Under the pieces are notes generated by a model. It saw only the letters and a program-made list of their open reading frames with translations. It did not search any database and was not told where the DNA came from. The translations under genes and the position numbers were made by a program. Positions 1 through 53,607 of a DNA stretch of 53,607 bases are shown one piece after another (position 1 is the first letter of the stretch; every line of letters begins with the position of its first letter). Source of the stretch: Gemmatimonadota bacterium. GTDB lineage: Bacteria > Gemmatimonadota > Gemmatimonadetes > Gemmatimonadales > Gemmatimonadaceae. The DNA lies in NCBI GenBank assembly GCA_031127095.1, contig JARIEX010000005.1, positions 1 through 53,607 of the forward strand, given 5' to 3'.

Positions 1-1
1 C

Positions 2-2683
2 GCCACCAGCGGGTGGCTCCTCGGCCTGTTCATCGGGGCGTCACTGTCGGCGCGGGGGCAGTCCGCGACGATGGCGTCGGCACTCTGGTGGCCGCCGCTG
101 GCCCTCCTGATCCTGGGGATCGCTCGACTGGTGCGCCGCCGCGCCGCGGGGGGCCGCGGGGGCGGCGCCCCGTCGTACGCAGCGCTCGGGGTGGCATGGC
201 TGGGACTGGGAGCGGCCGGCCTGCTGTCCAGCACCGCGGCCGCCGACACGGCGCGCAGCTGTCGCGTCGCCATCGTGGCCGCGCTGGCGCGCGGCGAGGC
301 CGCCACGCTGCGCTTCGACGGCGCGGTGCCGATGCGCGCCGCCGCCGCCGGTCGTCCGGCCCGCACCCCCGTCACGCGCGGACGCGGGGAGGTGCGCCTG
401 CTGCGCGACGCCCATCGTTGCGCGGTGCCGGCCACGGTGCGCTGGGCCCGCGCCGGCGCGGGGCTGCACGCCGGCGACATCGCACCGGTGTTTGGTCGCG
501 CCACGGCCACCGAGCGCGGGATCCGCCTCGAGGTGGACAGCGTGCATGCCGCCACCGGACGCGCAACCTGGCGCGCCTTGCGTGGTCGCACGGGCGAGAC
601 CATCGACCGCCTGTTCGGCGAGCAGGCGCCACTCGTGCGGGCCCTCGTGATTGCCGATCAGGACGGCATTACACCGGATATCCGTGACCGCTTCGCCGAC
701 GCCGGACTCGTTCACGTGCTCTCCGTGTCGGGGATGCACGTGGCCATCATCGCCTCGGCGCTGCTCACGCTTACCGCCGCGTTGCGCCTGCCGTCCGCCG
801 TCGGGGTGACGCTTTCGCTTCTGCTCGTGCTGGCGTACGTCGCCATGCTGGGCGCGCCGGCGCCGGCGGTGCGCAGCGCCGTCATGCTCGTCGTCGTCCG
901 GCTCGCCGGTGTGGGACAACGGCCGATTCACGAATGGACGGCGCTCGCGCTCGGCGCGGCGATTCCCACCGTCGACCCGCTGGTGGTGGTCGATCTCGGC
1001 TGGCAGTTGAGTGTGAGCGGGATGGCGGCGCTGCTGGCCGCGCGCGCCGTCCTGCGCCGGATGCGCCCCGATGACCGGTTCACGCGCGCCGACCATCCCG
1101 CTACGAAGGAGCGCACGCGGCACGGCGCGCCGCGACTGGCCGATCGCGCGCGCCGCTGGGTACTCCGCCGCCGTGGGCTCTCGCGATGGCTCGTGCGCGA
1201 AACGATCACGGGACTCATCGCGACGGCGGTGACGGTGCCGCTGATCGCGTGGACCTTTGGGCGCGTGAGTCTGGTGGCGCCGTTCACCAACCTCGCTGCC
1301 GCGCCGGTGGTGGCCGTCCTCCAGCCCGCACTGTTTCTCGCGTTACTGGCCAGCCCGTGTGAACCGCTGGCGCGCCTGTTCGCCGACGCCGCCTGGCTCC
1401 CCCTGCTGCTGCTCGATCGCCTCGCAGCCATGGGTGCGGCAGTGCCGCACGGGGTGGTGCCGGTGGCGCCCACGCGCGTCACCGCGATCTGCGCCGGCGT
1501 GGCGGCGAGTGCCATGGTCGGTGCCACGGCCGCGCGTCGCGTGGGGCCATGGCTGCGGACGGCGGCGCTCGCGATGGCGCTGGCGGTGTGGGCCCCACTC
1601 CTCGATCCCGGGCCGGGCGTTCTCGAGGTGCACATGATCGATGTGGGGCAGGGCGATGCCCTCGCGGTGCGTACCCCCCGTGGCCGCTGGGTGCTGATCG
1701 ACGCCGGGCCGTCGTGGGAGGGGGGCGACGCGGGACGGCGTGCGGTCGTGCCGTACCTCCAGCGGTACGGCGGGGCGGTGGCGCTCATGGTGCTGTCGCA
1801 CGCCCACGAAGATCACGCGGGGGGCGCGGCCAGTGTGATTGCAGCGCTCGCCCCACGTCTCTGGTGGGAATCCGCGTTCGTGACCACCTCGCGCGGCTAT
1901 CACCGCGCCCTGACGGCACTGCGCGACGGCGGACAGCCCTGGCGCCGCGTCGGGCCTGAGCAGCGCTGGCAGCTGGACGGTGTCACCCTCGACGTGCTGG
2001 CCCCCGATTCGCTCTGGTCGGCGGCCCAGCAGGATGCGAACGAAACCTCAGTGGTGGTGCGCGTGTCGTACGGGCAGCGGCGGTTTCTGTTCATGGGGGA
2101 TGCCGAGGCGCACGAGGAAGCCTGGCTGCTGGAGCGACTGCCGGCGGAGGACCTCCGGGCCGACGTACTCAAGCTGGGCCATCACGGGAGCCGCACCAGC
2201 TCCACCGAGGCGTTCGTGCGCGCGGTGTCACCGCTGGTCGGCCTCGTGTCGGTGGGGGCGGGCAATCGCTACGGCCACCCGTCGCCCGAGATTCTGGACC
2301 GGTTCGCGGCGCGTGGTGTGCCGCTGTTGCGCTCGGATCTCGAGGGGGCGGTCGTGCTGCGCACGGATGGGCAGCGCCTCGAGGCGATCGCGCACGGGGA
2401 CCGCTGGATTGTCCCGGCCCGCGCGTCACTCTTGCCGTCGCGGACCCTCGGTCGCCAGTTTCCAGACGGCGCGAATGTGCGGGCACCCCGTACGGGTCGC
2501 CGTGTCGCGCGCTCAGACAGCTTTGCGCGTCCGTCCTTATGGGGAGCACCAGCGTGGTCAGGCATACGGCAACGTCGGTCGTCACGATCGAACGGTTCAT
2601 CATCGAGCAGGAGCGCAATTTCCCCGAGGCTACCGGTGAACTCTCCGGCATCCTCTACGACATGGCGCTGGCCGGCAAGATGA
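2..2683 (+). CDS. comEC: ComEC/Rec2 DNA-uptake channel protein (5' end outside window)
   Basis: ComEC forms the inner-membrane channel that carries single-stranded DNA into the cytoplasm during natural transformation. The frame is open to the window edge, so the true start lies upstream; about 893 residues are visible. Hydrophobic N-terminal segments precede the competence domain, with its typical VLSVSGMHVAII stretch near nt 718-750 and many membrane helices. A C-terminal metallo-beta-lactamase-like domain starts near nt 1629 (HMIDVGQGDA, then LSHAHEDHAGG near nt 1793), as in long ComEC proteins. The last ~48 codons run through the start of fbp, a 145-bp out-of-frame overlap. That tail is Arg/Ser-rich and unlike ComEC, so it may be simple read-through to the next stop or the result of a frameshift. 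Family assignment is firm; the C-terminal end is less sure. Confidence 0.93.
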   Translation, partial: ATSGWLLGLFIGASLSARGQSATMASALWWPPLALLILGIARLVRRRAAGGRGGGAPSYAALGVAWLGLGAAGLLSSTAAADTARSCRVAIVAALARGEAATLRFDGAVPMRAAAAGRPARTPVTRGRGEVRLLRDAHRCAVPATVRWARAGAGLHAGDIAPVFGRATATERGIRLEVDSVHAATGRATWRALRGRTGETIDRLFGEQAPLVRALVIADQDGITPDIRDRFADAGLVHVLSVSGMHVAIIASALLTLTAALRLPSAVGVTLSLLLVLAYVAMLGAPAPAVRSAVMLVVVRLAGVGQRPIHEWTALALGAAIPTVDPLVVVDLGWQLSVSGMAALLAARAVLRRMRPDDRFTRADHPATKERTRHGAPRLADRARRWVLRRRGLSRWLVRETITGLIATAVTVPLIAWTFGRVSLVAPFTNLAAAPVVAVLQPALFLALLASPCEPLARLFADAAWLPLLLLDRLAAMGAAVPHGVVPVAPTRVTAICAGVAASAMVGATAARRVGPWLRTAALAMALAVWAPLLDPGPGVLEVHMIDVGQGDALAVRTPRGRWVLIDAGPSWEGGDAGRRAVVPYLQRYGGAVALMVLSHAHEDHAGGAASVIAALAPRLWWESAFVTTSRGYHRALTALRDGGQPWRRVGPEQRWQLDGVTLDVLAPDSLWSAAQQDANETSVVVRVSYGQRRFLFMGDAEAHEEAWLLERLPAEDLRADVLKLGHHGSRTSSTEAFVRAVSPLVGLVSVGAGNRYGHPSPEILDRFAARGVPLLRSDLEGAVVLRTDGQRLEAIAHGDRWIVPARASLLPSRTLGRQFPDGANVRAPRTGRRVARSDSFARPSLWGAPAWSGIRQRRSSRSNGSSSSRSAISPRLPVNSPASSTTWRWPAR

Positions 2684-3633
2684 TCGCGAACAAGGTGCGC
2701 AGCGCCGGGCTCGTCGACATCCTCGGCTCCACCTCCGACGTCAACGTGCAGGGCGAGGTGCAGCAGAAGCTCGACGTGATCTCGAACGAGATCATCGTCA
2801 AGGCCTTCGATCACGGCGGCCGGCTGTGTGCCATGGCGTCCGAGGAGGAACCGGACATCATCCACATCCCCGAGGGCTTCCGCGCCGGCAAGTACGTGTT
2901 GTTGTTCGACCCGCTCGACGGCTCGTCCAACATCGACGTGAACGTGCCCGTCGGGACCATTTTCTCGGTGTACAAGAAGATCACCCGCGGTGCGCGCGGC
3001 GAGATGGAAGACATGCTGCAGCCGGGACGCCGTCAGGTGGCGGCCGGCTATGTCATCTACGGCTCGAGCACGATGCTCGTGTATACCACGGGGCAGGGCG
3101 CGCACGGCTTCACGCTCGACCCGTCCATCGGCGAGTTCCTGCTGTCGCATCCGAACATCCGGATCCCGCAGCGCGCGCGGTATCTCTCCGTGAACGACGC
3201 GTACGAGCAGGACTGGCCGGAGCCCACACGTGCGCTCATGCGCCGCTATCGCGGCCTCGACGGCCAGCGCGATCCGCTCAACGTGCGCTACGTGGGCTCG
3301 CTCGTCGCCGACTTCCATCGCAACTTGCTGGGCGGCGGTGTGTTCTGTTACCCGGCCAACGCGAAGGCGCCCAAGGGCAAGCTGCGCTTGCTGTACGAGG
3401 CCAATCCCCTGGCGTTCATCGCCGAGCAGGCGGGCGGGATGGCCACCAATGGATACGGCCGCGTGCTCGACATGCAGCCCACGGAACTGCACGAGCGGAC
3501 CCCGCTCTATCTGGGCAGCAAGGCGGAGGTGGAAACTGTCGCGGAGTTTCCGTTGCCGCCGTACGTCCCCCCGGGTATGCCGGAGCGTCGTAGCACACGA
3601 ACGGTGACGCCGACTCCGACAGACGCGACCTGA
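2539..3633 (+). CDS. fbp: Class I fructose-1,6-bisphosphatase
   Basis: Hydrolyses fructose 1,6-bisphosphate to fructose 6-phosphate in gluconeogenesis. At 364 residues it is slightly longer than the usual ~335. The class I signature is present: the metal-binding ASEEE near residue 97, the DPLDGSSNIDVNVPVG loop near residues 122-137, and a KGKLRLLYEANP substrate-binding stretch near residue 290. Conservation with the family begins around residue 16 (TIERFI), so the ATG at 2539 is a sensible start and leaves a short extension. A Pro/Thr-rich tail follows the catalytic domain. The gene starts inside the 3' end of comEC in another frame and is followed 16 bp later by the methylmalonyl-CoA mutase gene. 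No Shine-Dalgarno motif stands out. Confidence 0.95.
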   Translation: MGSTSVVRHTATSVVTIERFIIEQERNFPEATGELSGILYDMALAGKMIANKVRSAGLVDILGSTSDVNVQGEVQQKLDVISNEIIVKAFDHGGRLCAMASEEEPDIIHIPEGFRAGKYVLLFDPLDGSSNIDVNVPVGTIFSVYKKITRGARGEMEDMLQPGRRQVAAGYVIYGSSTMLVYTTGQGAHGFTLDPSIGEFLLSHPNIRIPQRARYLSVNDAYEQDWPEPTRALMRRYRGLDGQRDPLNVRYVGSLVADFHRNLLGGGVFCYPANAKAPKGKLRLLYEANPLAFIAEQAGGMATNGYGRVLDMQPTELHERTPLYLGSKAEVETVAEFPLPPYVPPGMPERRSTRTVTPTPTDAT

Positions 3634-3649
3634 TCGCTAGATTGGGGGG

Positions 3650-5245
<1,596 letters not shown>

Positions 5246-5264
5246 TCGCAGCTCGGGACGTCGG

Positions 5265-5422
5265 CGAACAGCAACGGCGGGAACACGGATTTGAAAACGA
5301 TGTCGCCGATTACACAGATAAGCCGCACTGCGCGTTCATGTCACGCTGTGGATCAAATGCTTTTGCTTATCTGTGATATCGGTGCGATCTGATTTGATCC
5401 GTGTTCCGGCTGTTGCTTTTCG
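5265..5422. repeat. Long imperfect inverted repeat (REP/MITE-like)
   Basis: Two ~58-bp arms (5265-5323 and 5365-5422) flank a ~41-bp spacer. The arms share a perfect 10-bp block (gaacacggat at 5281-5290 with its complement at 5397-5406) and a perfect 11-bp block (cacagataagc at 5313-5323 with its complement at 5365-5375), with mismatches between. The element is clearly poorer in GC than the genes on both sides. It lies between the convergent ends of the mutase gene and the LVIVD gene, so its transcript would fold into a long hairpin and may also stop transcription. There is no coding capacity. Its nature as a dispersed element is inference from form and base composition. Confidence 0.75.
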
Positions 5423-5460
5423 CCGTTGCCGTTGCTGTTGCTTTTCGCCGTTGCCGTTGC
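5411..5460. repeat. Perfect 25-bp tandem duplication
   Basis: The 25-bp unit beginning tgttgcttttcgccg occurs at 5411-5435 and again, identical, at 5436-5460, followed by a partial cgttgctgtg. It overlaps the outer end of the right arm of the inverted repeat and itself contains a gccgtt-type short repeat. It sits 15 bp beyond the stop codon of the minus-strand LVIVD gene. Confidence 0.85.
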
Positions 5461-5474
5461 CGTTGCTGTGCGTG

Positions 5475-7526
5475 TTACGGCGTGATCGCTTTCGCCTTGG
5501 GCTCGAGCTTCGCCGACCACAGCCCGGAATTGAAGTCGGTGAACAGCACCTGACCCTTCCACGGCATCGCGTTCATCACGAACGGCGCGTTGGCCGTGAA
5601 CGCCTTCGGATCGTACGGCTTGAACACCGCGATCTCGCGCTTCTGGTCGGCCAGATTGCCCATCAGTTCACCGCTCACGTCCACCACGCGCACGCCGCCG
5701 TCGTAGTACGCCTGATACAAAATGTCGTCTTCCACGATGATGTCGTGCGCGCCGAAATCCTCGAGATGATAGCGCCCGACCTTGCGGGGGTGCATCGGGT
5801 CCGTGGCGTCGACGATGTGCACGTAGCCCCCCGACGACTGCGCCACACCGCCCGGCGTGCCGAGCGTGGAACGATAGTTCGTGCCTTCCCACACGCGACC
5901 GGCACGGTTCATCTCTTCGTCGCCCAGAAACAGGTACGTGCGCCCCGTAGACTTCTGGAAGTACGGGTAGATCTCGTGCCCCGAGTTGATCGGGAACACG
6001 TTGATCAGCTTCGGCTTCTCGATCGTGCCGCCGTACTTGCCGTTGCCCACGTCCACCATCACCGCGCCCACGCCGCCCTGCGCCGAATAGGCGATGCCGT
6101 CGCGCACCCACAGGTCGTGGATGCGGGCGTTCGGATGCTGATACTCGCTCACGTACTTCGGCTTGTAGATGTCTTTCACGTCGATGATCACGTACTTCTG
6201 TCCGCCCGAGATCGCGAACAGGTGATCGTTGGTGGCGAACATGTTGTGCACGCCGCCGGTGAGTTCCTGGTCGAACGTCGAGGCGATCTTGGGGTGCGCG
6301 GGGTTGGCGAGATCCAGGATCACCACACCGTTCACGCGGTTCGACGCGCCTTCGCGCGCCAGCACGCCGTAGCGGCCGTCGGGTGAGACCGTCACGTCGT
6401 TGATCGTGCGCGCGTCGATCTTGATGGAGTCCGTCTTCACGATGTTGTTCATGTCCGTGATGTCGAACACCATGCCGTAGCCGTCGCCGCCCCACGTGCC
6501 CACCAGGCAGTAGTCGCGGCCGTCCTTGCCCGTCCACGGCCAGAGATCGGACGTCGCCGTGGTCGCGATGTTGCCGCGACCGGTCACCGTGATGCGGCGC
6601 ACCACGTCGCGCGGCTTCGCCTCGAGCACCTTGCGCGCCGTCACGTTCCCCGACTGCGCGAGCAGCGTGAAACGGCCGGGATAATTGGGCGTGAAGCGCC
6701 CCCAGTCGATGATGCCGGGGCCGCCCGGGGCCACCGTCGTGTCGTCAGGGGTATAGACGTAGCTCCACGTGATCACCGCGTCTTTCACCGGCGCGCCGCT
6801 GGCCGTTCTGGCCGTGGCATTCAGGCGCACCACCTGTCCCGTGAGGATCACATCTTCCTTGATGTCCAGCGCGATCGACGACACGGGGTTGGTCGCGATC
6901 GTATAGCTCTTCCGCGACACCACTCCCTCGGCCTCGGCGCTGATCACCACGGTGCCAGCCTTGAGCGCCGTCACGGTGCCGAATCGGTCCACCGTGGCCA
7001 CCGTCGGCGTGCTGCTGCGCCACGTGGGAATCAGGCCGGGGCGCGAGGTGCCGTCGGCGTGCGCGCCCTCGGCTTTGTGCCCGATGGAAATGCCCGTGTA
7101 CAGGCGTCCCGAGTCGGCGAGAATCGCGATCTTCGAAAGCGCCGGCCACGTCACCAAGACGGCGATGTCGAGGGTGATCGGACCGTTTGCGCCGGCTGCC
7201 GTGGCGGTGGCCGTGAACGAACCAGCGCGGAAGGCCTGCACCCGTCCGTCGGCGAACGCGACCGCCTGACGCGGGCCACCCACGCGCACCACTGCGTCCG
7301 GGATCACGGCGCCGGCGGCATCGTACGCGGTAACGGTGAACGGTTGGGAGTCACCCGCCCGGATCGTGACTCTGGCCGGTTCTGCCACCAGTCGGGCCAC
7401 GGGTTTGGCGACCGGTGCGGCGGCTTGTGCACCGAGTGGTGCCACCGCAACCACGCTGACGATCGGGGGTAGGACAAACAGCAGGGCCGCGGTCGTGACG
7501 AACCGCCTGGTGCGCGCTACGTTCAT
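5475..7526 (-). CDS. Secreted Ig-like/LVIVD-repeat beta-propeller protein
   Basis: A 683-residue exported protein of unknown function. A signal peptide (Arg-rich start, hydrophobic run, LGAQA cut site near residue 35) leads to three Ig-like segments (about residues 45-130, 135-215 and 215-300, the second like bacterial Ig-like BIG2). Then comes a ~370-residue region of LVIVD-type repeats, seen as recurring patterns such as KYVIIDV, GYVHIVDATDP and GVRVVDVSG, expected to fold as a beta-propeller. A GGAGAG Shine-Dalgarno lies about 10 nt before the ATG. The gene is divergent from another beta-propeller gene with start codons only ~45 bp apart, so the two probably share a control region. No catalytic motif is visible; a binding or scaffold role is likely. 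Confidence 0.85.
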   Translation of the reverse strand: MNVARTRRFVTTAALLFVLPPIVSVVAVAPLGAQAAAPVAKPVARLVAEPARVTIRAGDSQPFTVTAYDAAGAVIPDAVVRVGGPRQAVAFADGRVQAFRAGSFTATATAAGANGPITLDIAVLVTWPALSKIAILADSGRLYTGISIGHKAEGAHADGTSRPGLIPTWRSSTPTVATVDRFGTVTALKAGTVVISAEAEGVVSRKSYTIATNPVSSIALDIKEDVILTGQVVRLNATARTASGAPVKDAVITWSYVYTPDDTTVAPGGPGIIDWGRFTPNYPGRFTLLAQSGNVTARKVLEAKPRDVVRRITVTGRGNIATTATSDLWPWTGKDGRDYCLVGTWGGDGYGMVFDITDMNNIVKTDSIKIDARTINDVTVSPDGRYGVLAREGASNRVNGVVILDLANPAHPKIASTFDQELTGGVHNMFATNDHLFAISGGQKYVIIDVKDIYKPKYVSEYQHPNARIHDLWVRDGIAYSAQGGVGAVMVDVGNGKYGGTIEKPKLINVFPINSGHEIYPYFQKSTGRTYLFLGDEEMNRAGRVWEGTNYRSTLGTPGGVAQSSGGYVHIVDATDPMHPRKVGRYHLEDFGAHDIIVEDDILYQAYYDGGVRVVDVSGELMGNLADQKREIAVFKPYDPKAFTANAPFVMNAMPWKGQVLFTDFNSGLWSAKLEPKAKAITP

Positions 7527-7531
7527 ATACT
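7526..7531 (+). promoter_or_regulatory. Possible -10 hexamer (TATACT) for the YncE-like gene
   Basis: TATACT sits in the short gap between two divergent start codons, overlapping the first codon of the minus-strand gene. It would place transcription start near 7538, which favours the ATG at 7572 over the one at 7542 for the rightward gene. No good -35 element is visible at 16-18 bp, so this is tentative. Confidence 0.3.
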
Positions 7532-7571
7532 GTTCTCTCCAGTGGGATGGATCCTGCCGAGCCCCGCCATC

Positions 7572-8885
7572 ATGCCTCTCGCCTCACCCCCCCGCAAGAC
7601 GTGGCGTTCCGGCCACGGGGCCGCCACGCGCTGCCTCGCGCGGTCCGCCGTCGCGGCGATGCTGTGCGCCACGCCCTCGCTGGTGGTGGCGCAACCCGCC
7701 GCGGTGAAAGGTCCCACGGCCGACTACTGGGTGTACGTCGGTGCCGAGTCGGCTGATCACATCTACCGGGTGCGCTTCGGTCCGGCAGGGACGGTCGTCG
7801 AGAAGCGCATCGCCGTCGGGGAACTCGCCGCGGAGATGGAGGGGCCGCACGGCCTCGCGATCTCCGCAGACGGCAAGTACCTGCACATGACCACCGGCCA
7901 CGGCTTTCCGGACGGCAAGTACTGGCGCTACGAGCTGGGCCCCGACACGCTCGTCGCCCCCGGCCTGTTGCTCGGCAATTTCCCGGCGTCAATCGACGTC
8001 ACGCCCGACGGGCTCTACGCGCTGTCGGTGAATTTCAATCTGCACGGCGACATGATCCCGTCCACCGTGTCGGTGATCTACACCCCCAACGCCACCGAAA
8101 TCGCGCGCATCGTGACCTGCACCATGCCCCACGGCAGCCGAGTCGCCCCCAATGGCATGCACCAGTACTCCACGTGCATGATGGATGACCAGTTGGTGGA
8201 AGTGGACACGCGCACCTTCGTGGTGTCGCGCCGCTTCTCGCTGGCGAAGGGCAAGGAAGGCGCGCTGCCGCTGTCGGCCGTGAACACCATGGCCGGCATG
8301 GATCACGCCGCGATGGACCACAGTGCGCCCGCGATGGCGACCGCGATGGCGACCGCCGCCACGACGAAAGCCGCGGGTCCCACGGTCGATCCGGCACAGA
8401 TGGGACGCGTGGCGATGGGCCTCGAAAAGCACGACATGGCCCCGGCCTCCTGTTCTCCCACTTGGGCGCAGCCCTCGGCCGACGGCGCGAAAATCTATGT
8501 AGCCTGCAACAAGGCCGACGAAATTCTCGAGGTCGATACCAAGGGGTGGGTGGTGTCGCGCCGCTTCAAGACCGGCCGCGGCGTGTACAATCTCGCCGTC
8601 ACCGCCGACGGGCGGACGCTCGTGGCCACGCTCAAGCAGGGCAACATGGTCGAGCTGTTCGACCTCGTGTCGGGCGCCAGCGTCGCGCAGCTCCCTACGT
8701 CCAACCGGCTCGCGCACGGCGTCACGGTGAGCAGCGATTCGCGCTATGCGTTCGTGAGCAGCGAAGGGCAGGGGGCGCAGCCGGGCAAGGTCGATGTCAT
8801 CGACCTCACGGCCCGCGCCAACGTCGGCACCGCCGATGTCGGCCAGCAGGCCAGTGGCATCGCGTTCTGGAAGATGAGCAAGTGA
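7572..8885 (+). CDS. Secreted YncE-like beta-propeller protein with Met/His-rich insert
   Basis: A 437-residue exported protein with repeated propeller blades of the YncE/cytochrome-D1-like type: patterns such as HGLAISADGKYLHM, SIDVTPDGLYALSV, NLAVTADGRTLVAT and HGVTVSSDSRYAFV. The start at 7572 gives a conventional signal peptide ending near LVVAQ; an in-frame ATG at 7542 would add ten residues and sit almost on the promoter. Around residues 238-265 a low-complexity insert rich in Met, His and Asp (GMDHAAMDHS, then two copies of AMAT) interrupts the blades; similar MDH runs occur in copper-resistance proteins, so metal binding is possible. Function is unknown. The gene ends 9 bp before tyrA. 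Confidence 0.85.
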   Translation: MPLASPPRKTWRSGHGAATRCLARSAVAAMLCATPSLVVAQPAAVKGPTADYWVYVGAESADHIYRVRFGPAGTVVEKRIAVGELAAEMEGPHGLAISADGKYLHMTTGHGFPDGKYWRYELGPDTLVAPGLLLGNFPASIDVTPDGLYALSVNFNLHGDMIPSTVSVIYTPNATEIARIVTCTMPHGSRVAPNGMHQYSTCMMDDQLVEVDTRTFVVSRRFSLAKGKEGALPLSAVNTMAGMDHAAMDHSAPAMATAMATAATTKAAGPTVDPAQMGRVAMGLEKHDMAPASCSPTWAQPSADGAKIYVACNKADEILEVDTKGWVVSRRFKTGRGVYNLAVTADGRTLVATLKQGNMVELFDLVSGASVAQLPTSNRLAHGVTVSSDSRYAFVSSEGQGAQPGKVDVIDLTARANVGTADVGQQASGIAFWKMSK

Positions 8886-8894
8886 GACGGGTGC

Positions 8895-10028
8895 GTGGCT
8901 GACACGCCGCGGCCGCTCCCCGTGGTGCGCGCCATGATCGACGCGCTCGATCGTGACCTGCTGCAGATCATGGCCAAGCGCATGGCGCTCGTCTCCGAGG
9001 TCGCCGCGTACAAGCGTCAGCACGGGCTCCGCATTCGCGATGCGGCGCGGGAGCGTGAGGTGTTGCGCGACCGCCAGGAGCGCGCCACGGAGCTCGGGCT
9101 TCCCGCGGAGGAGATCGAGTCGATCTTCCGGTTGCTGCTGCGCTCGAGCCGCGATCATCAGGCCGCCCTGCGCACGGAGGTGCCGGTGGACGCCGAGCCG
9201 CGCACGGTGGCCATCGTCGGTGGACACGGACGCATCGGGCGCGTCATGGCGCGCCTCTTCGGCGATCTCGGCCATCGCATCCTCACCGTCGATACCGACA
9301 CCGCGCTCAGCGCCGCCGAGGCGGCCGCGGTGGCCGATGTCGTGATCGTGAGCGTGCCCATCGACGTCACGGCGGCCGTGATTCAGGCGGTGGGGCCACA
9401 TGTGCGCCCCGAGTCGTTGCTCATGGATGTGACCAGCCTCAAGGAGGCGCCGGTGCAGGCCATGCTGGCGTCGACGTCGGCCAGTGTGGTGGGGACACAC
9501 CCCATGTTCGGCCCCAGCGTGCACACGCTGCAGGGGCAGCGTGTCGTGCTCTGCCGCGCGCGCGGCGACGCGTGGGGCGACTGGGTGGCGCAGTCGTTCG
9601 CCGCCCGCGGGCTGGTGGTCACGGAAAGCACGGCCTCACAGCACGATCGCGCCATGTCGGTGGTGCAGGTCCTCACGCACTTCCAGACGCAGGTGCAGGG
9701 GCTCACGCTGAGCCGTCTGGGCGTCCCGCTCGCCGAAACCATGCCGTTCACGTCGCCGGCGTATCTGCTCGAGCTGTACGTGGCCGCGCGTCACTTCGCG
9801 CAGGATCCGGCGTTGTACGGCGCGATCGAAATGGGCAATCCGCGCACGGCGGAGATCACGGCCGCGTTCGGCGCGTCGGTGCAGGAGGTCGCGGAGGTGC
9901 TCGCCCGTGGCGATCAGGCCGCGTTCGCCCGGCTCTTCGCGGATGTCCGCACGTTCTTCGGCGACTTCACCGCCGAAGCGCTCGAGCAGTCCAGCTTTCT
10001 CATTGATCGCATCGTCGAGCGCAATTAG
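8895..10028 (+). CDS. tyrA: Bifunctional chorismate mutase / prephenate dehydrogenase (T-protein)
   Basis: Converts chorismate to prephenate and then to 4-hydroxyphenylpyruvate for tyrosine synthesis, in the cytoplasm. Residues ~10-90 are an AroQ-type chorismate mutase (DALDRDLLQIMAKR with later RDAAREREVL). Residues ~104-377 are the dehydrogenase: NAD-binding VAIVGGHGRIGRVM near 105-118 and the catalytic-site VVGTHPMFGP. The order and the 377-residue length match the enterobacterial T-protein. The start is GTG at 8895, 9 bp after the preceding stop; the next in-frame ATG would cut into the mutase helix. The small secreted-protein gene begins 53 bp downstream. Confidence 0.95.
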   Translation: MADTPRPLPVVRAMIDALDRDLLQIMAKRMALVSEVAAYKRQHGLRIRDAAREREVLRDRQERATELGLPAEEIESIFRLLLRSSRDHQAALRTEVPVDAEPRTVAIVGGHGRIGRVMARLFGDLGHRILTVDTDTALSAAEAAAVADVVIVSVPIDVTAAVIQAVGPHVRPESLLMDVTSLKEAPVQAMLASTSASVVGTHPMFGPSVHTLQGQRVVLCRARGDAWGDWVAQSFAARGLVVTESTASQHDRAMSVVQVLTHFQTQVQGLTLSRLGVPLAETMPFTSPAYLLELYVAARHFAQDPALYGAIEMGNPRTAEITAAFGASVQEVAEVLARGDQAAFARLFADVRTFFGDFTAEALEQSSFLIDRIVERN

Positions 10029-10081
10029 CGGCGATGCCCGTGCTGTCCGATCCTGTTTCTCCTCACGCTTACGGAGTGCTG

Positions 10082-10525
10082 ATGACCCGCCACACGCGCC
10101 TTCGCTGGATTGCCCTGAGTGCCGCCCTCGTGGGGCACACCGCGGTGCTGTTCGCGCTCGCCCGGCCAATTACCGACTACGCGGCCACGATCGCGGGCAA
10201 GGATGGCCGCAAGGTGCATGGCACCGCCGTGGTCACGCCCACCATGGATGGCACGGGGACGGAGGTGTCGGTCACGCTCGATGACGACACGCCGGGGGCC
10301 ACGCGTCCGTGGCACATCCACACGGGCAGCTGCGAGAAGGCGGGCGGCGTGGTCGGCGGGGGACGCGCCTACGCGCCCATCGTGATCGATGACAAGGGGC
10401 ACGGCACGGGCAAGGCCACGCTGGCCGTCGCTCTGGCCGACACCACGGCTTACTACGTGAACATCCACGATGCCACGGCGGCGATGGGCATCATCGCCGC
10501 CTGCGGTGACCTCAAAAAGAAGTAG
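10082..10525 (+). CDS. Small secreted protein, SOD/CHRD-like beta-barrel, unknown function
   Basis: A 147-residue protein with an N-terminal signal peptide or anchor (RHTRLRWIALSAALVGHTAVLFA). The mature part has RPWHIHTGSC, then YAPIVIDDKGHGTGKATL and YYVNIHDATA, ending in AACGDLKKK. The HIH motif, the two-cysteine arrangement and the YYVNIH strand resemble Cu/Zn-superoxide-dismutase-like or CHRD-like domains, but the full set of copper and zinc ligands is not evident, so no enzyme activity is claimed. The ATG at 10082 is chosen over one at 10034 because it directly precedes the basic n-region of the signal. Confidence 0.7.
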   Translation: MTRHTRLRWIALSAALVGHTAVLFALARPITDYAATIAGKDGRKVHGTAVVTPTMDGTGTEVSVTLDDDTPGATRPWHIHTGSCEKAGGVVGGGRAYAPIVIDDKGHGTGKATLAVALADTTAYYVNIHDATAAMGIIAACGDLKKK

Positions 10526-10657
10526 CGACTCGCCGGCGGCACCGCTGTGTTCACGATGGTACGGCGTGTGCACCGCCGCGAGCGACCCGTGCCGATCGTG
10601 GGGTAGCATGGCATGGGATGTGTCTCCGCCGAAGGAATGCCGATAACTTATAGGTCT

Positions 10658-11530
10658 ATGCACAGATCACACGCCTCCGTCCCACCGCGCGCTGCGCGTC
10701 GCGCCCTCCGTCGCGCACTCGGGGCGGCGCTGCTGCTCCCCTGCGTCGCCGCGTCGGCCCACGCGCAGGTGCGCGCAAGCATCAGAGACCGTGCGGCACA
10801 GGAAAAGGAGCGCGCGGCCATCCGTCCCCTCACGGGGCAGGCGGTCATCGACGGCGTCGTCACCGATACGTTGCTGCGCCCGCTTGGGTCGGCCGACGTG
10901 TCGGTGGTCGGGACCAGCGCCCGCGTGATCACCAACGAGAACGGGCGCTTCCGCATGCTACAGGTGCCGTCGGGGCAATACCTGCTCGTTGTGCGGCGCA
11001 TCGGATACGCGCCGACCTCCGGCATCATTCAAGTGCCCGAAGGTGACACCGTCCGCTTGTCGTACACGCTCATCCGCTCCAATGCCTTGCTTGACACGGT
11101 GCGCGTGAAGGAGCGGCGCGTGACCATGCGGATGGTGGATTTCGAGGTGCGTCGTCGGCAGGGGCAAGGGCAGTTCGTGACGCAGGAAGACATCGAACGG
11201 CGCGGGTCGCTGCAAACGTCCGACTTCATGCGCGCGATGCGTGGCGTGGAAGTGTCGCGGGTCACCACTCAGGCCTTCGCGGGCACGCAGGTGTACTCGC
11301 GCCGCGAAGGGGGCGGATTCGATGCGAACGGCCAGCAGCAATTCTGCGCCATGCAGGTCGTCCTCGACGGCATCGTGCTGCCGCGCAACTTCGATCTGGA
11401 TCTGTTGCCGCCGCCCAAGCAGATCGCCGGCATCGAAGTCTATACCGGTGCCGCGACGATCCCCCCGCAGTTCGGTGGACCGGATCGGCGCTGCGGTGTC
11501 GTCGCCGTGTGGACGCGCGACGGGTACTGA
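10658..11530 (+). CDS. Secreted regulatory-domain plus TonB-plug protein lacking a barrel
   Basis: A 290-residue exported protein. A signal peptide (RRALGAALLLPCVAASAHAQ) is followed by a carboxypeptidase-like regulatory domain (IDGVVTDTLLRPLGSADVSV... NENGRFRMLQVPSGQYLLVVRRIGY, about residues 62-125). Next is a region like a TonB-receptor plug (DIERRGSLQTSDFMRAMRGVEV, then MQVVLDGIVLPRNFDLDLLPPPKQIAGIEVYTG, ending GVVAVWTRDG). The protein stops where a beta-barrel would begin. Such barrel-less plug proteins may serve as periplasmic or outer-membrane accessories, but their role is not established. The start at 10658 is preferred to one 15 codons earlier because it begins the signal peptide. 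Confidence 0.8.
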   Translation: MHRSHASVPPRAARRALRRALGAALLLPCVAASAHAQVRASIRDRAAQEKERAAIRPLTGQAVIDGVVTDTLLRPLGSADVSVVGTSARVITNENGRFRMLQVPSGQYLLVVRRIGYAPTSGIIQVPEGDTVRLSYTLIRSNALLDTVRVKERRVTMRMVDFEVRRRQGQGQFVTQEDIERRGSLQTSDFMRAMRGVEVSRVTTQAFAGTQVYSRREGGGFDANGQQQFCAMQVVLDGIVLPRNFDLDLLPPPKQIAGIEVYTGAATIPPQFGGPDRRCGVVAVWTRDGY

Positions 11531-11591
11531 CGACGACTGAATGCGACCCGACCGCGACCCGACGGCCGCCGTGATCGGGCCCCGTACGAAA

Positions 11592-11624
11592 AAGCCCCGC
11601 GTGACATGATGTCACGCGGGGCTT
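11592..11624 (-). terminator. Strong Rho-independent terminator of susCD (possibly bidirectional)
   Basis: A perfect 14-bp GC-rich stem (11592-11605 with 11611-11624) around a 5-nt loop. On the minus strand it is followed by a T-run (ctttttcg), so it should end transcription of susC-susD 22 bp after the susD stop codon. On the plus strand it follows the plug-protein gene but lacks a good T-run there. Confidence 0.88.
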
Positions 11625-11646
11625 CTCCGTAATGGGTGGGCCGGTG

Positions 11647-13116
11647 TTAGCAGCCCGGTCCTGCGAGCGCACCGGAGCGTCCAGCCCGCTGCAGGCACTC
11701 GGCCTGCGGCAGCGGCTGCACCTTGGCCACGAAGTGTGCGTTGACCCCAGACGTCAGGTCACGCGGCAGCTCGCTCAGCCGGCCGTAGCGGCGCATGTCG
11801 ATCCAGCGATGCCCTTCCAGCATGAGCGAATACCGCTTCTGCAGAAGGATTTCCGTCACAAAGGCCGCGTCCGCCGAGGCCGCGGTCAGCGTGGACGGCG
11901 CAAGGCCGCCAGCGTTCACGCGGATGCTGTTGATCAGCACCAGCGCACCCGCCTTGTTCCCCGTGGCCACCAGCGCCTCAGCGCGGAGCAGCATGAGCTC
12001 CTCGTTTCGGATGATCGGCAGCGAGGTGGTGATGGCGGGATACAGGTTGAAGCCCAACGACGAGGACACGCCCAGACCGCTCGGCGCGTTGCGCGTCGGA
12101 CGGACACCGATCTTGGCCGCGAACCGGTTGTCCTTCGAGCCGTCGGCCTTGAGTGGCGCGTCGGTGTCGAACGACATATGCGCGTACAGGTCCGTGTTCG
12201 TGGACTGGGCGAGCGGGTTCGGTGCGTCGGGCGACGCGGCGTACGGGTGGTACACACCCACGTTCAGCTGCGCCGTCGTCGTGGCCGCCGCGTTCAGGAA
12301 CGAGGCATCCAGTGCCGAGTTCGCACGCGCCCACGCGGTGGCACCGCCGCCGGAGGTGGCGTAGTACGCCGCGGCACGGGCGGCCATGGCGCGGTTGAAC
12401 TGGCGGAACGTGCTCGGTGTGTTGAAGCCGGTGAAGCCCGAGTTCAGCGCAAACGGGAACGCGGCGCCACCGGCGCCGAGATCCGTGTTGGCCTCGTCCA
12501 GCGTGTTCAGGATGTACTTATACACCGAGTCCCGCGAGACGAACGGCGCGAGCACCGTGGCATCCTGATTGATCTGGGTGACGGCACCGATCGTGTCACG
12601 TGTCGAGATCACCGTGAGCAACTCGATGGCTTCGATGGTCTTCGCGAAACCAAGCGCCGCCTTCTTCTGCTCGGCGCTGAGTGTGGACGCCGCCACGGTG
12701 TTCTTGAAGTTGAACACGTCACGCAGGTTGCCGTACGGGCCCGACCAGCTGCCCACGGCGAAGCCGGCGTTGTCGAGCTTGTTCTGGCCGGACAGCCCGA
12801 TCAGATAGGCCGACGTGTTACGCCCTTCCTGCGGCGTATACACGTACGCCTCACGGCCGAAGCGGCCGGTTTCGCTGATCAGACCGCCGCGGCTGTTGCG
12901 GTTTTGCCGCAGCAGGCCGGTGGCGAGCAGCTGCAACGCCTGTGGGTCGGCGCTGGCACCGGCCACCGACGGGGTGTTCGGATTCGTGATCCCCAGCGTG
13001 TCCTTGCTGCAGGCAGCCAACGACAGCGAGGCGAGCGAGAGGGCACCAAGGGTGCGCAAAGGCAAACGGGTCATCTGCACGCGCGATGCGCCGGTGAGGT
13101 GGTCAGTGGTCGTCAT
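11647..13116 (-). CDS. SusD/RagB-family outer-membrane lipoprotein
   Basis: Surface lipoprotein that caps a SusC-type transporter and helps bind the nutrient. At 489 residues it has a lipobox (LSLAAC, Cys at residue 36), TPR-like helical segments and the C-terminal SusD signature (RNEELMLLRAEALVATGNKAGAL, then LLQKRYSLMLEGHRWIDMRRYGRL). It starts 3 bp after susC, which implies co-transcription and probable coupling. An internal ATG at residue 15 would give a more typical 22-residue lipoprotein signal and could be the true start. The ligand cannot be read from the sequence; no glycan enzymes are nearby, and the upstream neighbour is a metallopeptidase, so peptides are an option. Confidence 0.93.
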   Translation of the reverse strand: MTTTDHLTGASRVQMTRLPLRTLGALSLASLSLAACSKDTLGITNPNTPSVAGASADPQALQLLATGLLRQNRNSRGGLISETGRFGREAYVYTPQEGRNTSAYLIGLSGQNKLDNAGFAVGSWSGPYGNLRDVFNFKNTVAASTLSAEQKKAALGFAKTIEAIELLTVISTRDTIGAVTQINQDATVLAPFVSRDSVYKYILNTLDEANTDLGAGGAAFPFALNSGFTGFNTPSTFRQFNRAMAARAAAYYATSGGGATAWARANSALDASFLNAAATTTAQLNVGVYHPYAASPDAPNPLAQSTNTDLYAHMSFDTDAPLKADGSKDNRFAAKIGVRPTRNAPSGLGVSSSLGFNLYPAITTSLPIIRNEELMLLRAEALVATGNKAGALVLINSIRVNAGGLAPSTLTAASADAAFVTEILLQKRYSLMLEGHRWIDMRRYGRLSELPRDLTSGVNAHFVAKVQPLPQAECLQRAGRSGALAGPGC

Positions 13117-13119
13117 GGA

Positions 13120-16100
13120 TTAGAACCCCACGTCGACGCTGAGGAAGAACTGGCGGCTCGACGGGAACGGAGCAAGGTCGATGAACCGGTTGAAGTTCGT
13201 GTTGCCGAAGTTGTTGAACTCCGGATCGAAGCTCCAGTAATCGGTGAACAGCGCCAGGTTACGGCCGCTCACGTTGAAGCGCAGCGAGCGCGCGCCCGGG
13301 ATCTTCTTGGCCCACGTCTCCGGTGCCTGATAGTTCAGGGTCACTTCGCGGAGCTTCACGTACGAGCCCTTCTGGATGTACGGGCGGATGTCACCACCAT
13401 TGAACGTGGAGTACCGGCACTCGCCAAGCGTCGCGGTGCCGCAGGCACGCGACCCCGGGAGAATCGACGTCGGAGCGGCGGCGTCGTAGTCACGCGACTG
13501 TCCACCTTCGTCCCACAAGTTGTTCGTCATGTTCGACACGTAGCCACCCGCCCGCCAGTCGGCGAGGAACGAGAACGTGAACGACTTGTAGGAGAAGTCG
13601 TTGTTGAACGTGGTCGTGTGGATCGGGTTCGAGTCGAACAGGATCGTGTCGCGCGTGGCGCCGCCCACGCCGAACGGGGCATTGCCCCAGATGTACGTGG
13701 AGCGCGTGTTCGACTGGATCCGGTTGCGGCCGTACGACGCACCGTACGAGCCCGGGACCGCAAACGCCGGTACCGGCACGCTGTCGGTGAACTGGGCGTT
13801 CGTGTTGTAGATGATGCGGCTGGTCCACTCGAAGTTGCCGCGGCGCACCGGCACCAGCGACAGCACGCCTTCGGTGCCGAGCACCGACAGCTGGCCGCCG
13901 TTGATGATCTGGTTGCCCAACCCCGACGACGGCGGCAGCGGGAACGTGAGCAGCAGATCCTTGATCCGGCGCTGGTAGCGCGTCACTTCGACACCGACGC
14001 GCGCGCCGAGCATGGAGGCGTCCACACCGAACTCGAGTTCGTTCATCACTTCCGGCTTGATCCCGGTGTTACCGAGCAGGCCGGCCGACACGAGGGAGTT
14101 CTGGCCGCCGATCAGTCCGCCGTCCGCGTACAGAATGTCGCGGTCGCCGAAACGCGGACGGTTGCCCGACTGGCCCCACGCCGCGCGGAACTTGAACTCA
14201 TCAACCTTGTCGGTGAGCGGCTTCACGAAGCGGTACGAGCCCGAGTACTTCGGGAACACGTAGAACTTCGCGCGGTCACCGTTGGCGCTCGACCGGTCGG
14301 CGCGGAAGCCGGCGTTCAGGGCCAGCTTCTCGTCCAGCAGCAGCATCTGCTCGTTCACGTAGTACGACTGATCGCGGAACTCCGAGCGGTCATCAACCGT
14401 CGCGATGTCCTGCGCACCGGCGGCCGTGCGGCGCGTCGGGAGCAGACCACGACCGCGGATGCGGTACACGTCCTGCTTCTGGCGCTCGTACGAGCCACCG
14501 ATCGACGTCGTGAGCGACGTCACGTACTTGTTCGACGGCGACCACGTCCACACCGCGTTCATGCCGGAGTTGGTCTGGAGGCTCGACGCGTTGTTCTGAC
14601 CGGCCGTGCCCAGGAATCCGTCCGCCGGCTCGAACTGCAGGTAGTTCGGCGAGTACTGCACGCCTTCCTGCTGGAAGCGGTCGAAGCCGCCGAGGTACGA
14701 CAGCTGCACCGTGTGGCGCGTCGTGCTCAGCAGCGCGTAGCCGAGGCGGATGTTCGCGGCCTGACGGAACACCGTTTCGTCGCTCTGCATCGCGTTCATG
14801 ATTTCGAACGGATTGGCCGTGCCCGACCCGCCGCCGTCGAACGGCATGCGGACGTAGCGGCCGGAGGCATCACGCGCCTGCAGATCGACAACCGCCGGCG
14901 TGTAGCCGAAGGTGTACGTCGGGCTCACGCCGGCGTTGTTGTTGTTGCCGATACCACGCTGGAAGAAGTTGCGCGTGACGTCGATGCCCATGCTCGCCGT
15001 GAGCTTCGAACCGATCGTCTGGTCGAGGTTGATGCGGCCGCCGGTGCGACGCGCGCCGGTGTTGATCATGATGCCCGATTCCTGGCGATCGCTGAGCGAC
15101 GCGAAGTAGCGGGTGTTGTTCACACCGCCGGACGCCGACAGCAGCGTTTCCCACGACGGGTCGGTGCGGCCGTACAGCTCCTGCTGCCAGTCGTAGTTGG
15201 TGCAGGTCGGGGTGCACGCCGCGCGCGCGGCCGCTTCGCCCACCGGCCCACCCGCGAACGGCAGCACATCGTCCACCGTCGCATACTGCCGATGGCCGAG
15301 GGAGCGCATGAGCTGCTGCGTCCCGGCCCGCTGCGTGAGGTTCCAGCGCGGGGCGCCCGACGTGCCCTTCTTCGTCGTGATCACGACCACGCCGTTCGTG
15401 GCGCGCGAACCGTAAATGGCGGTGGCCGCCGCCGACTTCAGGACTTCGATGTTCTCGATGTCGTTCGGGTTCAGGTCGGCCAGACGGTTCACCACCTGGT
15501 CCTGGCTGGAACCCGTCGAGCCGCTCGCGCGGGTGATCGCGCTCTGCCCCGACGAGATGCCGGCGTTCGAAATGATCACGCCGTCCACCACGTACAGCGG
15601 GTCACCCTGACCGAGCACCGACGTGGCGCCACGGATCTGGATCTGCGCACCGCCGCCCGGGGCACCGCCGTTGTCGAACACACGCGCACCGGCGACCTTG
15701 CCGGCGAGGTTGCTTTCAACCGAGCGGGCCGGCACGCGGTTCAATTCTTGCGCGCTCACCGTCGCCACCGCCGTAGCCGCCACCCGGCGATCGGTCGTCG
15801 TGGCCTGACCGGTCACGGTCACGCCTTCGAGCTGCAGCACGTCCTTCTCGAGCACAAAGTTGGCCGTGCTCTCGGTCGCGCCGAGGCGGATCGTCTGCCG
15901 CTTGAAGCCAAGCTGACGCGCCAGCACGACCACTTCGCCCGAGGGCACACGCATGCGGAATTCGCCGCGCTCGTTGGTGCGGACACCGACCTGCTGTCCG
16001 ACGATGCTGACGGTCACGTCAGCGATGGGGGTGCCAACGACAGCCTGGGTCACCTTACCCGAGATATCTCGGGTTTGTGCATGCGCGCGAAGCGGCAGCA

Positions 16101-16143
16101 CGGCAACCGCAAACGCGGCCACGAGTGAGAACAACTTACCCAT
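13120..16143 (-). CDS. SusC/RagA-family TonB-linked outer-membrane transporter
   Basis: A 1007-residue TonB-dependent importer partnered with the SusD-like lipoprotein encoded just after it. In order: signal peptide (LVAAFAVAVLPLRAHAQ), carboxypeptidase-regulatory-like domain (residues ~27-100), plug with LYVVDGVIISN and the SusC signature NPNDIENIEVLKSAAATAIYG near residues 223-243, then a ~750-residue 22-strand barrel ending in the aromatic-rich FFLSVDVGF. A Shine-Dalgarno-like GGAG lies about 9 nt before the ATG. Upstream is a 234-bp gap holding a nested dyad (16213-16284). The substrate is unknown. Confidence 0.95.
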   Translation of the reverse strand: MGKLFSLVAAFAVAVLPLRAHAQTRDISGKVTQAVVGTPIADVTVSIVGQQVGVRTNERGEFRMRVPSGEVVVLARQLGFKRQTIRLGATESTANFVLEKDVLQLEGVTVTGQATTTDRRVAATAVATVSAQELNRVPARSVESNLAGKVAGARVFDNGGAPGGGAQIQIRGATSVLGQGDPLYVVDGVIISNAGISSGQSAITRASGSTGSSQDQVVNRLADLNPNDIENIEVLKSAAATAIYGSRATNGVVVITTKKGTSGAPRWNLTQRAGTQQLMRSLGHRQYATVDDVLPFAGGPVGEAAARAACTPTCTNYDWQQELYGRTDPSWETLLSASGGVNNTRYFASLSDRQESGIMINTGARRTGGRINLDQTIGSKLTASMGIDVTRNFFQRGIGNNNNAGVSPTYTFGYTPAVVDLQARDASGRYVRMPFDGGGSGTANPFEIMNAMQSDETVFRQAANIRLGYALLSTTRHTVQLSYLGGFDRFQQEGVQYSPNYLQFEPADGFLGTAGQNNASSLQTNSGMNAVWTWSPSNKYVTSLTTSIGGSYERQKQDVYRIRGRGLLPTRRTAAGAQDIATVDDRSEFRDQSYYVNEQMLLLDEKLALNAGFRADRSSANGDRAKFYVFPKYSGSYRFVKPLTDKVDEFKFRAAWGQSGNRPRFGDRDILYADGGLIGGQNSLVSAGLLGNTGIKPEVMNELEFGVDASMLGARVGVEVTRYQRRIKDLLLTFPLPPSSGLGNQIINGGQLSVLGTEGVLSLVPVRRGNFEWTSRIIYNTNAQFTDSVPVPAFAVPGSYGASYGRNRIQSNTRSTYIWGNAPFGVGGATRDTILFDSNPIHTTTFNNDFSYKSFTFSFLADWRAGGYVSNMTNNLWDEGGQSRDYDAAAPTSILPGSRACGTATLGECRYSTFNGGDIRPYIQKGSYVKLREVTLNYQAPETWAKKIPGARSLRFNVSGRNLALFTDYWSFDPEFNNFGNTNFNRFIDLAPFPSSRQFFLSVDVGF

Positions 16144-16212
16144 AGAGGGTCTCCGAGGAAGGAAAGGCGGGCTGCTGAAACACGATGGACAGCGGGACAG
16201 CCAGTAGCATTC

Positions 16213-16284
16213 GTCCCATTGTCACCAATTGCTGTCAGACCGTGACCAGGACGTCACGAGAACCTGACAGCACCACGGTGGGAC
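16213..16284. promoter_or_regulatory. Nested inverted repeat in the susC leader/upstream region
   Basis: Three nested arm pairs share one centre region: GTCCCA (16213-16218) with TGGGAC (16279-16284), GCTGTCAG (16231-16238) with CTGACAGC (16264-16271), and CGTGAC with GTCACG inside. The rest of the 234-bp gap between the M1 peptidase stop and the susC start shows no gene. The element could be an operator, a leader-RNA structure or a weak terminator; there is no T-run on the minus strand after it. No convincing -35/-10 pair was found. Confidence 0.55.
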
Positions 16285-16377
16285 AAAACTACATGAGACG
16301 AACAGCGCGAGGCTAGGTCACGTCACCGGATGGGGCAGAGCGGGCAGCCTCAGCCGCTGGAGGCTCTACGCGGGCGC

Positions 16378-19095
16378 CTACGGACGGTACGGATCGTCCC
16401 CGAACCGGCGCCGGATGCGGACCGTGCGCTCGAGCTCGTCACGGCTCTGGAGAATTTTCTGCCGCAGGTCCGCCCCGAGCGTCGGATGGGCCGCCAGCCA
16501 CCGGTCGATGATCTGCAGCGCCTCCGCCTCCGACTGGCCGCCAATGGTCGCCCCCAGCCAGCTCCCTAAAAAGAAGATCCGGCGGTTCTGCTGGATCCAC
16601 GGCAGTGTGTCCAGCGCCGCGGTCAGGTAGCGGGTGGTCAGTGCCCGCTGGTCGGGATCATGAAAGCTCCGCAGGCTCGACGTCACCCACTCCTCATTCA
16701 GGGTCGCGTCCGCAAACCACCGGGTGAACAGCGCCTGCTTGTTCGCCGCGTCGGGGCGCGCCGCATCGGCCACGAACGCCTGCCGCTGCCCCTCGCTCGT
16801 AGAGTCGCGCCGCGCTTCCGCCGCCAGACGCGCCGCGGCCGTGGGCGCATCACGCGCCACCAGCCGCGTCACGATGGACCACCGGGTGGGGGCCCGCAGC
16901 GGCAGGCCGGCAATCGAGTCGCGGCCCAGCCACGCGTCCAGCTGCCCCAGCGACGCCGGCGTGCGCGCCAGTCCGATCACCGCGTCCAGCTGGCTCTTCC
17001 GCTGCCCGTAGCTGCGCGTGCTGTCCTCGGCGCCGCGCAGCAGCAACGGCTCGGCGCGCGCCAGCAGGGCCTCGCGGGTGGCGTCGGCGCTGTACCGGCC
17101 GATCACCGTGGATAGCCGCCCCACCAGCGTGCCTGCGATCTGTTCGTCGCGTTCCTGCGGCAGTTCGCGCAGCACCATCTCGGCGTAGCGCGTGGGGGAT
17201 AGCCGTGCCTCCCGCACCAGATCCCACAACGCGCCCCACAGCATCGCGCGCAGGAAGTCGTCGCGCACCGTCCCGATCTGCTGCTCCAGCCAGCGCACAC
17301 TGCCACTGTCGGGCAGGACCAGGGCGTACCCATAGTCGGCGTCGTTCGCGAACACGAACGCCGGGGCCGGCCGCCCGGCCGCGGCCGTCACGACCGTGGT
17401 TTCCCCGCGCAGTTCTACGGGCAGGCGGACCGCCGGCCGGTCGGTGTAATACAGCAGGAGCTGCACCTTGAGCGGCCACGCCCCCGGGCCCGACAGCGCC
17501 GGCTGCGCCGCCCGCTGCACGAGCGCCAGCCGCTGCACGACGCCGCCGCGCACCACTAGCTGCTGTTCCACCAGCGGCATCCCCGGGCGCAGCATCCACG
17601 CCCGTCCCCACGCCGTCAGGTCGCGGTGCGCCGCCTGGCCCACACTCGCCAGCAACTCGCGCCACGTGCCGTTGCCATAGGCGTGCTGCTGCAGAAACGC
17701 CCGCACGCCACGCTGGAAGGCCGGTGCACCCACCAGATACTCCAGTTGCTTCAGTACGCCGGGCGCCTTGTTGTACACGATCGGCCCGTAATTGCTCTTG
17801 GCCTGATCGAGATTCCCAAGCTGCTGCCAGATCGGGGTGGTTCCCGCCGTGGCATCGGTCGCGTAGGCCACCGGCTTGTTGCGCAGGTAGAACGTCTTCC
17901 ACGCGTTCGAGGTGGGCTCGAGGTCGGCCTGCATGCGCGCCGCCATGTAGGTGGCAAAGCCCTCCTTCAGCCAGAGGTCGTCAAACCAGCGCATCGTCAC
18001 GAAGTCGCCAAACCACTGGTGCGCCACTTCATGAAAGGTGGTCGCCTGTCGCCCCAGTAACTGCGACGCGGTCGGCCGCTCGCGGTAGATGAAACTCTCC
18101 TCGTTGTAGAACACCGCACCCGGATGCTCCATGCCGCCAAACGGAAACGCCGGCGCCAGCAGCGCATCGTATTTGTCGAACGCGTACGGAATCCCGAACC
18201 AGTCGCCCAGCCAGCGCAGCGCGCGCGCATTCATGGCGATCAGCGTGTCACTCTCCGCCTCGGCGCGCCGCGATTGCCGCATCCAGAGCGACACGGGCAC
18301 CGGCGGCGCCGCGGTGGTGGTGGCCACCGAGCGGGTGGTCGTGGCCCACGGCCCCGCCGCGAACGCAATCAGGTACGTGCTCAGTCGCTGCGTCTCGGCG
18401 AAGCGGTGCGTCACCGCTGCCCCCGCGGTATCGGCACCGACCAGCGCGCCGTTGGCTAGCGCTCGCCAGTCCGACGGGGTGGTGAGCGCAAGGCGCACGC
18501 GCGCCTTGAGGTCGGGCTGATCGAAGCACGGGAAGAGCAGGTTGGCGTCTGACGGCACCAGCAGCGTATACAGATACACGCGGCCATCCGCGGCATCACG
18601 CGTGCGGATGATGCTCGCGCCCGCCTGCGCCACCGGCGTGCGGAACGCCAGTTCGACCTGGTTGCGCCCCACGCGCACCCGTGCCGCCGGGACCACCACA
18701 TGCATCCGGTTCCAGGCCGCCGGCGCCTCCGCCCACGGCGCCCCGTTGATGCGTCCCTCGGTCACCGACAGCCCGCGGAAGTCGAGCACCACGTCGCCCG
18801 GTCCGCGCGCCGTGAACGACACGGTTACCCGCCCCGTGGCGGTGTCGCCCGCACTCACGGTGAGCGCGAGATCGTACGCCACGTCCGACAGTTGGGCGGC
18901 CCGGCGACGGGCCAGGTCGGCCGACACGCCGGGGCCGGTGAGCGCGGCGGTGCGGGGGGCGGTTGGCGTCGCCGCACGGGCGCCCGCCTGAGCCGCGAGC
19001 CCGGTCGGTCCAAGCAGCGCGGTCAGGGCGAGCAGGGCGCAGGGCGTGATGCGTCGCCGCACGCGACGGGTCGAGCAGGGGGCGGGAGAAGGCAT
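16378..19095 (-). CDS. Secreted M1-family metallopeptidase (aminopeptidase N-like)
   Basis: A zinc aminopeptidase of 905 residues, exported through a signal peptide (RRRITPCALLALTALLGPTGLAAQA). The catalytic zinc motif HEVAH spans residues 355-359, with the third zinc ligand Glu378 in LKEGF at the exact family spacing, and the GAMEN-equivalent GGMEHPGAVFYNEESF lies upstream of it. The C-terminal ~400 residues form an ERAP1-like helical domain (WSIVTRLVARD... LTTRYLTAALDTLPWIQQNRRIFF). An upstream in-frame ATG at 19200 would add 35 residues before the signal peptide and run into the divergent promoter, so 19095 is chosen. It precedes susC on the same strand by 234 bp. Confidence 0.93.
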   Translation of the reverse strand: MPSPAPCSTRRVRRRITPCALLALTALLGPTGLAAQAGARAATPTAPRTAALTGPGVSADLARRRAAQLSDVAYDLALTVSAGDTATGRVTVSFTARGPGDVVLDFRGLSVTEGRINGAPWAEAPAAWNRMHVVVPAARVRVGRNQVELAFRTPVAQAGASIIRTRDAADGRVYLYTLLVPSDANLLFPCFDQPDLKARVRLALTTPSDWRALANGALVGADTAGAAVTHRFAETQRLSTYLIAFAAGPWATTTRSVATTTAAPPVPVSLWMRQSRRAEAESDTLIAMNARALRWLGDWFGIPYAFDKYDALLAPAFPFGGMEHPGAVFYNEESFIYRERPTASQLLGRQATTFHEVAHQWFGDFVTMRWFDDLWLKEGFATYMAARMQADLEPTSNAWKTFYLRNKPVAYATDATAGTTPIWQQLGNLDQAKSNYGPIVYNKAPGVLKQLEYLVGAPAFQRGVRAFLQQHAYGNGTWRELLASVGQAAHRDLTAWGRAWMLRPGMPLVEQQLVVRGGVVQRLALVQRAAQPALSGPGAWPLKVQLLLYYTDRPAVRLPVELRGETTVVTAAAGRPAPAFVFANDADYGYALVLPDSGSVRWLEQQIGTVRDDFLRAMLWGALWDLVREARLSPTRYAEMVLRELPQERDEQIAGTLVGRLSTVIGRYSADATREALLARAEPLLLRGAEDSTRSYGQRKSQLDAVIGLARTPASLGQLDAWLGRDSIAGLPLRAPTRWSIVTRLVARDAPTAAARLAAEARRDSTSEGQRQAFVADAARPDAANKQALFTRWFADATLNEEWVTSSLRSFHDPDQRALTTRYLTAALDTLPWIQQNRRIFFLGSWLGATIGGQSEAEALQIIDRWLAAHPTLGADLRQKILQSRDELERTVRIRRRFGDDPYRP

Positions 19096-19169
19096 CCCGC
19101 GAAGCTGGTCGCGCGCGCCGTCGCTGTCCAGCAACCCCGCCGCGTACCAGTCGGTGCCCGCCGCGAAAC

Positions 19170-19197
19170 TCGACAGCGCGCGGTTCTGCGTTAACAT
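19170..19197 (+). promoter_or_regulatory. Possible promoter of the double-Rieske gene
   Basis: TCGACA (19170-19175), 16 bp, TAACAT (19192-19197). The ATG at 19205 follows 7 bp after the -10, so the transcript may be leaderless; no Shine-Dalgarno is seen. It lies in the 109-bp divergent gap with the M1 peptidase gene. Confidence 0.35.
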
Positions 19198-19204
19198 CAA
19201 GAGT

Positions 19205-20626
19205 ATGACTCCTGACCATCCGTCCTGCTCCGGCTGCGGTCATCTCGACCGGCGCCAGTTTCTGGCCTCCGCCTCGGTCCTGTCGCTCGGTGCGCTCGTC
19301 GCTGGCTGTGGTGACGGCGTGATCAGCGGGCCCGAGCAGCTCCCCGACGGGATTCCGCAGCCCTTCCGGATTGATCCGGCCACCATCCCCGAGCTCGCGC
19401 CGGTGGGTGGGCGCACGGTGGTCGTATCGGGTGCCTCCTCACCGGTGCTGGTGGAACGCGTGGGGAGCCAGCAGTTCCGGGCGCTTTCGCTGGTCTGCCC
19501 CCACCGGGGCTCCATCGTGAATGTGGCGGCCGACGGGCTGCGCTGCCCCAACCACGATGCGCGGTTCGCCAACAATGGCACGTGGCTCAGCGGGCAGCCC
19601 ACCGCCGACCTGACGCCACTCGACGTGCGGCGGAACGCCGACGGATCGCTGCTGGTTGGCGGCGCCCTCACGCCGGCCGTGCTCGGGCTCGACCGGAACG
19701 CGATCGTGTTTCTCACCACACCCACCGGCAACGCACCCGCGGCGCAGACGGTTGCGATCACCAACGGTGGCGGTGGCATTCTCGGCAACCTCGCCGTCTC
19801 CCTCGCCTACGGCGCCAATCAGCGCACGGGCTGGCTGGCCATCGCCCTCAGCGACTCGGCCGCGCCGGCGACACTCACGCTCACGGCACTGCGTGGCACG
19901 CTGCCCGTGGGCAACTATACCGCCACGGTCACCGTGGGCGTCGGCAGTGGGGCACAGACCATCGCCGTGTCCCTGCTGATCCAGGATCCCACCACCCCGG
20001 CCAGCCTGCAACTGTCCACGGCCGCGCTCACGTTTGCGGCGCCGGTCGGGACGGTCCCTGCCGCGCAGACGGTGCAGTGCAACAACGCCGGGGGAGGCAC
20101 CCTCACCGGGCTGTCGGTCGCCATCGCCTACGGCGCTACGGGCACCAACTGGCTGTCGGCCTCCTTCAATCAGGTCACGGCCCCTGCCACCCTCACCGTC
20201 CGTCCCGCCGTCGGGGCGCTCGCCGTGGGCACGTACACCGCCATCATCACGGTGCTCGCCGCCGGCGTTGCCTCACGGACCGTCGCGGTCACGCTCACCG
20301 TCTCGCCGGCCGGACTGGTGGTCACCCTCTCCGCGTGGCCGGCCTTGGCCAACGTGGGCGGCGTGGCGGGCAGCGTGGGCAACGTCAACGGCGGCCCCGT
20401 GGCCATCACGCGACTCAGCGCCACCAGCTTCGGCGCCTTCTCCATGCGCTGTCCGCATGCCGGTACGACGATCACGGTCGTCAGCGGCACGAGCTTCCGC
20501 TGTCCCAATCACGGCGCCCTGTTCAACAGCGCGGGGGTGTGGCAGTCCTCCCCGCAACGCGCCGAAAATCTCACGCCACTCACGGTGATCTACACGCCCG
20601 GGGCGACCACACTGTCGGTGGTGTGA
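19205..20626 (+). CDS. Tat-exported lipoprotein with two Rieske [2Fe-2S] domains and two BACON/Ig-like repeats
   Basis: A 473-residue predicted redox protein. The N-terminus has a twin-arginine signal (Arg16-Arg17 in DRRQFLASAS) and a lipobox LVAGC with Cys35, so it should be folded in the cytoplasm, exported by Tat and lipid-anchored. Rieske domain 1: Cys98-Pro-His100 and Cys114-Pro-Asn-His117. Rieske domain 2: Cys416-Pro-His418 and Cys433-Pro-Asn-His436. Each is followed by a matching closing segment (NGTWLSGQP / AGVWQSSPQ, then LTPL). Between them, residues ~155-260 and ~265-367 are two similar Ig-like repeats with PAAQTV, APATLT and VGTYTA patterns, like BACON domains. An extra CxxC (Cys8, Cys11) lies before the Tat motif. 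The partner and electron donor are unknown; no quinone-reductase, oxidase or cytochrome gene is adjacent. Confidence 0.88.
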   Translation: MTPDHPSCSGCGHLDRRQFLASASVLSLGALVAGCGDGVISGPEQLPDGIPQPFRIDPATIPELAPVGGRTVVVSGASSPVLVERVGSQQFRALSLVCPHRGSIVNVAADGLRCPNHDARFANNGTWLSGQPTADLTPLDVRRNADGSLLVGGALTPAVLGLDRNAIVFLTTPTGNAPAAQTVAITNGGGGILGNLAVSLAYGANQRTGWLAIALSDSAAPATLTLTALRGTLPVGNYTATVTVGVGSGAQTIAVSLLIQDPTTPASLQLSTAALTFAAPVGTVPAAQTVQCNNAGGGTLTGLSVAIAYGATGTNWLSASFNQVTAPATLTVRPAVGALAVGTYTAIITVLAAGVASRTVAVTLTVSPAGLVVTLSAWPALANVGGVAGSVGNVNGGPVAITRLSATSFGAFSMRCPHAGTTITVVSGTSFRCPNHGALFNSAGVWQSSPQRAENLTPLTVIYTPGATTLSVV

Positions 20627-20667
20627 CCCCCAGCGGGTGCCGCCGGCGGGAAATGGATCGCCTCCGG

Positions 20668-20696
20668 TTGAACCGCGGGACGGACACGGCTATGTT
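20668..20696 (+). promoter_or_regulatory. Sigma-70-like promoter of the 19-gene unit
   Basis: TTGAAC (20668-20673), 17-bp spacer, TATGTT (20691-20696). Transcription should start near 20703, leaving a ~29-nt leader before the ATG at 20732. It is the best hexamer match in the window and lies just after the Rieske gene. Confidence 0.65.
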
Positions 20697-20731
20697 ACGA
20701 GGCTGTCTGACCCTAGCCAAGTAACGTAGCC

Positions 20732-21031
20732 ATGCCGACTTACGAGTTCCGCTGCCCCGACGGCTCCATCATCGAGGCTCGGTTCAAGATCTCCGAAGTC
20801 CCGGAAAGCATTCCGACGCCTGACGGCACGGGAGTGGCCACGCGCATCATCTCCGGTGGTGCGAGCCTCCTCTTCAAAGGCTCCGGGTTCTACATCACCG
20901 ACTACGGCAAGGACGGCAAGAAGGATCAGCGCACCGCTGGTGCGCCCTCTTCCGATGCCGGCGCCGCGGCCACGCCCAAGAGCGACGCGAAACCGTCCAC
21001 CAGCACCCCATCGACGCCGGCGGCTGACTGA
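20732..21031 (+). CDS. FmdB-like small protein with degenerate zinc ribbon
   Basis: A 99-residue protein whose start (MPTYEFRCPDG) and middle (RIISGGASLLFKGSGFYITDYGK) match the FmdB/CxxC putative regulatory family. The usual two CxxC pairs that bind zinc are gone: Cys8 is the only cysteine, and the second knuckle reads IPTPDGTG. The last ~40 residues are a Pro/Ala/Ser/Thr-rich tail, probably disordered. First gene after the promoter at 20668 and 43 bp ahead of argS. The family's biochemical role is poorly defined, and loss of the metal site makes a zinc-dependent role unlikely here. Confidence 0.8.
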   Translation: MPTYEFRCPDGSIIEARFKISEVPESIPTPDGTGVATRIISGGASLLFKGSGFYITDYGKDGKKDQRTAGAPSSDAGAAATPKSDAKPSTSTPSTPAAD

Positions 21032-21074
21032 TGCGTGGCCTGTCGCGATTCATCTCCCCGCTCTCCCGGACGCT

Positions 21075-22727
21075 GTGACGCACGCCGACGCCCTGCGCGC
21101 CGAGCTCTCGCGCGCGGCGCGCACCCTCGGTGCGCCCGACGACGTTTCGCCCATTCTCGAACGCCCGCGTGATCCGTCGTTCGGCGACTGGGCCACCAAT
21201 CTCGCCATGACGCTGGCCAAGCCGCTCGGCCAGAAGCCGCGCGACATCGCCACCGCCCTCATCGCCGCGATGGACACGGCCAGCGTCGGTGTGACGGCTG
21301 CGGAAATCGCCGGCCCGGGCTTTCTCAACTTCCGGCTCGATCCCGGTTTCCAGGCGCGGGGACTGCTCACGATTCTCGAGTCGCCCGACACCTTCGGACG
21401 CCTCGACATCGGACACGGCGCGCGCGTGGTGGTGGAGTTCGTCTCGGCCAATCCCACCGGCCCGCTGCACGTCGGTCACGGCCGCCAGGCAGCGCTCGGC
21501 GACGCGATCAGCACGTTGCTCGAGTACACCGGCTGGAACGTTGATCGCGAGTTCTACTACAACGACGCCGGCGCGCAGATCGCCAATCTCGCCAAGAGCA
21601 CGCAGGCGCAGGTACGTGCCATCGGTGGCGCGCCGCTCGAGATCCCCGAAGGGGGCTATCACGGCGACTACATCCGTGAAATCGCCGAGCGGTATGTGGC
21701 CGAGCATCCGGACGACGCGGCGGGCGACAATCTCTCGGCGATGCAGGCGTATGCCGTCGCCGCGCTGCGCCACGAGCAGGATCTCGACATGCAGGCGTTC
21801 GGCGTCAAGTTCGACACGTACTACCTCGAGAGCTCGCTCTACACCGACGGCTTGGTGAACAAGACCGTCGAGGGGCTGCAGGCATCCGGGCATACGTACG
21901 AGGAAGACGGCGCGCTGTTCCTGCGCACCACCGACTTCGGTGATGACAAGGACCGCGTCATGAAAAAGAGCGCGGCGAAGGGGGGCGACTACACGTATTT
22001 CGTCCCCGACGTCGCGTATCACGTCACCAAGTGGGAACGCGGCTACCATCGCGCGATCAACGTGCAGGGCGCTGATCACCACAGCACCATCACGCGTGTG
22101 CGTGCCGGCCTGCAGGCGCTCGATATCGGGATCCCCACGGGCTACCCCGACTACGTGTTGCATCAGATGGTGACGGTCATGAAGGGCGGCGAGGAAGTGA
22201 AGATCTCCAAGCGCGCCGGATCGTACGTCACGGTGCGCGATCTCATCGACGAAGTCGGTCGCGACGCGGTGCGCTATTTCTACCTCATGCGCAAAGGCGA
22301 CTCGCAACTGGTGTTCGATGTCGACCTCGCGCGCAGCCAGTCGGAAGAGAACCCCGTGTACTACGTGCAGATGGCGCACGCCCGCATGTGCGGCATCTTC
22401 CGCGTCGGCGAGATCGACGCCACCACGGTCACAGGCCAGGGCGTCGATCTCGGCGTGCTCTCCGAGCCGGCCGAACAGGAACTCGTCAAGCAGCTGCTCG
22501 ATTTCCCGGCCACAGTAAAGGGCGCCGCCGACAATCTCGAGCCGCATCGTATCGCCGCGTGGTTGCTGGAAACGGCGCGGGCCGGTCACACCTGGTACCA
22601 CAAGCATCATGTCCTCGGCGAACCCGAGGCCATCACGCGCGCGCGCCTCGTGCTCGCCCGTGCCACGCAGCTCGGCATCGCCGCCGGCCTGCGCATCCTC
22701 GGACTGTCCGCGCCGGAGCGCATGTGA
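21075..22727 (+). CDS. argS: Arginyl-tRNA synthetase
   Basis: Class I synthetase charging tRNA-Arg with arginine. Order of parts in 550 residues: N-terminal Add1-like domain, the HIGH box as HVGHGR after SANPTGPL, the catalytic core with DYTYFVPDVAYH, the KMSKS-equivalent as VKISKRAG, and a C-terminal DALR anticodon-binding helix domain ending GLRILGLSAPERM. No ATG is available in frame near the conserved start; GTG at 21075 (VTHADALRAEL) gives the expected N-terminus. The stop overlaps the GTG of the pfkB-type kinase by 4 bp. Confidence 0.95.
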   Translation: MTHADALRAELSRAARTLGAPDDVSPILERPRDPSFGDWATNLAMTLAKPLGQKPRDIATALIAAMDTASVGVTAAEIAGPGFLNFRLDPGFQARGLLTILESPDTFGRLDIGHGARVVVEFVSANPTGPLHVGHGRQAALGDAISTLLEYTGWNVDREFYYNDAGAQIANLAKSTQAQVRAIGGAPLEIPEGGYHGDYIREIAERYVAEHPDDAAGDNLSAMQAYAVAALRHEQDLDMQAFGVKFDTYYLESSLYTDGLVNKTVEGLQASGHTYEEDGALFLRTTDFGDDKDRVMKKSAAKGGDYTYFVPDVAYHVTKWERGYHRAINVQGADHHSTITRVRAGLQALDIGIPTGYPDYVLHQMVTVMKGGEEVKISKRAGSYVTVRDLIDEVGRDAVRYFYLMRKGDSQLVFDVDLARSQSEENPVYYVQMAHARMCGIFRVGEIDATTVTGQGVDLGVLSEPAEQELVKQLLDFPATVKGAADNLEPHRIAAWLLETARAGHTWYHKHHVLGEPEAITRARLVLARATQLGIAAGLRILGLSAPERM

Positions 22728-23665
22728 GCAGTTTCCCCAGTACCGCCAGCCAGGTCCTCGTCGTCGGTTCCGTCGCGCTCGATTCCGTCGAGACGCCGTT
22801 CGGCAAGGCCGATGATGTGCTCGGCGGATCGGGTACCTACTTCTCGTCGTCAGCGTCGCACTTCGCCCCCGTACAGCTCGTGGGCGTGGTCGGGGACGAC
22901 TACCCCGTCCACCTGCTGCAGCCGCTCGCCGATCGCGGCGTCGATCTGGCCGGCCTCGAACAGGTGCCCGGCTCCAGCTTCCGCTGGCGCGGCCGGTACC
23001 GCCACGATCTCAACTCCGCCGAAACGCTCGAGACGCACCTCGGCGTCTTCTCGAACTTCCGTCCGAGCATTCCGGAGCAGTTTCGCAAGGCACCGTTCGT
23101 CTTCCTCGCGAACATTGATCCGCGCCTCCAGTTGCAGGTGCTCGAGCAGGTGGAGAAGCCGCGGCTGGTCGCCTGCGACACGATGAACTTCTGGATCGAG
23201 TCGCGCCGCCCCGAGCTCGTTGAGCTCCTCGGGCACGTCGATCTCATTACGCTCAACGACGGCGAGGCGCGCCAGCTCACCGAGCACACCAATCTCGTGC
23301 AGGCCGCACGGTGGATCCTCGACCGGGGTCCGAAGCACGTCCTCATCAAGAAGGGTGAGAATGGCGCGTTCATGTTTACGCGCGACAGCGTCTTCTTCGC
23401 GCCGGCGTATCCGTTGGAGTCGGTGTTCGATCCCACCGGCGCCGGCGACTCGTTCGCGGGCGGCTTCATCGGGTCGCTCGCGGCCAGCGGCGACTTGAGC
23501 GACGCGTCCATGCGGCGTGCCGTGATCGTCGGGTCAGCAATGGGTTCGTTTGCCGTCGAGAAGTTCTCCAACGGCCGTCTGCTCGAAATCTCGCGCGCCG
23601 ATATCGACGCGCGCGTGCGGGAGTTCCGCCAGCTCGTGGCCTTCGACGAGGACCTCGGCGCGTGA
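22724..23665 (+). CDS. PfkB-family (ribokinase-like) carbohydrate or nucleoside kinase
   Basis: A 313-residue cytoplasmic kinase. It shows the family's N-terminal glycine loop (VLGGSGTYFSSSAS), central NDGEARQL and the C-terminal signature DPTGAGDSFAGGF with the catalytic Asp and anion-hole glycines. The substrate cannot be assigned; ribokinase-like sugar kinases and adenosine-kinase-like proteins both fit. GTG start in a 4-bp overlap with argS and a 4-bp overlap with purM, so it is translationally coupled on both sides. A position next to purM hints at nucleoside or ribose salvage, which is only inference. Confidence 0.85.
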   Translation: MSSFPSTASQVLVVGSVALDSVETPFGKADDVLGGSGTYFSSSASHFAPVQLVGVVGDDYPVHLLQPLADRGVDLAGLEQVPGSSFRWRGRYRHDLNSAETLETHLGVFSNFRPSIPEQFRKAPFVFLANIDPRLQLQVLEQVEKPRLVACDTMNFWIESRRPELVELLGHVDLITLNDGEARQLTEHTNLVQAARWILDRGPKHVLIKKGENGAFMFTRDSVFFAPAYPLESVFDPTGAGDSFAGGFIGSLAASGDLSDASMRRAVIVGSAMGSFAVEKFSNGRLLEISRADIDARVREFRQLVAFDEDLGA

Positions 23666-24714
23666 GCACGGCCGGCGACACCCCGCTCACGTATCGCGCG
23701 GCCGGCGTCGACATCGACGCCGCCGAAGATTCCAAGCATCGCCTCGCCGCGCTCGTGCAGTCCACGCTCACCGCCGGTGCGCGCGGTGCCTTCGGCGGGT
23801 TCGGCGGCATGTTCCGCGTGCCGGAGGGCTATCGCGCGCCGTTGCTCGTGTCCAGCGCCGATGGCGTCGGCACCAAGATCAAGATCGCCATCGAAGCCGA
23901 TCGTCACGACACCATCGGCCACTGCCTCGTCAATCACTGCACGAACGACATCCTCGTGCAGGGCGCGGTGCCGATGTTCTTCCTCGACTACGTCGCCTTC
24001 GGCAAGCTGTTGCCGGAGGTCGTCGAAGGCGTGGTGGCGGGCGTCGCCGCCGGCTGCCGCGAAAATCTGTGTGCCCTCATCGGTGGTGAAACGGCCGAGA
24101 TGCCGGGCGTGTACACGCCACCCGACTACGATCTCGCCGGCTTCATCGTCGGCATCGTGGAAGAATCGCAGGTCATCACCAGCGCCAACGTGCGGGAAGG
24201 CGATGCGCTGGTCGCGCTGGCCAGTGACGGGCTGCACACCAACGGCTATTCGCTGGCGCGCCGCATCATCAGCGACCGACTGCAGCTGGGCGTGCACGAT
24301 GCCTTCCCCGACGCCGGTGGCGCGTCCGTGGCCGATGTCATGCTCCGCGTGCATCGCTCGTACCTGCAGTGCCTCAAGCCGGTGCTGGGCCACATCCACG
24401 CCATGGCGCACATCACCGGCGGCGGACTGCCCGGCAACCTGAACCGGGCGCTCCCTGAAACACTCGATGCCAACGTGGACACGGCCTCGTGGACCGTCCC
24501 CTCTACCTTTCGGGTACTCGCCGAGGCGGGAGCGGTGGACACGCTGGAGATGTTCCGGGCCTTCAACATGGGAGTGGGTATGGTGGTCGTCACATCACAG
24601 GACAACGTGGGGCAGATCACGGCCCGTGCCGCGGCCTGCGGCATCGAGGCGTGGGAGTGCGGCACGGTCGTGAAGGGCACGGGTCGCGTGCGTCTCGACG
24701 GCGTCGTCACATGA
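23662..24714 (+). CDS. purM: Phosphoribosylformylglycinamidine cyclo-ligase (AIR synthetase)
   Basis: ATP-dependent cyclisation of FGAM to AIR, step five of purine synthesis. 350 residues with the expected LTYRAAGVDIDA start, SSADGVGTKIKIA, the GGETAEMPGVY motif, ASDGLHTNGYSLAR and AHITGGGLPGNL. GTG start overlaps the kinase gene by 4 bp, and its stop overlaps the following ATG (ATGA). No other pur gene is present in the window. Confidence 0.96.
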   Translation: MSTAGDTPLTYRAAGVDIDAAEDSKHRLAALVQSTLTAGARGAFGGFGGMFRVPEGYRAPLLVSSADGVGTKIKIAIEADRHDTIGHCLVNHCTNDILVQGAVPMFFLDYVAFGKLLPEVVEGVVAGVAAGCRENLCALIGGETAEMPGVYTPPDYDLAGFIVGIVEESQVITSANVREGDALVALASDGLHTNGYSLARRIISDRLQLGVHDAFPDAGGASVADVMLRVHRSYLQCLKPVLGHIHAMAHITGGGLPGNLNRALPETLDANVDTASWTVPSTFRVLAEAGAVDTLEMFRAFNMGVGMVVVTSQDNVGQITARAAACGIEAWECGTVVKGTGRVRLDGVVT

Positions 24715-25751
24715 CGGCGCGCCGTCCGCACGCGGCGGGGATCCGCGCCGCCCTTTGGTCGACCGTCGTGGTGGCCGTGGCCACGGCAGTGCCGCTCGTC
24801 GCACCCGCGGCGCAGACCACCTCCGGCCCGTGCACCGTCTCGCCGGCCACTTTCTCGGGCTCCGACGTCTGCCAGAAGGGACGCGACCTGTTCGGCTTCG
24901 TCGTGCCGCAAATCGGCGTGGCGGTTGCCACCGGTAACCCCGTGCTCGGCGAAGGTGGCACGCTGGGCGGATGGCCCAAGCGCGCCTTTTCGCTGCGCCT
25001 CAGCGCCGTTGATGGACTGCTCCCGGCCAATGCCGTACCGCTCAGCGTCACCGGCACGGCGGTGCGCAGCGATTTCGGCGCGGTGCGCACGCCCGTGCCG
25101 ATGCCGTCGGCCGATGCCGCCATCGGGCTCTTCCCCGGCATTCCGCTCGGGATCACGAACACGCTCGGTGTCGATGTCCTGCTGGGGGCCACCTATCTGC
25201 CCACGGTCAGCGAGAGCGAGTTCGCCGTGACCCCCGTTGGCAACGGCGTCGCATTGCAGTACGGCGTGCGCGTGGGGGCCCTGCAGGAATCGTCGTTCAT
25301 TCCGGGCGTCAGCGTGAGCTACGTGCGGCGCAAGATGCCGACCGTCGATCTGGGCTACACCCCCAACAACGATACGCTGTCCGTGACCGGCACGTCGGTC
25401 ACGGCCAATGCCATTCGCATCGTGGCCAGCAAGCGGGTGGCGATTCTTGGTGTTGCCGTCGGTGTGGGACGCGACGAGATCGAGGGGTCGGCGTCCATGC
25501 GGGCGTCGGTGAACGAAACCGTGCTCGGCACCAGCCAGCGCATCAGCGTGTCGCTCCCTAACCTGCGCTACGCGACCACGCGCAACACGGCGTTCGCGAA
25601 CGTGTCGTTGGGACTCGGGCTGGCGCGACTCGTCGGTGAATACGGCTGGTCGAGTCAGGGCACCGTGCAGGAAACGATCAATCAGTTCGGCGGTCGCAAG
25701 GCCGATGAAGGGTATCGCTACGGATCGATCGGCATCGCCTTCCGGCTCTGA
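24711..25751 (+). CDS. Predicted outer-membrane beta-barrel protein, unknown function
   Basis: A 346-residue exported protein: signal peptide (RAALWSTVVVAVATAVPLVAPAAQ), then amphipathic strands with the alternating pattern of a small outer-membrane barrel (LGVDVLLGATYLP, GVRVGALQESSFIPGVSVSYVRR, IRIVASKRVAILGVAVGVGRDE) and a final strand YGSIGIAFRL ending in a hydrophobic/basic residue. Two cysteines (GPCTVS, SDVCQK) near the mature N-terminus may pair. I do not recognise a specific family. It is tucked between purM (4-bp overlap) and ribD (16-bp gap), an odd place for an envelope protein. Confidence 0.75.
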   Translation: MTARRPHAAGIRAALWSTVVVAVATAVPLVAPAAQTTSGPCTVSPATFSGSDVCQKGRDLFGFVVPQIGVAVATGNPVLGEGGTLGGWPKRAFSLRLSAVDGLLPANAVPLSVTGTAVRSDFGAVRTPVPMPSADAAIGLFPGIPLGITNTLGVDVLLGATYLPTVSESEFAVTPVGNGVALQYGVRVGALQESSFIPGVSVSYVRRKMPTVDLGYTPNNDTLSVTGTSVTANAIRIVASKRVAILGVAVGVGRDEIEGSASMRASVNETVLGTSQRISVSLPNLRYATTRNTAFANVSLGLGLARLVGEYGWSSQGTVQETINQFGGRKADEGYRYGSIGIAFRL

Positions 25752-25767
25752 CGGCCGTCCGTCGCCC

Positions 25768-26886
25768 GTGACTGAAGCGCACGAGTCGGCCGCCGCGGCC
25801 GACGACGTGCGCTTCATGCGTCGCGCCCTCGAACTCGGCGAGCGTGGCGCCGGGCGCGTGGCCCCAAACCCGAAGGTCGGGGCGGTCATCGTCTCCCAGG
25901 GCACCGTGGTCGGCGAAGGATGGCATGCCGAATACGGGCAGGCGCACGCCGAGGTGAATGCCCTCGCGCAGGCCGGCGCGCATGCGCGCGGCGCCACGGC
26001 GTATGTCTCGCTCGAGCCGTGCAACCACACGGGGCGCACCGGCCCGTGTACCGAGGCACTCATCGCGGCCGGGATTGCGCGCGTGGTGTACGCCGCGGCC
26101 GATCCCAATCCCACGGCTGCGGGCGGGGCCCGCCGCCTCGCGGAGGCCGGCCTGGACGTCTCCGGCGGCATACTCGCCGAGGAGGCTGCCTACCGCAACG
26201 CACCGTTCTTGTTCGACGCGAGCGGCGCGGCGCGTCGCGCCGGGCGTCCGTTCGTCACCCTCAAGCTGGCGCTGTCCATTGACGGTGCCATCGTGGACGC
26301 CTCACGCCAGCCGGGATGGCTCACCGGCGAAGAGGCGCGCGCGGCGGTGCATCGGCTTCGCGCCGAGGCCGACGCCATCGCTGTCGGGATCGGCACCGCG
26401 GTGGCCGATGATCCCGCGCTGACCGTCCGTGAGGGGATCACGCCACGGGTGTCGCCGCTCCGGGTAGTCTTCGACCGCACGGCGCGCTTGCCGCTGGCCA
26501 GCCAGCTGGTGCGTACGGCGCGCGAGCGCCCTGTGCTCGTGATCACCAACGGCAGCGCCCCGGCCGCCGAAGCCGCCCTCGGGGCGGCCGGCGTGCACAC
26601 GCTCGCCGCGCCCTCCACCCGCGACGCCCTGCACGCGCTGGGCACCCGCGGCGTCCGCCATTTGTTGGTGGAGGGTGGCGCGCTGCTGGGATCGGCGCTG
26701 CTCGACGCCGGTCTGGTCGACCGCCTCGTTATCTTTCAGGCACCGGTCATCCTGGGCGCGGGTGCGCTGTCGGCCTTTGCTGCGTTTCCGTCACAGCGGG
26801 CGCAGCAGGCACCGCGGTTGCGCGTCCTGGAGCGGAAGGCACTGGGTGCCGACCTGATGACCGTCTACGCTGTTTCTGGAGACTGA
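25768..26886 (+). CDS. ribD: Bifunctional riboflavin deaminase/reductase
   Basis: Deaminates the pyrimidine product of GTP cyclohydrolase II and then reduces the ribosyl side chain with NADPH. The 372 residues hold an N-terminal cytidine-deaminase-like domain with zinc ligands His60 (HAEVNAL), Cys85 and Cys94 (PCNHTGRTGPC) at the spacing seen in known RibD, then the reductase domain from ~residue 155 (PFVTLKLALSIDGAI... HLLVEGGALLGSALLDAGLVDRL). The GTG at 25768 is chosen because the next ATG (25817) would remove the first conserved helix. Followed after 7 bp by ribE. Confidence 0.95.
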   Translation: MTEAHESAAAADDVRFMRRALELGERGAGRVAPNPKVGAVIVSQGTVVGEGWHAEYGQAHAEVNALAQAGAHARGATAYVSLEPCNHTGRTGPCTEALIAAGIARVVYAAADPNPTAAGGARRLAEAGLDVSGGILAEEAAYRNAPFLFDASGAARRAGRPFVTLKLALSIDGAIVDASRQPGWLTGEEARAAVHRLRAEADAIAVGIGTAVADDPALTVREGITPRVSPLRVVFDRTARLPLASQLVRTARERPVLVITNGSAPAAEAALGAAGVHTLAAPSTRDALHALGTRGVRHLLVEGGALLGSALLDAGLVDRLVIFQAPVILGAGALSAFAAFPSQRAQQAPRLRVLERKALGADLMTVYAVSGD

Positions 26887-26893
26887 CGAGAGG

Positions 26894-27517
26894 ATGTTCA
26901 CGGGGCTCGTGGACGACCTGGGACTCATCACCCACGTCGCCGACACGCCGGCCGGGCGCGAACTGCGCATCCGCTGCCGCTATACCGACCTGGCCGACGG
27001 CGAAAGCATCGCCGTCAACGGCGCGTGCCTCACCGTGCGCGAGCATGGCGTGCACGACGACGAGGCCGGCTGGTTCACCGTCGCCGCCGTGATCACCACC
27101 CTCGGGCGCACCACGATCGACGGCTGGTGCGCCGGCGATCGGGTCAATCTCGAGCGCGCCATGCGCCTCGGCGACCGGCTGGGCGGGCACATCGTGCTCG
27201 GCCACGTCGACGATCTCGCCACCGTGTCGCACACCGAGCAAGTGGGCGATGCGTGGCTTGTCGATCTGGTGCTGCCGCCGGCGCTGCGTCCGCTCATGGT
27301 GGCACACGGGTCGATTACCGTGAACGGGGTCAGTCTCACCGTCAATGCGCTGCGCGCCGATGGCGTGCAGCTGTCCATCATCGAATACACGAAACGGCAC
27401 ACCACGCTCGGCGAACTCGTCGCCGGTGACCGGGTGCATGTCGAAGCCGATGTGCTGGCAAAGCACGTCGAACGGTTGCTCGCGCCATGGCGCGGCACAG
27501 GGGCTGGAGTCGCATGA
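26894..27517 (+). CDS. ribE: Riboflavin synthase alpha chain
   Basis: Dismutates two 6,7-dimethyl-8-ribityllumazines to riboflavin plus the pyrimidine precursor. 207 residues with the duplicated lumazine-binding fold: [10 protein letters not shown] and [12 protein letters not shown] in the first half, [11 protein letters not shown] and [13 protein letters not shown] in the second, ending with [35 protein letters not shown]-type Shine-Dalgarno precedes the ATG. The stop overlaps the ribBA start (ATGA). Confidence 0.95.
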
Positions 27518-28746
27518 CGGCAGCGGATGACGCGGCGCAGGAAATGACGTTCGGGACGGTCGAGCAGGCGCTGGCTGACATCGCCGCCGGCAAGTTCGTG
27601 ATCGTCGCCGACGACGAGGACCGCGAGAACGAGGGCGATCTCATCTGCGGTGCCGAAAAGGTGACGTCGGAGATGGTCAACTTCATGCTCGACGCCAAGG
27701 GCATGATCTGCCTCGCGATGGAGAACGCGCTGGCCGATCACCTCGGACTCGAGATGCAGGTGGACGAGAATACCGAGGCCATGCACACGGCCTTCACCGT
27801 CAGCATCGATGCGGCGGCGAAGTACGGCGTGAGCACCGGCATCAGCGCCAGCGACCGCGCCACCACCATCCGCGTGGCCGTCGATCCCAACAGCACGCGC
27901 GCCGATCTCCGCGTCCCGGGACACATTCATCCGCTGCGCGCGCGTGATGGCGGCGTGCTGCAGCGGGTTGGTCACACGGAAGCGGCCGTCGATCTGGCGC
28001 GGCTCGCCGGGCTGCGCTCGGCCGGTGTGATCTGCGAAATCCTGAACAAGGACGGCACCACCGCGCGCCGGCCACAGCTCGAAGTGTTCGCCAAGACGCA
28101 CGGCCTCACGTTCATCACGATTGCGCAGCTCGTGGCGTACCGGCTCAAGCACGAGCGCCTGGTGCATCGCGTGGCCGACGCCCGCTTGCCCACCGAGTAC
28201 GGCGAATGGCGCATCGTCGGCTACCGCAACGACGTGGACGACCGCGAGCACATCGCGATCGCCTACGGCACGGTCGAAGCGGGCGACGGCGTGCTGGTGC
28301 GTATGCACTCCAAGTGCCTCACGGGCGATGTCTTCCACTCCCGCCGGTGCGACTGCGGCTGGCAGCTGGAAACGGCGATGCAGATGATTCAGGCCGAGGG
28401 CGCGGGGGTGATCGTGTACCTTGATCAGGAAGGGCGCGGCATCGGCCTCCTGAACAAGCTCAAGGCGTATGAACTGCAGGACCGCGGCGCCGACACCGTG
28501 GAGGCCAACGAGCAGCTCGGCTTCAAGGCCGACCTGCGCAACTACGGGATCGGTGCGCAGATCCTGCTCGACATGGGGGCGCGGTCCATTCGCCTGCTCA
28601 CCAATAATCCCCGCAAGCTCGTGGGCCTCGATGGCTACGGCCTGATCCTCAAGGATCGGGTCCGCATCGAAGCTCCCTCCACCGACGAAAACGCCTCGTA
28701 TCTCGAAACGAAGCGCACAAAGCTCGGTCACCTGTTCGCACCCTGA
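27514..28746 (+). CDS. ribBA: Bifunctional DHBP synthase / GTP cyclohydrolase II
   Basis: Makes both precursors of lumazine: 3,4-dihydroxybutanone phosphate from ribulose phosphate, and the pyrimidine from GTP. 410 residues. RibB part (about 12-210): [54 protein letters not shown]. RibA part (about 215-405): [20 protein letters not shown] with the three zinc cysteines, then DQEGRGIGL and LTNNPRKL. Overlaps ribE by 4 bp and precedes ribH by 12 bp. No FMN riboswitch is seen before any rib gene here. Confidence 0.96.
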
Positions 28747-28758
28747 GACGCATTCCTG

Positions 28759-29250
28759 ATGGCCGAGTTCAACGGTAGTCCCCGCGGCGAAGGTCGCCGC
28801 ATCGTCGTCGTTGCCAGTCGCTTTAACGAGGGCGTCACCATGCCCCTCGCCGAAGGCGCGGTAGCCGCCATGGTCGGGCAGGGGGTACGCTTCGAGGACA
28901 TCGACGTGCTCTGGGTTCCCGGCGCATGGGAAATCCCCGTGGCCGTGCGCCGTGCGCTGACCACGGAACGGTACGATGCGGCCGTGGCCGTCGGTGCCGT
29001 GGTGCGCGGCGACACGCCGCACTTCGACATCGTGGCCGGCGAAACCTCGCGCGGGCTCATGGACGCCATGCGTGACTTCGACGTCCCCGTCACGATGGGG
29101 GTGCTGACCACCGACACGATGGAGCAGGCCGAGGCGCGTGCTGGTGGCGCACACGGCAACAAGGGCGCCGAGGCGGCCATGGCCGCGTTGGAGATGCTCG
29201 ATCTGTTCGATCAGCTGTCGCCGCCGGGCGAGTTCGAAGGCGACGAATAA
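28759..29250 (+). CDS. ribH: 6,7-Dimethyl-8-ribityllumazine synthase
   Basis: Condenses the dihydroxybutanone phosphate and the pyrimidine to lumazine; forms a cytoplasmic icosahedral or pentameric shell. 163 residues with VVASRFNEGVT, VLWVPGAWEIPVA, GAVVRGDTPHFDIVAGETSRGLM and GVLTTDTMEQAEARAGG as in the family. Its stop codon TAA overlaps the nusB ATG by one base (TAATG), so the two are likely coupled; the ribH-nusB pair is common in bacteria. Confidence 0.96.
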   Translation: MAEFNGSPRGEGRRIVVVASRFNEGVTMPLAEGAVAAMVGQGVRFEDIDVLWVPGAWEIPVAVRRALTTERYDAAVAVGAVVRGDTPHFDIVAGETSRGLMDAMRDFDVPVTMGVLTTDTMEQAEARAGGAHGNKGAEAAMAALEMLDLFDQLSPPGEFEGDE

Positions 29251-29765
29251 TGACCAACATGCAGGACGATGCGTTCTGGGACACGCCGGTCCAGGAACCG
29301 CTCGCGCCGCGGGCCGGTCGGCGCACGCGCGGGAGCCGTGCCGCCACCAAGGTCGAGCGGGTGGAAACGCGGGGACGCGCCCGCGCGCTGCAGGCGCTGT
29401 ATGCGGCCGACCTCCGCGATCTCACGCAGCTGCGAAAGATCGCCACGCACGTCTTTGACGATCTCGCGGTCGATCCCGAGGAGCGGCAGTTCGCGTCGCG
29501 GCTCGTGGCCACGGTGGCCGAGAAGGGTGCCGCCATCGATGCCGACCTCGCGCAGGTCACCAACAATTGGCGCCTCGACCGTCTCGGCGCCATCGAGCGG
29601 AGCGTGCTCCGGCTCGCCGCCGCCGAACTCGACCGGAACGAAACGCCGGTCAAGGTGGTGCTGCAGGAAGCCGTGCACCTCGCCGAGCGCTACGGCACCA
29701 CGCGGAGCGCCCGCTTCGTCAACGGCGTGCTCGACGCCTATGCCCGGCGCCTCGGTCTCCTGTGA
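29250..29765 (+). CDS. nusB: Transcription antitermination factor NusB
   Basis: RNA-binding helical protein that joins NusE (S10) on boxA RNA in rRNA antitermination. 171 residues, longer than the usual ~140 because of a basic, probably disordered 40-residue N-terminal extension. The core has RGRARALQALYAADL, NWRLDRLGAIERSVLRLAAAEL and a C-terminal TTRSARFVNGVLDAYAR. Starts in TAATG with ribH and ends in a 4-bp overlap with the glycosyltransferase gene. Confidence 0.94.
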   Translation: MTNMQDDAFWDTPVQEPLAPRAGRRTRGSRAATKVERVETRGRARALQALYAADLRDLTQLRKIATHVFDDLAVDPEERQFASRLVATVAEKGAAIDADLAQVTNNWRLDRLGAIERSVLRLAAAELDRNETPVKVVLQEAVHLAERYGTTRSARFVNGVLDAYARRLGLL

Positions 29766-30919
29766 GCGACGGCCGGTCTGAGCGCGTTGGACTGACTGGG
29801 CGGCCGCTGCGCATCGCGGTCGTGAACTGGCAGTGCCGCGACAATCCGCTCGCCGGCGGCGCCGAAATTCATCTGCACGAAATCTTCGGGCGACTGGCGT
29901 CGCAGGGGCACGAGGTCACGCTGCTCTGTGGCGGCTGGCCGGGCTGTCCCCCGCGCGCCACCCTCGACGGCATCGACGTGCATCGCGTTGGGACGCGCGC
30001 CACGTTCCCGCTGCACGCGCAGCGGTACTGGCATGCGCTTCTCGCACCGCGCGGCTTCGATGTGCTCGTCGAAGACATCAACAAGGTGCCGGTGTTCACG
30101 CCGTGGTGGCAGGCGCCCCCCGTGGTGGCGCTCGTGCCCCACCTGTTCGGCGGCACGGCGTTCCAGGAGCTGGCGGCGCCCCTCGCGGCGGCGGTGTGGC
30201 TGGCCGAGCGCCCGCTCCCGTTCGTGTATCGCCACTGCGCCTTCGAGGCGATCAGCGAAAGCACGCGCGACGATCTGGTGTCACGGGGGGTGCGGAAAGA
30301 CCGGATTCGCGTCATTTTTCCGGGGATCGACACGGCGTCGTATACGCCTGACCCTGCTTCCCGTGCTGCTCGTCCCGTGTTCGCCTACCTCGGGCGGCTC
30401 AAGAAGTACAAAGGCGTCGATCTGGTGGTGCGCGCGTTCGCGCAGTGTGGGGTGCCGGCGGCAACACTGGAGATTGCGGGGGCGGGGGAGTTCCGCGCGG
30501 AACTCGAACAACTCGCCGTCCATCTCGGGGTAGCAGATCGGGTACGGTTTTTGGGTCGCATAGACGAGACTGAGAAGTGTGCCCTGCTGCGACGAGCCTG
30601 GGCGACGGTGTTCGCTTCACCCAAGGAGGGCTGGGGAATCACGAATCTGGAAGCAGCGGCCAGCGGAACGCCGGTGATTGCGTCGAATTCCCCGGGGATA
30701 CGCGAGTCTGTGCGGCACGGCGAGACAGGGTTTCTCGTGCCCCACGGCGATGTCGCTGCGATGGCTGAGTCGATGCGAAACCTCAGCGGCGAGCGAGCGC
30801 TCGTCGAACGCCTGGGGGTTGCCGCGCGGCAGTTCGCCGAGGGGTTTACCTGGGAGAACGCCGCCCAAGAGACTGCAGCTCACCTCCACGAGGTCGTGAG
30901 CAAGGAGGAAGGTCGCTAA
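29762..30919 (+). CDS. Family 4 glycosyltransferase
   Basis: A 385-residue GT-B glycosyltransferase that probably moves a sugar from a nucleotide donor to a cell-surface glycan or lipid. N-terminal acceptor domain: IAVVNWQCRDNPLAGGAEIHLHEIF. C-terminal donor domain: VFAYLGRLKKYKGVDLVVRAF, VRFLGRIDETEKCALLRRAWA, then the EX7E-type motif SPKEGWGITNLEAAASGTPVIAS. GTG start overlaps nusB by 4 bp and the stop overlaps hpf by one base. From about nt 30450 onward the codons use visibly more A/T at third positions than the first half, which may reflect recombination. Donor and acceptor are not predictable. Confidence 0.88.
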   Translation: MSDGRSERVGLTGRPLRIAVVNWQCRDNPLAGGAEIHLHEIFGRLASQGHEVTLLCGGWPGCPPRATLDGIDVHRVGTRATFPLHAQRYWHALLAPRGFDVLVEDINKVPVFTPWWQAPPVVALVPHLFGGTAFQELAAPLAAAVWLAERPLPFVYRHCAFEAISESTRDDLVSRGVRKDRIRVIFPGIDTASYTPDPASRAARPVFAYLGRLKKYKGVDLVVRAFAQCGVPAATLEIAGAGEFRAELEQLAVHLGVADRVRFLGRIDETEKCALLRRAWATVFASPKEGWGITNLEAAASGTPVIASNSPGIRESVRHGETGFLVPHGDVAAMAESMRNLSGERALVERLGVAARQFAEGFTWENAAQETAAHLHEVVSKEEGR

Positions 30920-31227
30920 TGGAGATCATCCTGCACGCGCACCATGCCGAAGTGTCGGAATCGCTCCGCGCACAGGCCGAAGCCGCCATCACCCGAATCG
31001 CCAAGCGCCTGCATCGCGTCGCGAACGCCATTGTGCGATTCGTCGGCGATGGCGACACGCGACGGGTCGAGATCGTGCTGCGCCACGCGCGACATCGCGA
31101 ACTGTTCGTCCAGGCCGATGCGCGTGCGTTCGCGCCGGCCCTCAGCGCGGCCGTGCACCGGCTGGAAAGCCAGGTGGCACATGCCCGCCGTTCGCGGCGC
31201 GTTCCCAATGGAGATCGCACCGGGTGA
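30919..31227 (+). CDS. hpf: Short ribosome hibernation-promoting factor (HPF/YfiA family)
   Basis: A 102-residue protein of the S30AE fold: MEIILHAHHAEVSESLRAQAEAAITRIAKRLHRVANAIVRF with beta-alpha-beta-beta-beta-alpha layout and basic helices that contact the ribosome decoding region. It lacks the C-terminal dimerisation domain of long HPF, so it is of the short type. It sits directly before hprK, an arrangement known from proteobacterial PTS/rpoN clusters, here without rpoN. TAATG overlap with the glycosyltransferase and a 4-bp overlap with hprK. Confidence 0.85.
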   Translation: MEIILHAHHAEVSESLRAQAEAAITRIAKRLHRVANAIVRFVGDGDTRRVEIVLRHARHRELFVQADARAFAPALSAAVHRLESQVAHARRSRRVPNGDRTG

Positions 31228-32198
31228 GTCGACGCCTCACAGTGGGCACGCTCTTCGAGCGGATGAAGGATCCGCTCGAACTCGAGCTGCTCGGGCCGGC
31301 CACCGGTCTCGATCGTGAGATCACGAGCCCCGAGGCGTCAAGCCCGGGGCTCGTCCTCGCCGGCTATCTCAATCGCTTTCCGTATCAGCGCATTCAGGTC
31401 CTCGGCGAAACCGAGATCACGTACCTGCAGTCGCTCGATGACACGGTGCGCGCCGCGAATCTCGAGCAGTTCTTCGGGTTTCCGCTCCCCTGCGCCTTCA
31501 TCACGAAGCAGCTCGATCCCCCCGAACCGCTGCTGCGCCTCGCCGCCGACGCGGGCGTGACCGTGCTGCGTTCGCGGCTCAAGACGGCGGAGTTCTATCG
31601 CCTCATCAAGCCATTCCTCGCCGACCAGTTCGCTCCCACCACCACGTTGCACGGTTCGCTGGCCGACGTGTACGGCGTCGGGTTGTTCTTCACCGGCAAG
31701 AGCGGCATCGGCAAGTCGGAATGCGTGCTCGACCTCGTTGAACGCGGGCACCGGCTCGTGGCCGATGACCTCGTGTTCGTCTCGCGCCGCGGCAACGACG
31801 TGCTGATCGGGAAGGGGCACGAGCTGCAGCGGCACTTCATGGAGATCCGCGGCGTCGGTCTGCTCGATGTCCCCGCCATCTTCGGCATCCACGCCGTGCG
31901 CCAGCAGAAGCGCCTCGAAGTCGTGGTGGTGCTGGAGGAGTGGGATGCCGACGCCACCGTCGATCGCACCGGCCTCGACGTACAGACCATGGACGTGCTC
32001 GGCGTCGAGGTGCCGAAAATCACGGTGCACCTCAATCCCGGCAAAAACATCACCGTCATCGCCGAAGTGATCGCGATGAATCACCTGCTGCGCTATTATC
32101 GCGGCTATGATTCGGCCACGGCGTTCAATGAGCGACTGATCGGCCAGATGCGGCGGTCGTCGGACGCCCAGCGATATCTGCAAGAGGACGAAGAGTGA
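31224..32198 (+). CDS. hprK: HPr kinase/phosphorylase
   Basis: Phosphorylates and dephosphorylates Ser46 of HPr in response to metabolites. 324 residues: N-terminal domain to ~residue 125, then the catalytic domain with His143 in HGSLADVYG, Walker A TGKSGIGKS at 157-165, VADDLVF, and the HprK signature EIRGVGLLDVPAIFG. GTG start in a 4-bp overlap with hpf. Its target HPr is encoded about 2.4 kb downstream in the same run and keeps Ser46. Confidence 0.96.
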   Translation: MSRRLTVGTLFERMKDPLELELLGPATGLDREITSPEASSPGLVLAGYLNRFPYQRIQVLGETEITYLQSLDDTVRAANLEQFFGFPLPCAFITKQLDPPEPLLRLAADAGVTVLRSRLKTAEFYRLIKPFLADQFAPTTTLHGSLADVYGVGLFFTGKSGIGKSECVLDLVERGHRLVADDLVFVSRRGNDVLIGKGHELQRHFMEIRGVGLLDVPAIFGIHAVRQQKRLEVVVVLEEWDADATVDRTGLDVQTMDVLGVEVPKITVHLNPGKNITVIAEVIAMNHLLRYYRGYDSATAFNERLIGQMRRSSDAQRYLQEDEE

Positions 32199-32211
32199 CG
32201 GAGTACGGCGC

Positions 32212-32616
32212 GTGAGCGATGGTACCGAGGGGGCACCCGTCCCGGTGCGGGCCATCGTGGCGGGACATGGATCATTTGCCAGCGGCCTCATCTCCGCCGT
32301 CGAGCAGATCACCGGCAAGGGCGCGGTGTTTCTGGCCGTGTCCAACACCGGCCTCTGTCTCGAGGACATTCAGGGCACGCTGGTCCGCGCCCTCGACAAC
32401 ACGGGTGCGCGCGTGGTATTCACCGATCTGCCGGCCGGGAGCTGCACCATGGCCGTGCGCCGCATGATCCGCGCGCGGCCCGGCGTCGTGCTTGTGACCG
32501 GCGTCAACCTGTCCCTGCTGCTCGACTTCGCCATGAAGGAGTCGGCCGATCCACTGGCAGCCGCGCAGGCCGCCCTCGAGCGCGGTCGCGCCGCCATGCT
32601 CGTGCACGGAGCCTGA
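32212..32616 (+). CDS. PTS mannose-family IIA component
   Basis: Cytoplasmic phosphocarrier that takes phosphate from HPr and passes it to IIB. 134 residues with the active histidine expected at His19 in VAGHGSFASGL, then the family strand-helix pattern ending VLVTGVNLSLLLDFAMK. GTG start at 32212, 13 bp after hprK. IIB follows after only 4 bp. The complete set IIA-IIB-IIC-IID is present as separate genes. Confidence 0.9.
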   Translation: MSDGTEGAPVPVRAIVAGHGSFASGLISAVEQITGKGAVFLAVSNTGLCLEDIQGTLVRALDNTGARVVFTDLPAGSCTMAVRRMIRARPGVVLVTGVNLSLLLDFAMKESADPLAAAQAALERGRAAMLVHGA

Positions 32617-32620
32617 GCGC

Positions 32621-33115
32621 ATGCCGATCGCGCTGTTTCGCATCGACGACCGGCTCATTCACGGGCAGGTCGTGGTGGGGTGGGGCCAACCGCTCGAACT
32701 CCGCTACATCGTGCTCGTTGACGACGAGGTCGCGTCCAGCGAATGGGAGCAGGAGCTCTACCGCATGGGCGTGCCCCCCGACATGTCGGTGGAGTTCGTC
32801 ACCGTGGCCGAGGCCGCGCAGCGCCTCCCGGCGCTCGAGCAGTATCCCGGCCCCGGCATGCTGCTCGTGGGCGATATCGGCACCATGCGACGCCTCGTCG
32901 AGCAGACGGCTGGCGCCATCCGCGCCGTCAACGTGGGCGGCGTGCACCACTCGCCCGGGCGCGTCCAGCGCTTGCGCTATGTGTTCCTCACGCCCGCCGA
33001 AGAGCAGGGATTGCGCGACATCGCGGCACTGGGCGTCGAGGTGACCGCGCAGGATGTGCCGGGCGCCCGTCCGGTACCGCTCGGCGAACTGTTGACCGCC
33101 ACCGCCGGCTCGTGA
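32621..33115 (+). CDS. PTS mannose-family IIB component
   Basis: Transfers phosphate from IIA to the incoming sugar. 164 residues beginning with the family signature FRIDDRLIHGQVVVGW, with the phosphorylated histidine at His14. The later NVGGVHHSPGRVQRL stretch also fits the family. TGATG overlap with the IIC gene. Confidence 0.93.
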   Translation: MPIALFRIDDRLIHGQVVVGWGQPLELRYIVLVDDEVASSEWEQELYRMGVPPDMSVEFVTVAEAAQRLPALEQYPGPGMLLVGDIGTMRRLVEQTAGAIRAVNVGGVHHSPGRVQRLRYVFLTPAEEQGLRDIAALGVEVTAQDVPGARPVPLGELLTATAGS

Positions 33116-33825
33116 TGCCTGCCGCGGCGTGGTGGTTTGACGTCCTGCCCCTGTCGATGCTCGCCGGGGTCATCGGCCTCGACGTGGTCAGCTTTCCGCA
33201 GGCCATGGTTTCGCGTCCGATCGTCGCGGCCACCCTCGGCGGCGCCTTCGTGGGCGCCCCCGTGGCGGGCTTGGTGTGCGGGGCGGCCCTCGAGTGTCTG
33301 GCCCTCGAGGCGTTGCCTGTGGGGGCCTCGCAATACCCGGAATGGGGCAGTGCCTCGGTCGTCGCCGGCGCGGTGGCCGCCACAGGGGCGACCGCCGGGG
33401 CGCTGCCGCTGGCCGGGGCCTTTGCCGTGGCTGTCGCCATCGGGATCGCGACCGCGTGGATTGGCGGGACGACCATGGTCCGCCATCGGCAGCTCATTGC
33501 CCGCTTCGCGCGGCCCCGGCTCGGGCAGCTCGCCGCCGGCAGTCGGAAGACGGTCGTCGGGTTGCAGCTCTTCGGCATGACCCTCGATCTCGTGCGGGCG
33601 GCCCTCCTTGGTGCCGTCATGTTCGTCCCCGGACATCTGCTGGCCACGTGGGTCGTCGGCCGCTGGACCGTCCCGGAAGATCTGTCGCGCGCCATCGTGG
33701 TCACCTGCGTCGCCGCCGTGGCTGCCGCCTCGGTGTGGAAGGACTTCCACGCCATCAGTGGTACGCGGCGTCTGTTCCTCCTCTCGCTCACCCTGGGCAC
33801 GGTGCTGGTGGTGCTCGGTGTCTGA
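33115..33825 (+). CDS. PTS mannose-family IIC component
   Basis: Membrane channel subunit of the sugar permease. 236 residues, almost entirely hydrophobic with about six to seven membrane segments: ISGLD-like start (LAGVIGLDVVSFPQAMVSRPIVAATLGGAFVG in pieces), a conserved GAALECLALEALPVGAS loop and PEWGSASVVAG. It starts at the ATG in TGATG with IIB and overlaps the GTG of IID by 8 bp. Sugar specificity is unknown. Confidence 0.9.
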   Translation: MPAAAWWFDVLPLSMLAGVIGLDVVSFPQAMVSRPIVAATLGGAFVGAPVAGLVCGAALECLALEALPVGASQYPEWGSASVVAGAVAATGATAGALPLAGAFAVAVAIGIATAWIGGTTMVRHRQLIARFARPRLGQLAAGSRKTVVGLQLFGMTLDLVRAALLGAVMFVPGHLLATWVVGRWTVPEDLSRAIVVTCVAAVAAASVWKDFHAISGTRRLFLLSLTLGTVLVVLGV

Positions 33826-34648
33826 CCGGTCCCTGCACGATCCCCTCCGTACCGACACGGCCACCATGCCGGCCGTCGGGAGCGTGGCCGCACCTCCCCT
33901 GCGGTGGCCGCTGCGTCTGTCCATGCTGGTGCGCTGCCTCGCCATTCAGGGCTCGTGGAACTACGAGATCCTTGTGGGGAACGGCATCGGCTTCTGCGTG
34001 GAGCCCGCCCTGCGGCAGCTCCCCGGCGGCGTGGACGGCCCCGCGTACCGCGAGGCGCTCGCCCGGCAGTCGGCCTATTTCAACACGCACCCGTATCTGG
34101 CCGGTCTGGCCGTTGGCGCGCTGGCCCGCGCCGAGGTCGAGCACGTTCCGCCGCAGCGCATTGAGCGATTTCGCACAGCGCTGTGTGGTCCGCTGGGCAG
34201 CGTCGGGGACCGCCTCGTATGGGCGGCCTGGCTGCCCGCCTGCTCGCTCGTGGCGCTGCTGCTCTTCGGTATCGGCTGGTCGCCGCTCGGCGTGATCGTA
34301 GGGTTCCTGTTGCTGTACAACATCGGCCATCTCGGTCTCCGTGATTGGGCCCTCCGGGCCGGCTGGCATCACGGCCTCCGGGTGGCAACCGCACTCGGTC
34401 ATCCGGTGCTGCAACACGGTCCGCGCTACATTGGTCTGGTATCGGCCGTGTTGGGCGGGCTGGCATTGCCCTTTGCGGTGCATCGTGCCATCGGTGGTCA
34501 GCCGCCGCTGACGCCCATCCCCATGGGCGTCGCGGTGGTGACCCCGCTGCTGGCCGTCCTCCTCGTGCGACTGCAGGGCCGCGCCGAGGGGTGGCGTGTG
34601 GTGCTCCTGCTACTCGTGGCCTTCGTCTTCTACTCGGTGGTCCGTTAA
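33818..34648 (+). CDS. PTS mannose-family IID component
   Basis: Second membrane subunit of the permease. 276 residues from the GTG at 33818; an ATG at 33866 is an alternative that would remove the overlap with IIC. Family marks: LAIQGSWNYEILVGNGIGFCVEPAL and QSAYFNTHPYLAGLAVGALA in the N-terminal cytoplasmic part, then GPLGSVGDRLVW, and C-terminal membrane helices ending LLLLVAFVFYSVVR. TAATG overlap with the HPr gene. Confidence 0.9.
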   Translation: MSDRSLHDPLRTDTATMPAVGSVAAPPLRWPLRLSMLVRCLAIQGSWNYEILVGNGIGFCVEPALRQLPGGVDGPAYREALARQSAYFNTHPYLAGLAVGALARAEVEHVPPQRIERFRTALCGPLGSVGDRLVWAAWLPACSLVALLLFGIGWSPLGVIVGFLLLYNIGHLGLRDWALRAGWHHGLRVATALGHPVLQHGPRYIGLVSAVLGGLALPFAVHRAIGGQPPLTPIPMGVAVVTPLLAVLLVRLQGRAEGWRVVLLLLVAFVFYSVVR

Positions 34649-34914
34649 TGGCTGAACGACTGGTCCAAATCGTAAACAAGCATGGACTGCATGCCCGGCC
34701 GGCCGCCGAGATGGTCAAGGCGGCGTCCCGCTTCAAGAGCGACATCACCATCTCGCGTGACGACCTCGAGGTGAACGGCAAGAGCATCATGGGGGTCATG
34801 ATGCTCGCGGCGGAGTTCGGCGCCACCATCACGCTCCGCGCCACGGGGCCCGACGCCGACGACGCGCTCGACGCGCTGTCGGCACTCGTCGCCGCGCGCT
34901 TCGGGGAGAGCTGA
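34648..34914 (+). CDS. ptsH: Phosphocarrier protein HPr
   Basis: Small cytoplasmic phosphocarrier of 88 residues. The active-site His15 lies in NKHGLHARPAAEMVK and the regulatory Ser46 in NGKSIMGVM, both exactly at canonical positions. Presence of Ser46 together with hprK upstream implies regulation by seryl-phosphorylation. Starts in TAATG with IID and ends in TGATG with ptsI. A longer open frame upstream of the ATG is out of place for HPr. Confidence 0.97.
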   Translation: MAERLVQIVNKHGLHARPAAEMVKAASRFKSDITISRDDLEVNGKSIMGVMMLAAEFGATITLRATGPDADDALDALSALVAARFGES

Positions 34915-36677
34915 TGCCGTCGGTGCTCCGCGGCATTCCGGCGTCGCCGGGTATCGTCGTGGGACCCGTGCATCTTCTCCGATGGGAAGTGCCCGAGGTC
35001 AAGCACCGACTCATTCAGGACGACGCGGTCGATGCGGAAATCGCCCGGCTGCATCAGGGGCTCGAACGCGCGCGGGAACGCCTCCGGCACGTCCGCGCGC
35101 GCACGGAAGCGCAGGTCGGTCCCGAGGAGGCCGCCATCTTCGATGTGCAGCTCTCCATCCTCGACGACCGCGAACTTGCGCGCAGCACCGAAGCGCTGAT
35201 CCGGCAGAATCTCGGCGCCGAGAAAGCATTTGACTTGGTGCTGCTCGAATGGCGGCAGCATTTCGCGCGCCACACGTCGCCCATGCTGCGCGAAAAGGTC
35301 AGCGATCTCATGGACGTGCACATCCGGGTGCTCTCCATTTTGCTCGAGCTCCCCGATCACGATCCAGTCGATGTGCCGCGCGGCGCGAACGCGATTCTTG
35401 TCACGCACGATCTGACGCCGTCGCTCACCATGCAGCTCGATCGCGAGTGCATCGCCGCCATCGCCACCGAAGCCGGCACGGCCACCGCCCACGTCGCGAT
35501 TCTGGCGCGCTCGCTCGGCCTGCCGGCGGTGGTGGGGCTGCGCAATGCCATGTCGTTCCTGGCCCCCGGGCAGATGGCCATCCTCGATGGCGCCGACGGC
35601 ACGCTCCTGATGGCCCCGTCCGAACACGAAATCGCCGATGCCCGGCAGCGTGTCGAGATCGAAGCCGGCCGGATGGGGGAGATGCGGGAACTCGCGCACA
35701 GCGAGCCCGTCACCCGCGACGGTGTGCGGTTGGTGATCCGTGCCAACGTCGACATCCCCGACGAAGCCGATGCCGGCGCCACCAGTGGCGCCGACGGCGT
35801 GGGGCTGATGCGCACCGAGTTCCTCGTGGTCGGCCGCGCGACGATGCCCGATGAAGAAGAGCAGTACAAGGCCTACAAGCGCGTGATCCAGGCGTTCGGC
35901 GCGCGCCCCGTGGTGATCCGCACCTTCGACGTGGGGGGCGACAAGCTCCCCGTGGGCGGCTTTCCCGCCGAGGCCAACCCGTTCCTTGGTTGGCGCGCGA
36001 TCCGCATGTGCCTCGACGAAAGTGAACTGTTCAAGGTGCAGTTGCGCGCGCTCCTGCGGGCCGGTGTGCACGGTGATCTGCGGATCATGCTGCCGCTGAT
36101 CGTCACCGTCGATGAAGTGCGCGAAACGCGGAAGCTCATCGGCGAAGCCGTCTCCGAGCTGGCCGAGCGGCGTGTGCCCTTCCGCGCCGACGTGCCGCTG
36201 GGGGTCATGATCGAAACGCCCGCCGCCGCGGTGGCCTGCGATACCCTCGTCCGTGACGTCGATTTCTTCAGCATCGGGTCCAACGATCTGGTGCAATACA
36301 TGCTGGCCGTGGACCGTGGCAACGCCAACCTGGCGCCGCGCTTCACCCCCTTTCACCCGGCCGTCCTGCGTCTCATCGCGCAGGTGCAGGCCACCGGTGC
36401 GTCACACGGCATCGACGTGTGCGTGTGCGGAGAGATGGCCTCGCAGCCTCTGGCCGTCTTCGCGTTGATGGGGCTGGGCATCCGCCAGCTCAGTGTGGCG
36501 CCGCGCGCGGTCGGTGACGTGAAGCGCATCATTCGTGGGGTCCGCATGTCTGCCGCCACCGACGCGGCGCACGCGGCGATTGCGGCCAGCACCGCCCGCG
36601 AAGCCGAGACGCTGCTGCGGCGGCGGCTGCGCGCCGAACTCGATGCCGCCGACGCGACAGCAGGGATGACGGCGTAG
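34914..36677 (+). CDS. ptsI: PTS enzyme I (phosphoenolpyruvate-protein phosphotransferase)
   Basis: Starts the phosphorelay by taking phosphate from PEP to HPr. 587 residues. The active His193 lies in GTATAHVAILARSLGLPAVVG (two pieces around His), followed by the PEP-binding barrel with GVGLMRTEFLV, RTFDVGGDK, NPFLGWRAIR, GSNDLVQYMLAVDRGN and the catalytic-cysteine segment CVCGEMAS. No GAF or IIA fusion is present. It is the last gene of the 19-gene run; a hairpin follows 5 bp after the stop. Confidence 0.97.
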   Translation: MPSVLRGIPASPGIVVGPVHLLRWEVPEVKHRLIQDDAVDAEIARLHQGLERARERLRHVRARTEAQVGPEEAAIFDVQLSILDDRELARSTEALIRQNLGAEKAFDLVLLEWRQHFARHTSPMLREKVSDLMDVHIRVLSILLELPDHDPVDVPRGANAILVTHDLTPSLTMQLDRECIAAIATEAGTATAHVAILARSLGLPAVVGLRNAMSFLAPGQMAILDGADGTLLMAPSEHEIADARQRVEIEAGRMGEMRELAHSEPVTRDGVRLVIRANVDIPDEADAGATSGADGVGLMRTEFLVVGRATMPDEEEQYKAYKRVIQAFGARPVVIRTFDVGGDKLPVGGFPAEANPFLGWRAIRMCLDESELFKVQLRALLRAGVHGDLRIMLPLIVTVDEVRETRKLIGEAVSELAERRVPFRADVPLGVMIETPAAAVACDTLVRDVDFFSIGSNDLVQYMLAVDRGNANLAPRFTPFHPAVLRLIAQVQATGASHGIDVCVCGEMASQPLAVFALMGLGIRQLSVAPRAVGDVKRIIRGVRMSAATDAAHAAIAASTAREAETLLRRRLRAELDAADATAGMTA

Positions 36678-36682
36678 GCCGT

Positions 36683-36702
36683 GGCCGGGTTGCCCGGCCT
36701 TT
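36683..36702 (+). terminator. Short terminator hairpin after ptsI
   Basis: Perfect 7-bp stem GGCCGGG / CCCGGCC (36683-36689 with 36693-36699) with a 3-nt loop and TTT. It overlaps the -35 region of the metK promoter, so termination of the long unit and initiation of metK share the same bases. The T-run is short, so termination may be partial. Confidence 0.55.
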
Positions 36703-36718
36703 CGTCGCGGGCTAGTCT
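36690..36718 (+). promoter_or_regulatory. Candidate metK promoter
   Basis: TTGCCC (36690-36695), 17-bp spacer, TAGTCT (36713-36718), with a start point near 36725 and a ~37-nt leader to the GTG at 36762. I see no SAM-riboswitch features in this short leader. Confidence 0.5.
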
Positions 36719-36761
36719 ACGCCGGTCCTCCCGGCACGAACCTTTTACTCCAGAGCGCTGC

Positions 36762-37934
36762 GTGGCTGATCGCCATCTCTTCACGTCAGAGTCCGTTACC
36801 GAAGGGCATCCCGACAAGATCGCCGACCAGATCTCGGATGCCGTACTCGACGCCATCCTCGCCAAGGATCCCGCGGCGCGTGTGGCCTGCGAGACGCTCG
36901 TCACCACGGGCCTCGTCGTGATTGCCGGCGAGATCACCACCACGGCCTACGTGCCGCTCCCGGACATCGTCCGCAAGACGATTGAAGGCATCGGCTACAC
37001 CGACGCCAACTTCGGCTTCGACAACAAGACGTGTGCGGTCATGAGCACCATCGACGCGCAGTCGCCCGACATCTCGCAGGGCGTCGATACCGGCGGGGCC
37101 GGCGATCAGGGGATGATGTTCGGCTTCGCGACCGATGAAACGCCGGAACTGATGCCGCTGCCCATTCAGCTTGCCCATGCCCTTACGCACCGCCTCTCGG
37201 CGCTGCGCAAGGATGGCACGCTGCCGTGGCTGCGCCCGGACGGCAAGGCGCAGGTGTCGGTGATCTACGAAGGAGACCGGCCCATTGCCGTCGACACCGT
37301 CGTGGTGTCTACGCAGCACGACGAAAAGGTGTCGAACACGAAGCTGCGCCGGGCGATCCTCGACGACGTCATCATGGCGACGATCCCCGACGAGTATCTG
37401 CCCAAGCGCCTCAAGACGCACATCAATCCCACCGGCCGGTTCGTGATCGGCGGCCCGCAGGGCGACGCCGGACTCACCGGCCGCAAGATCATTGTCGATA
37501 CGTACGGCGGCATGGGGCGGCACGGCGGCGGCGCGTTCAGCGGCAAGGACCCGTCCAAGGTGGACCGCTCGGCCTGCTATGCGGCCCGTTGGGTAGCCAA
37601 GAATATCGTGGCGGCCAAGCTCGCCACGCGCTGCGAAGTGCAGGTGGCCTACGCCATCGGCGTGGTGCAGCCGGTCTCGGTGTACGTACAGACCTTCGGC
37701 ACGGGGGTGGTCTCCGACCGCGCCATCGAAGCGGCTGTGAACGACGTGTTCGACCTCACCCCTCGCGGCATCTCGCGCGACCTCGACCTGCGGAAGCCGA
37801 TCTATCAGGCCACGGCCGCGTACGGACACTTCGGTCGCCGGCCCGAGACCATCGGCCGAGGCCGCTCGGCCCGCACCACGTTTACGTGGGAACGCACCGA
37901 CCGCGTGGCCGCCCTCAAGCGCGCGATCCGATAA
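36762..37934 (+). CDS. metK: S-adenosylmethionine synthetase
   Basis: Makes SAM from methionine and ATP. 390 residues from the GTG at 36762 ([19 protein letters not shown], the standard N-terminus of the family). An in-frame ATG at 36681 lies inside the terminator hairpin and would add an unrelated Arg/Ser-rich leader, so it is rejected. Motifs: [36 protein letters not shown] and [17 protein letters not shown]. It ends 106 bp before the bifunctional-nuclease gene. Confidence 0.97.
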
Positions 37935-37993
37935 GCAGCGCCGACACCCCGGTGTGCGACTCGGTGTGCACCTCGCGGGCGCATCGGGGTATA

Positions 37994-38025
37994 CGGCGGC
38001 TGGAGCGCGCTTCTCACAGCCGCCG
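37994..38025 (+). promoter_or_regulatory. Leader hairpin before the bifunctional-nuclease gene
   Basis: CGGCGGCT (37994-38001) pairs perfectly with AGCCGCCG (38018-38025) across a 16-nt loop, ending 15 bp before the ATG, with the cggag Shine-Dalgarno (38031-38035) just after the stem. A TATACG hexamer (37990-37995) touches its 5' side and could be a -10. The rest of the gap shows nothing clear. Confidence 0.4.
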
Positions 38026-38040
38026 GCACGCGGAGTTGCG

Positions 38041-38559
38041 ATGATGATCGAAGTCACGGTGGCCCGCCTCGGGCTCGACAGTGCGACGAACTCGTTCGTC
38101 GTCATTCTGCGCGAACGCGCCGGGCGCCGGGTGCTGCCCATCTGGATCGGCCAGCCGGAAGCGGAGTCCATCGTGATGCAGATGAATCAGGTCAAACGCG
38201 AGCGGCCGCTCACGCACGACCTGTGCAAGGCCATCATCGTCGGGATGGGCGGCACCCTGCGCCGCGTCTCGATCACGCGGGTGCAAAAGAGCACGTACTA
38301 CGCGGAGCTGCAGCTCGATGGCCCCAACGGTCCGGTGGCCGTCGACGCGCGTCCGTCCGACAGCATTGCCATTGCCCTGCGTCTCGACGCCCCCATCTTT
38401 GCACCGGAATCGCTGCTCCACGCGGTCGACGACGAGGACGAGGTGTCGATCGAGGATCGCCTATCCGGTGGGACCGACGCCCACGAGTTGACGGCCGAGC
38501 AACTCAAGGCGTATCTCGAACAGCTGCGTCCTGAGGATTTCGGCAAGTTCTCGCCCTGA
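38041..38559 (+). CDS. Bifunctional nuclease (BFN/DUF151) family protein
   Basis: A 172-residue protein of the DUF151 fold: VTVARLGLDSATNSFVVILRERAGRRVLPIWIGQPEAESI (in parts), TYYAELQLD and RPSDSIAIALRLDAPIFA are the family's conserved blocks. Plant members act as RNase/DNase; in bacteria the domain is widespread and of uncertain role. The C-terminal ~50 residues are acidic, ending LRPEDFGKFSP, as in many UVR-domain-less members. Start at the first of two adjacent ATGs after CGGAG. Confidence 0.88.
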   Translation: MMIEVTVARLGLDSATNSFVVILRERAGRRVLPIWIGQPEAESIVMQMNQVKRERPLTHDLCKAIIVGMGGTLRRVSITRVQKSTYYAELQLDGPNGPVAVDARPSDSIAIALRLDAPIFAPESLLHAVDDEDEVSIEDRLSGGTDAHELTAEQLKAYLEQLRPEDFGKFSP

Positions 38560-38591
38560 TCTCTCCCGACTTCCCCCCGATCGTCCCCCGC

Positions 38592-39788
38592 GTGCCCCGA
38601 CTTCCGTCGTTTCTCCCCATTCTCGCGTCGCTGCTCGTCGGCGCGTCCGCGCTCCACGCGCAGGCCGGTTCCCACACCGTGGAGGGGCGCGTCCGGCGTC
38701 CCGCCGGCGCGCAGGGTGATTCCACCGGCATGGGACCGCTCTCCAGCGCGTGGGTCACACTGCACCGCGTCGGCAAGGACACGGCGGGGCCCATCGACTC
38801 CATGCGCACCGATGCGCAGGGGCGCTACCGGTTCCGCTGGATGCCATCGGGGGCGAGCGATGCCGTGTACTTCGCCTCCACCACGTGGGGCGGCATCGCG
38901 TACTTCACGCCGCCGCTGCGCAAGGCGGATACCCGGGCCGACGACGCCGAACTGACGGTCTTCGACACCACGTCGGTCCGTTTCCTGATGTCGGTGAAGG
39001 GGCGCCACCTGATCGTGGGGAAGAGCGACACCACCGAGTTCCGCACCGTCATCGAAGTCTTCGAGCTGTCCAACGACAGTCTGCGTACGCTGGTGGCCAC
39101 CGACACCGTGTCGCCGTCGCCCACGTGGAGCGTCTCCGTGCCGGCATCGGCGCGGGATGTGCGCGCCAATGAGGGGGAGATCTCCCCCGATGCGTTCGTG
39201 GCCAACCCGGGACGCGTGTCGGTGTACGCGCCGATCCCGCCCGGCGTCAAGCAGGTGGCCTTCTCGTACAAGGTGCCCAACAGCAGCTTCCCGCTCGCCA
39301 TGCGCGCCGAGTACGGTGCCGTGGTGTTCGAAGTGCTGCTCGAGGAGCCGCAGGGCTTTGTCACCGGCACCGGGTTTGCCAACGTCGATCCGGTCACGCT
39401 CGAAGGACGCCAGTTCCGGCGCTTTCTTGCGCAGGACGTGAAGCCCAACGCCGACATCGTCATCGAGTTGCCGTCCAGCGGCACGCCGGCGCGCAGTTTG
39501 TACATCGCTGGCCTGTTGCTGGCCATCGGACTGCTCATGATGGTGGTGCTCATGCGCTCGGTGCAGCGGCGCGCCGCGCGGCGTGTGCCGGTGGAGCCCA
39601 CGCTGCGTCCGCGCGAGTCCGATGCGCCGATGCACGAGCGCCTCGCGCAGGAAATCGCGGCGCTCGATGCGTCGTACGCCAGCATCACCACGCCGTCGGA
39701 CATCGTGCAAAAAGCGTACGACACCCGGCGCAGCGAGCTCAAGGCCGCGCTCGGCGCCGCGCTTGCGGAGCAGGGCGGGCGGCGGTAG
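38592..39788 (+). CDS. Secreted protein with C-terminal membrane anchor, unknown function
   Basis: A 398-residue protein starting at GTG. Signal peptide (FLPILASLLVGASALHAQ), then a carboxypeptidase-regulatory-like beta-sandwich (VEGRVRRP... TDAQGRYRFRWMPSG), a further beta-rich region of ~200 residues, one membrane helix near residues 304-323 (LYIAGLLLAIGLLMMVVLM), a basic stop-transfer stretch (RSVQRRAARR) and a helical cytoplasmic tail with Ala/Glu-rich coiled-coil character. I do not recognise a function; sensing or anchoring a periplasmic domain is possible. It follows the nuclease-family gene by 32 bp. The B12 operon promoter overlaps its 3' end. Confidence 0.78.
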   Translation: MPRLPSFLPILASLLVGASALHAQAGSHTVEGRVRRPAGAQGDSTGMGPLSSAWVTLHRVGKDTAGPIDSMRTDAQGRYRFRWMPSGASDAVYFASTTWGGIAYFTPPLRKADTRADDAELTVFDTTSVRFLMSVKGRHLIVGKSDTTEFRTVIEVFELSNDSLRTLVATDTVSPSPTWSVSVPASARDVRANEGEISPDAFVANPGRVSVYAPIPPGVKQVAFSYKVPNSSFPLAMRAEYGAVVFEVLLEEPQGFVTGTGFANVDPVTLEGRQFRRFLAQDVKPNADIVIELPSSGTPARSLYIAGLLLAIGLLMMVVLMRSVQRRAARRVPVEPTLRPRESDAPMHERLAQEIAALDASYASITTPSDIVQKAYDTRRSELKAALGAALAEQGGRR

Positions 39789-39791
39789 CTT
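39763..39791 (+). promoter_or_regulatory. Candidate promoter of the B12 operon
   Basis: TTGCGG (39763-39768), 17-bp spacer, TAGCTT (39786-39791). It overlaps the stop codon of the preceding gene and would start the transcript near 39798, just before the riboswitch fold. The same TAGCTT -10 with 17-bp spacing occurs at 46887-46915. Confidence 0.5.
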
Positions 39792-39825
39792 CCCCTCGTT
39801 ACGCATTCGGCGTGATGACAACTGA

Positions 39826-39996
39826 TTTTGAGAGCGCGGGACACGGAAACCGGTGCAATGCCGGTGCGGCCCCGCCACTGTAACGGGATCTGCGGCGCTT
39901 TTTGCGCGGCAGCACCATCACTCCATCGCCACTGACCGTCAGGTCGGGAAGGCGGGTGATGCGTCCCGGAGCCAGGAGACGACCCGCGCTCATTCT
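39826..39996 (+). ncRNA. Cobalamin riboswitch
   Basis: All main conserved blocks of the AdoCbl/cobalamin family are present in order: GGGACACGGAAACCGGTGC-type P3 region (39838 on), GCCCCGCCACTGTAACGGG (39868-39886), GCCACTGACC (39928-39937), GTCGGGAAGGCGGGTGATGCG (about 39943-39963) and the B12 box AGCCAGGAGACG (39970-39981). It lies in the 309-bp gap upstream of the btuF-like gene, and its end is ~100 nt from that GTG. B12 binding should lower expression of the five downstream genes. The exact ends are approximate. The remaining ~100 nt (39997-40097) probably hold the expression platform. Confidence 0.96.
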
Positions 39997-40097
39997 CGGA
40001 CGAAGACCCTCGAGGGGGGGCTCGCGCCACGTGTCGTCGTGCATCCTGGTGCGGCGCGCACGCGTGCTCGGGCGTCTTCTCGTGGGAGAGGACGCCT

Positions 40098-41072
40098 GTG
40101 TTGTTTCCTCACCCACGATCGGTGCGCCGCCTTCGGGCGGTGCTGGTGCCGTGTCTCGTCGCGGTTGCGGTCGCGTGCGCCCGCACGGAGTCCGCGTCAT
40201 CCGACACCGCCTCGTCCGGGTCTGTGTCATCCGCCCCGACGCGTGCGCCTGCCGCGCCCGCCGACACCGACGACTTCGGCGCCCCGCTCCCCACCGACGC
40301 GCGCTTCGCTGCCCGCGTGGTGTCGCTCAATCCGGCGGCTACCGAAGCGATCTTTACCATCGGGGCCCAAGCGCAGTTGGTGGGCCGGTCGCGCTGGGAT
40401 GAACAGCCCGCCGCTGCGAAAGCGGTGCCTGCGCTCGGCGACGGCATCCGACCCAACATCGAAACCGTCCTCGCGGCGCGTCCCACACTGGTGGTGCTCT
40501 ATGCCACCGCGGAGAATCGCGCCGCCGCCGCCGCTCTCGAGCGTGCCGGCGTGCGCACCATCGCGCTGCGCGTCGATCACATCGCGCAGTTCTACAATCT
40601 GTTGCACGTGCTCGGACGCGCCCTCGGCGCGGAGGCCACCGCTGCCGTCGTGAGTGATTCCGTGCGGGCCACGCTCGAGCGCGTGCGCACGCTCACCGCG
40701 TCGCAGCCGCGCCCGCGCGTGGTCTGGCCGGTGTGGGAATCGCCGGTGCTCGTCATCGGTGCCGGCAGCTACCTCGACGAACTGCTCACGATTGCCGGGG
40801 CCGACAATGCGTTTCACGACCTCGCCGCGCCGTCGCCGGGCGTGTCCATCGAGGAGATCGCGTCGCGCGATCCCGATCTCGTTGCCGTCTCCGCCTCCCG
40901 CGCCACGGCCATGGCCGCGATGCCCACGTGGCGGGCCGTGCGCGCCGTGCGCGAGCGGCACTTCCTCGTGCACGATCCCGCGCTCACCGGCCGCCCGTCC
41001 GTCGTGCTCGGTATGGCCGCCACACAACTCGCGCGCGCGTTGCACCCCGCCTTGCGCGACTCTCTCAAGTGA
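40098..41072 (+). CDS. btuF: BtuF-like cobalamin/siderophore-binding lipoprotein
   Basis: Periplasmic binding component of the B12 ABC importer, 324 residues. The N-terminus has a lipoprotein-like signal (LVAVAVAC, Cys27) and a Ser/Thr/Ala/Pro linker. The binding domain shows the class III periplasmic-binding fold: RVVSLNPAATEAIFTIGA, SRWDEQPAAAKAVPALGDGIRPNIETVLAARPTLVV in parts, and a final SRDPDLVAV... LARALHP. GTG start. First gene behind the cobalamin riboswitch, and its stop overlaps btuC by 4 bp, which supports B12 as the ligand over siderophores. Confidence 0.9.
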   Translation: MLFPHPRSVRRLRAVLVPCLVAVAVACARTESASSDTASSGSVSSAPTRAPAAPADTDDFGAPLPTDARFAARVVSLNPAATEAIFTIGAQAQLVGRSRWDEQPAAAKAVPALGDGIRPNIETVLAARPTLVVLYATAENRAAAAALERAGVRTIALRVDHIAQFYNLLHVLGRALGAEATAAVVSDSVRATLERVRTLTASQPRPRVVWPVWESPVLVIGAGSYLDELLTIAGADNAFHDLAAPSPGVSIEEIASRDPDLVAVSASRATAMAAMPTWRAVRAVRERHFLVHDPALTGRPSVVLGMAATQLARALHPALRDSLK

Positions 41073-42094
41073 CGGACACGCGCACCACGCTGCCGCGTCG
41101 CCTCGCGCTGTCACCCACCCTCACGCGGGCGTGGGTGGCCGGTGTGCTGTTGCTGCTCGTGATGCTCGTGCTCGGGCTGTCCATCGGCGCGGTCTCCATC
41201 AACGTGCACGACGTCGTGCAGGCGCTGCGCGGACTCGGCGATGCGACCGTGGTCAGCATCGTACGCGATCTGCGCGCGCCGCGGGTGGTGCTGGCGGCGC
41301 TCGTCGGGGCCGGACTCGCAGCCAGCGGTGGCGCGCTGCAGGGCACGCTGCGCAATCCGCTGGCCGAGCCGTATCTGCTGGGGGTGTCCGGTGGTGCCGC
41401 CGTGGGGGCCGTGCTCGCCATGGCGTTCGGCGTCGTGCAGCCCACGCTGGTCACCGCGAGTGCGTTTGCCGGTGCGGCCATCGCCACGCTGGTGGTCACC
41501 GCGATCGCGCGCGTGGTGGGCGGGAGTACCGATACGCGGTTGCTGCTCATGGCCGGCGTCGTGGTGGGCGCGTTCGCGAACGCGGCCATTCTGGTGGCGC
41601 TCGCCGATGCGCCCCCCGAGCGTCTGCGCGGTGCGCTCTTCTGGATGATGGGATCAGCGGCCGATGCCACGTGGGCCGCGGTCGCCCGCTGCGCGGTCGC
41701 GCTGCTGGTGTTGGGCGGTGTCCTCGTGTGGCGCGCCCGTGATCTCGATGTGCTCGCGCTGGGCGATGAGCCGGCCGCCGCGCTCGGCGTCGATGTCGAT
41801 CGCGCCTCGCGACAGCTCTTTCTCGTGGCCTCGTGGCTCGCCGCCGCCACCGTGGCCGCGGCGGGATTGATCGGCTTTGTGGGACTCGTGGTCCCCAATC
41901 TCGCGCGCGCCCTCGGGGCACGTCAGCATCGCGCCATGCTGTTGCTGTCGGCGCTGTATGGCGCCGTGCTGCTGGTGGCGGCCGATCTGCTCGCCCGCAC
42001 CGTGCGTGCGCCGGCCGATCTGCCGCTCGGCGCCGTCACCGCGCTCGTGGGGGTCCCCTTCTTTCTCGCGCGTCTACGGCGGTTGGCGCAATGA
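41069..42094 (+). CDS. btuC: BtuC-like ABC transporter permease
   Basis: Membrane channel of the cobalamin importer (FecCD/BtuC family). 341 residues with about ten membrane helices and family blocks RAPRVVLAALVGAGLAASGGALQGTLRNPLAEPYLLGVSGGAAVGA in pieces, LLMAGVVVGAF, and the coupling region near GFVGLVVPNLAR. GTG start overlapping btuF; ATGA overlap with btuD. Confidence 0.94.
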   Translation: MTDTRTTLPRRLALSPTLTRAWVAGVLLLLVMLVLGLSIGAVSINVHDVVQALRGLGDATVVSIVRDLRAPRVVLAALVGAGLAASGGALQGTLRNPLAEPYLLGVSGGAAVGAVLAMAFGVVQPTLVTASAFAGAAIATLVVTAIARVVGGSTDTRLLLMAGVVVGAFANAAILVALADAPPERLRGALFWMMGSAADATWAAVARCAVALLVLGGVLVWRARDLDVLALGDEPAAALGVDVDRASRQLFLVASWLAAATVAAAGLIGFVGLVVPNLARALGARQHRAMLLLSALYGAVLLVAADLLARTVRAPADLPLGAVTALVGVPFFLARLRRLAQ

Positions 42095-42918
42095 GCGCGG
42101 TGCCGGCTGTGGCTCCGGGCGTCGCGCTGCACTTCGAGCGCGTGAGTGTGCGCTATGCCGGGCACGCGCAGCGCGCGCTCAACGACGTGTCGGTGCGCGC
42201 GCTGTCGGGACGTGTGACGGCGGTGGTCGGACCGAACGGCAGTGGCAAGAGTACACTCGTGCGTACGCTGCTCCGGCGCGCGCCGATGGAGCAGGGGCAG
42301 ATTCGCGTGGGCGACGCGCCGCTGGCCAGCTTCGATGCGCGTGCGCTGGCCCGCCGCATTGCCATCGTGCCGCAGCGCGAGGAGCCTGTGCTGCCGCTGC
42401 GCGTCGAGGAGTTCGTGGCGCTGGGTCGCCACGCGCACCGCAGTGCCTTCGGCGGCATGGGGCGCGATGATCGTGACGCGGTGCAGTACGCTCTCGAGCG
42501 CGCTGGCATCACCGACGCCATGCACCGGCGCACCGACACGCTCTCCGGCGGCGAGTGGCAGCGGGTGCGCATCGCGCGCGCGCTGGCGCAGGCCGCGCCC
42601 GTGCTCGTGCTCGATGAACCCACCACGTTCCTCGACATCGCGCACGAAATGGCCGTCTTCGAACTGCTCGACGCGCTCGCGCAGCAGGGACAGACGGTGC
42701 TGCTCGTGAGCCATCAGCTCAACCTCGTGGCGCGCTTCGCGGCGCACATCGTGCTGTTGCACCGCGGTACCGTGGCCGCGGCCGGTGATGCCGATGCTGT
42801 CATGCGCGGCGAGATTCTCGAGCGCGTGTACGACTGGCCGTTGGTGGTCACGCGCGATCCCGCCGTCGGCGCGCCGGCGCTGCTCCCGTTGCGCGGGCGG
42901 GCGCGACGTACGCCGTGA
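42091..42918 (+). CDS. btuD: BtuD-like ABC transporter ATPase
   Basis: ATPase of the cobalamin importer, 275 residues. Walker A GPNGSGKST near residue 49, signature LSGGEWQRV, Walker B VLVLDEPT and the switch histidine in LVSHQ. The C-terminal ~35 residues, a variable extension, end in RGRARRTP. Overlaps btuC by 4 bp and the receptor gene by 4 bp. Confidence 0.94.
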   Translation: MSAVPAVAPGVALHFERVSVRYAGHAQRALNDVSVRALSGRVTAVVGPNGSGKSTLVRTLLRRAPMEQGQIRVGDAPLASFDARALARRIAIVPQREEPVLPLRVEEFVALGRHAHRSAFGGMGRDDRDAVQYALERAGITDAMHRRTDTLSGGEWQRVRIARALAQAAPVLVLDEPTTFLDIAHEMAVFELLDALAQQGQTVLLVSHQLNLVARFAAHIVLLHRGTVAAAGDADAVMRGEILERVYDWPLVVTRDPAVGAPALLPLRGRARRTP

Positions 42919-44879
42919 CGGGCCTCGCGCTGCTCCTCGTCGGGTCACTCGCGGCATCGCTCTCGGCGTCGCTCTCATCGGCACAGCCGCCCGTGGGTCG
43001 CGCCGCTCCTGCGTCGCTCGACACCACACGCGTGAAGGCTGCGCGCGCCGCCGACAGCGTGGCCGGTGCGGGACGCACCACCGTCACGCTGTCCACGCGT
43101 GATGCCAGACTGGCCGGCGCGTCGTCGGTCAACGCACTGCTCGCGCTGCTGCCCTACGCCACGCTGCGCTCGGCCCGCGGGGAAACCGGGCTCTCGCTGC
43201 GTGGGGCGCGTCGCGAGCAGGTCGCGATCACGCTCGACGGCATGCCGCTCAACGATCCGGCCACCGGCATCGCTGATGTCTCCGACCTGCCGCTGGCGGG
43301 CGTGCAGTCGGCCACCGTCGCCCTCGGCGCCGATCCGGTGGGCACCGGCAGCGGTGCCACCGGCGGCGTGCTGGCACTCACCACCTCCGCGCAGCGCGTG
43401 CTGTCGGTGCGTGCGGCGGCCTTCGGGCAGCAGCAGCTGGAAGGGGCGTGGTACGTGGCCACCGGCGGAGCCGTGTGGCACGCCAGTGCGTCGGTGCGGC
43501 GCGCCGCCAACGATTTCGCCTTTGTGAACACCGCCGGCGAGTCGGCGGTGCGTGAAGTGCGCGTGAACAACGACGAGCAGCGCGCCGCGCTGTCGCTGGG
43601 CGTGATCGGCCAGCGCGCGCAGCTCGCGGTGCTCGCCTCGAGCGGCGAGCGCGGCATGGTGGGCGCCGCCAACGTGCGCACCTACGACGCCGATCGCGCC
43701 CGCACCGACCGCCTGTTGATTCGCGGGCAGTGGCAGGTGCGCGGCACCACGGTCATCGGCGGGACGCGGCGGTTGCAGCTGCAATACCGCGATCCCACGC
43801 GCCCCGCGCTCGACACACGCGCCACGGCATGGGCCAGCGACGCCGAGTGGCGCGGCGTGGCACACGGTGCGGCACGCGGCGTGGCATGGCGGCTCGGGGG
43901 CGGCGTCGATCAGCTCGTGGCCGCCGGTGGCATCCTGCAGCGCCGCCGTCGCGCCTTCGGCACCGTGGCGCGCAGCTGGCGGCCGGCCGCGGCATCCGCC
44001 TCCACATCCGCCTCCACAGCAGCATCGCCATCACTCGACACCGACGCGCCGTGGTGGATCGACCTCGGGGCCCGGGTCGATCTTATCGAAAGCAGCGGCG
44101 CGCTCCCCACGGCATCGCTCGGCGCTGAACGCCGACTCGCGCGCGTGGGGGATCGCACCGCCGTCACCCTCGTCGCGCGCGTCGCGAATGCGGTGCGCGT
44201 CCCCACACTGTACGACCTCTACTTCTCGTCACCGCAGCGGCTGTTCGTGCGCGCGCTCGCCCCCGAACGCGTCGGCGTCGACGCCGCAACGGGCCTGCGC
44301 CTCACGACGCGCGTCGGTGGTATCGCGGCCCAGGTCGAGGGGGCGCTGGTCGCGCGCGACACACGCGATGCGATCGTGTGGTTCCCCGGCAACTTCGGCT
44401 GGAGCCCCGCCAACGTGGGCATCGAACGGCTGCGCGGCGTCGAATCGCGCGCCACGCTCGTGGGCCGTGTGGCCACGGCCAGCGGCTGGCTCACCACCTA
44501 CCACGCGCAGCTGCACACCGGCGGGCTGCACATCCCCACGCCGTACGTCCCACGGCAGTCGGGTGGCGTGCAGCTGCAGCTGCATCCGCTCGCCCAAGCG
44601 TGGGTCCCGCAGGTCGCGCTCGTGTGGCGCGCGATGGGCGCGCGTCCGTACACCGCCGGCCCGCGTTCGCCCGACTTCGAACTCCCCGCCGTCTCGCTCA
44701 TCGATCTCACCCTTGCGCAGCGACTCCGGTCGGTGCCGCACTGGCCGTGGCCGCAGGCCGACGCGCTGCTCGCGCTCTCCATGGAGAACGCGACCAACGT
44801 GGCCTGGCAGTCGGTTCGCGGTTTTCCCTCGCCCGGGCGTTCCTGGGCGGTGGCGCTCACCCTGCAACACTCCCCCTGA
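42915..44879 (+). CDS. TonB-dependent receptor, BtuB-like
   Basis: Outer-membrane importer of 654 residues, probably for cobalamins because it sits in the riboswitch operon with btuFCD. Signal peptide (LALLLVGSLAASLSASLSSAQ), a short plug (LSLRGARREQVAITLDGMPLNDPATGIADVSDLPL... GGVLALTT, residues ~70-160), then a barrel with a FRVP-like NAVRVPTLYDLYFSSPQ segment near residue 430 and a TonB-receptor end (NVAWQSVRGFPSPGRSWAVALTLQ). No clear TonB box was found. It is close in size to E. coli BtuB (~594-614). GTG start in a 4-bp overlap; TGATG overlap with the next gene. Confidence 0.88.
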   Translation: MTGLALLLVGSLAASLSASLSSAQPPVGRAAPASLDTTRVKAARAADSVAGAGRTTVTLSTRDARLAGASSVNALLALLPYATLRSARGETGLSLRGARREQVAITLDGMPLNDPATGIADVSDLPLAGVQSATVALGADPVGTGSGATGGVLALTTSAQRVLSVRAAAFGQQQLEGAWYVATGGAVWHASASVRRAANDFAFVNTAGESAVREVRVNNDEQRAALSLGVIGQRAQLAVLASSGERGMVGAANVRTYDADRARTDRLLIRGQWQVRGTTVIGGTRRLQLQYRDPTRPALDTRATAWASDAEWRGVAHGAARGVAWRLGGGVDQLVAAGGILQRRRRAFGTVARSWRPAAASASTSASTAASPSLDTDAPWWIDLGARVDLIESSGALPTASLGAERRLARVGDRTAVTLVARVANAVRVPTLYDLYFSSPQRLFVRALAPERVGVDAATGLRLTTRVGGIAAQVEGALVARDTRDAIVWFPGNFGWSPANVGIERLRGVESRATLVGRVATASGWLTTYHAQLHTGGLHIPTPYVPRQSGGVQLQLHPLAQAWVPQVALVWRAMGARPYTAGPRSPDFELPAVSLIDLTLAQRLRSVPHWPWPQADALLALSMENATNVAWQSVRGFPSPGRSWAVALTLQHSP

Positions 44880-46039
44880 TGACCCCGCAGTCCCGCACCC
44901 GTTCGCGCACCGACTCCCTCCGTTCCTTCGCCCTCGCCGCCGTTGCCGTGGCCGCCCTCGCGGCGTGCGGCGACGACAGCGTCGTGAACAGCACACCGCA
45001 GCCGCCGCGCGGCATCATCGTCCTCGACGGCTACATTCAGCCCGGCCTCACCTTCCTCGGCGACACCGGCAGCGCCAGCACCAAGCTGCCGCTCGCCCCG
45101 GCCACCGAATTCGACGCCGGGGGCTTCTCGCTCCTCCGCGACACGGTGCTCACCGTCTCGAGCCGCGCCGCCGGCGATCTGCTCTACGTCACCGATGTGC
45201 GCACCTCCACCACCCGGAAGATTCAGCTCCCCGCGCGCAGCAATCCGTCGCGCGCGCGGCTGCTGGTCGGGAGCGGCGGCCAAACACTGATCGGCGCGGC
45301 GCTGCGCGATTCGGGCAGCATCGCACTGGTCAGCGTCAGCGGCGCCGGTACGGCGACCAGCACCCGTATTACGAACGCCGGCACGTGCCCCACCGATCTG
45401 TTCCAGTTCGACAACGCCACGTGGATCGTGGACGCCAACGCCAACTGCCGCGTGAACTACGCCGTGCAGGGGGATGTTCGCCTCATCCGCGTGCCCACCA
45501 CGGGCACGACGCGCGATACGATCGTCCTCACCGGACTGCGCGGCTCCGGCGCGACGGCCATCGTGGACGGCGACGTCGCCTACATCAGCGCCGGTGGCGA
45601 CGCGAACTTCGCGTCCTTCCCCTACGCGCTTATCGCGAGCGGGCGGCTGGCCAAGGTCGATCTGCGTGGTAAGCGCGTGCTGCTCACCAAGGCCATGCCG
45701 GCCAACAGCTACGGCGCTGGCGCCAAGCTGGGCCTCGATGGCTTTTTGTACGTGTCGCTCTATCAGGATCTGGCCACCTTTACGAACCGGATCGTCAAGG
45801 TGCGCCCCGGCGACCTAAGTTTCGTCTCCTCGGCCACCGCCGACTGGATCACGCTCACCGGCGCCACCGGCGCCCCGGTCACCTGCGGCAGCGCGCAGGC
45901 CGACGCCCTCGGCCGGGTGCACTGCATCCAGAACGGCACGGGCTCGGTGACCTCGCTGCTGGTGTTCAGTCCGTCCGGTACCGAAGTGCGGCGCGTGGCC
46001 GCCAATCAGGGCGGCGTCGATCTGGCCATCCGCCCCTAG
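44879..46039 (+). CDS. Lipoprotein beta-propeller of the B12 operon (candidate BtuG-like B12-binding protein)
   Basis: A 386-residue lipoprotein: signal peptide with lipobox LAAC, Cys30, followed by acidic GDDS. The mature part is a series of beta-propeller-like blades (IIVLDGYIQPGLTFLG, LLYVTDVRTSTTRKIQLP, TAIVDGDVAYISAGGD, AKLGLDGFLYVSLYQD, GSVTSLLVFSPSGTEVRRV), of which I count roughly seven. Bacteroides BtuG is a surface lipoprotein seven-bladed propeller that binds B12 very tightly on top of BtuB, and is encoded next to btuB in riboswitch-controlled loci. Gene order here (btuB-like, then propeller lipoprotein, one-base overlap) is the same, so an equivalent role is proposed. Sequence similarity to BtuG itself could not be tested; a generic YncE-like protein is the alternative. 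Confidence 0.75.
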   Translation: MTPQSRTRSRTDSLRSFALAAVAVAALAACGDDSVVNSTPQPPRGIIVLDGYIQPGLTFLGDTGSASTKLPLAPATEFDAGGFSLLRDTVLTVSSRAAGDLLYVTDVRTSTTRKIQLPARSNPSRARLLVGSGGQTLIGAALRDSGSIALVSVSGAGTATSTRITNAGTCPTDLFQFDNATWIVDANANCRVNYAVQGDVRLIRVPTTGTTRDTIVLTGLRGSGATAIVDGDVAYISAGGDANFASFPYALIASGRLAKVDLRGKRVLLTKAMPANSYGAGAKLGLDGFLYVSLYQDLATFTNRIVKVRPGDLSFVSSATADWITLTGATGAPVTCGSAQADALGRVHCIQNGTGSVTSLLVFSPSGTEVRRVAANQGGVDLAIRP

Positions 46040-46080
46040 CCGCCGCGCGGTCGCTATGCTCCAGTCATGCCCCGGCGCGC

Positions 46081-46830
46081 ATGTCCCTGATCGTCACTGA
46101 CGCGATCGTCCTCCACGCCGTGCCGTACCTCGAGTCCTCGCGGATCGTCCGCCTGGCCACGCGGGAGGCCGGCGTGCTGTCGGTCGTGGCGCGCGGGGCC
46201 CGCTCCTCCAAGAAACGGTTTGGCAGCGGGCTGGACCTGTTCGCCGAGGGGCAGGCGCAGATCCAGCTCAAGGCCGGTCGCGATCTGCACACGCTCGCCG
46301 GCTTCGACGTCACGCGCTCCCGCCCGGGGCTGGCCGCCGATCTGGGCCGGTTCACGGCCGCTAGCGCCCTGGTGGAGTGCGTCATGCGCGTGGTCCACGA
46401 CGAGGCCGCCCCCAAGGTCTACGACGGGATCGCCGCCGGATTGGATGCCATCGCCACCGCGTCGGGGGCGGACACGGTGCCCCTTACCCTGGGCGTCTTC
46501 TGGCGGCTGGTGGGCGACGTGGGGTTCATGCCCGGTATCGAGGCGTGCGTGGAGTGCCATGCGGCGATCGATCCCGGCGAGGACACGCGGTTCAGTCACG
46601 CCGCCGGCGGGGTGCTCTGCGCGGGCTGTGCCAGACGGTTTCCCGGCGGGCGCCGCTTACCGGCCGACGCCCGACGGGTCATTGCCGACTGGATGGACGG
46701 CGGGTCGCCGGTCCTCGAGGCCGTCGTGGCCCGGGCCCACCAGCGGCTGCTGCGCGAGTTCATCGCCCAGCACCTCCCGGACAACCGGGAGTTGCGCGCT
46801 TATCTGGTTTGGGAGCAGGGCCACTGGTAG
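46081..46830 (+). CDS. recO: DNA repair protein RecO
   Basis: Recombination mediator that helps load RecA with RecF/RecR on gapped DNA. 249 residues: N-terminal OB fold (TDAIVLHAVPYLESSRIVRLATREAGVLSVVARGARSSKKRFGS in parts), a helical middle and a zinc-finger with cysteines in CVECHAAID and LCAGCARRF. The small gap before it (46040-46080) holds a TATGCT hexamer with no matching -35. Confidence 0.94.
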   Translation: MSLIVTDAIVLHAVPYLESSRIVRLATREAGVLSVVARGARSSKKRFGSGLDLFAEGQAQIQLKAGRDLHTLAGFDVTRSRPGLAADLGRFTAASALVECVMRVVHDEAAPKVYDGIAAGLDAIATASGADTVPLTLGVFWRLVGDVGFMPGIEACVECHAAIDPGEDTRFSHAAGGVLCAGCARRFPGGRRLPADARRVIADWMDGGSPVLEAVVARAHQRLLREFIAQHLPDNRELRAYLVWEQGHW

Positions 46831-46886
46831 CGGACTCGGCTGCCAGTGTGGCCGCCCCACAGGCGCCCAGGCCGCGGGAATGTTGC

Positions 46887-46915
46887 TTGACGGCCTCCGC
46901 CGCGCGTCCTAGCTT
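46887..46915 (+). promoter_or_regulatory. Sigma-70-like promoter of the NPFNP-domain gene
   Basis: TTGACG (46887-46892), 17-bp spacer, TAGCTT (46910-46915), start point near 46922. The ~80-nt leader begins with a small hairpin (agcctg/caggct around a 5-nt loop, about 46921-46937) and ends with a GGAGAAG Shine-Dalgarno before the ATG at 47003. Confidence 0.62.
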
Positions 46916-47002
46916 CAGAGGAGCCTGATCCGCAGGCTGCCAATCACCCTTCTACCTGGAGACTTCGACTCACAACCCTGATTCGTCAGTCGGAGAAGCA
47001 AC

Positions 47003-47449
47003 ATGAAACGTGTGTGGGGAGCACTGGGTCTTGTGCTCGCTCTCAGCGCATTCATGCCACGAGTCGCGGCGGCGCAGGATACCAAAGCCCGCCGCAACGG
47101 TGCGACGCTCGGACAGAATTATCCGAATCCGTTCAATCCAGAGACTCGCATCCCGTTCAGTGTGGGTGATGCACCCAACTGTACCGAACCCGGTCGGCAG
47201 TACCGCGTCAGCCTGAAGATCTACAACATGATCATGCAGGTGGTTGGGACGCCGGTGTTGCAGGGCGGAACCGGAGGGGTGGCCGGAGGTCAACCGCTGG
47301 AAAAACTATCCGTTCCGTGTGGTGAATTCGTCGCCTATTGGGACGGCAAGGTCCAAGCAACCGGGCGGGAGGCCGCTTCAGGCGTGTATCTGTATCGCCT
47401 CGAAGTGGATGGCGTGCCGCTGGTGAAAAAGATGATCGTGGTGAAGTAA
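47003..47449 (+). CDS. Small secreted protein consisting of one NPFNP sorting/FlgD-like domain
   Basis: A 148-residue exported protein. Signal peptide MKRVWGALGLVLALSAF...RVAAAQ (cut near residue 25), then a single domain with the hallmark LGQNYPNPFNPETRIPFSV, SLKIYNMIMQVV, FVAYWDGK and ASGVYLYRLEVDG ending VKKMIVVK. These are the blocks of type IX secretion C-terminal sorting domains and of FlgD Ig-like domains, which normally sit at the end of large proteins; here there is no cargo. Cys60 and Cys106 could form a disulfide. It is monocistronic, with its own promoter and a strong terminator, and has lower GC than its neighbours. Function unknown. Confidence 0.85.
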   Translation: MKRVWGALGLVLALSAFMPRVAAAQDTKARRNGATLGQNYPNPFNPETRIPFSVGDAPNCTEPGRQYRVSLKIYNMIMQVVGTPVLQGGTGGVAGGQPLEKLSVPCGEFVAYWDGKVQATGREAASGVYLYRLEVDGVPLVKKMIVVK

Positions 47450-47496
47450 GCTGGGAGTAGACGAGCACCACGAGACCCAACAGTAGAAAACTCACG

Positions 47497-47534
47497 ATGG
47501 CGCACCGGGTGGACGGACCCGGTGCGCCATTTTG
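47497..47534 (+). terminator. Strong Rho-independent terminator
   Basis: Perfect 14-bp stem (47497-47510 with 47517-47530) with a 6-nt loop GGACGG, followed by TTTT. It ends the NPFNP-domain transcript 48 bp after its stop. The following 125 bp to clpB show no clear promoter. Confidence 0.93.
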
Positions 47535-47659
47535 TATCCACGACCTGCTGTGGTGGCGGAGATCACACCCCGTCGGGCTTTCCCCGCTCGAAACCTGACG
47601 CCGGTCACTGCAGTATTGGCAGCAGAAGTCCGGCACCGTGATTGCCCTTACTGAAGGCC

Positions 47660-50317
47660 ATGATCAATCCTGACCGTCTGACCGTGAAGAGCGCTGAGGC
47701 GCTCAACGAAGCCGTCGCGCTGGCGCGCAAGGCCGGCAATCCGCTTGTCTACGATCTGCATCTCCTGCTGGCGTTGCTGGCCCAGGACGATGGCATCGTC
47801 GTCCCGGTGCTGCAGCGGGTCGGTGCCAACGTCGCCAGCGTCCGCGCCGCCGCCGAGCAGGAGGCCGCGCGCTACGCCAAGCAGAGCGACGCCCAGCCCA
47901 CCTTCAGCCGTGAACTCACGCAGGTCGTCGATGCGGCGGAGAAGGACGCCAAGGCCCTCGGCGACGAATACGTCTCCACCGAGCACCTGCTGCTCGCGCT
48001 CTCCGACGCCAAAGGCACCGACAGCAGCCGCATCCTCGCCACGGTCGGCGCGCACAAGCAGGCGCTGCTCGATGCGCTCAAGCTCGTCCGTGGCGCGCAC
48101 ACCGTTACCGACCAGTCCCCTGAGGGGCAGTATCAGGCGCTCCAGAAGTTCACGCGCGACCTCACCGACGCGGCCCGCAAGGGCAAGCTCGATCCCGTGA
48201 TCGGGCGCGACGAGGAGATCCGTCGTGTGATTCAGGTGCTCTCGCGCCGCACCAAGAACAACCCGGTCCTCATCGGTGAGCCCGGCGTTGGCAAGACCGC
48301 CATCGCCGAAGGGCTCGCGCAGCGCATCGTCAGCGGCGACGTGCCCGAAGGGCTGCGCAACAAGCGGCTCGTCTCGCTCGACCTCGGCGCCCTCATCGCC
48401 GGCGCGAAGTTCCGCGGCGAATTCGAGGAGCGCCTCAAGGCCGTGCTCAAGGAGATCACCAGCGCCGACGGCCTGTATGTCATGTTCATCGACGAGCTGC
48501 ATACGCTCGTCGGGGCCGGCAAGGCCGAAGGGAGCATGGACGCCGGCAACATGCTCAAGCCCATGCTGGCGCGCGGCGAACTGCGCGTGGTCGGCGCCAC
48601 CACGCTCGACGAATATCGGAAGCACGTCGAGAAAGATGCCGCCCTCGAGCGGCGCTTTCAGCCCGTGTTCGTGGGCGAGCCTAGCGTGGAAAGCACCATC
48701 GCCATCCTGCGTGGCCTCAAGGAGCGCTACGAAGCCCACCACGGCGTGCGTATCACCGATGGTGCCGTGGTCGCGGCTGCCACCCTGTCCAACCGCTACA
48801 TCGGCGATCGCTTCCTCCCCGACAAGGCCATCGATCTCATCGACGAAGCCTCGTCGCGGCTGCGTATCGAAATCGATTCCGTACCGCAGGAGATCGACGA
48901 GGTCGAGCGCCGCATCGTGCAGCTCGAAATCGAAAAGCAGGCGCTGCGCAAGGAAACGGATCCCGCCTCGGTGGAACGGCGCGGCAATCTCGAAGGCGAG
49001 CTCGCCGATCTCAAGGAGCGCGCCACCGGCATGCGTGCGCAGTGGCAGCAGGAGAAGGACACCCTCGGCGCCGTGGGGCGCATCAAGCAGGACATCGAAA
49101 CGGCCCGCTTCCAGGCCGAGCAGGCCACCCGCACCGGTGATCTGGCGCAGGCGGCCGAAATCACCTACGGGCGCATTCCACAGCTCGAGCGCGACATGAA
49201 GGTGGCCGAGGGAAAGCTGGGCAGCCAGAACGGACGACCGCAGTTCCTGAAGGAGGAAGTGGGGGCTGACGACGTCGCCGATGTCGTGGCGCGCTGGACG
49301 GGAATCCCCGTGTCCCGCATGCTCGAGAGTGAGCGGGAGCGCCTCACGAAGCTCGAGGACGTCCTCGCCACGCGGGTGATCGGGCAGCGCGAGGCAGTGC
49401 GGGCGGTGGCCAACGCGGTGCGTCGGTCGCGCGCCGGGCTGCAGGATCCCAATCGTCCGATCGGGTCGTTCATCTTCCTCGGGCCCACGGGCGTGGGCAA
49501 GACGGAGACGGCCAAGGCACTCGCCGAGTTCCTCTTCGACGACGAACACGCGATGGTCCGCATCGACATGTCGGAGTACATGGAGAAGCACGCCGTGGCG
49601 CGCCTGATCGGTGCGCCCCCGGGGTACGTGGGCTACGAAGAAGGCGGGCAACTCACCGAAGCCGTGCGGCGCCGTCCGTACTCGGTCATCCTGTTCGACG
49701 AAATCGAGAAGGCGCATCCCGATGTGTTCAACATCCTGCTGCAACTGCTCGACGACGGACGGCTCACCGACGCCCAGGGGCGGACGGTGGACTTCCGGAA
49801 CGCCGTGGTCATCATGACGTCCAACGTGGGCAGTCAGATGATTCTCGAGCGCGGGCAGAGCGCGGACACCGGCTGGGCCACGGTCGAGCAGGAGGTGCTG
49901 ATGGCGCTGCGCGGCGTCTTCAAGCCGGAGTTCCTCAACCGTATCGACGACATCGTGGTGTTTCATCCGCTCGGCCGCGGGGAAATCGACCGCATCGTCG
50001 ACCTGCAGCTCGGGCACCTGCGCACGCTGCTTGCCGATCGCAAACTCACCATCCGGCTCACCGACACGGCGCGGGCACGCCTGGCCGATGAAGGGTACGA
50101 TCCGGTGTTCGGGGCGCGCCCGCTCAAGCGCGCGGTGCAGCGCATGCTCCAGAATCCGCTCGCGATGGCCGTGCTCGAAGGCACGTTCAAAGAGGGCGAC
50201 ACCATCGTGGCCGACCTCGAGGAGGGCACGGGCACGTTGGTGTTCCGGCACGGCGACGCCACTGATGCGGCGGCGCAGGCCGCGTTCGATGGTGCTCTCG
50301 CGGGCATGGCCGGTTGA
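47660..50317 (+). CDS. clpB: ATP-dependent disaggregase ClpB
   Basis: Hsp104-type AAA+ chaperone that pulls apart aggregates with DnaK. 885 residues from the ATG at 47660 ([19 protein letters not shown], the usual N-terminus); an upstream TTG at 47642 is rejected. Order: double Clp-N repeat, AAA1 with GEPGVGKT and [16 protein letters not shown], coiled-coil M domain (about residues 400-530) that marks ClpB rather than ClpA/ClpC, AAA2 with GPTGVGKT and [13 protein letters not shown], and C-terminal D2-small domain. No CIRCE element was found upstream. The stop overlaps the tadA start. Confidence 0.97.
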
Positions 50318-50874
50318 GCCGCGCGCCGTCGTCTGGTGCCGGCTCCGCGTCCCCGCCGGCCCCCGGCGTGGCAGACGCGATGCGTGCCGCCCTCGAGGAG
50401 GCGCGTGAGGCGGCGCTGGCTGGGGAGGTGCCGGTCGGTGCGGTGGTTCTGCGCGGCACCACCATTGTGGCCCGGGCCCAGAACCGCATGGTGCGCGATC
50501 ACGACGGCACGTCACACGCCGAGTTGCTCGCGCTGCGCGCCGCCGCGGCGCTCCTCGGTGAAGCGCGGCTCTCCGATTGTACGCTCGTGGTTACCCTCGA
50601 GCCGTGCGCCATGTGCGCCGGCGCGATCGTGCTCGCGCGCGTGGGGAGCCTCGTATTCGGCGCGTGGGACGACAAGGCGGGGATGTGCGGCTCGGTGGGG
50701 GATCTCGTGCGCCACGCGCGCCTCAATCACCGCCCCGAGGTGCGCGGCGGCCTGCTGGCGGACGACAGCGCGCAGCTGCTGCGGACCTTCTTCGCGGACC
50801 GCCGCGACGCCTCGGCGGCTCCAGTCCTGAATGTCGGTGAGATGCCGACTGACAGTCGCGTGCACGGCCGGTAG
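50314..50874 (+). CDS. tadA: tRNA-specific adenosine deaminase TadA
   Basis: Converts A34 to inosine in tRNA-Arg(ACG). Zinc site: HAELLAL (His and the catalytic Glu) and PCAMCAGA (two cysteines), followed by [31 protein letters not shown] as in the family. 186 residues if the TTG at 50314 is used, which gives a 4-bp TTGA overlap with clpB; a GTG at 50368 ([12 protein letters not shown]) gives a more usual N-terminus without the Ser/Pro-rich leader. The C-terminal 25 residues are unlike the family. Confidence 0.93.
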
Positions 50875-51208
50875 GTCGTCGAACGCGGGCTTCTGCTGCG
50901 GGTGCTTCACCAAGATGCGCGCGTAAGCGTCGCCGCGTGCTGGAGGTGTCGGTGTCCGGGTCCTCCTCGTATCGTTGGCGACCGGAGCCACACCTCGCCG
51001 CGCCGGCCAGGGGCGCGTGTGCGACAGGGCGCCAGGATCAGGTAGGCCGTTGGCACGAAGCCTCGAACCCGGTTCGAACGCTTCGACGAGGACCTGGCGC
51101 CCCCACGCCGCCGCCGGTGCACATCGCTCGGCGGTCATCGCGAGGACGCCGCTCGACCACTATCTTTCCCGACGACCGCCAAGGCGCTTCCTCAACGGGA
51201 TCCCCCAC
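50875..51208. other. 334-bp intergenic region between tadA and the S9 peptidase
   Basis: No credible gene on either strand: the open frames here are Arg/Pro-rich with no recognisable domain. It contains the 76-nt palindrome at 51027-51102 and a TATCTT hexamer (51161-51166) that might be a -10 for the downstream gene, with no good -35. No tRNA or riboswitch was recognised. Confidence 0.6.
51027..51102. repeat. 76-nt imperfect palindrome with nested stems
   Basis: Outer arms GGGCGCCAGG (51027-51036) and CCTGGCGCCC (51093-51102) pair perfectly. Inside, CGAAGC (51056-51061) pairs with GCTTCG (51080-51085), and TCGAACC (51063-51069) with GGTTCGA (51071-51077). The length and the ggttcgaa motif recall a tRNA, but the T-arm is not next to the acceptor stem on either strand, so it is not one. 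There is no T-run, so it is not an ordinary terminator. Confidence 0.65.
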
Positions 51209-53581
51209 ATGCGTACGCACCACCTTCGTATCGCCATTGCGCTCTGCGCACTACCGATGGCCTCTGCGTTCGGTCAGGGGACCCTCGCCGATTACCGGCG
51301 CGCCGATTCCATCGCCACGCGTCTGAATGCGCGCTTTGTCGGCATGCCCACGGCCCCCGAGTGGATCGGCCGCACCACGCGCTTCTGGTATCGCACCACG
51401 GTGACCGGGGGCAGTCAGTTCACGCACGTGGACGCGGCCACGGCAGTGAAGTCGCCGTTGTTCGATCACGCGCGGCTGGCCGCTGCGCTGTCGACCATCC
51501 TTGGGACGACGGTCACCGCGCTCACGCTGCCGTTCACGACGCCCGCGACGATGTTCACGGTCGCGACCGATGTCGGGTCGATCACGTTCAACCGCGATTC
51601 GAGCGCCTATCGCTGCGATCTCGTGGCGTACACGTGCGCGCGCACCGGCGTCGCGACCACGGCGAACGTTGCGCGCGCCGGCGGGGACGGTGCACGAAAT
51701 GGCAACGCCACAGCACCCGTTCGCTCCCCGGATGGCACGCAGGACGCGTTCATCGTCAACCACAATCTTGTCGTGCGGGCGGTCGGCTCCACCGAGCCGG
51801 TGATCCTGAGTTACGACGGGATCGAAGGCGATGCATATACGCTCAGTTCGATCCGTTGGTCGCCAGATTCCCGAAAGATCGCCGCCTTCCGCGTGCGCCC
51901 TGGCTATCGTCGCATGATTCCGTATATCGAATCATCGCCCACCGATCAGGTGCAACCGAAGCTCACGACGCGTTTGTACGAGAAGCCCGGAGATCCCCGC
52001 GACCGACAGGTGCCCTCAATCTTCACGGTCGCGGGCAGAACGCAGTTCCGCCTCGACCCCGCGCTGATCCCCCAGGCGTACGACCTGCGTCGACCGCAGT
52101 GGCGCGCCGACAGCCGCGCGTTCACGTTCGAGTACAATGAACGTGGCCATCAGCGGTATCAGCTGCTGGAGATGCACGTGACCACGGGAGTGGCGCGCAT
52201 CGTGATCGACGAGCGTGAAGCCACGTTCGTGAGCAACTACTCCACGGTGTGGCGGCAGGATATCAATGATGGCGCCGAGATCCTGTGGATGTCCGAACGC
52301 GACGGATGGAAACACCTCTGGCTGTATGATGGCACGTCGGGACGCGTCAAGAATCAGGTCACCACAGGCGAGTGGGTGGTGCGTGGTGTGGACACGGTGG
52401 ACGTGGCCAAACGGCAGATCTATTTCCGTGCGAGCGGGATGTATCGAGGCAAAGACCCGTACCTCGTGCACGCCTATCGGATCAATTTCGACGGCACTGG
52501 ATTGGTCGCCCTGACGCAGGGGGATGGCACGCACACCGTCAGTTGGTCGCCGGATCGCGAGTACTACGTCGACACGTGGTCGCGCGTGGATATGCCGCCC
52601 GTCATGGAGCTGCATCGGGCGAGTGATCGCTCGATCATCGCGGAACTGGAACGCACCGATGTCACCGTCGCTGAGCAGTCGGGGTGGCGCCGTCCGGAGG
52701 TCTTCTCGGCGAAAGGACGGGACGGTGTCACCGACATCTGGGGCATCATTATCCGTCCTTCCCGCTTCGATCCCCGCCGTGCCTATCCGGTCATCGAGAA
52801 CATCTACGCCGGCCCGCACGATCACTTCGTGCCCAAGGCGTTCAGTGCGCAGGGTGGTATGCAGGCGTTGGCCGAACTGGGCTTTATCGTGGTGCAGATC
52901 GATGGGATGGGCACGGCGCAGCGCTCGAAAGCCTTTCACGATGTGGCGTGGAAAAACATCGCCGACGCCGGATTCCCCGATCGTATCCTGTGGCATCGGG
53001 CCGTGGCGGCCAAGTACGCGTCGTACGACACCACGCGCGTCGGCATCTACGGCACGTCGGCGGGCGGACAGAACTCCACCGGTGCGCTGCTGTTTCATCC
53101 GGAGTTCTACAAAGTCGCCGTGTCCGCCGTGGGCTGTCACGACAATCGCATGGACAAGATTTCGTGGAACGAGCAGTGGATGGGCTACCCGGTGGGTCCC
53201 GAGTATGCCGCCTCGTCCAATGTCGAGCACGCGGGAAAGCTGCAGGGGCGGCTGTTGCTCGTCGTCGGTGAGTTGGACACCAACGTCGATCCGCAAAGCA
53301 CCATGCAGGTGATCAATGCGCTGGTGAAGGCGGACAAGCAGTACGATTTTCTGTTCCTGCCGGGGGCCGGCCACGGCAGCGGCGGCGCGTACGGCAGTCG
53401 GGTGCGCAACGACTACTTCGTGCGCCATCTCCTGGGCGTTGCGCCGCCCGACTGGAACGCAATCACGACATCGGGGGCATTGGGACCGGGTGCAGTTCCC
53501 GGCTCCGATCTGAACGACGCCAACTGGGTGCAGGTCCCGTCGGCCGAGGGACCGGTTCGCGCCGAGGAGATCTGGCGGTAG
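51209..53581 (+). CDS. Secreted S9-family dipeptidyl peptidase IV-like serine peptidase
   Basis: A 790-residue exported prolyl-oligopeptidase-family enzyme. Signal peptide [19 protein letters not shown]-terminal eight-bladed propeller of the DPP IV type (e.g. [44 protein letters not shown] in parts), then the alpha/beta-hydrolase domain with the catalytic triad Ser617 (GTSAGG), Asp690 (GELDTN) and His722 (GAGHG). It is expected to cut dipeptides from peptide N-termini in the periplasm, complementing the M1 aminopeptidase at 16.4-19.1 kb. The ATG at 51209 is chosen because it begins the signal peptide; the frame upstream is open but not coding-like. Confidence 0.93.
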
Positions 53582-53607
53582 CCGCACGGCTGAGCGGACG
53601 TCGGCGC

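Follow-up and report, generated by a model that had tools for sequence, protein, structure and literature searches.

What a single exported chain would do with two complete Rieske domains is the question raised by a gene from a Gemmatimonadota bacterium (family Gemmatimonadaceae; assembly GCA_031127095.1), which we analysed within a 53,607-nucleotide stretch of contig JARIEX010000005.1, hereafter the window. Its product, to which we gave the working name RIIR for this analysis, carries a Rieske domain, or head, on either side of two Ig-like repeats (Table 1). To our knowledge, no chain with two complete exported Rieske domains has been described. A search of the literature on two-headed or tandem Rieske proteins and on Gemmatimonadota Rieske proteins, covering few subscription journals, returned no title or abstract opening that describes RIIR or the operon presented below.

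Architecture and conservation of RIIR

Pfam family PF00355 (Rieske) matched RIIR in two separate stretches (E 9.5e-16; 57.9 bits against a cut-off of 20.3) that flank two Ig-like repeats sharing 46% identity over 103 columns, which bears out the Rieske-Ig-Ig-Rieske order of the original prediction. The Tat motif, the lipobox cysteine and both CxH/CxxH sets described there were also found exactly where they had been placed, with CxH at residues 98 and 416 and CxxH at residues 114 and 433. From its twin-arginine and lipobox motifs, RIIR is predicted to be a Tat-exported, lipid-anchored protein. Besides PF00355, the Pfam search gave no match above cut-off and no signalling domain. The two Rieske domains are 41% identical over 83 columns, and PF00355 matched all 21 RIIR orthologues at E<=1 (best 5.8e-19). 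Inspection of the whole sequence placed its cysteines at residues 8, 11, 35, 98, 114, 292, 416 and 433; neither head has a cysteine beyond its cluster ligands, so a loop disulfide is not possible. About 200 residues of Ig-like spacer lie between the heads, and no recognised cofactor site was found in them.

AlphaFold2 models supported both Rieske folds, each CxH/CxxH set sitting within one of them, while the arrangement of the domains relative to one another was uncertain (pTM 0.61). In the structure-model search, Ig-type VIA rows over model positions 125-230 corresponded to Ig-like repeat 1. Because Ig-like domains filled the match list of the whole model, we modelled and searched Rieske domain 2 alone, and Foldseek then matched it to CarAc-type dioxygenase Rieske ferredoxins. 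The spacers had been described beforehand as BACON/Ig-like repeats. Their Ig-like character held, and the BACON label is weak: Pfam gave no BACON match at E<=1 in the RIIR of the window, and at that threshold there were weak matches to BACON_2 (PF19190) in 7 of 21 orthologues (best 3.3e-5) and to BACON (PF13004) in 2 of 21 (best 0.026).

Table 1. Features of the RIIR gene and of its surroundings in the window.
Feature	Position	Strand	Details
M1 aminopeptidase ORF	16378-19197	-	called start 7 bases from the Rieske gene start
Two-headed Rieske lipoprotein (RIIR)	19205..20626	+	473 aa, stop at 20626; translation checked
Predicted Tat lipoprotein signal	19205..19309	+	RR residues 16-17 (19250-19255), lipobox Cys35 (19307-19309)
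Rieske domain 1	19367..19669	+	residues 55-155; ligands C98, H100, C114, H117
Ig-like repeat 1	19676..19990	+	residues 158-262; beta strands in model
Ig-like repeat 2	19997..20311	+	residues 265-369
Rieske domain 2	20315..20623	+	residues 371-473; ligands C416, H418, C433, H436
FmdB-family zinc-ribbon protein	20732..21031	+	PF09723 and TIGR02605, both below cut-off; role with RIIR not implied
Arginyl-tRNA synthetase (argS)	21075..22727	+	downstream neighbour, context
346-aa protein	24711-25751	+	no Pfam match at E<=0.001
Short protein	47054-47449	+	YPNPFNP motif

The same domain order was recovered elsewhere: among 149 related genomes searched, full-length RIIR was present in 21 of the 29 others of the genus, at 52-95% identity, and in none outside it. 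With the window's own genome this amounts to 22 of 30 same-genus genomes (G000-G029). G010 carries, at the same locus, an orthologue with six Ig units in place of two. G016 retains at the orthologous site (L131, G016:C6) a degraded remnant, missing a ligand and interrupted by a stop, indicating that the gene can be lost. Six genomes that are 57-86% complete (G002, G007, G012, G014, G017, G027) gave no two-headed match. Across the phylum, 25 of 395 evenly drawn genomes matched RIIR at E<=1e-30; 21 of these are same-genus genomes with both heads (G010 in its longer form), and the other four (G092, G123, G280, G349) matched the Ig region only. Two-headed matches at this threshold were thus restricted to this genus, probably Gemmatimonas. 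A further scan of GTDB genomes, based on two short motifs that other two-headed designs could escape, identified full-length RIIR at 16 of 79 loci (L052-L067).

We aligned RIIR from the window with orthologues from 20 same-genus genomes, leaving out L025, whose N-terminus is truncated or divergent. All 21 rows retain the cluster ligands (C98, H100, C114, H117, C416, H418, C433, H436), R16, R17 and the lipobox C35. F19, L20, G36, D37 and G38 are likewise invariant, preserving CGDG after the cleavage site, as are A119, F121, A438 and F440. Mean pairwise identity was 0.64 and 0.75 for the first and second heads and 0.57 and 0.56 for the Ig-like units, Rieske domain 2 being the most conserved part of the protein. 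Three comparisons for each head put dN well below dS, with ratios of 0.05-0.11 for Rieske 1 and 0.00-0.10 for Rieske 2. A tree built from 132 Rieske domains, in which identical rows were entered once and the few columns leave the deeper forks unsure, grouped the first heads in a single clade (98*) and the second heads in a separate one (99*), so that each head has one origin in Gemmatimonas. We rejected a recent internal duplication as the source of the two heads, since the tree does not pair them as sisters, with the reservation that its deep forks are weak.

Genomic setting of the RIIR gene

We next considered whether the neighbours of RIIR point to a function. The zinc-ribbon gene follows RIIR at each of the 20 full-length loci that we examined, from 18 genomes, and argS lies downstream in 19 of them; at the remaining one (L060) the contig stops first. 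Of 30 genomes from the family's other genera, 28 had a match; there the zinc-ribbon gene adjoins argS at 28 loci out of 29, and no Rieske match was found near the pair within 1.5 kb on each side, or less at contig ends. The occurrence of this pairing without a Rieske gene elsewhere indicates that RIIR entered the site in the Gemmatimonas lineage; an ancient association of RIIR with argS was discarded on the same evidence, and synteny alone is uninformative on function.

The original prediction held that no partner oxidoreductase gene is adjacent. This stands for the ten window neighbours scanned, which include no oxidoreductase partner and no gene for a cytochrome b, a molybdopterin subunit, an oxygenase, a reductase or a hydrogenase; it needs qualifying in that the nearest single-Rieske relatives of RIIR adjoin predicted haem membrane proteins (see below). 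One published account, which names G. aurantiaca, describes a Rieske gene beside hucL (PMC7784904), the Rieske protein of the hydrogenase being hucE. We rejected this identity for RIIR, there being no hydrogenase gene among those ten neighbours. A link to the divergent M1 peptidase gene or to the SusC/SusD pair was rejected as well, because the pairing is absent from some orthologous loci.

Some features of the surroundings were recorded in their own right. The called start of the M1 aminopeptidase ORF lies very close to that of RIIR (Table 1); 849 of its 939 residues align in the relative L053, which makes a start deeper within the ORF probable. The gene for the 346-residue protein is kept downstream of argS in those full-length RIIR loci whose contig extends that far. 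The YPNPFNP motif of the short protein is known from C-terminal sorting or FlgD-like domains.

The R2 family and its putative haem partner

A set of genes that we name A, B, R1 and R2 recurs in relatives outside the genus and as paralogues inside it. The product of A has about 200 residues with four near-invariant histidines (39, 41, 41 and 41 of 41 sequences); Pfam relates it weakly, below threshold, to DUF4079 and, for a single relative, to cytochrome b561, and four membrane helices were not cleanly seen in its hydropathy profile. From the four histidines and the sub-threshold similarity, A is likely to be a b561-like haem membrane protein. B has about 170 residues, two invariant histidines (30/30) and weak similarity to DUF2214/CopD. 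Neither A nor B matched an NCBIfam family at E<=0.01. R1 is a Rieske protein with Ser/Tyr at positions CxxH+2/+4, and R2 one with Ala/Phe or Ala/Trp there. A twin arginine lies near the N-terminus in 25 of 31 R1 and 29 of 40 R2 proteins and a lipobox in 0 of 31 and 31 of 40, counts that rest on crude start calls.

Over 42 loci, A lies within four genes and on the same strand of 36 of the 40 R2-type genes, and B within two genes of 28 of the 31 R1-type genes. Three of the four R2 genes without a nearby A adjoin a contig end (L070, L077 and L102, the fourth being L103). At loci where the set is broken up, the pairs that remain together are A with R2 and B with R1 (L072, L075, L079, L084, L092). 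The survey of the gene set and the neighbour and motif counts of R1 and R2 leave out L041-L043, L049 and L050 (a distant Rieske protein on contig C28, the G010 gene and regions duplicating other loci or genomes). From the neighbour and motif counts we also left out loci L107-L130, most of them from Bacteroidota and further phyla, but kept L114 and L118.

In the window's own genome, contig C101 carries a complete and apparently undescribed A-B-R1-R2 set (L040:7571-9739), which lies between Omp85/TamB genes and genes for an M20 peptidase and a GluQ-like synthetase. The distant Rieske protein on contig C28 (L041:9919-10425) has extra loop cysteines (CTHSSC...CDCH) and is encoded beside an M24-type peptidase. 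In other lineages we found directly joined double Rieske proteins that have no Ig units (L068, L072, L075, L079, L094, L102, L103). In two genomes of another family, lipoprotein-like Ig-array genes with 9 and 6 units of the RIIR-type repeat (L068:6480-9887 and L094:7896-10247) lie directly downstream of the double-Rieske genes, the L068 array gene also having a Calycin_like match.

RIIR shares the features of the R2 family, having Tat-lipoprotein motifs and Ala/Phe at CxxH+2/+4 in both heads, and we regard it as a genus-specific offshoot of this family, which is small, seems not to have been described and is encoded beside A. The A gene was never found beside RIIR in the loci examined, and the single A match of the window's own genome lies on contig C101.

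The residues at CxxH+2/+4 bear on the redox potential. In bc1 Rieske proteins, according to one report, Ser and Tyr at these tuning positions raise the potential, with shifts of -130 and -65 mV in yeast mutants; in Kustd1480, for which it gives +335 mV, Phe occurs with Ser kept, so that Phe for Tyr need not lower the potential (PMC12954380). With Ala/Phe in place of Ser/Tyr and no loop disulfide, the potentials of RIIR are predicted to lie clearly below +300 mV. We infer from these residues that both clusters would be lower in potential than those of bc1-type Rieske proteins.

We then compared the occurrence of RIIR, A and standalone R2 across the 30 same-genus genomes. Only G008 gave no A match; the other 29 have one (22/23 plus 7/7; partial in G019 and G002). 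Standalone R2 was found in 25 (19/24 plus 6/6; partial in G027) and not in G001, G004, G008, G020 or G022. In all of these except G008 the Omp85-A-B-R1-M20-GluQ order is intact minus R2, R1 being followed directly by M20. All five genomes without R2 encode RIIR, and all seven without intact RIIR (G016 and the six above) have an R2 match, one of them partial; no genome of the 30 was seen without both. This pattern fits, and is suggestive of, replacement of R2 by RIIR. By hand arithmetic, five and seven absences among 30 would show zero overlap with a chance of 0.24, which is not statistically significant, and six of the seven genomes without intact RIIR are only 57-86% complete. On the RIIR tree, the absence of R2 needs two changes, one of them being G008, so the pattern may rest on a single real deletion. 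G008 has RIIR; A, R1 and R2 were not found there, and its lack of a close M20 (best match 38%) suggests an assembly gap. In G019, which is closely related to it, R1 and R2 are present and A is partial at a contig end. Since most same-genus genomes hold R2 and RIIR together, RIIR is not simply a substitute for R2.

Competing explanations and comparison with known systems

The architecture of RIIR, its two modelled folds, the conservation of its ligands, the single origin of each head and the likeness to R2 are observed or strongly supported, and an account of its role can build on them. Our preferred reading, which we put forward tentatively, is that RIIR is exported by Tat and, held by a lipid anchor, carries electrons in the periplasm through two low-potential Rieske clusters, with A as its partner and the Ig-like units as a tether. 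In Tat export, clusters are generally loaded beforehand; those of RIIR would be loaded first, and the protein would then be exported and anchored via Cys35. The membrane-side redox partner would be A, the four-His cytochrome-b561-like protein, and because A is encoded beside R2, RIIR could with this partner stand in for R2. The Ig-like units may act as a tether that gives the heads periplasmic reach, the heads exchanging electrons with partners separately or by collision and not along the spacers. Two versus six Ig units at the same locus would suit such a tether better than a fixed relay. A wider proposal, possible if somewhat doubtful, is that the b561-like A, a further histidine-bearing membrane protein B, a higher-potential Tat Rieske protein R1 and a lower-potential lipoprotein R2 form an undescribed Gemmatimonadota Rieske/haem system, in which RIIR is a rebuilt, Ig-tethered carrier that fully replaces R2 in some species and has a spacer of 2-6 Ig units.

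RIIR might instead carry electrons for a different path, such as that of a periplasmic oxidase, reductase or peroxidase, and have nothing to do with A, the absences of R2 being coincidental. We take this as a serious possibility: the RIIR locus has no A gene, RIIR and R2 occur together in most genomes, and the few changes on the tree leave the pattern within chance. It sits less well with the R2-type Ala/Phe signature of both heads and their sequence match to R2, or with the four genomes that keep RIIR while their A operon misses only R2. An unlikely role is that of a cell-surface redox or iron sensor, or of a binding protein whose clusters are structural. Such a role would agree with surface-type Ig-like repeats, with the SusC/SusD genes near RIIR in the window and with Gly, not Asp, at lipoprotein position +2, a residue that directs lipoproteins to the outer membrane under the E. 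coli +2 rule. The SusC/SusD and M1 genes are, however, missing beside RIIR in some orthologous loci, RIIR has no signalling domain, and its Ig-like repeats are less conserved (0.56-0.57) than its heads (0.64, 0.75).

The original prediction had favoured a lipid-anchored, two-cluster electron wire or sensor. A conserved protein with two Rieske folds held apart by Ig-like domains, predicted to be exported and anchored, is what remains of this; the intramolecular wire, with electrons entering at one cluster and leaving at the other by way of the Ig-like spacers, has become very improbable. In its favour, each chain has two complete heads in a fixed order with all ligands conserved. Against it, the Ig fold between the heads is without a recognised cofactor, the G010 orthologue has six such units, and the arrangement of the domains is uncertain. 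A gap of this length is too wide for direct tunnelling, unless the chain were to fold back on itself or two molecules to pair head to tail. That RIIR is a decaying gene with one dead head, or an ORF joining two genes, has next to no probability. The G016 remnant speaks for decay; the 21 other full-length orthologues, the invariant ligands in 21 aligned rows, the low dN/dS and the single clade of each head all speak against it. A fusion of two genes, which had been named beforehand as a possible artefact, or a sequencing error is ruled out by full-length orthologues that are one gene and not two, by ligand invariance and by the conserved loci.

RIIR may thus point to an unstudied electron-transfer system, and its conservation across a genus with closed genomes makes it testable. 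Natural variation in the number of spacers could readily be used to study how a mobile electron carrier depends on the length of its tether. In A, B, R1 and R2, two Rieske types with opposite second-sphere residues are encoded beside putative haem proteins; if this holds, A-B-R1-R2 would amount to a Rieske/cytochrome system of simple design, separate from the bc complexes.

Known bc1/b6f Rieske subunits are exported and membrane-anchored. They have the Rieske fold with CxH...CxxH in common with the RIIR heads (PDB 9rk4, 8hn2, 1rie, 5cxm), but RIIR has two heads per chain, is predicted to be anchored by a lipid and not by a TM helix, lacks loop disulfide cysteines, carries Ala/Phe and not Ser/Tyr at the tuning positions, and has no gene for a cytochrome b among its ten scanned neighbours. 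Its scores against the bc1/b6f equivalogs fall below cut-off (TIGR01416, 18.9 versus 97.4 bits; NF045928, 23.2 versus 250 bits). The best NCBIfam match of RIIR by E-value (2.5e-6) is AioB, the Tat-exported small subunit of arsenite oxidase (TIGR02694), but at 27.4 bits it falls short of the cut-off of 95.65, and no molybdopterin subunit gene occurs among the ten neighbours. Dioxygenase Rieske ferredoxins have cysteine-free loops, and the CarAc-type proteins matched by Rieske 2 share the Cys-free CxxHxxxF loop; RIIR differs from them in being a predicted exported lipoprotein with two heads and in having no oxygenase or reductase gene among those neighbours. The closest relatives that we saw are the R2 family, most of which have the Ala/Phe signature and a Tat motif or lipobox. 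In contrast to RIIR, they have one head, or two directly joined, with no internal Ig units, and they are encoded with A and often with B and R1.
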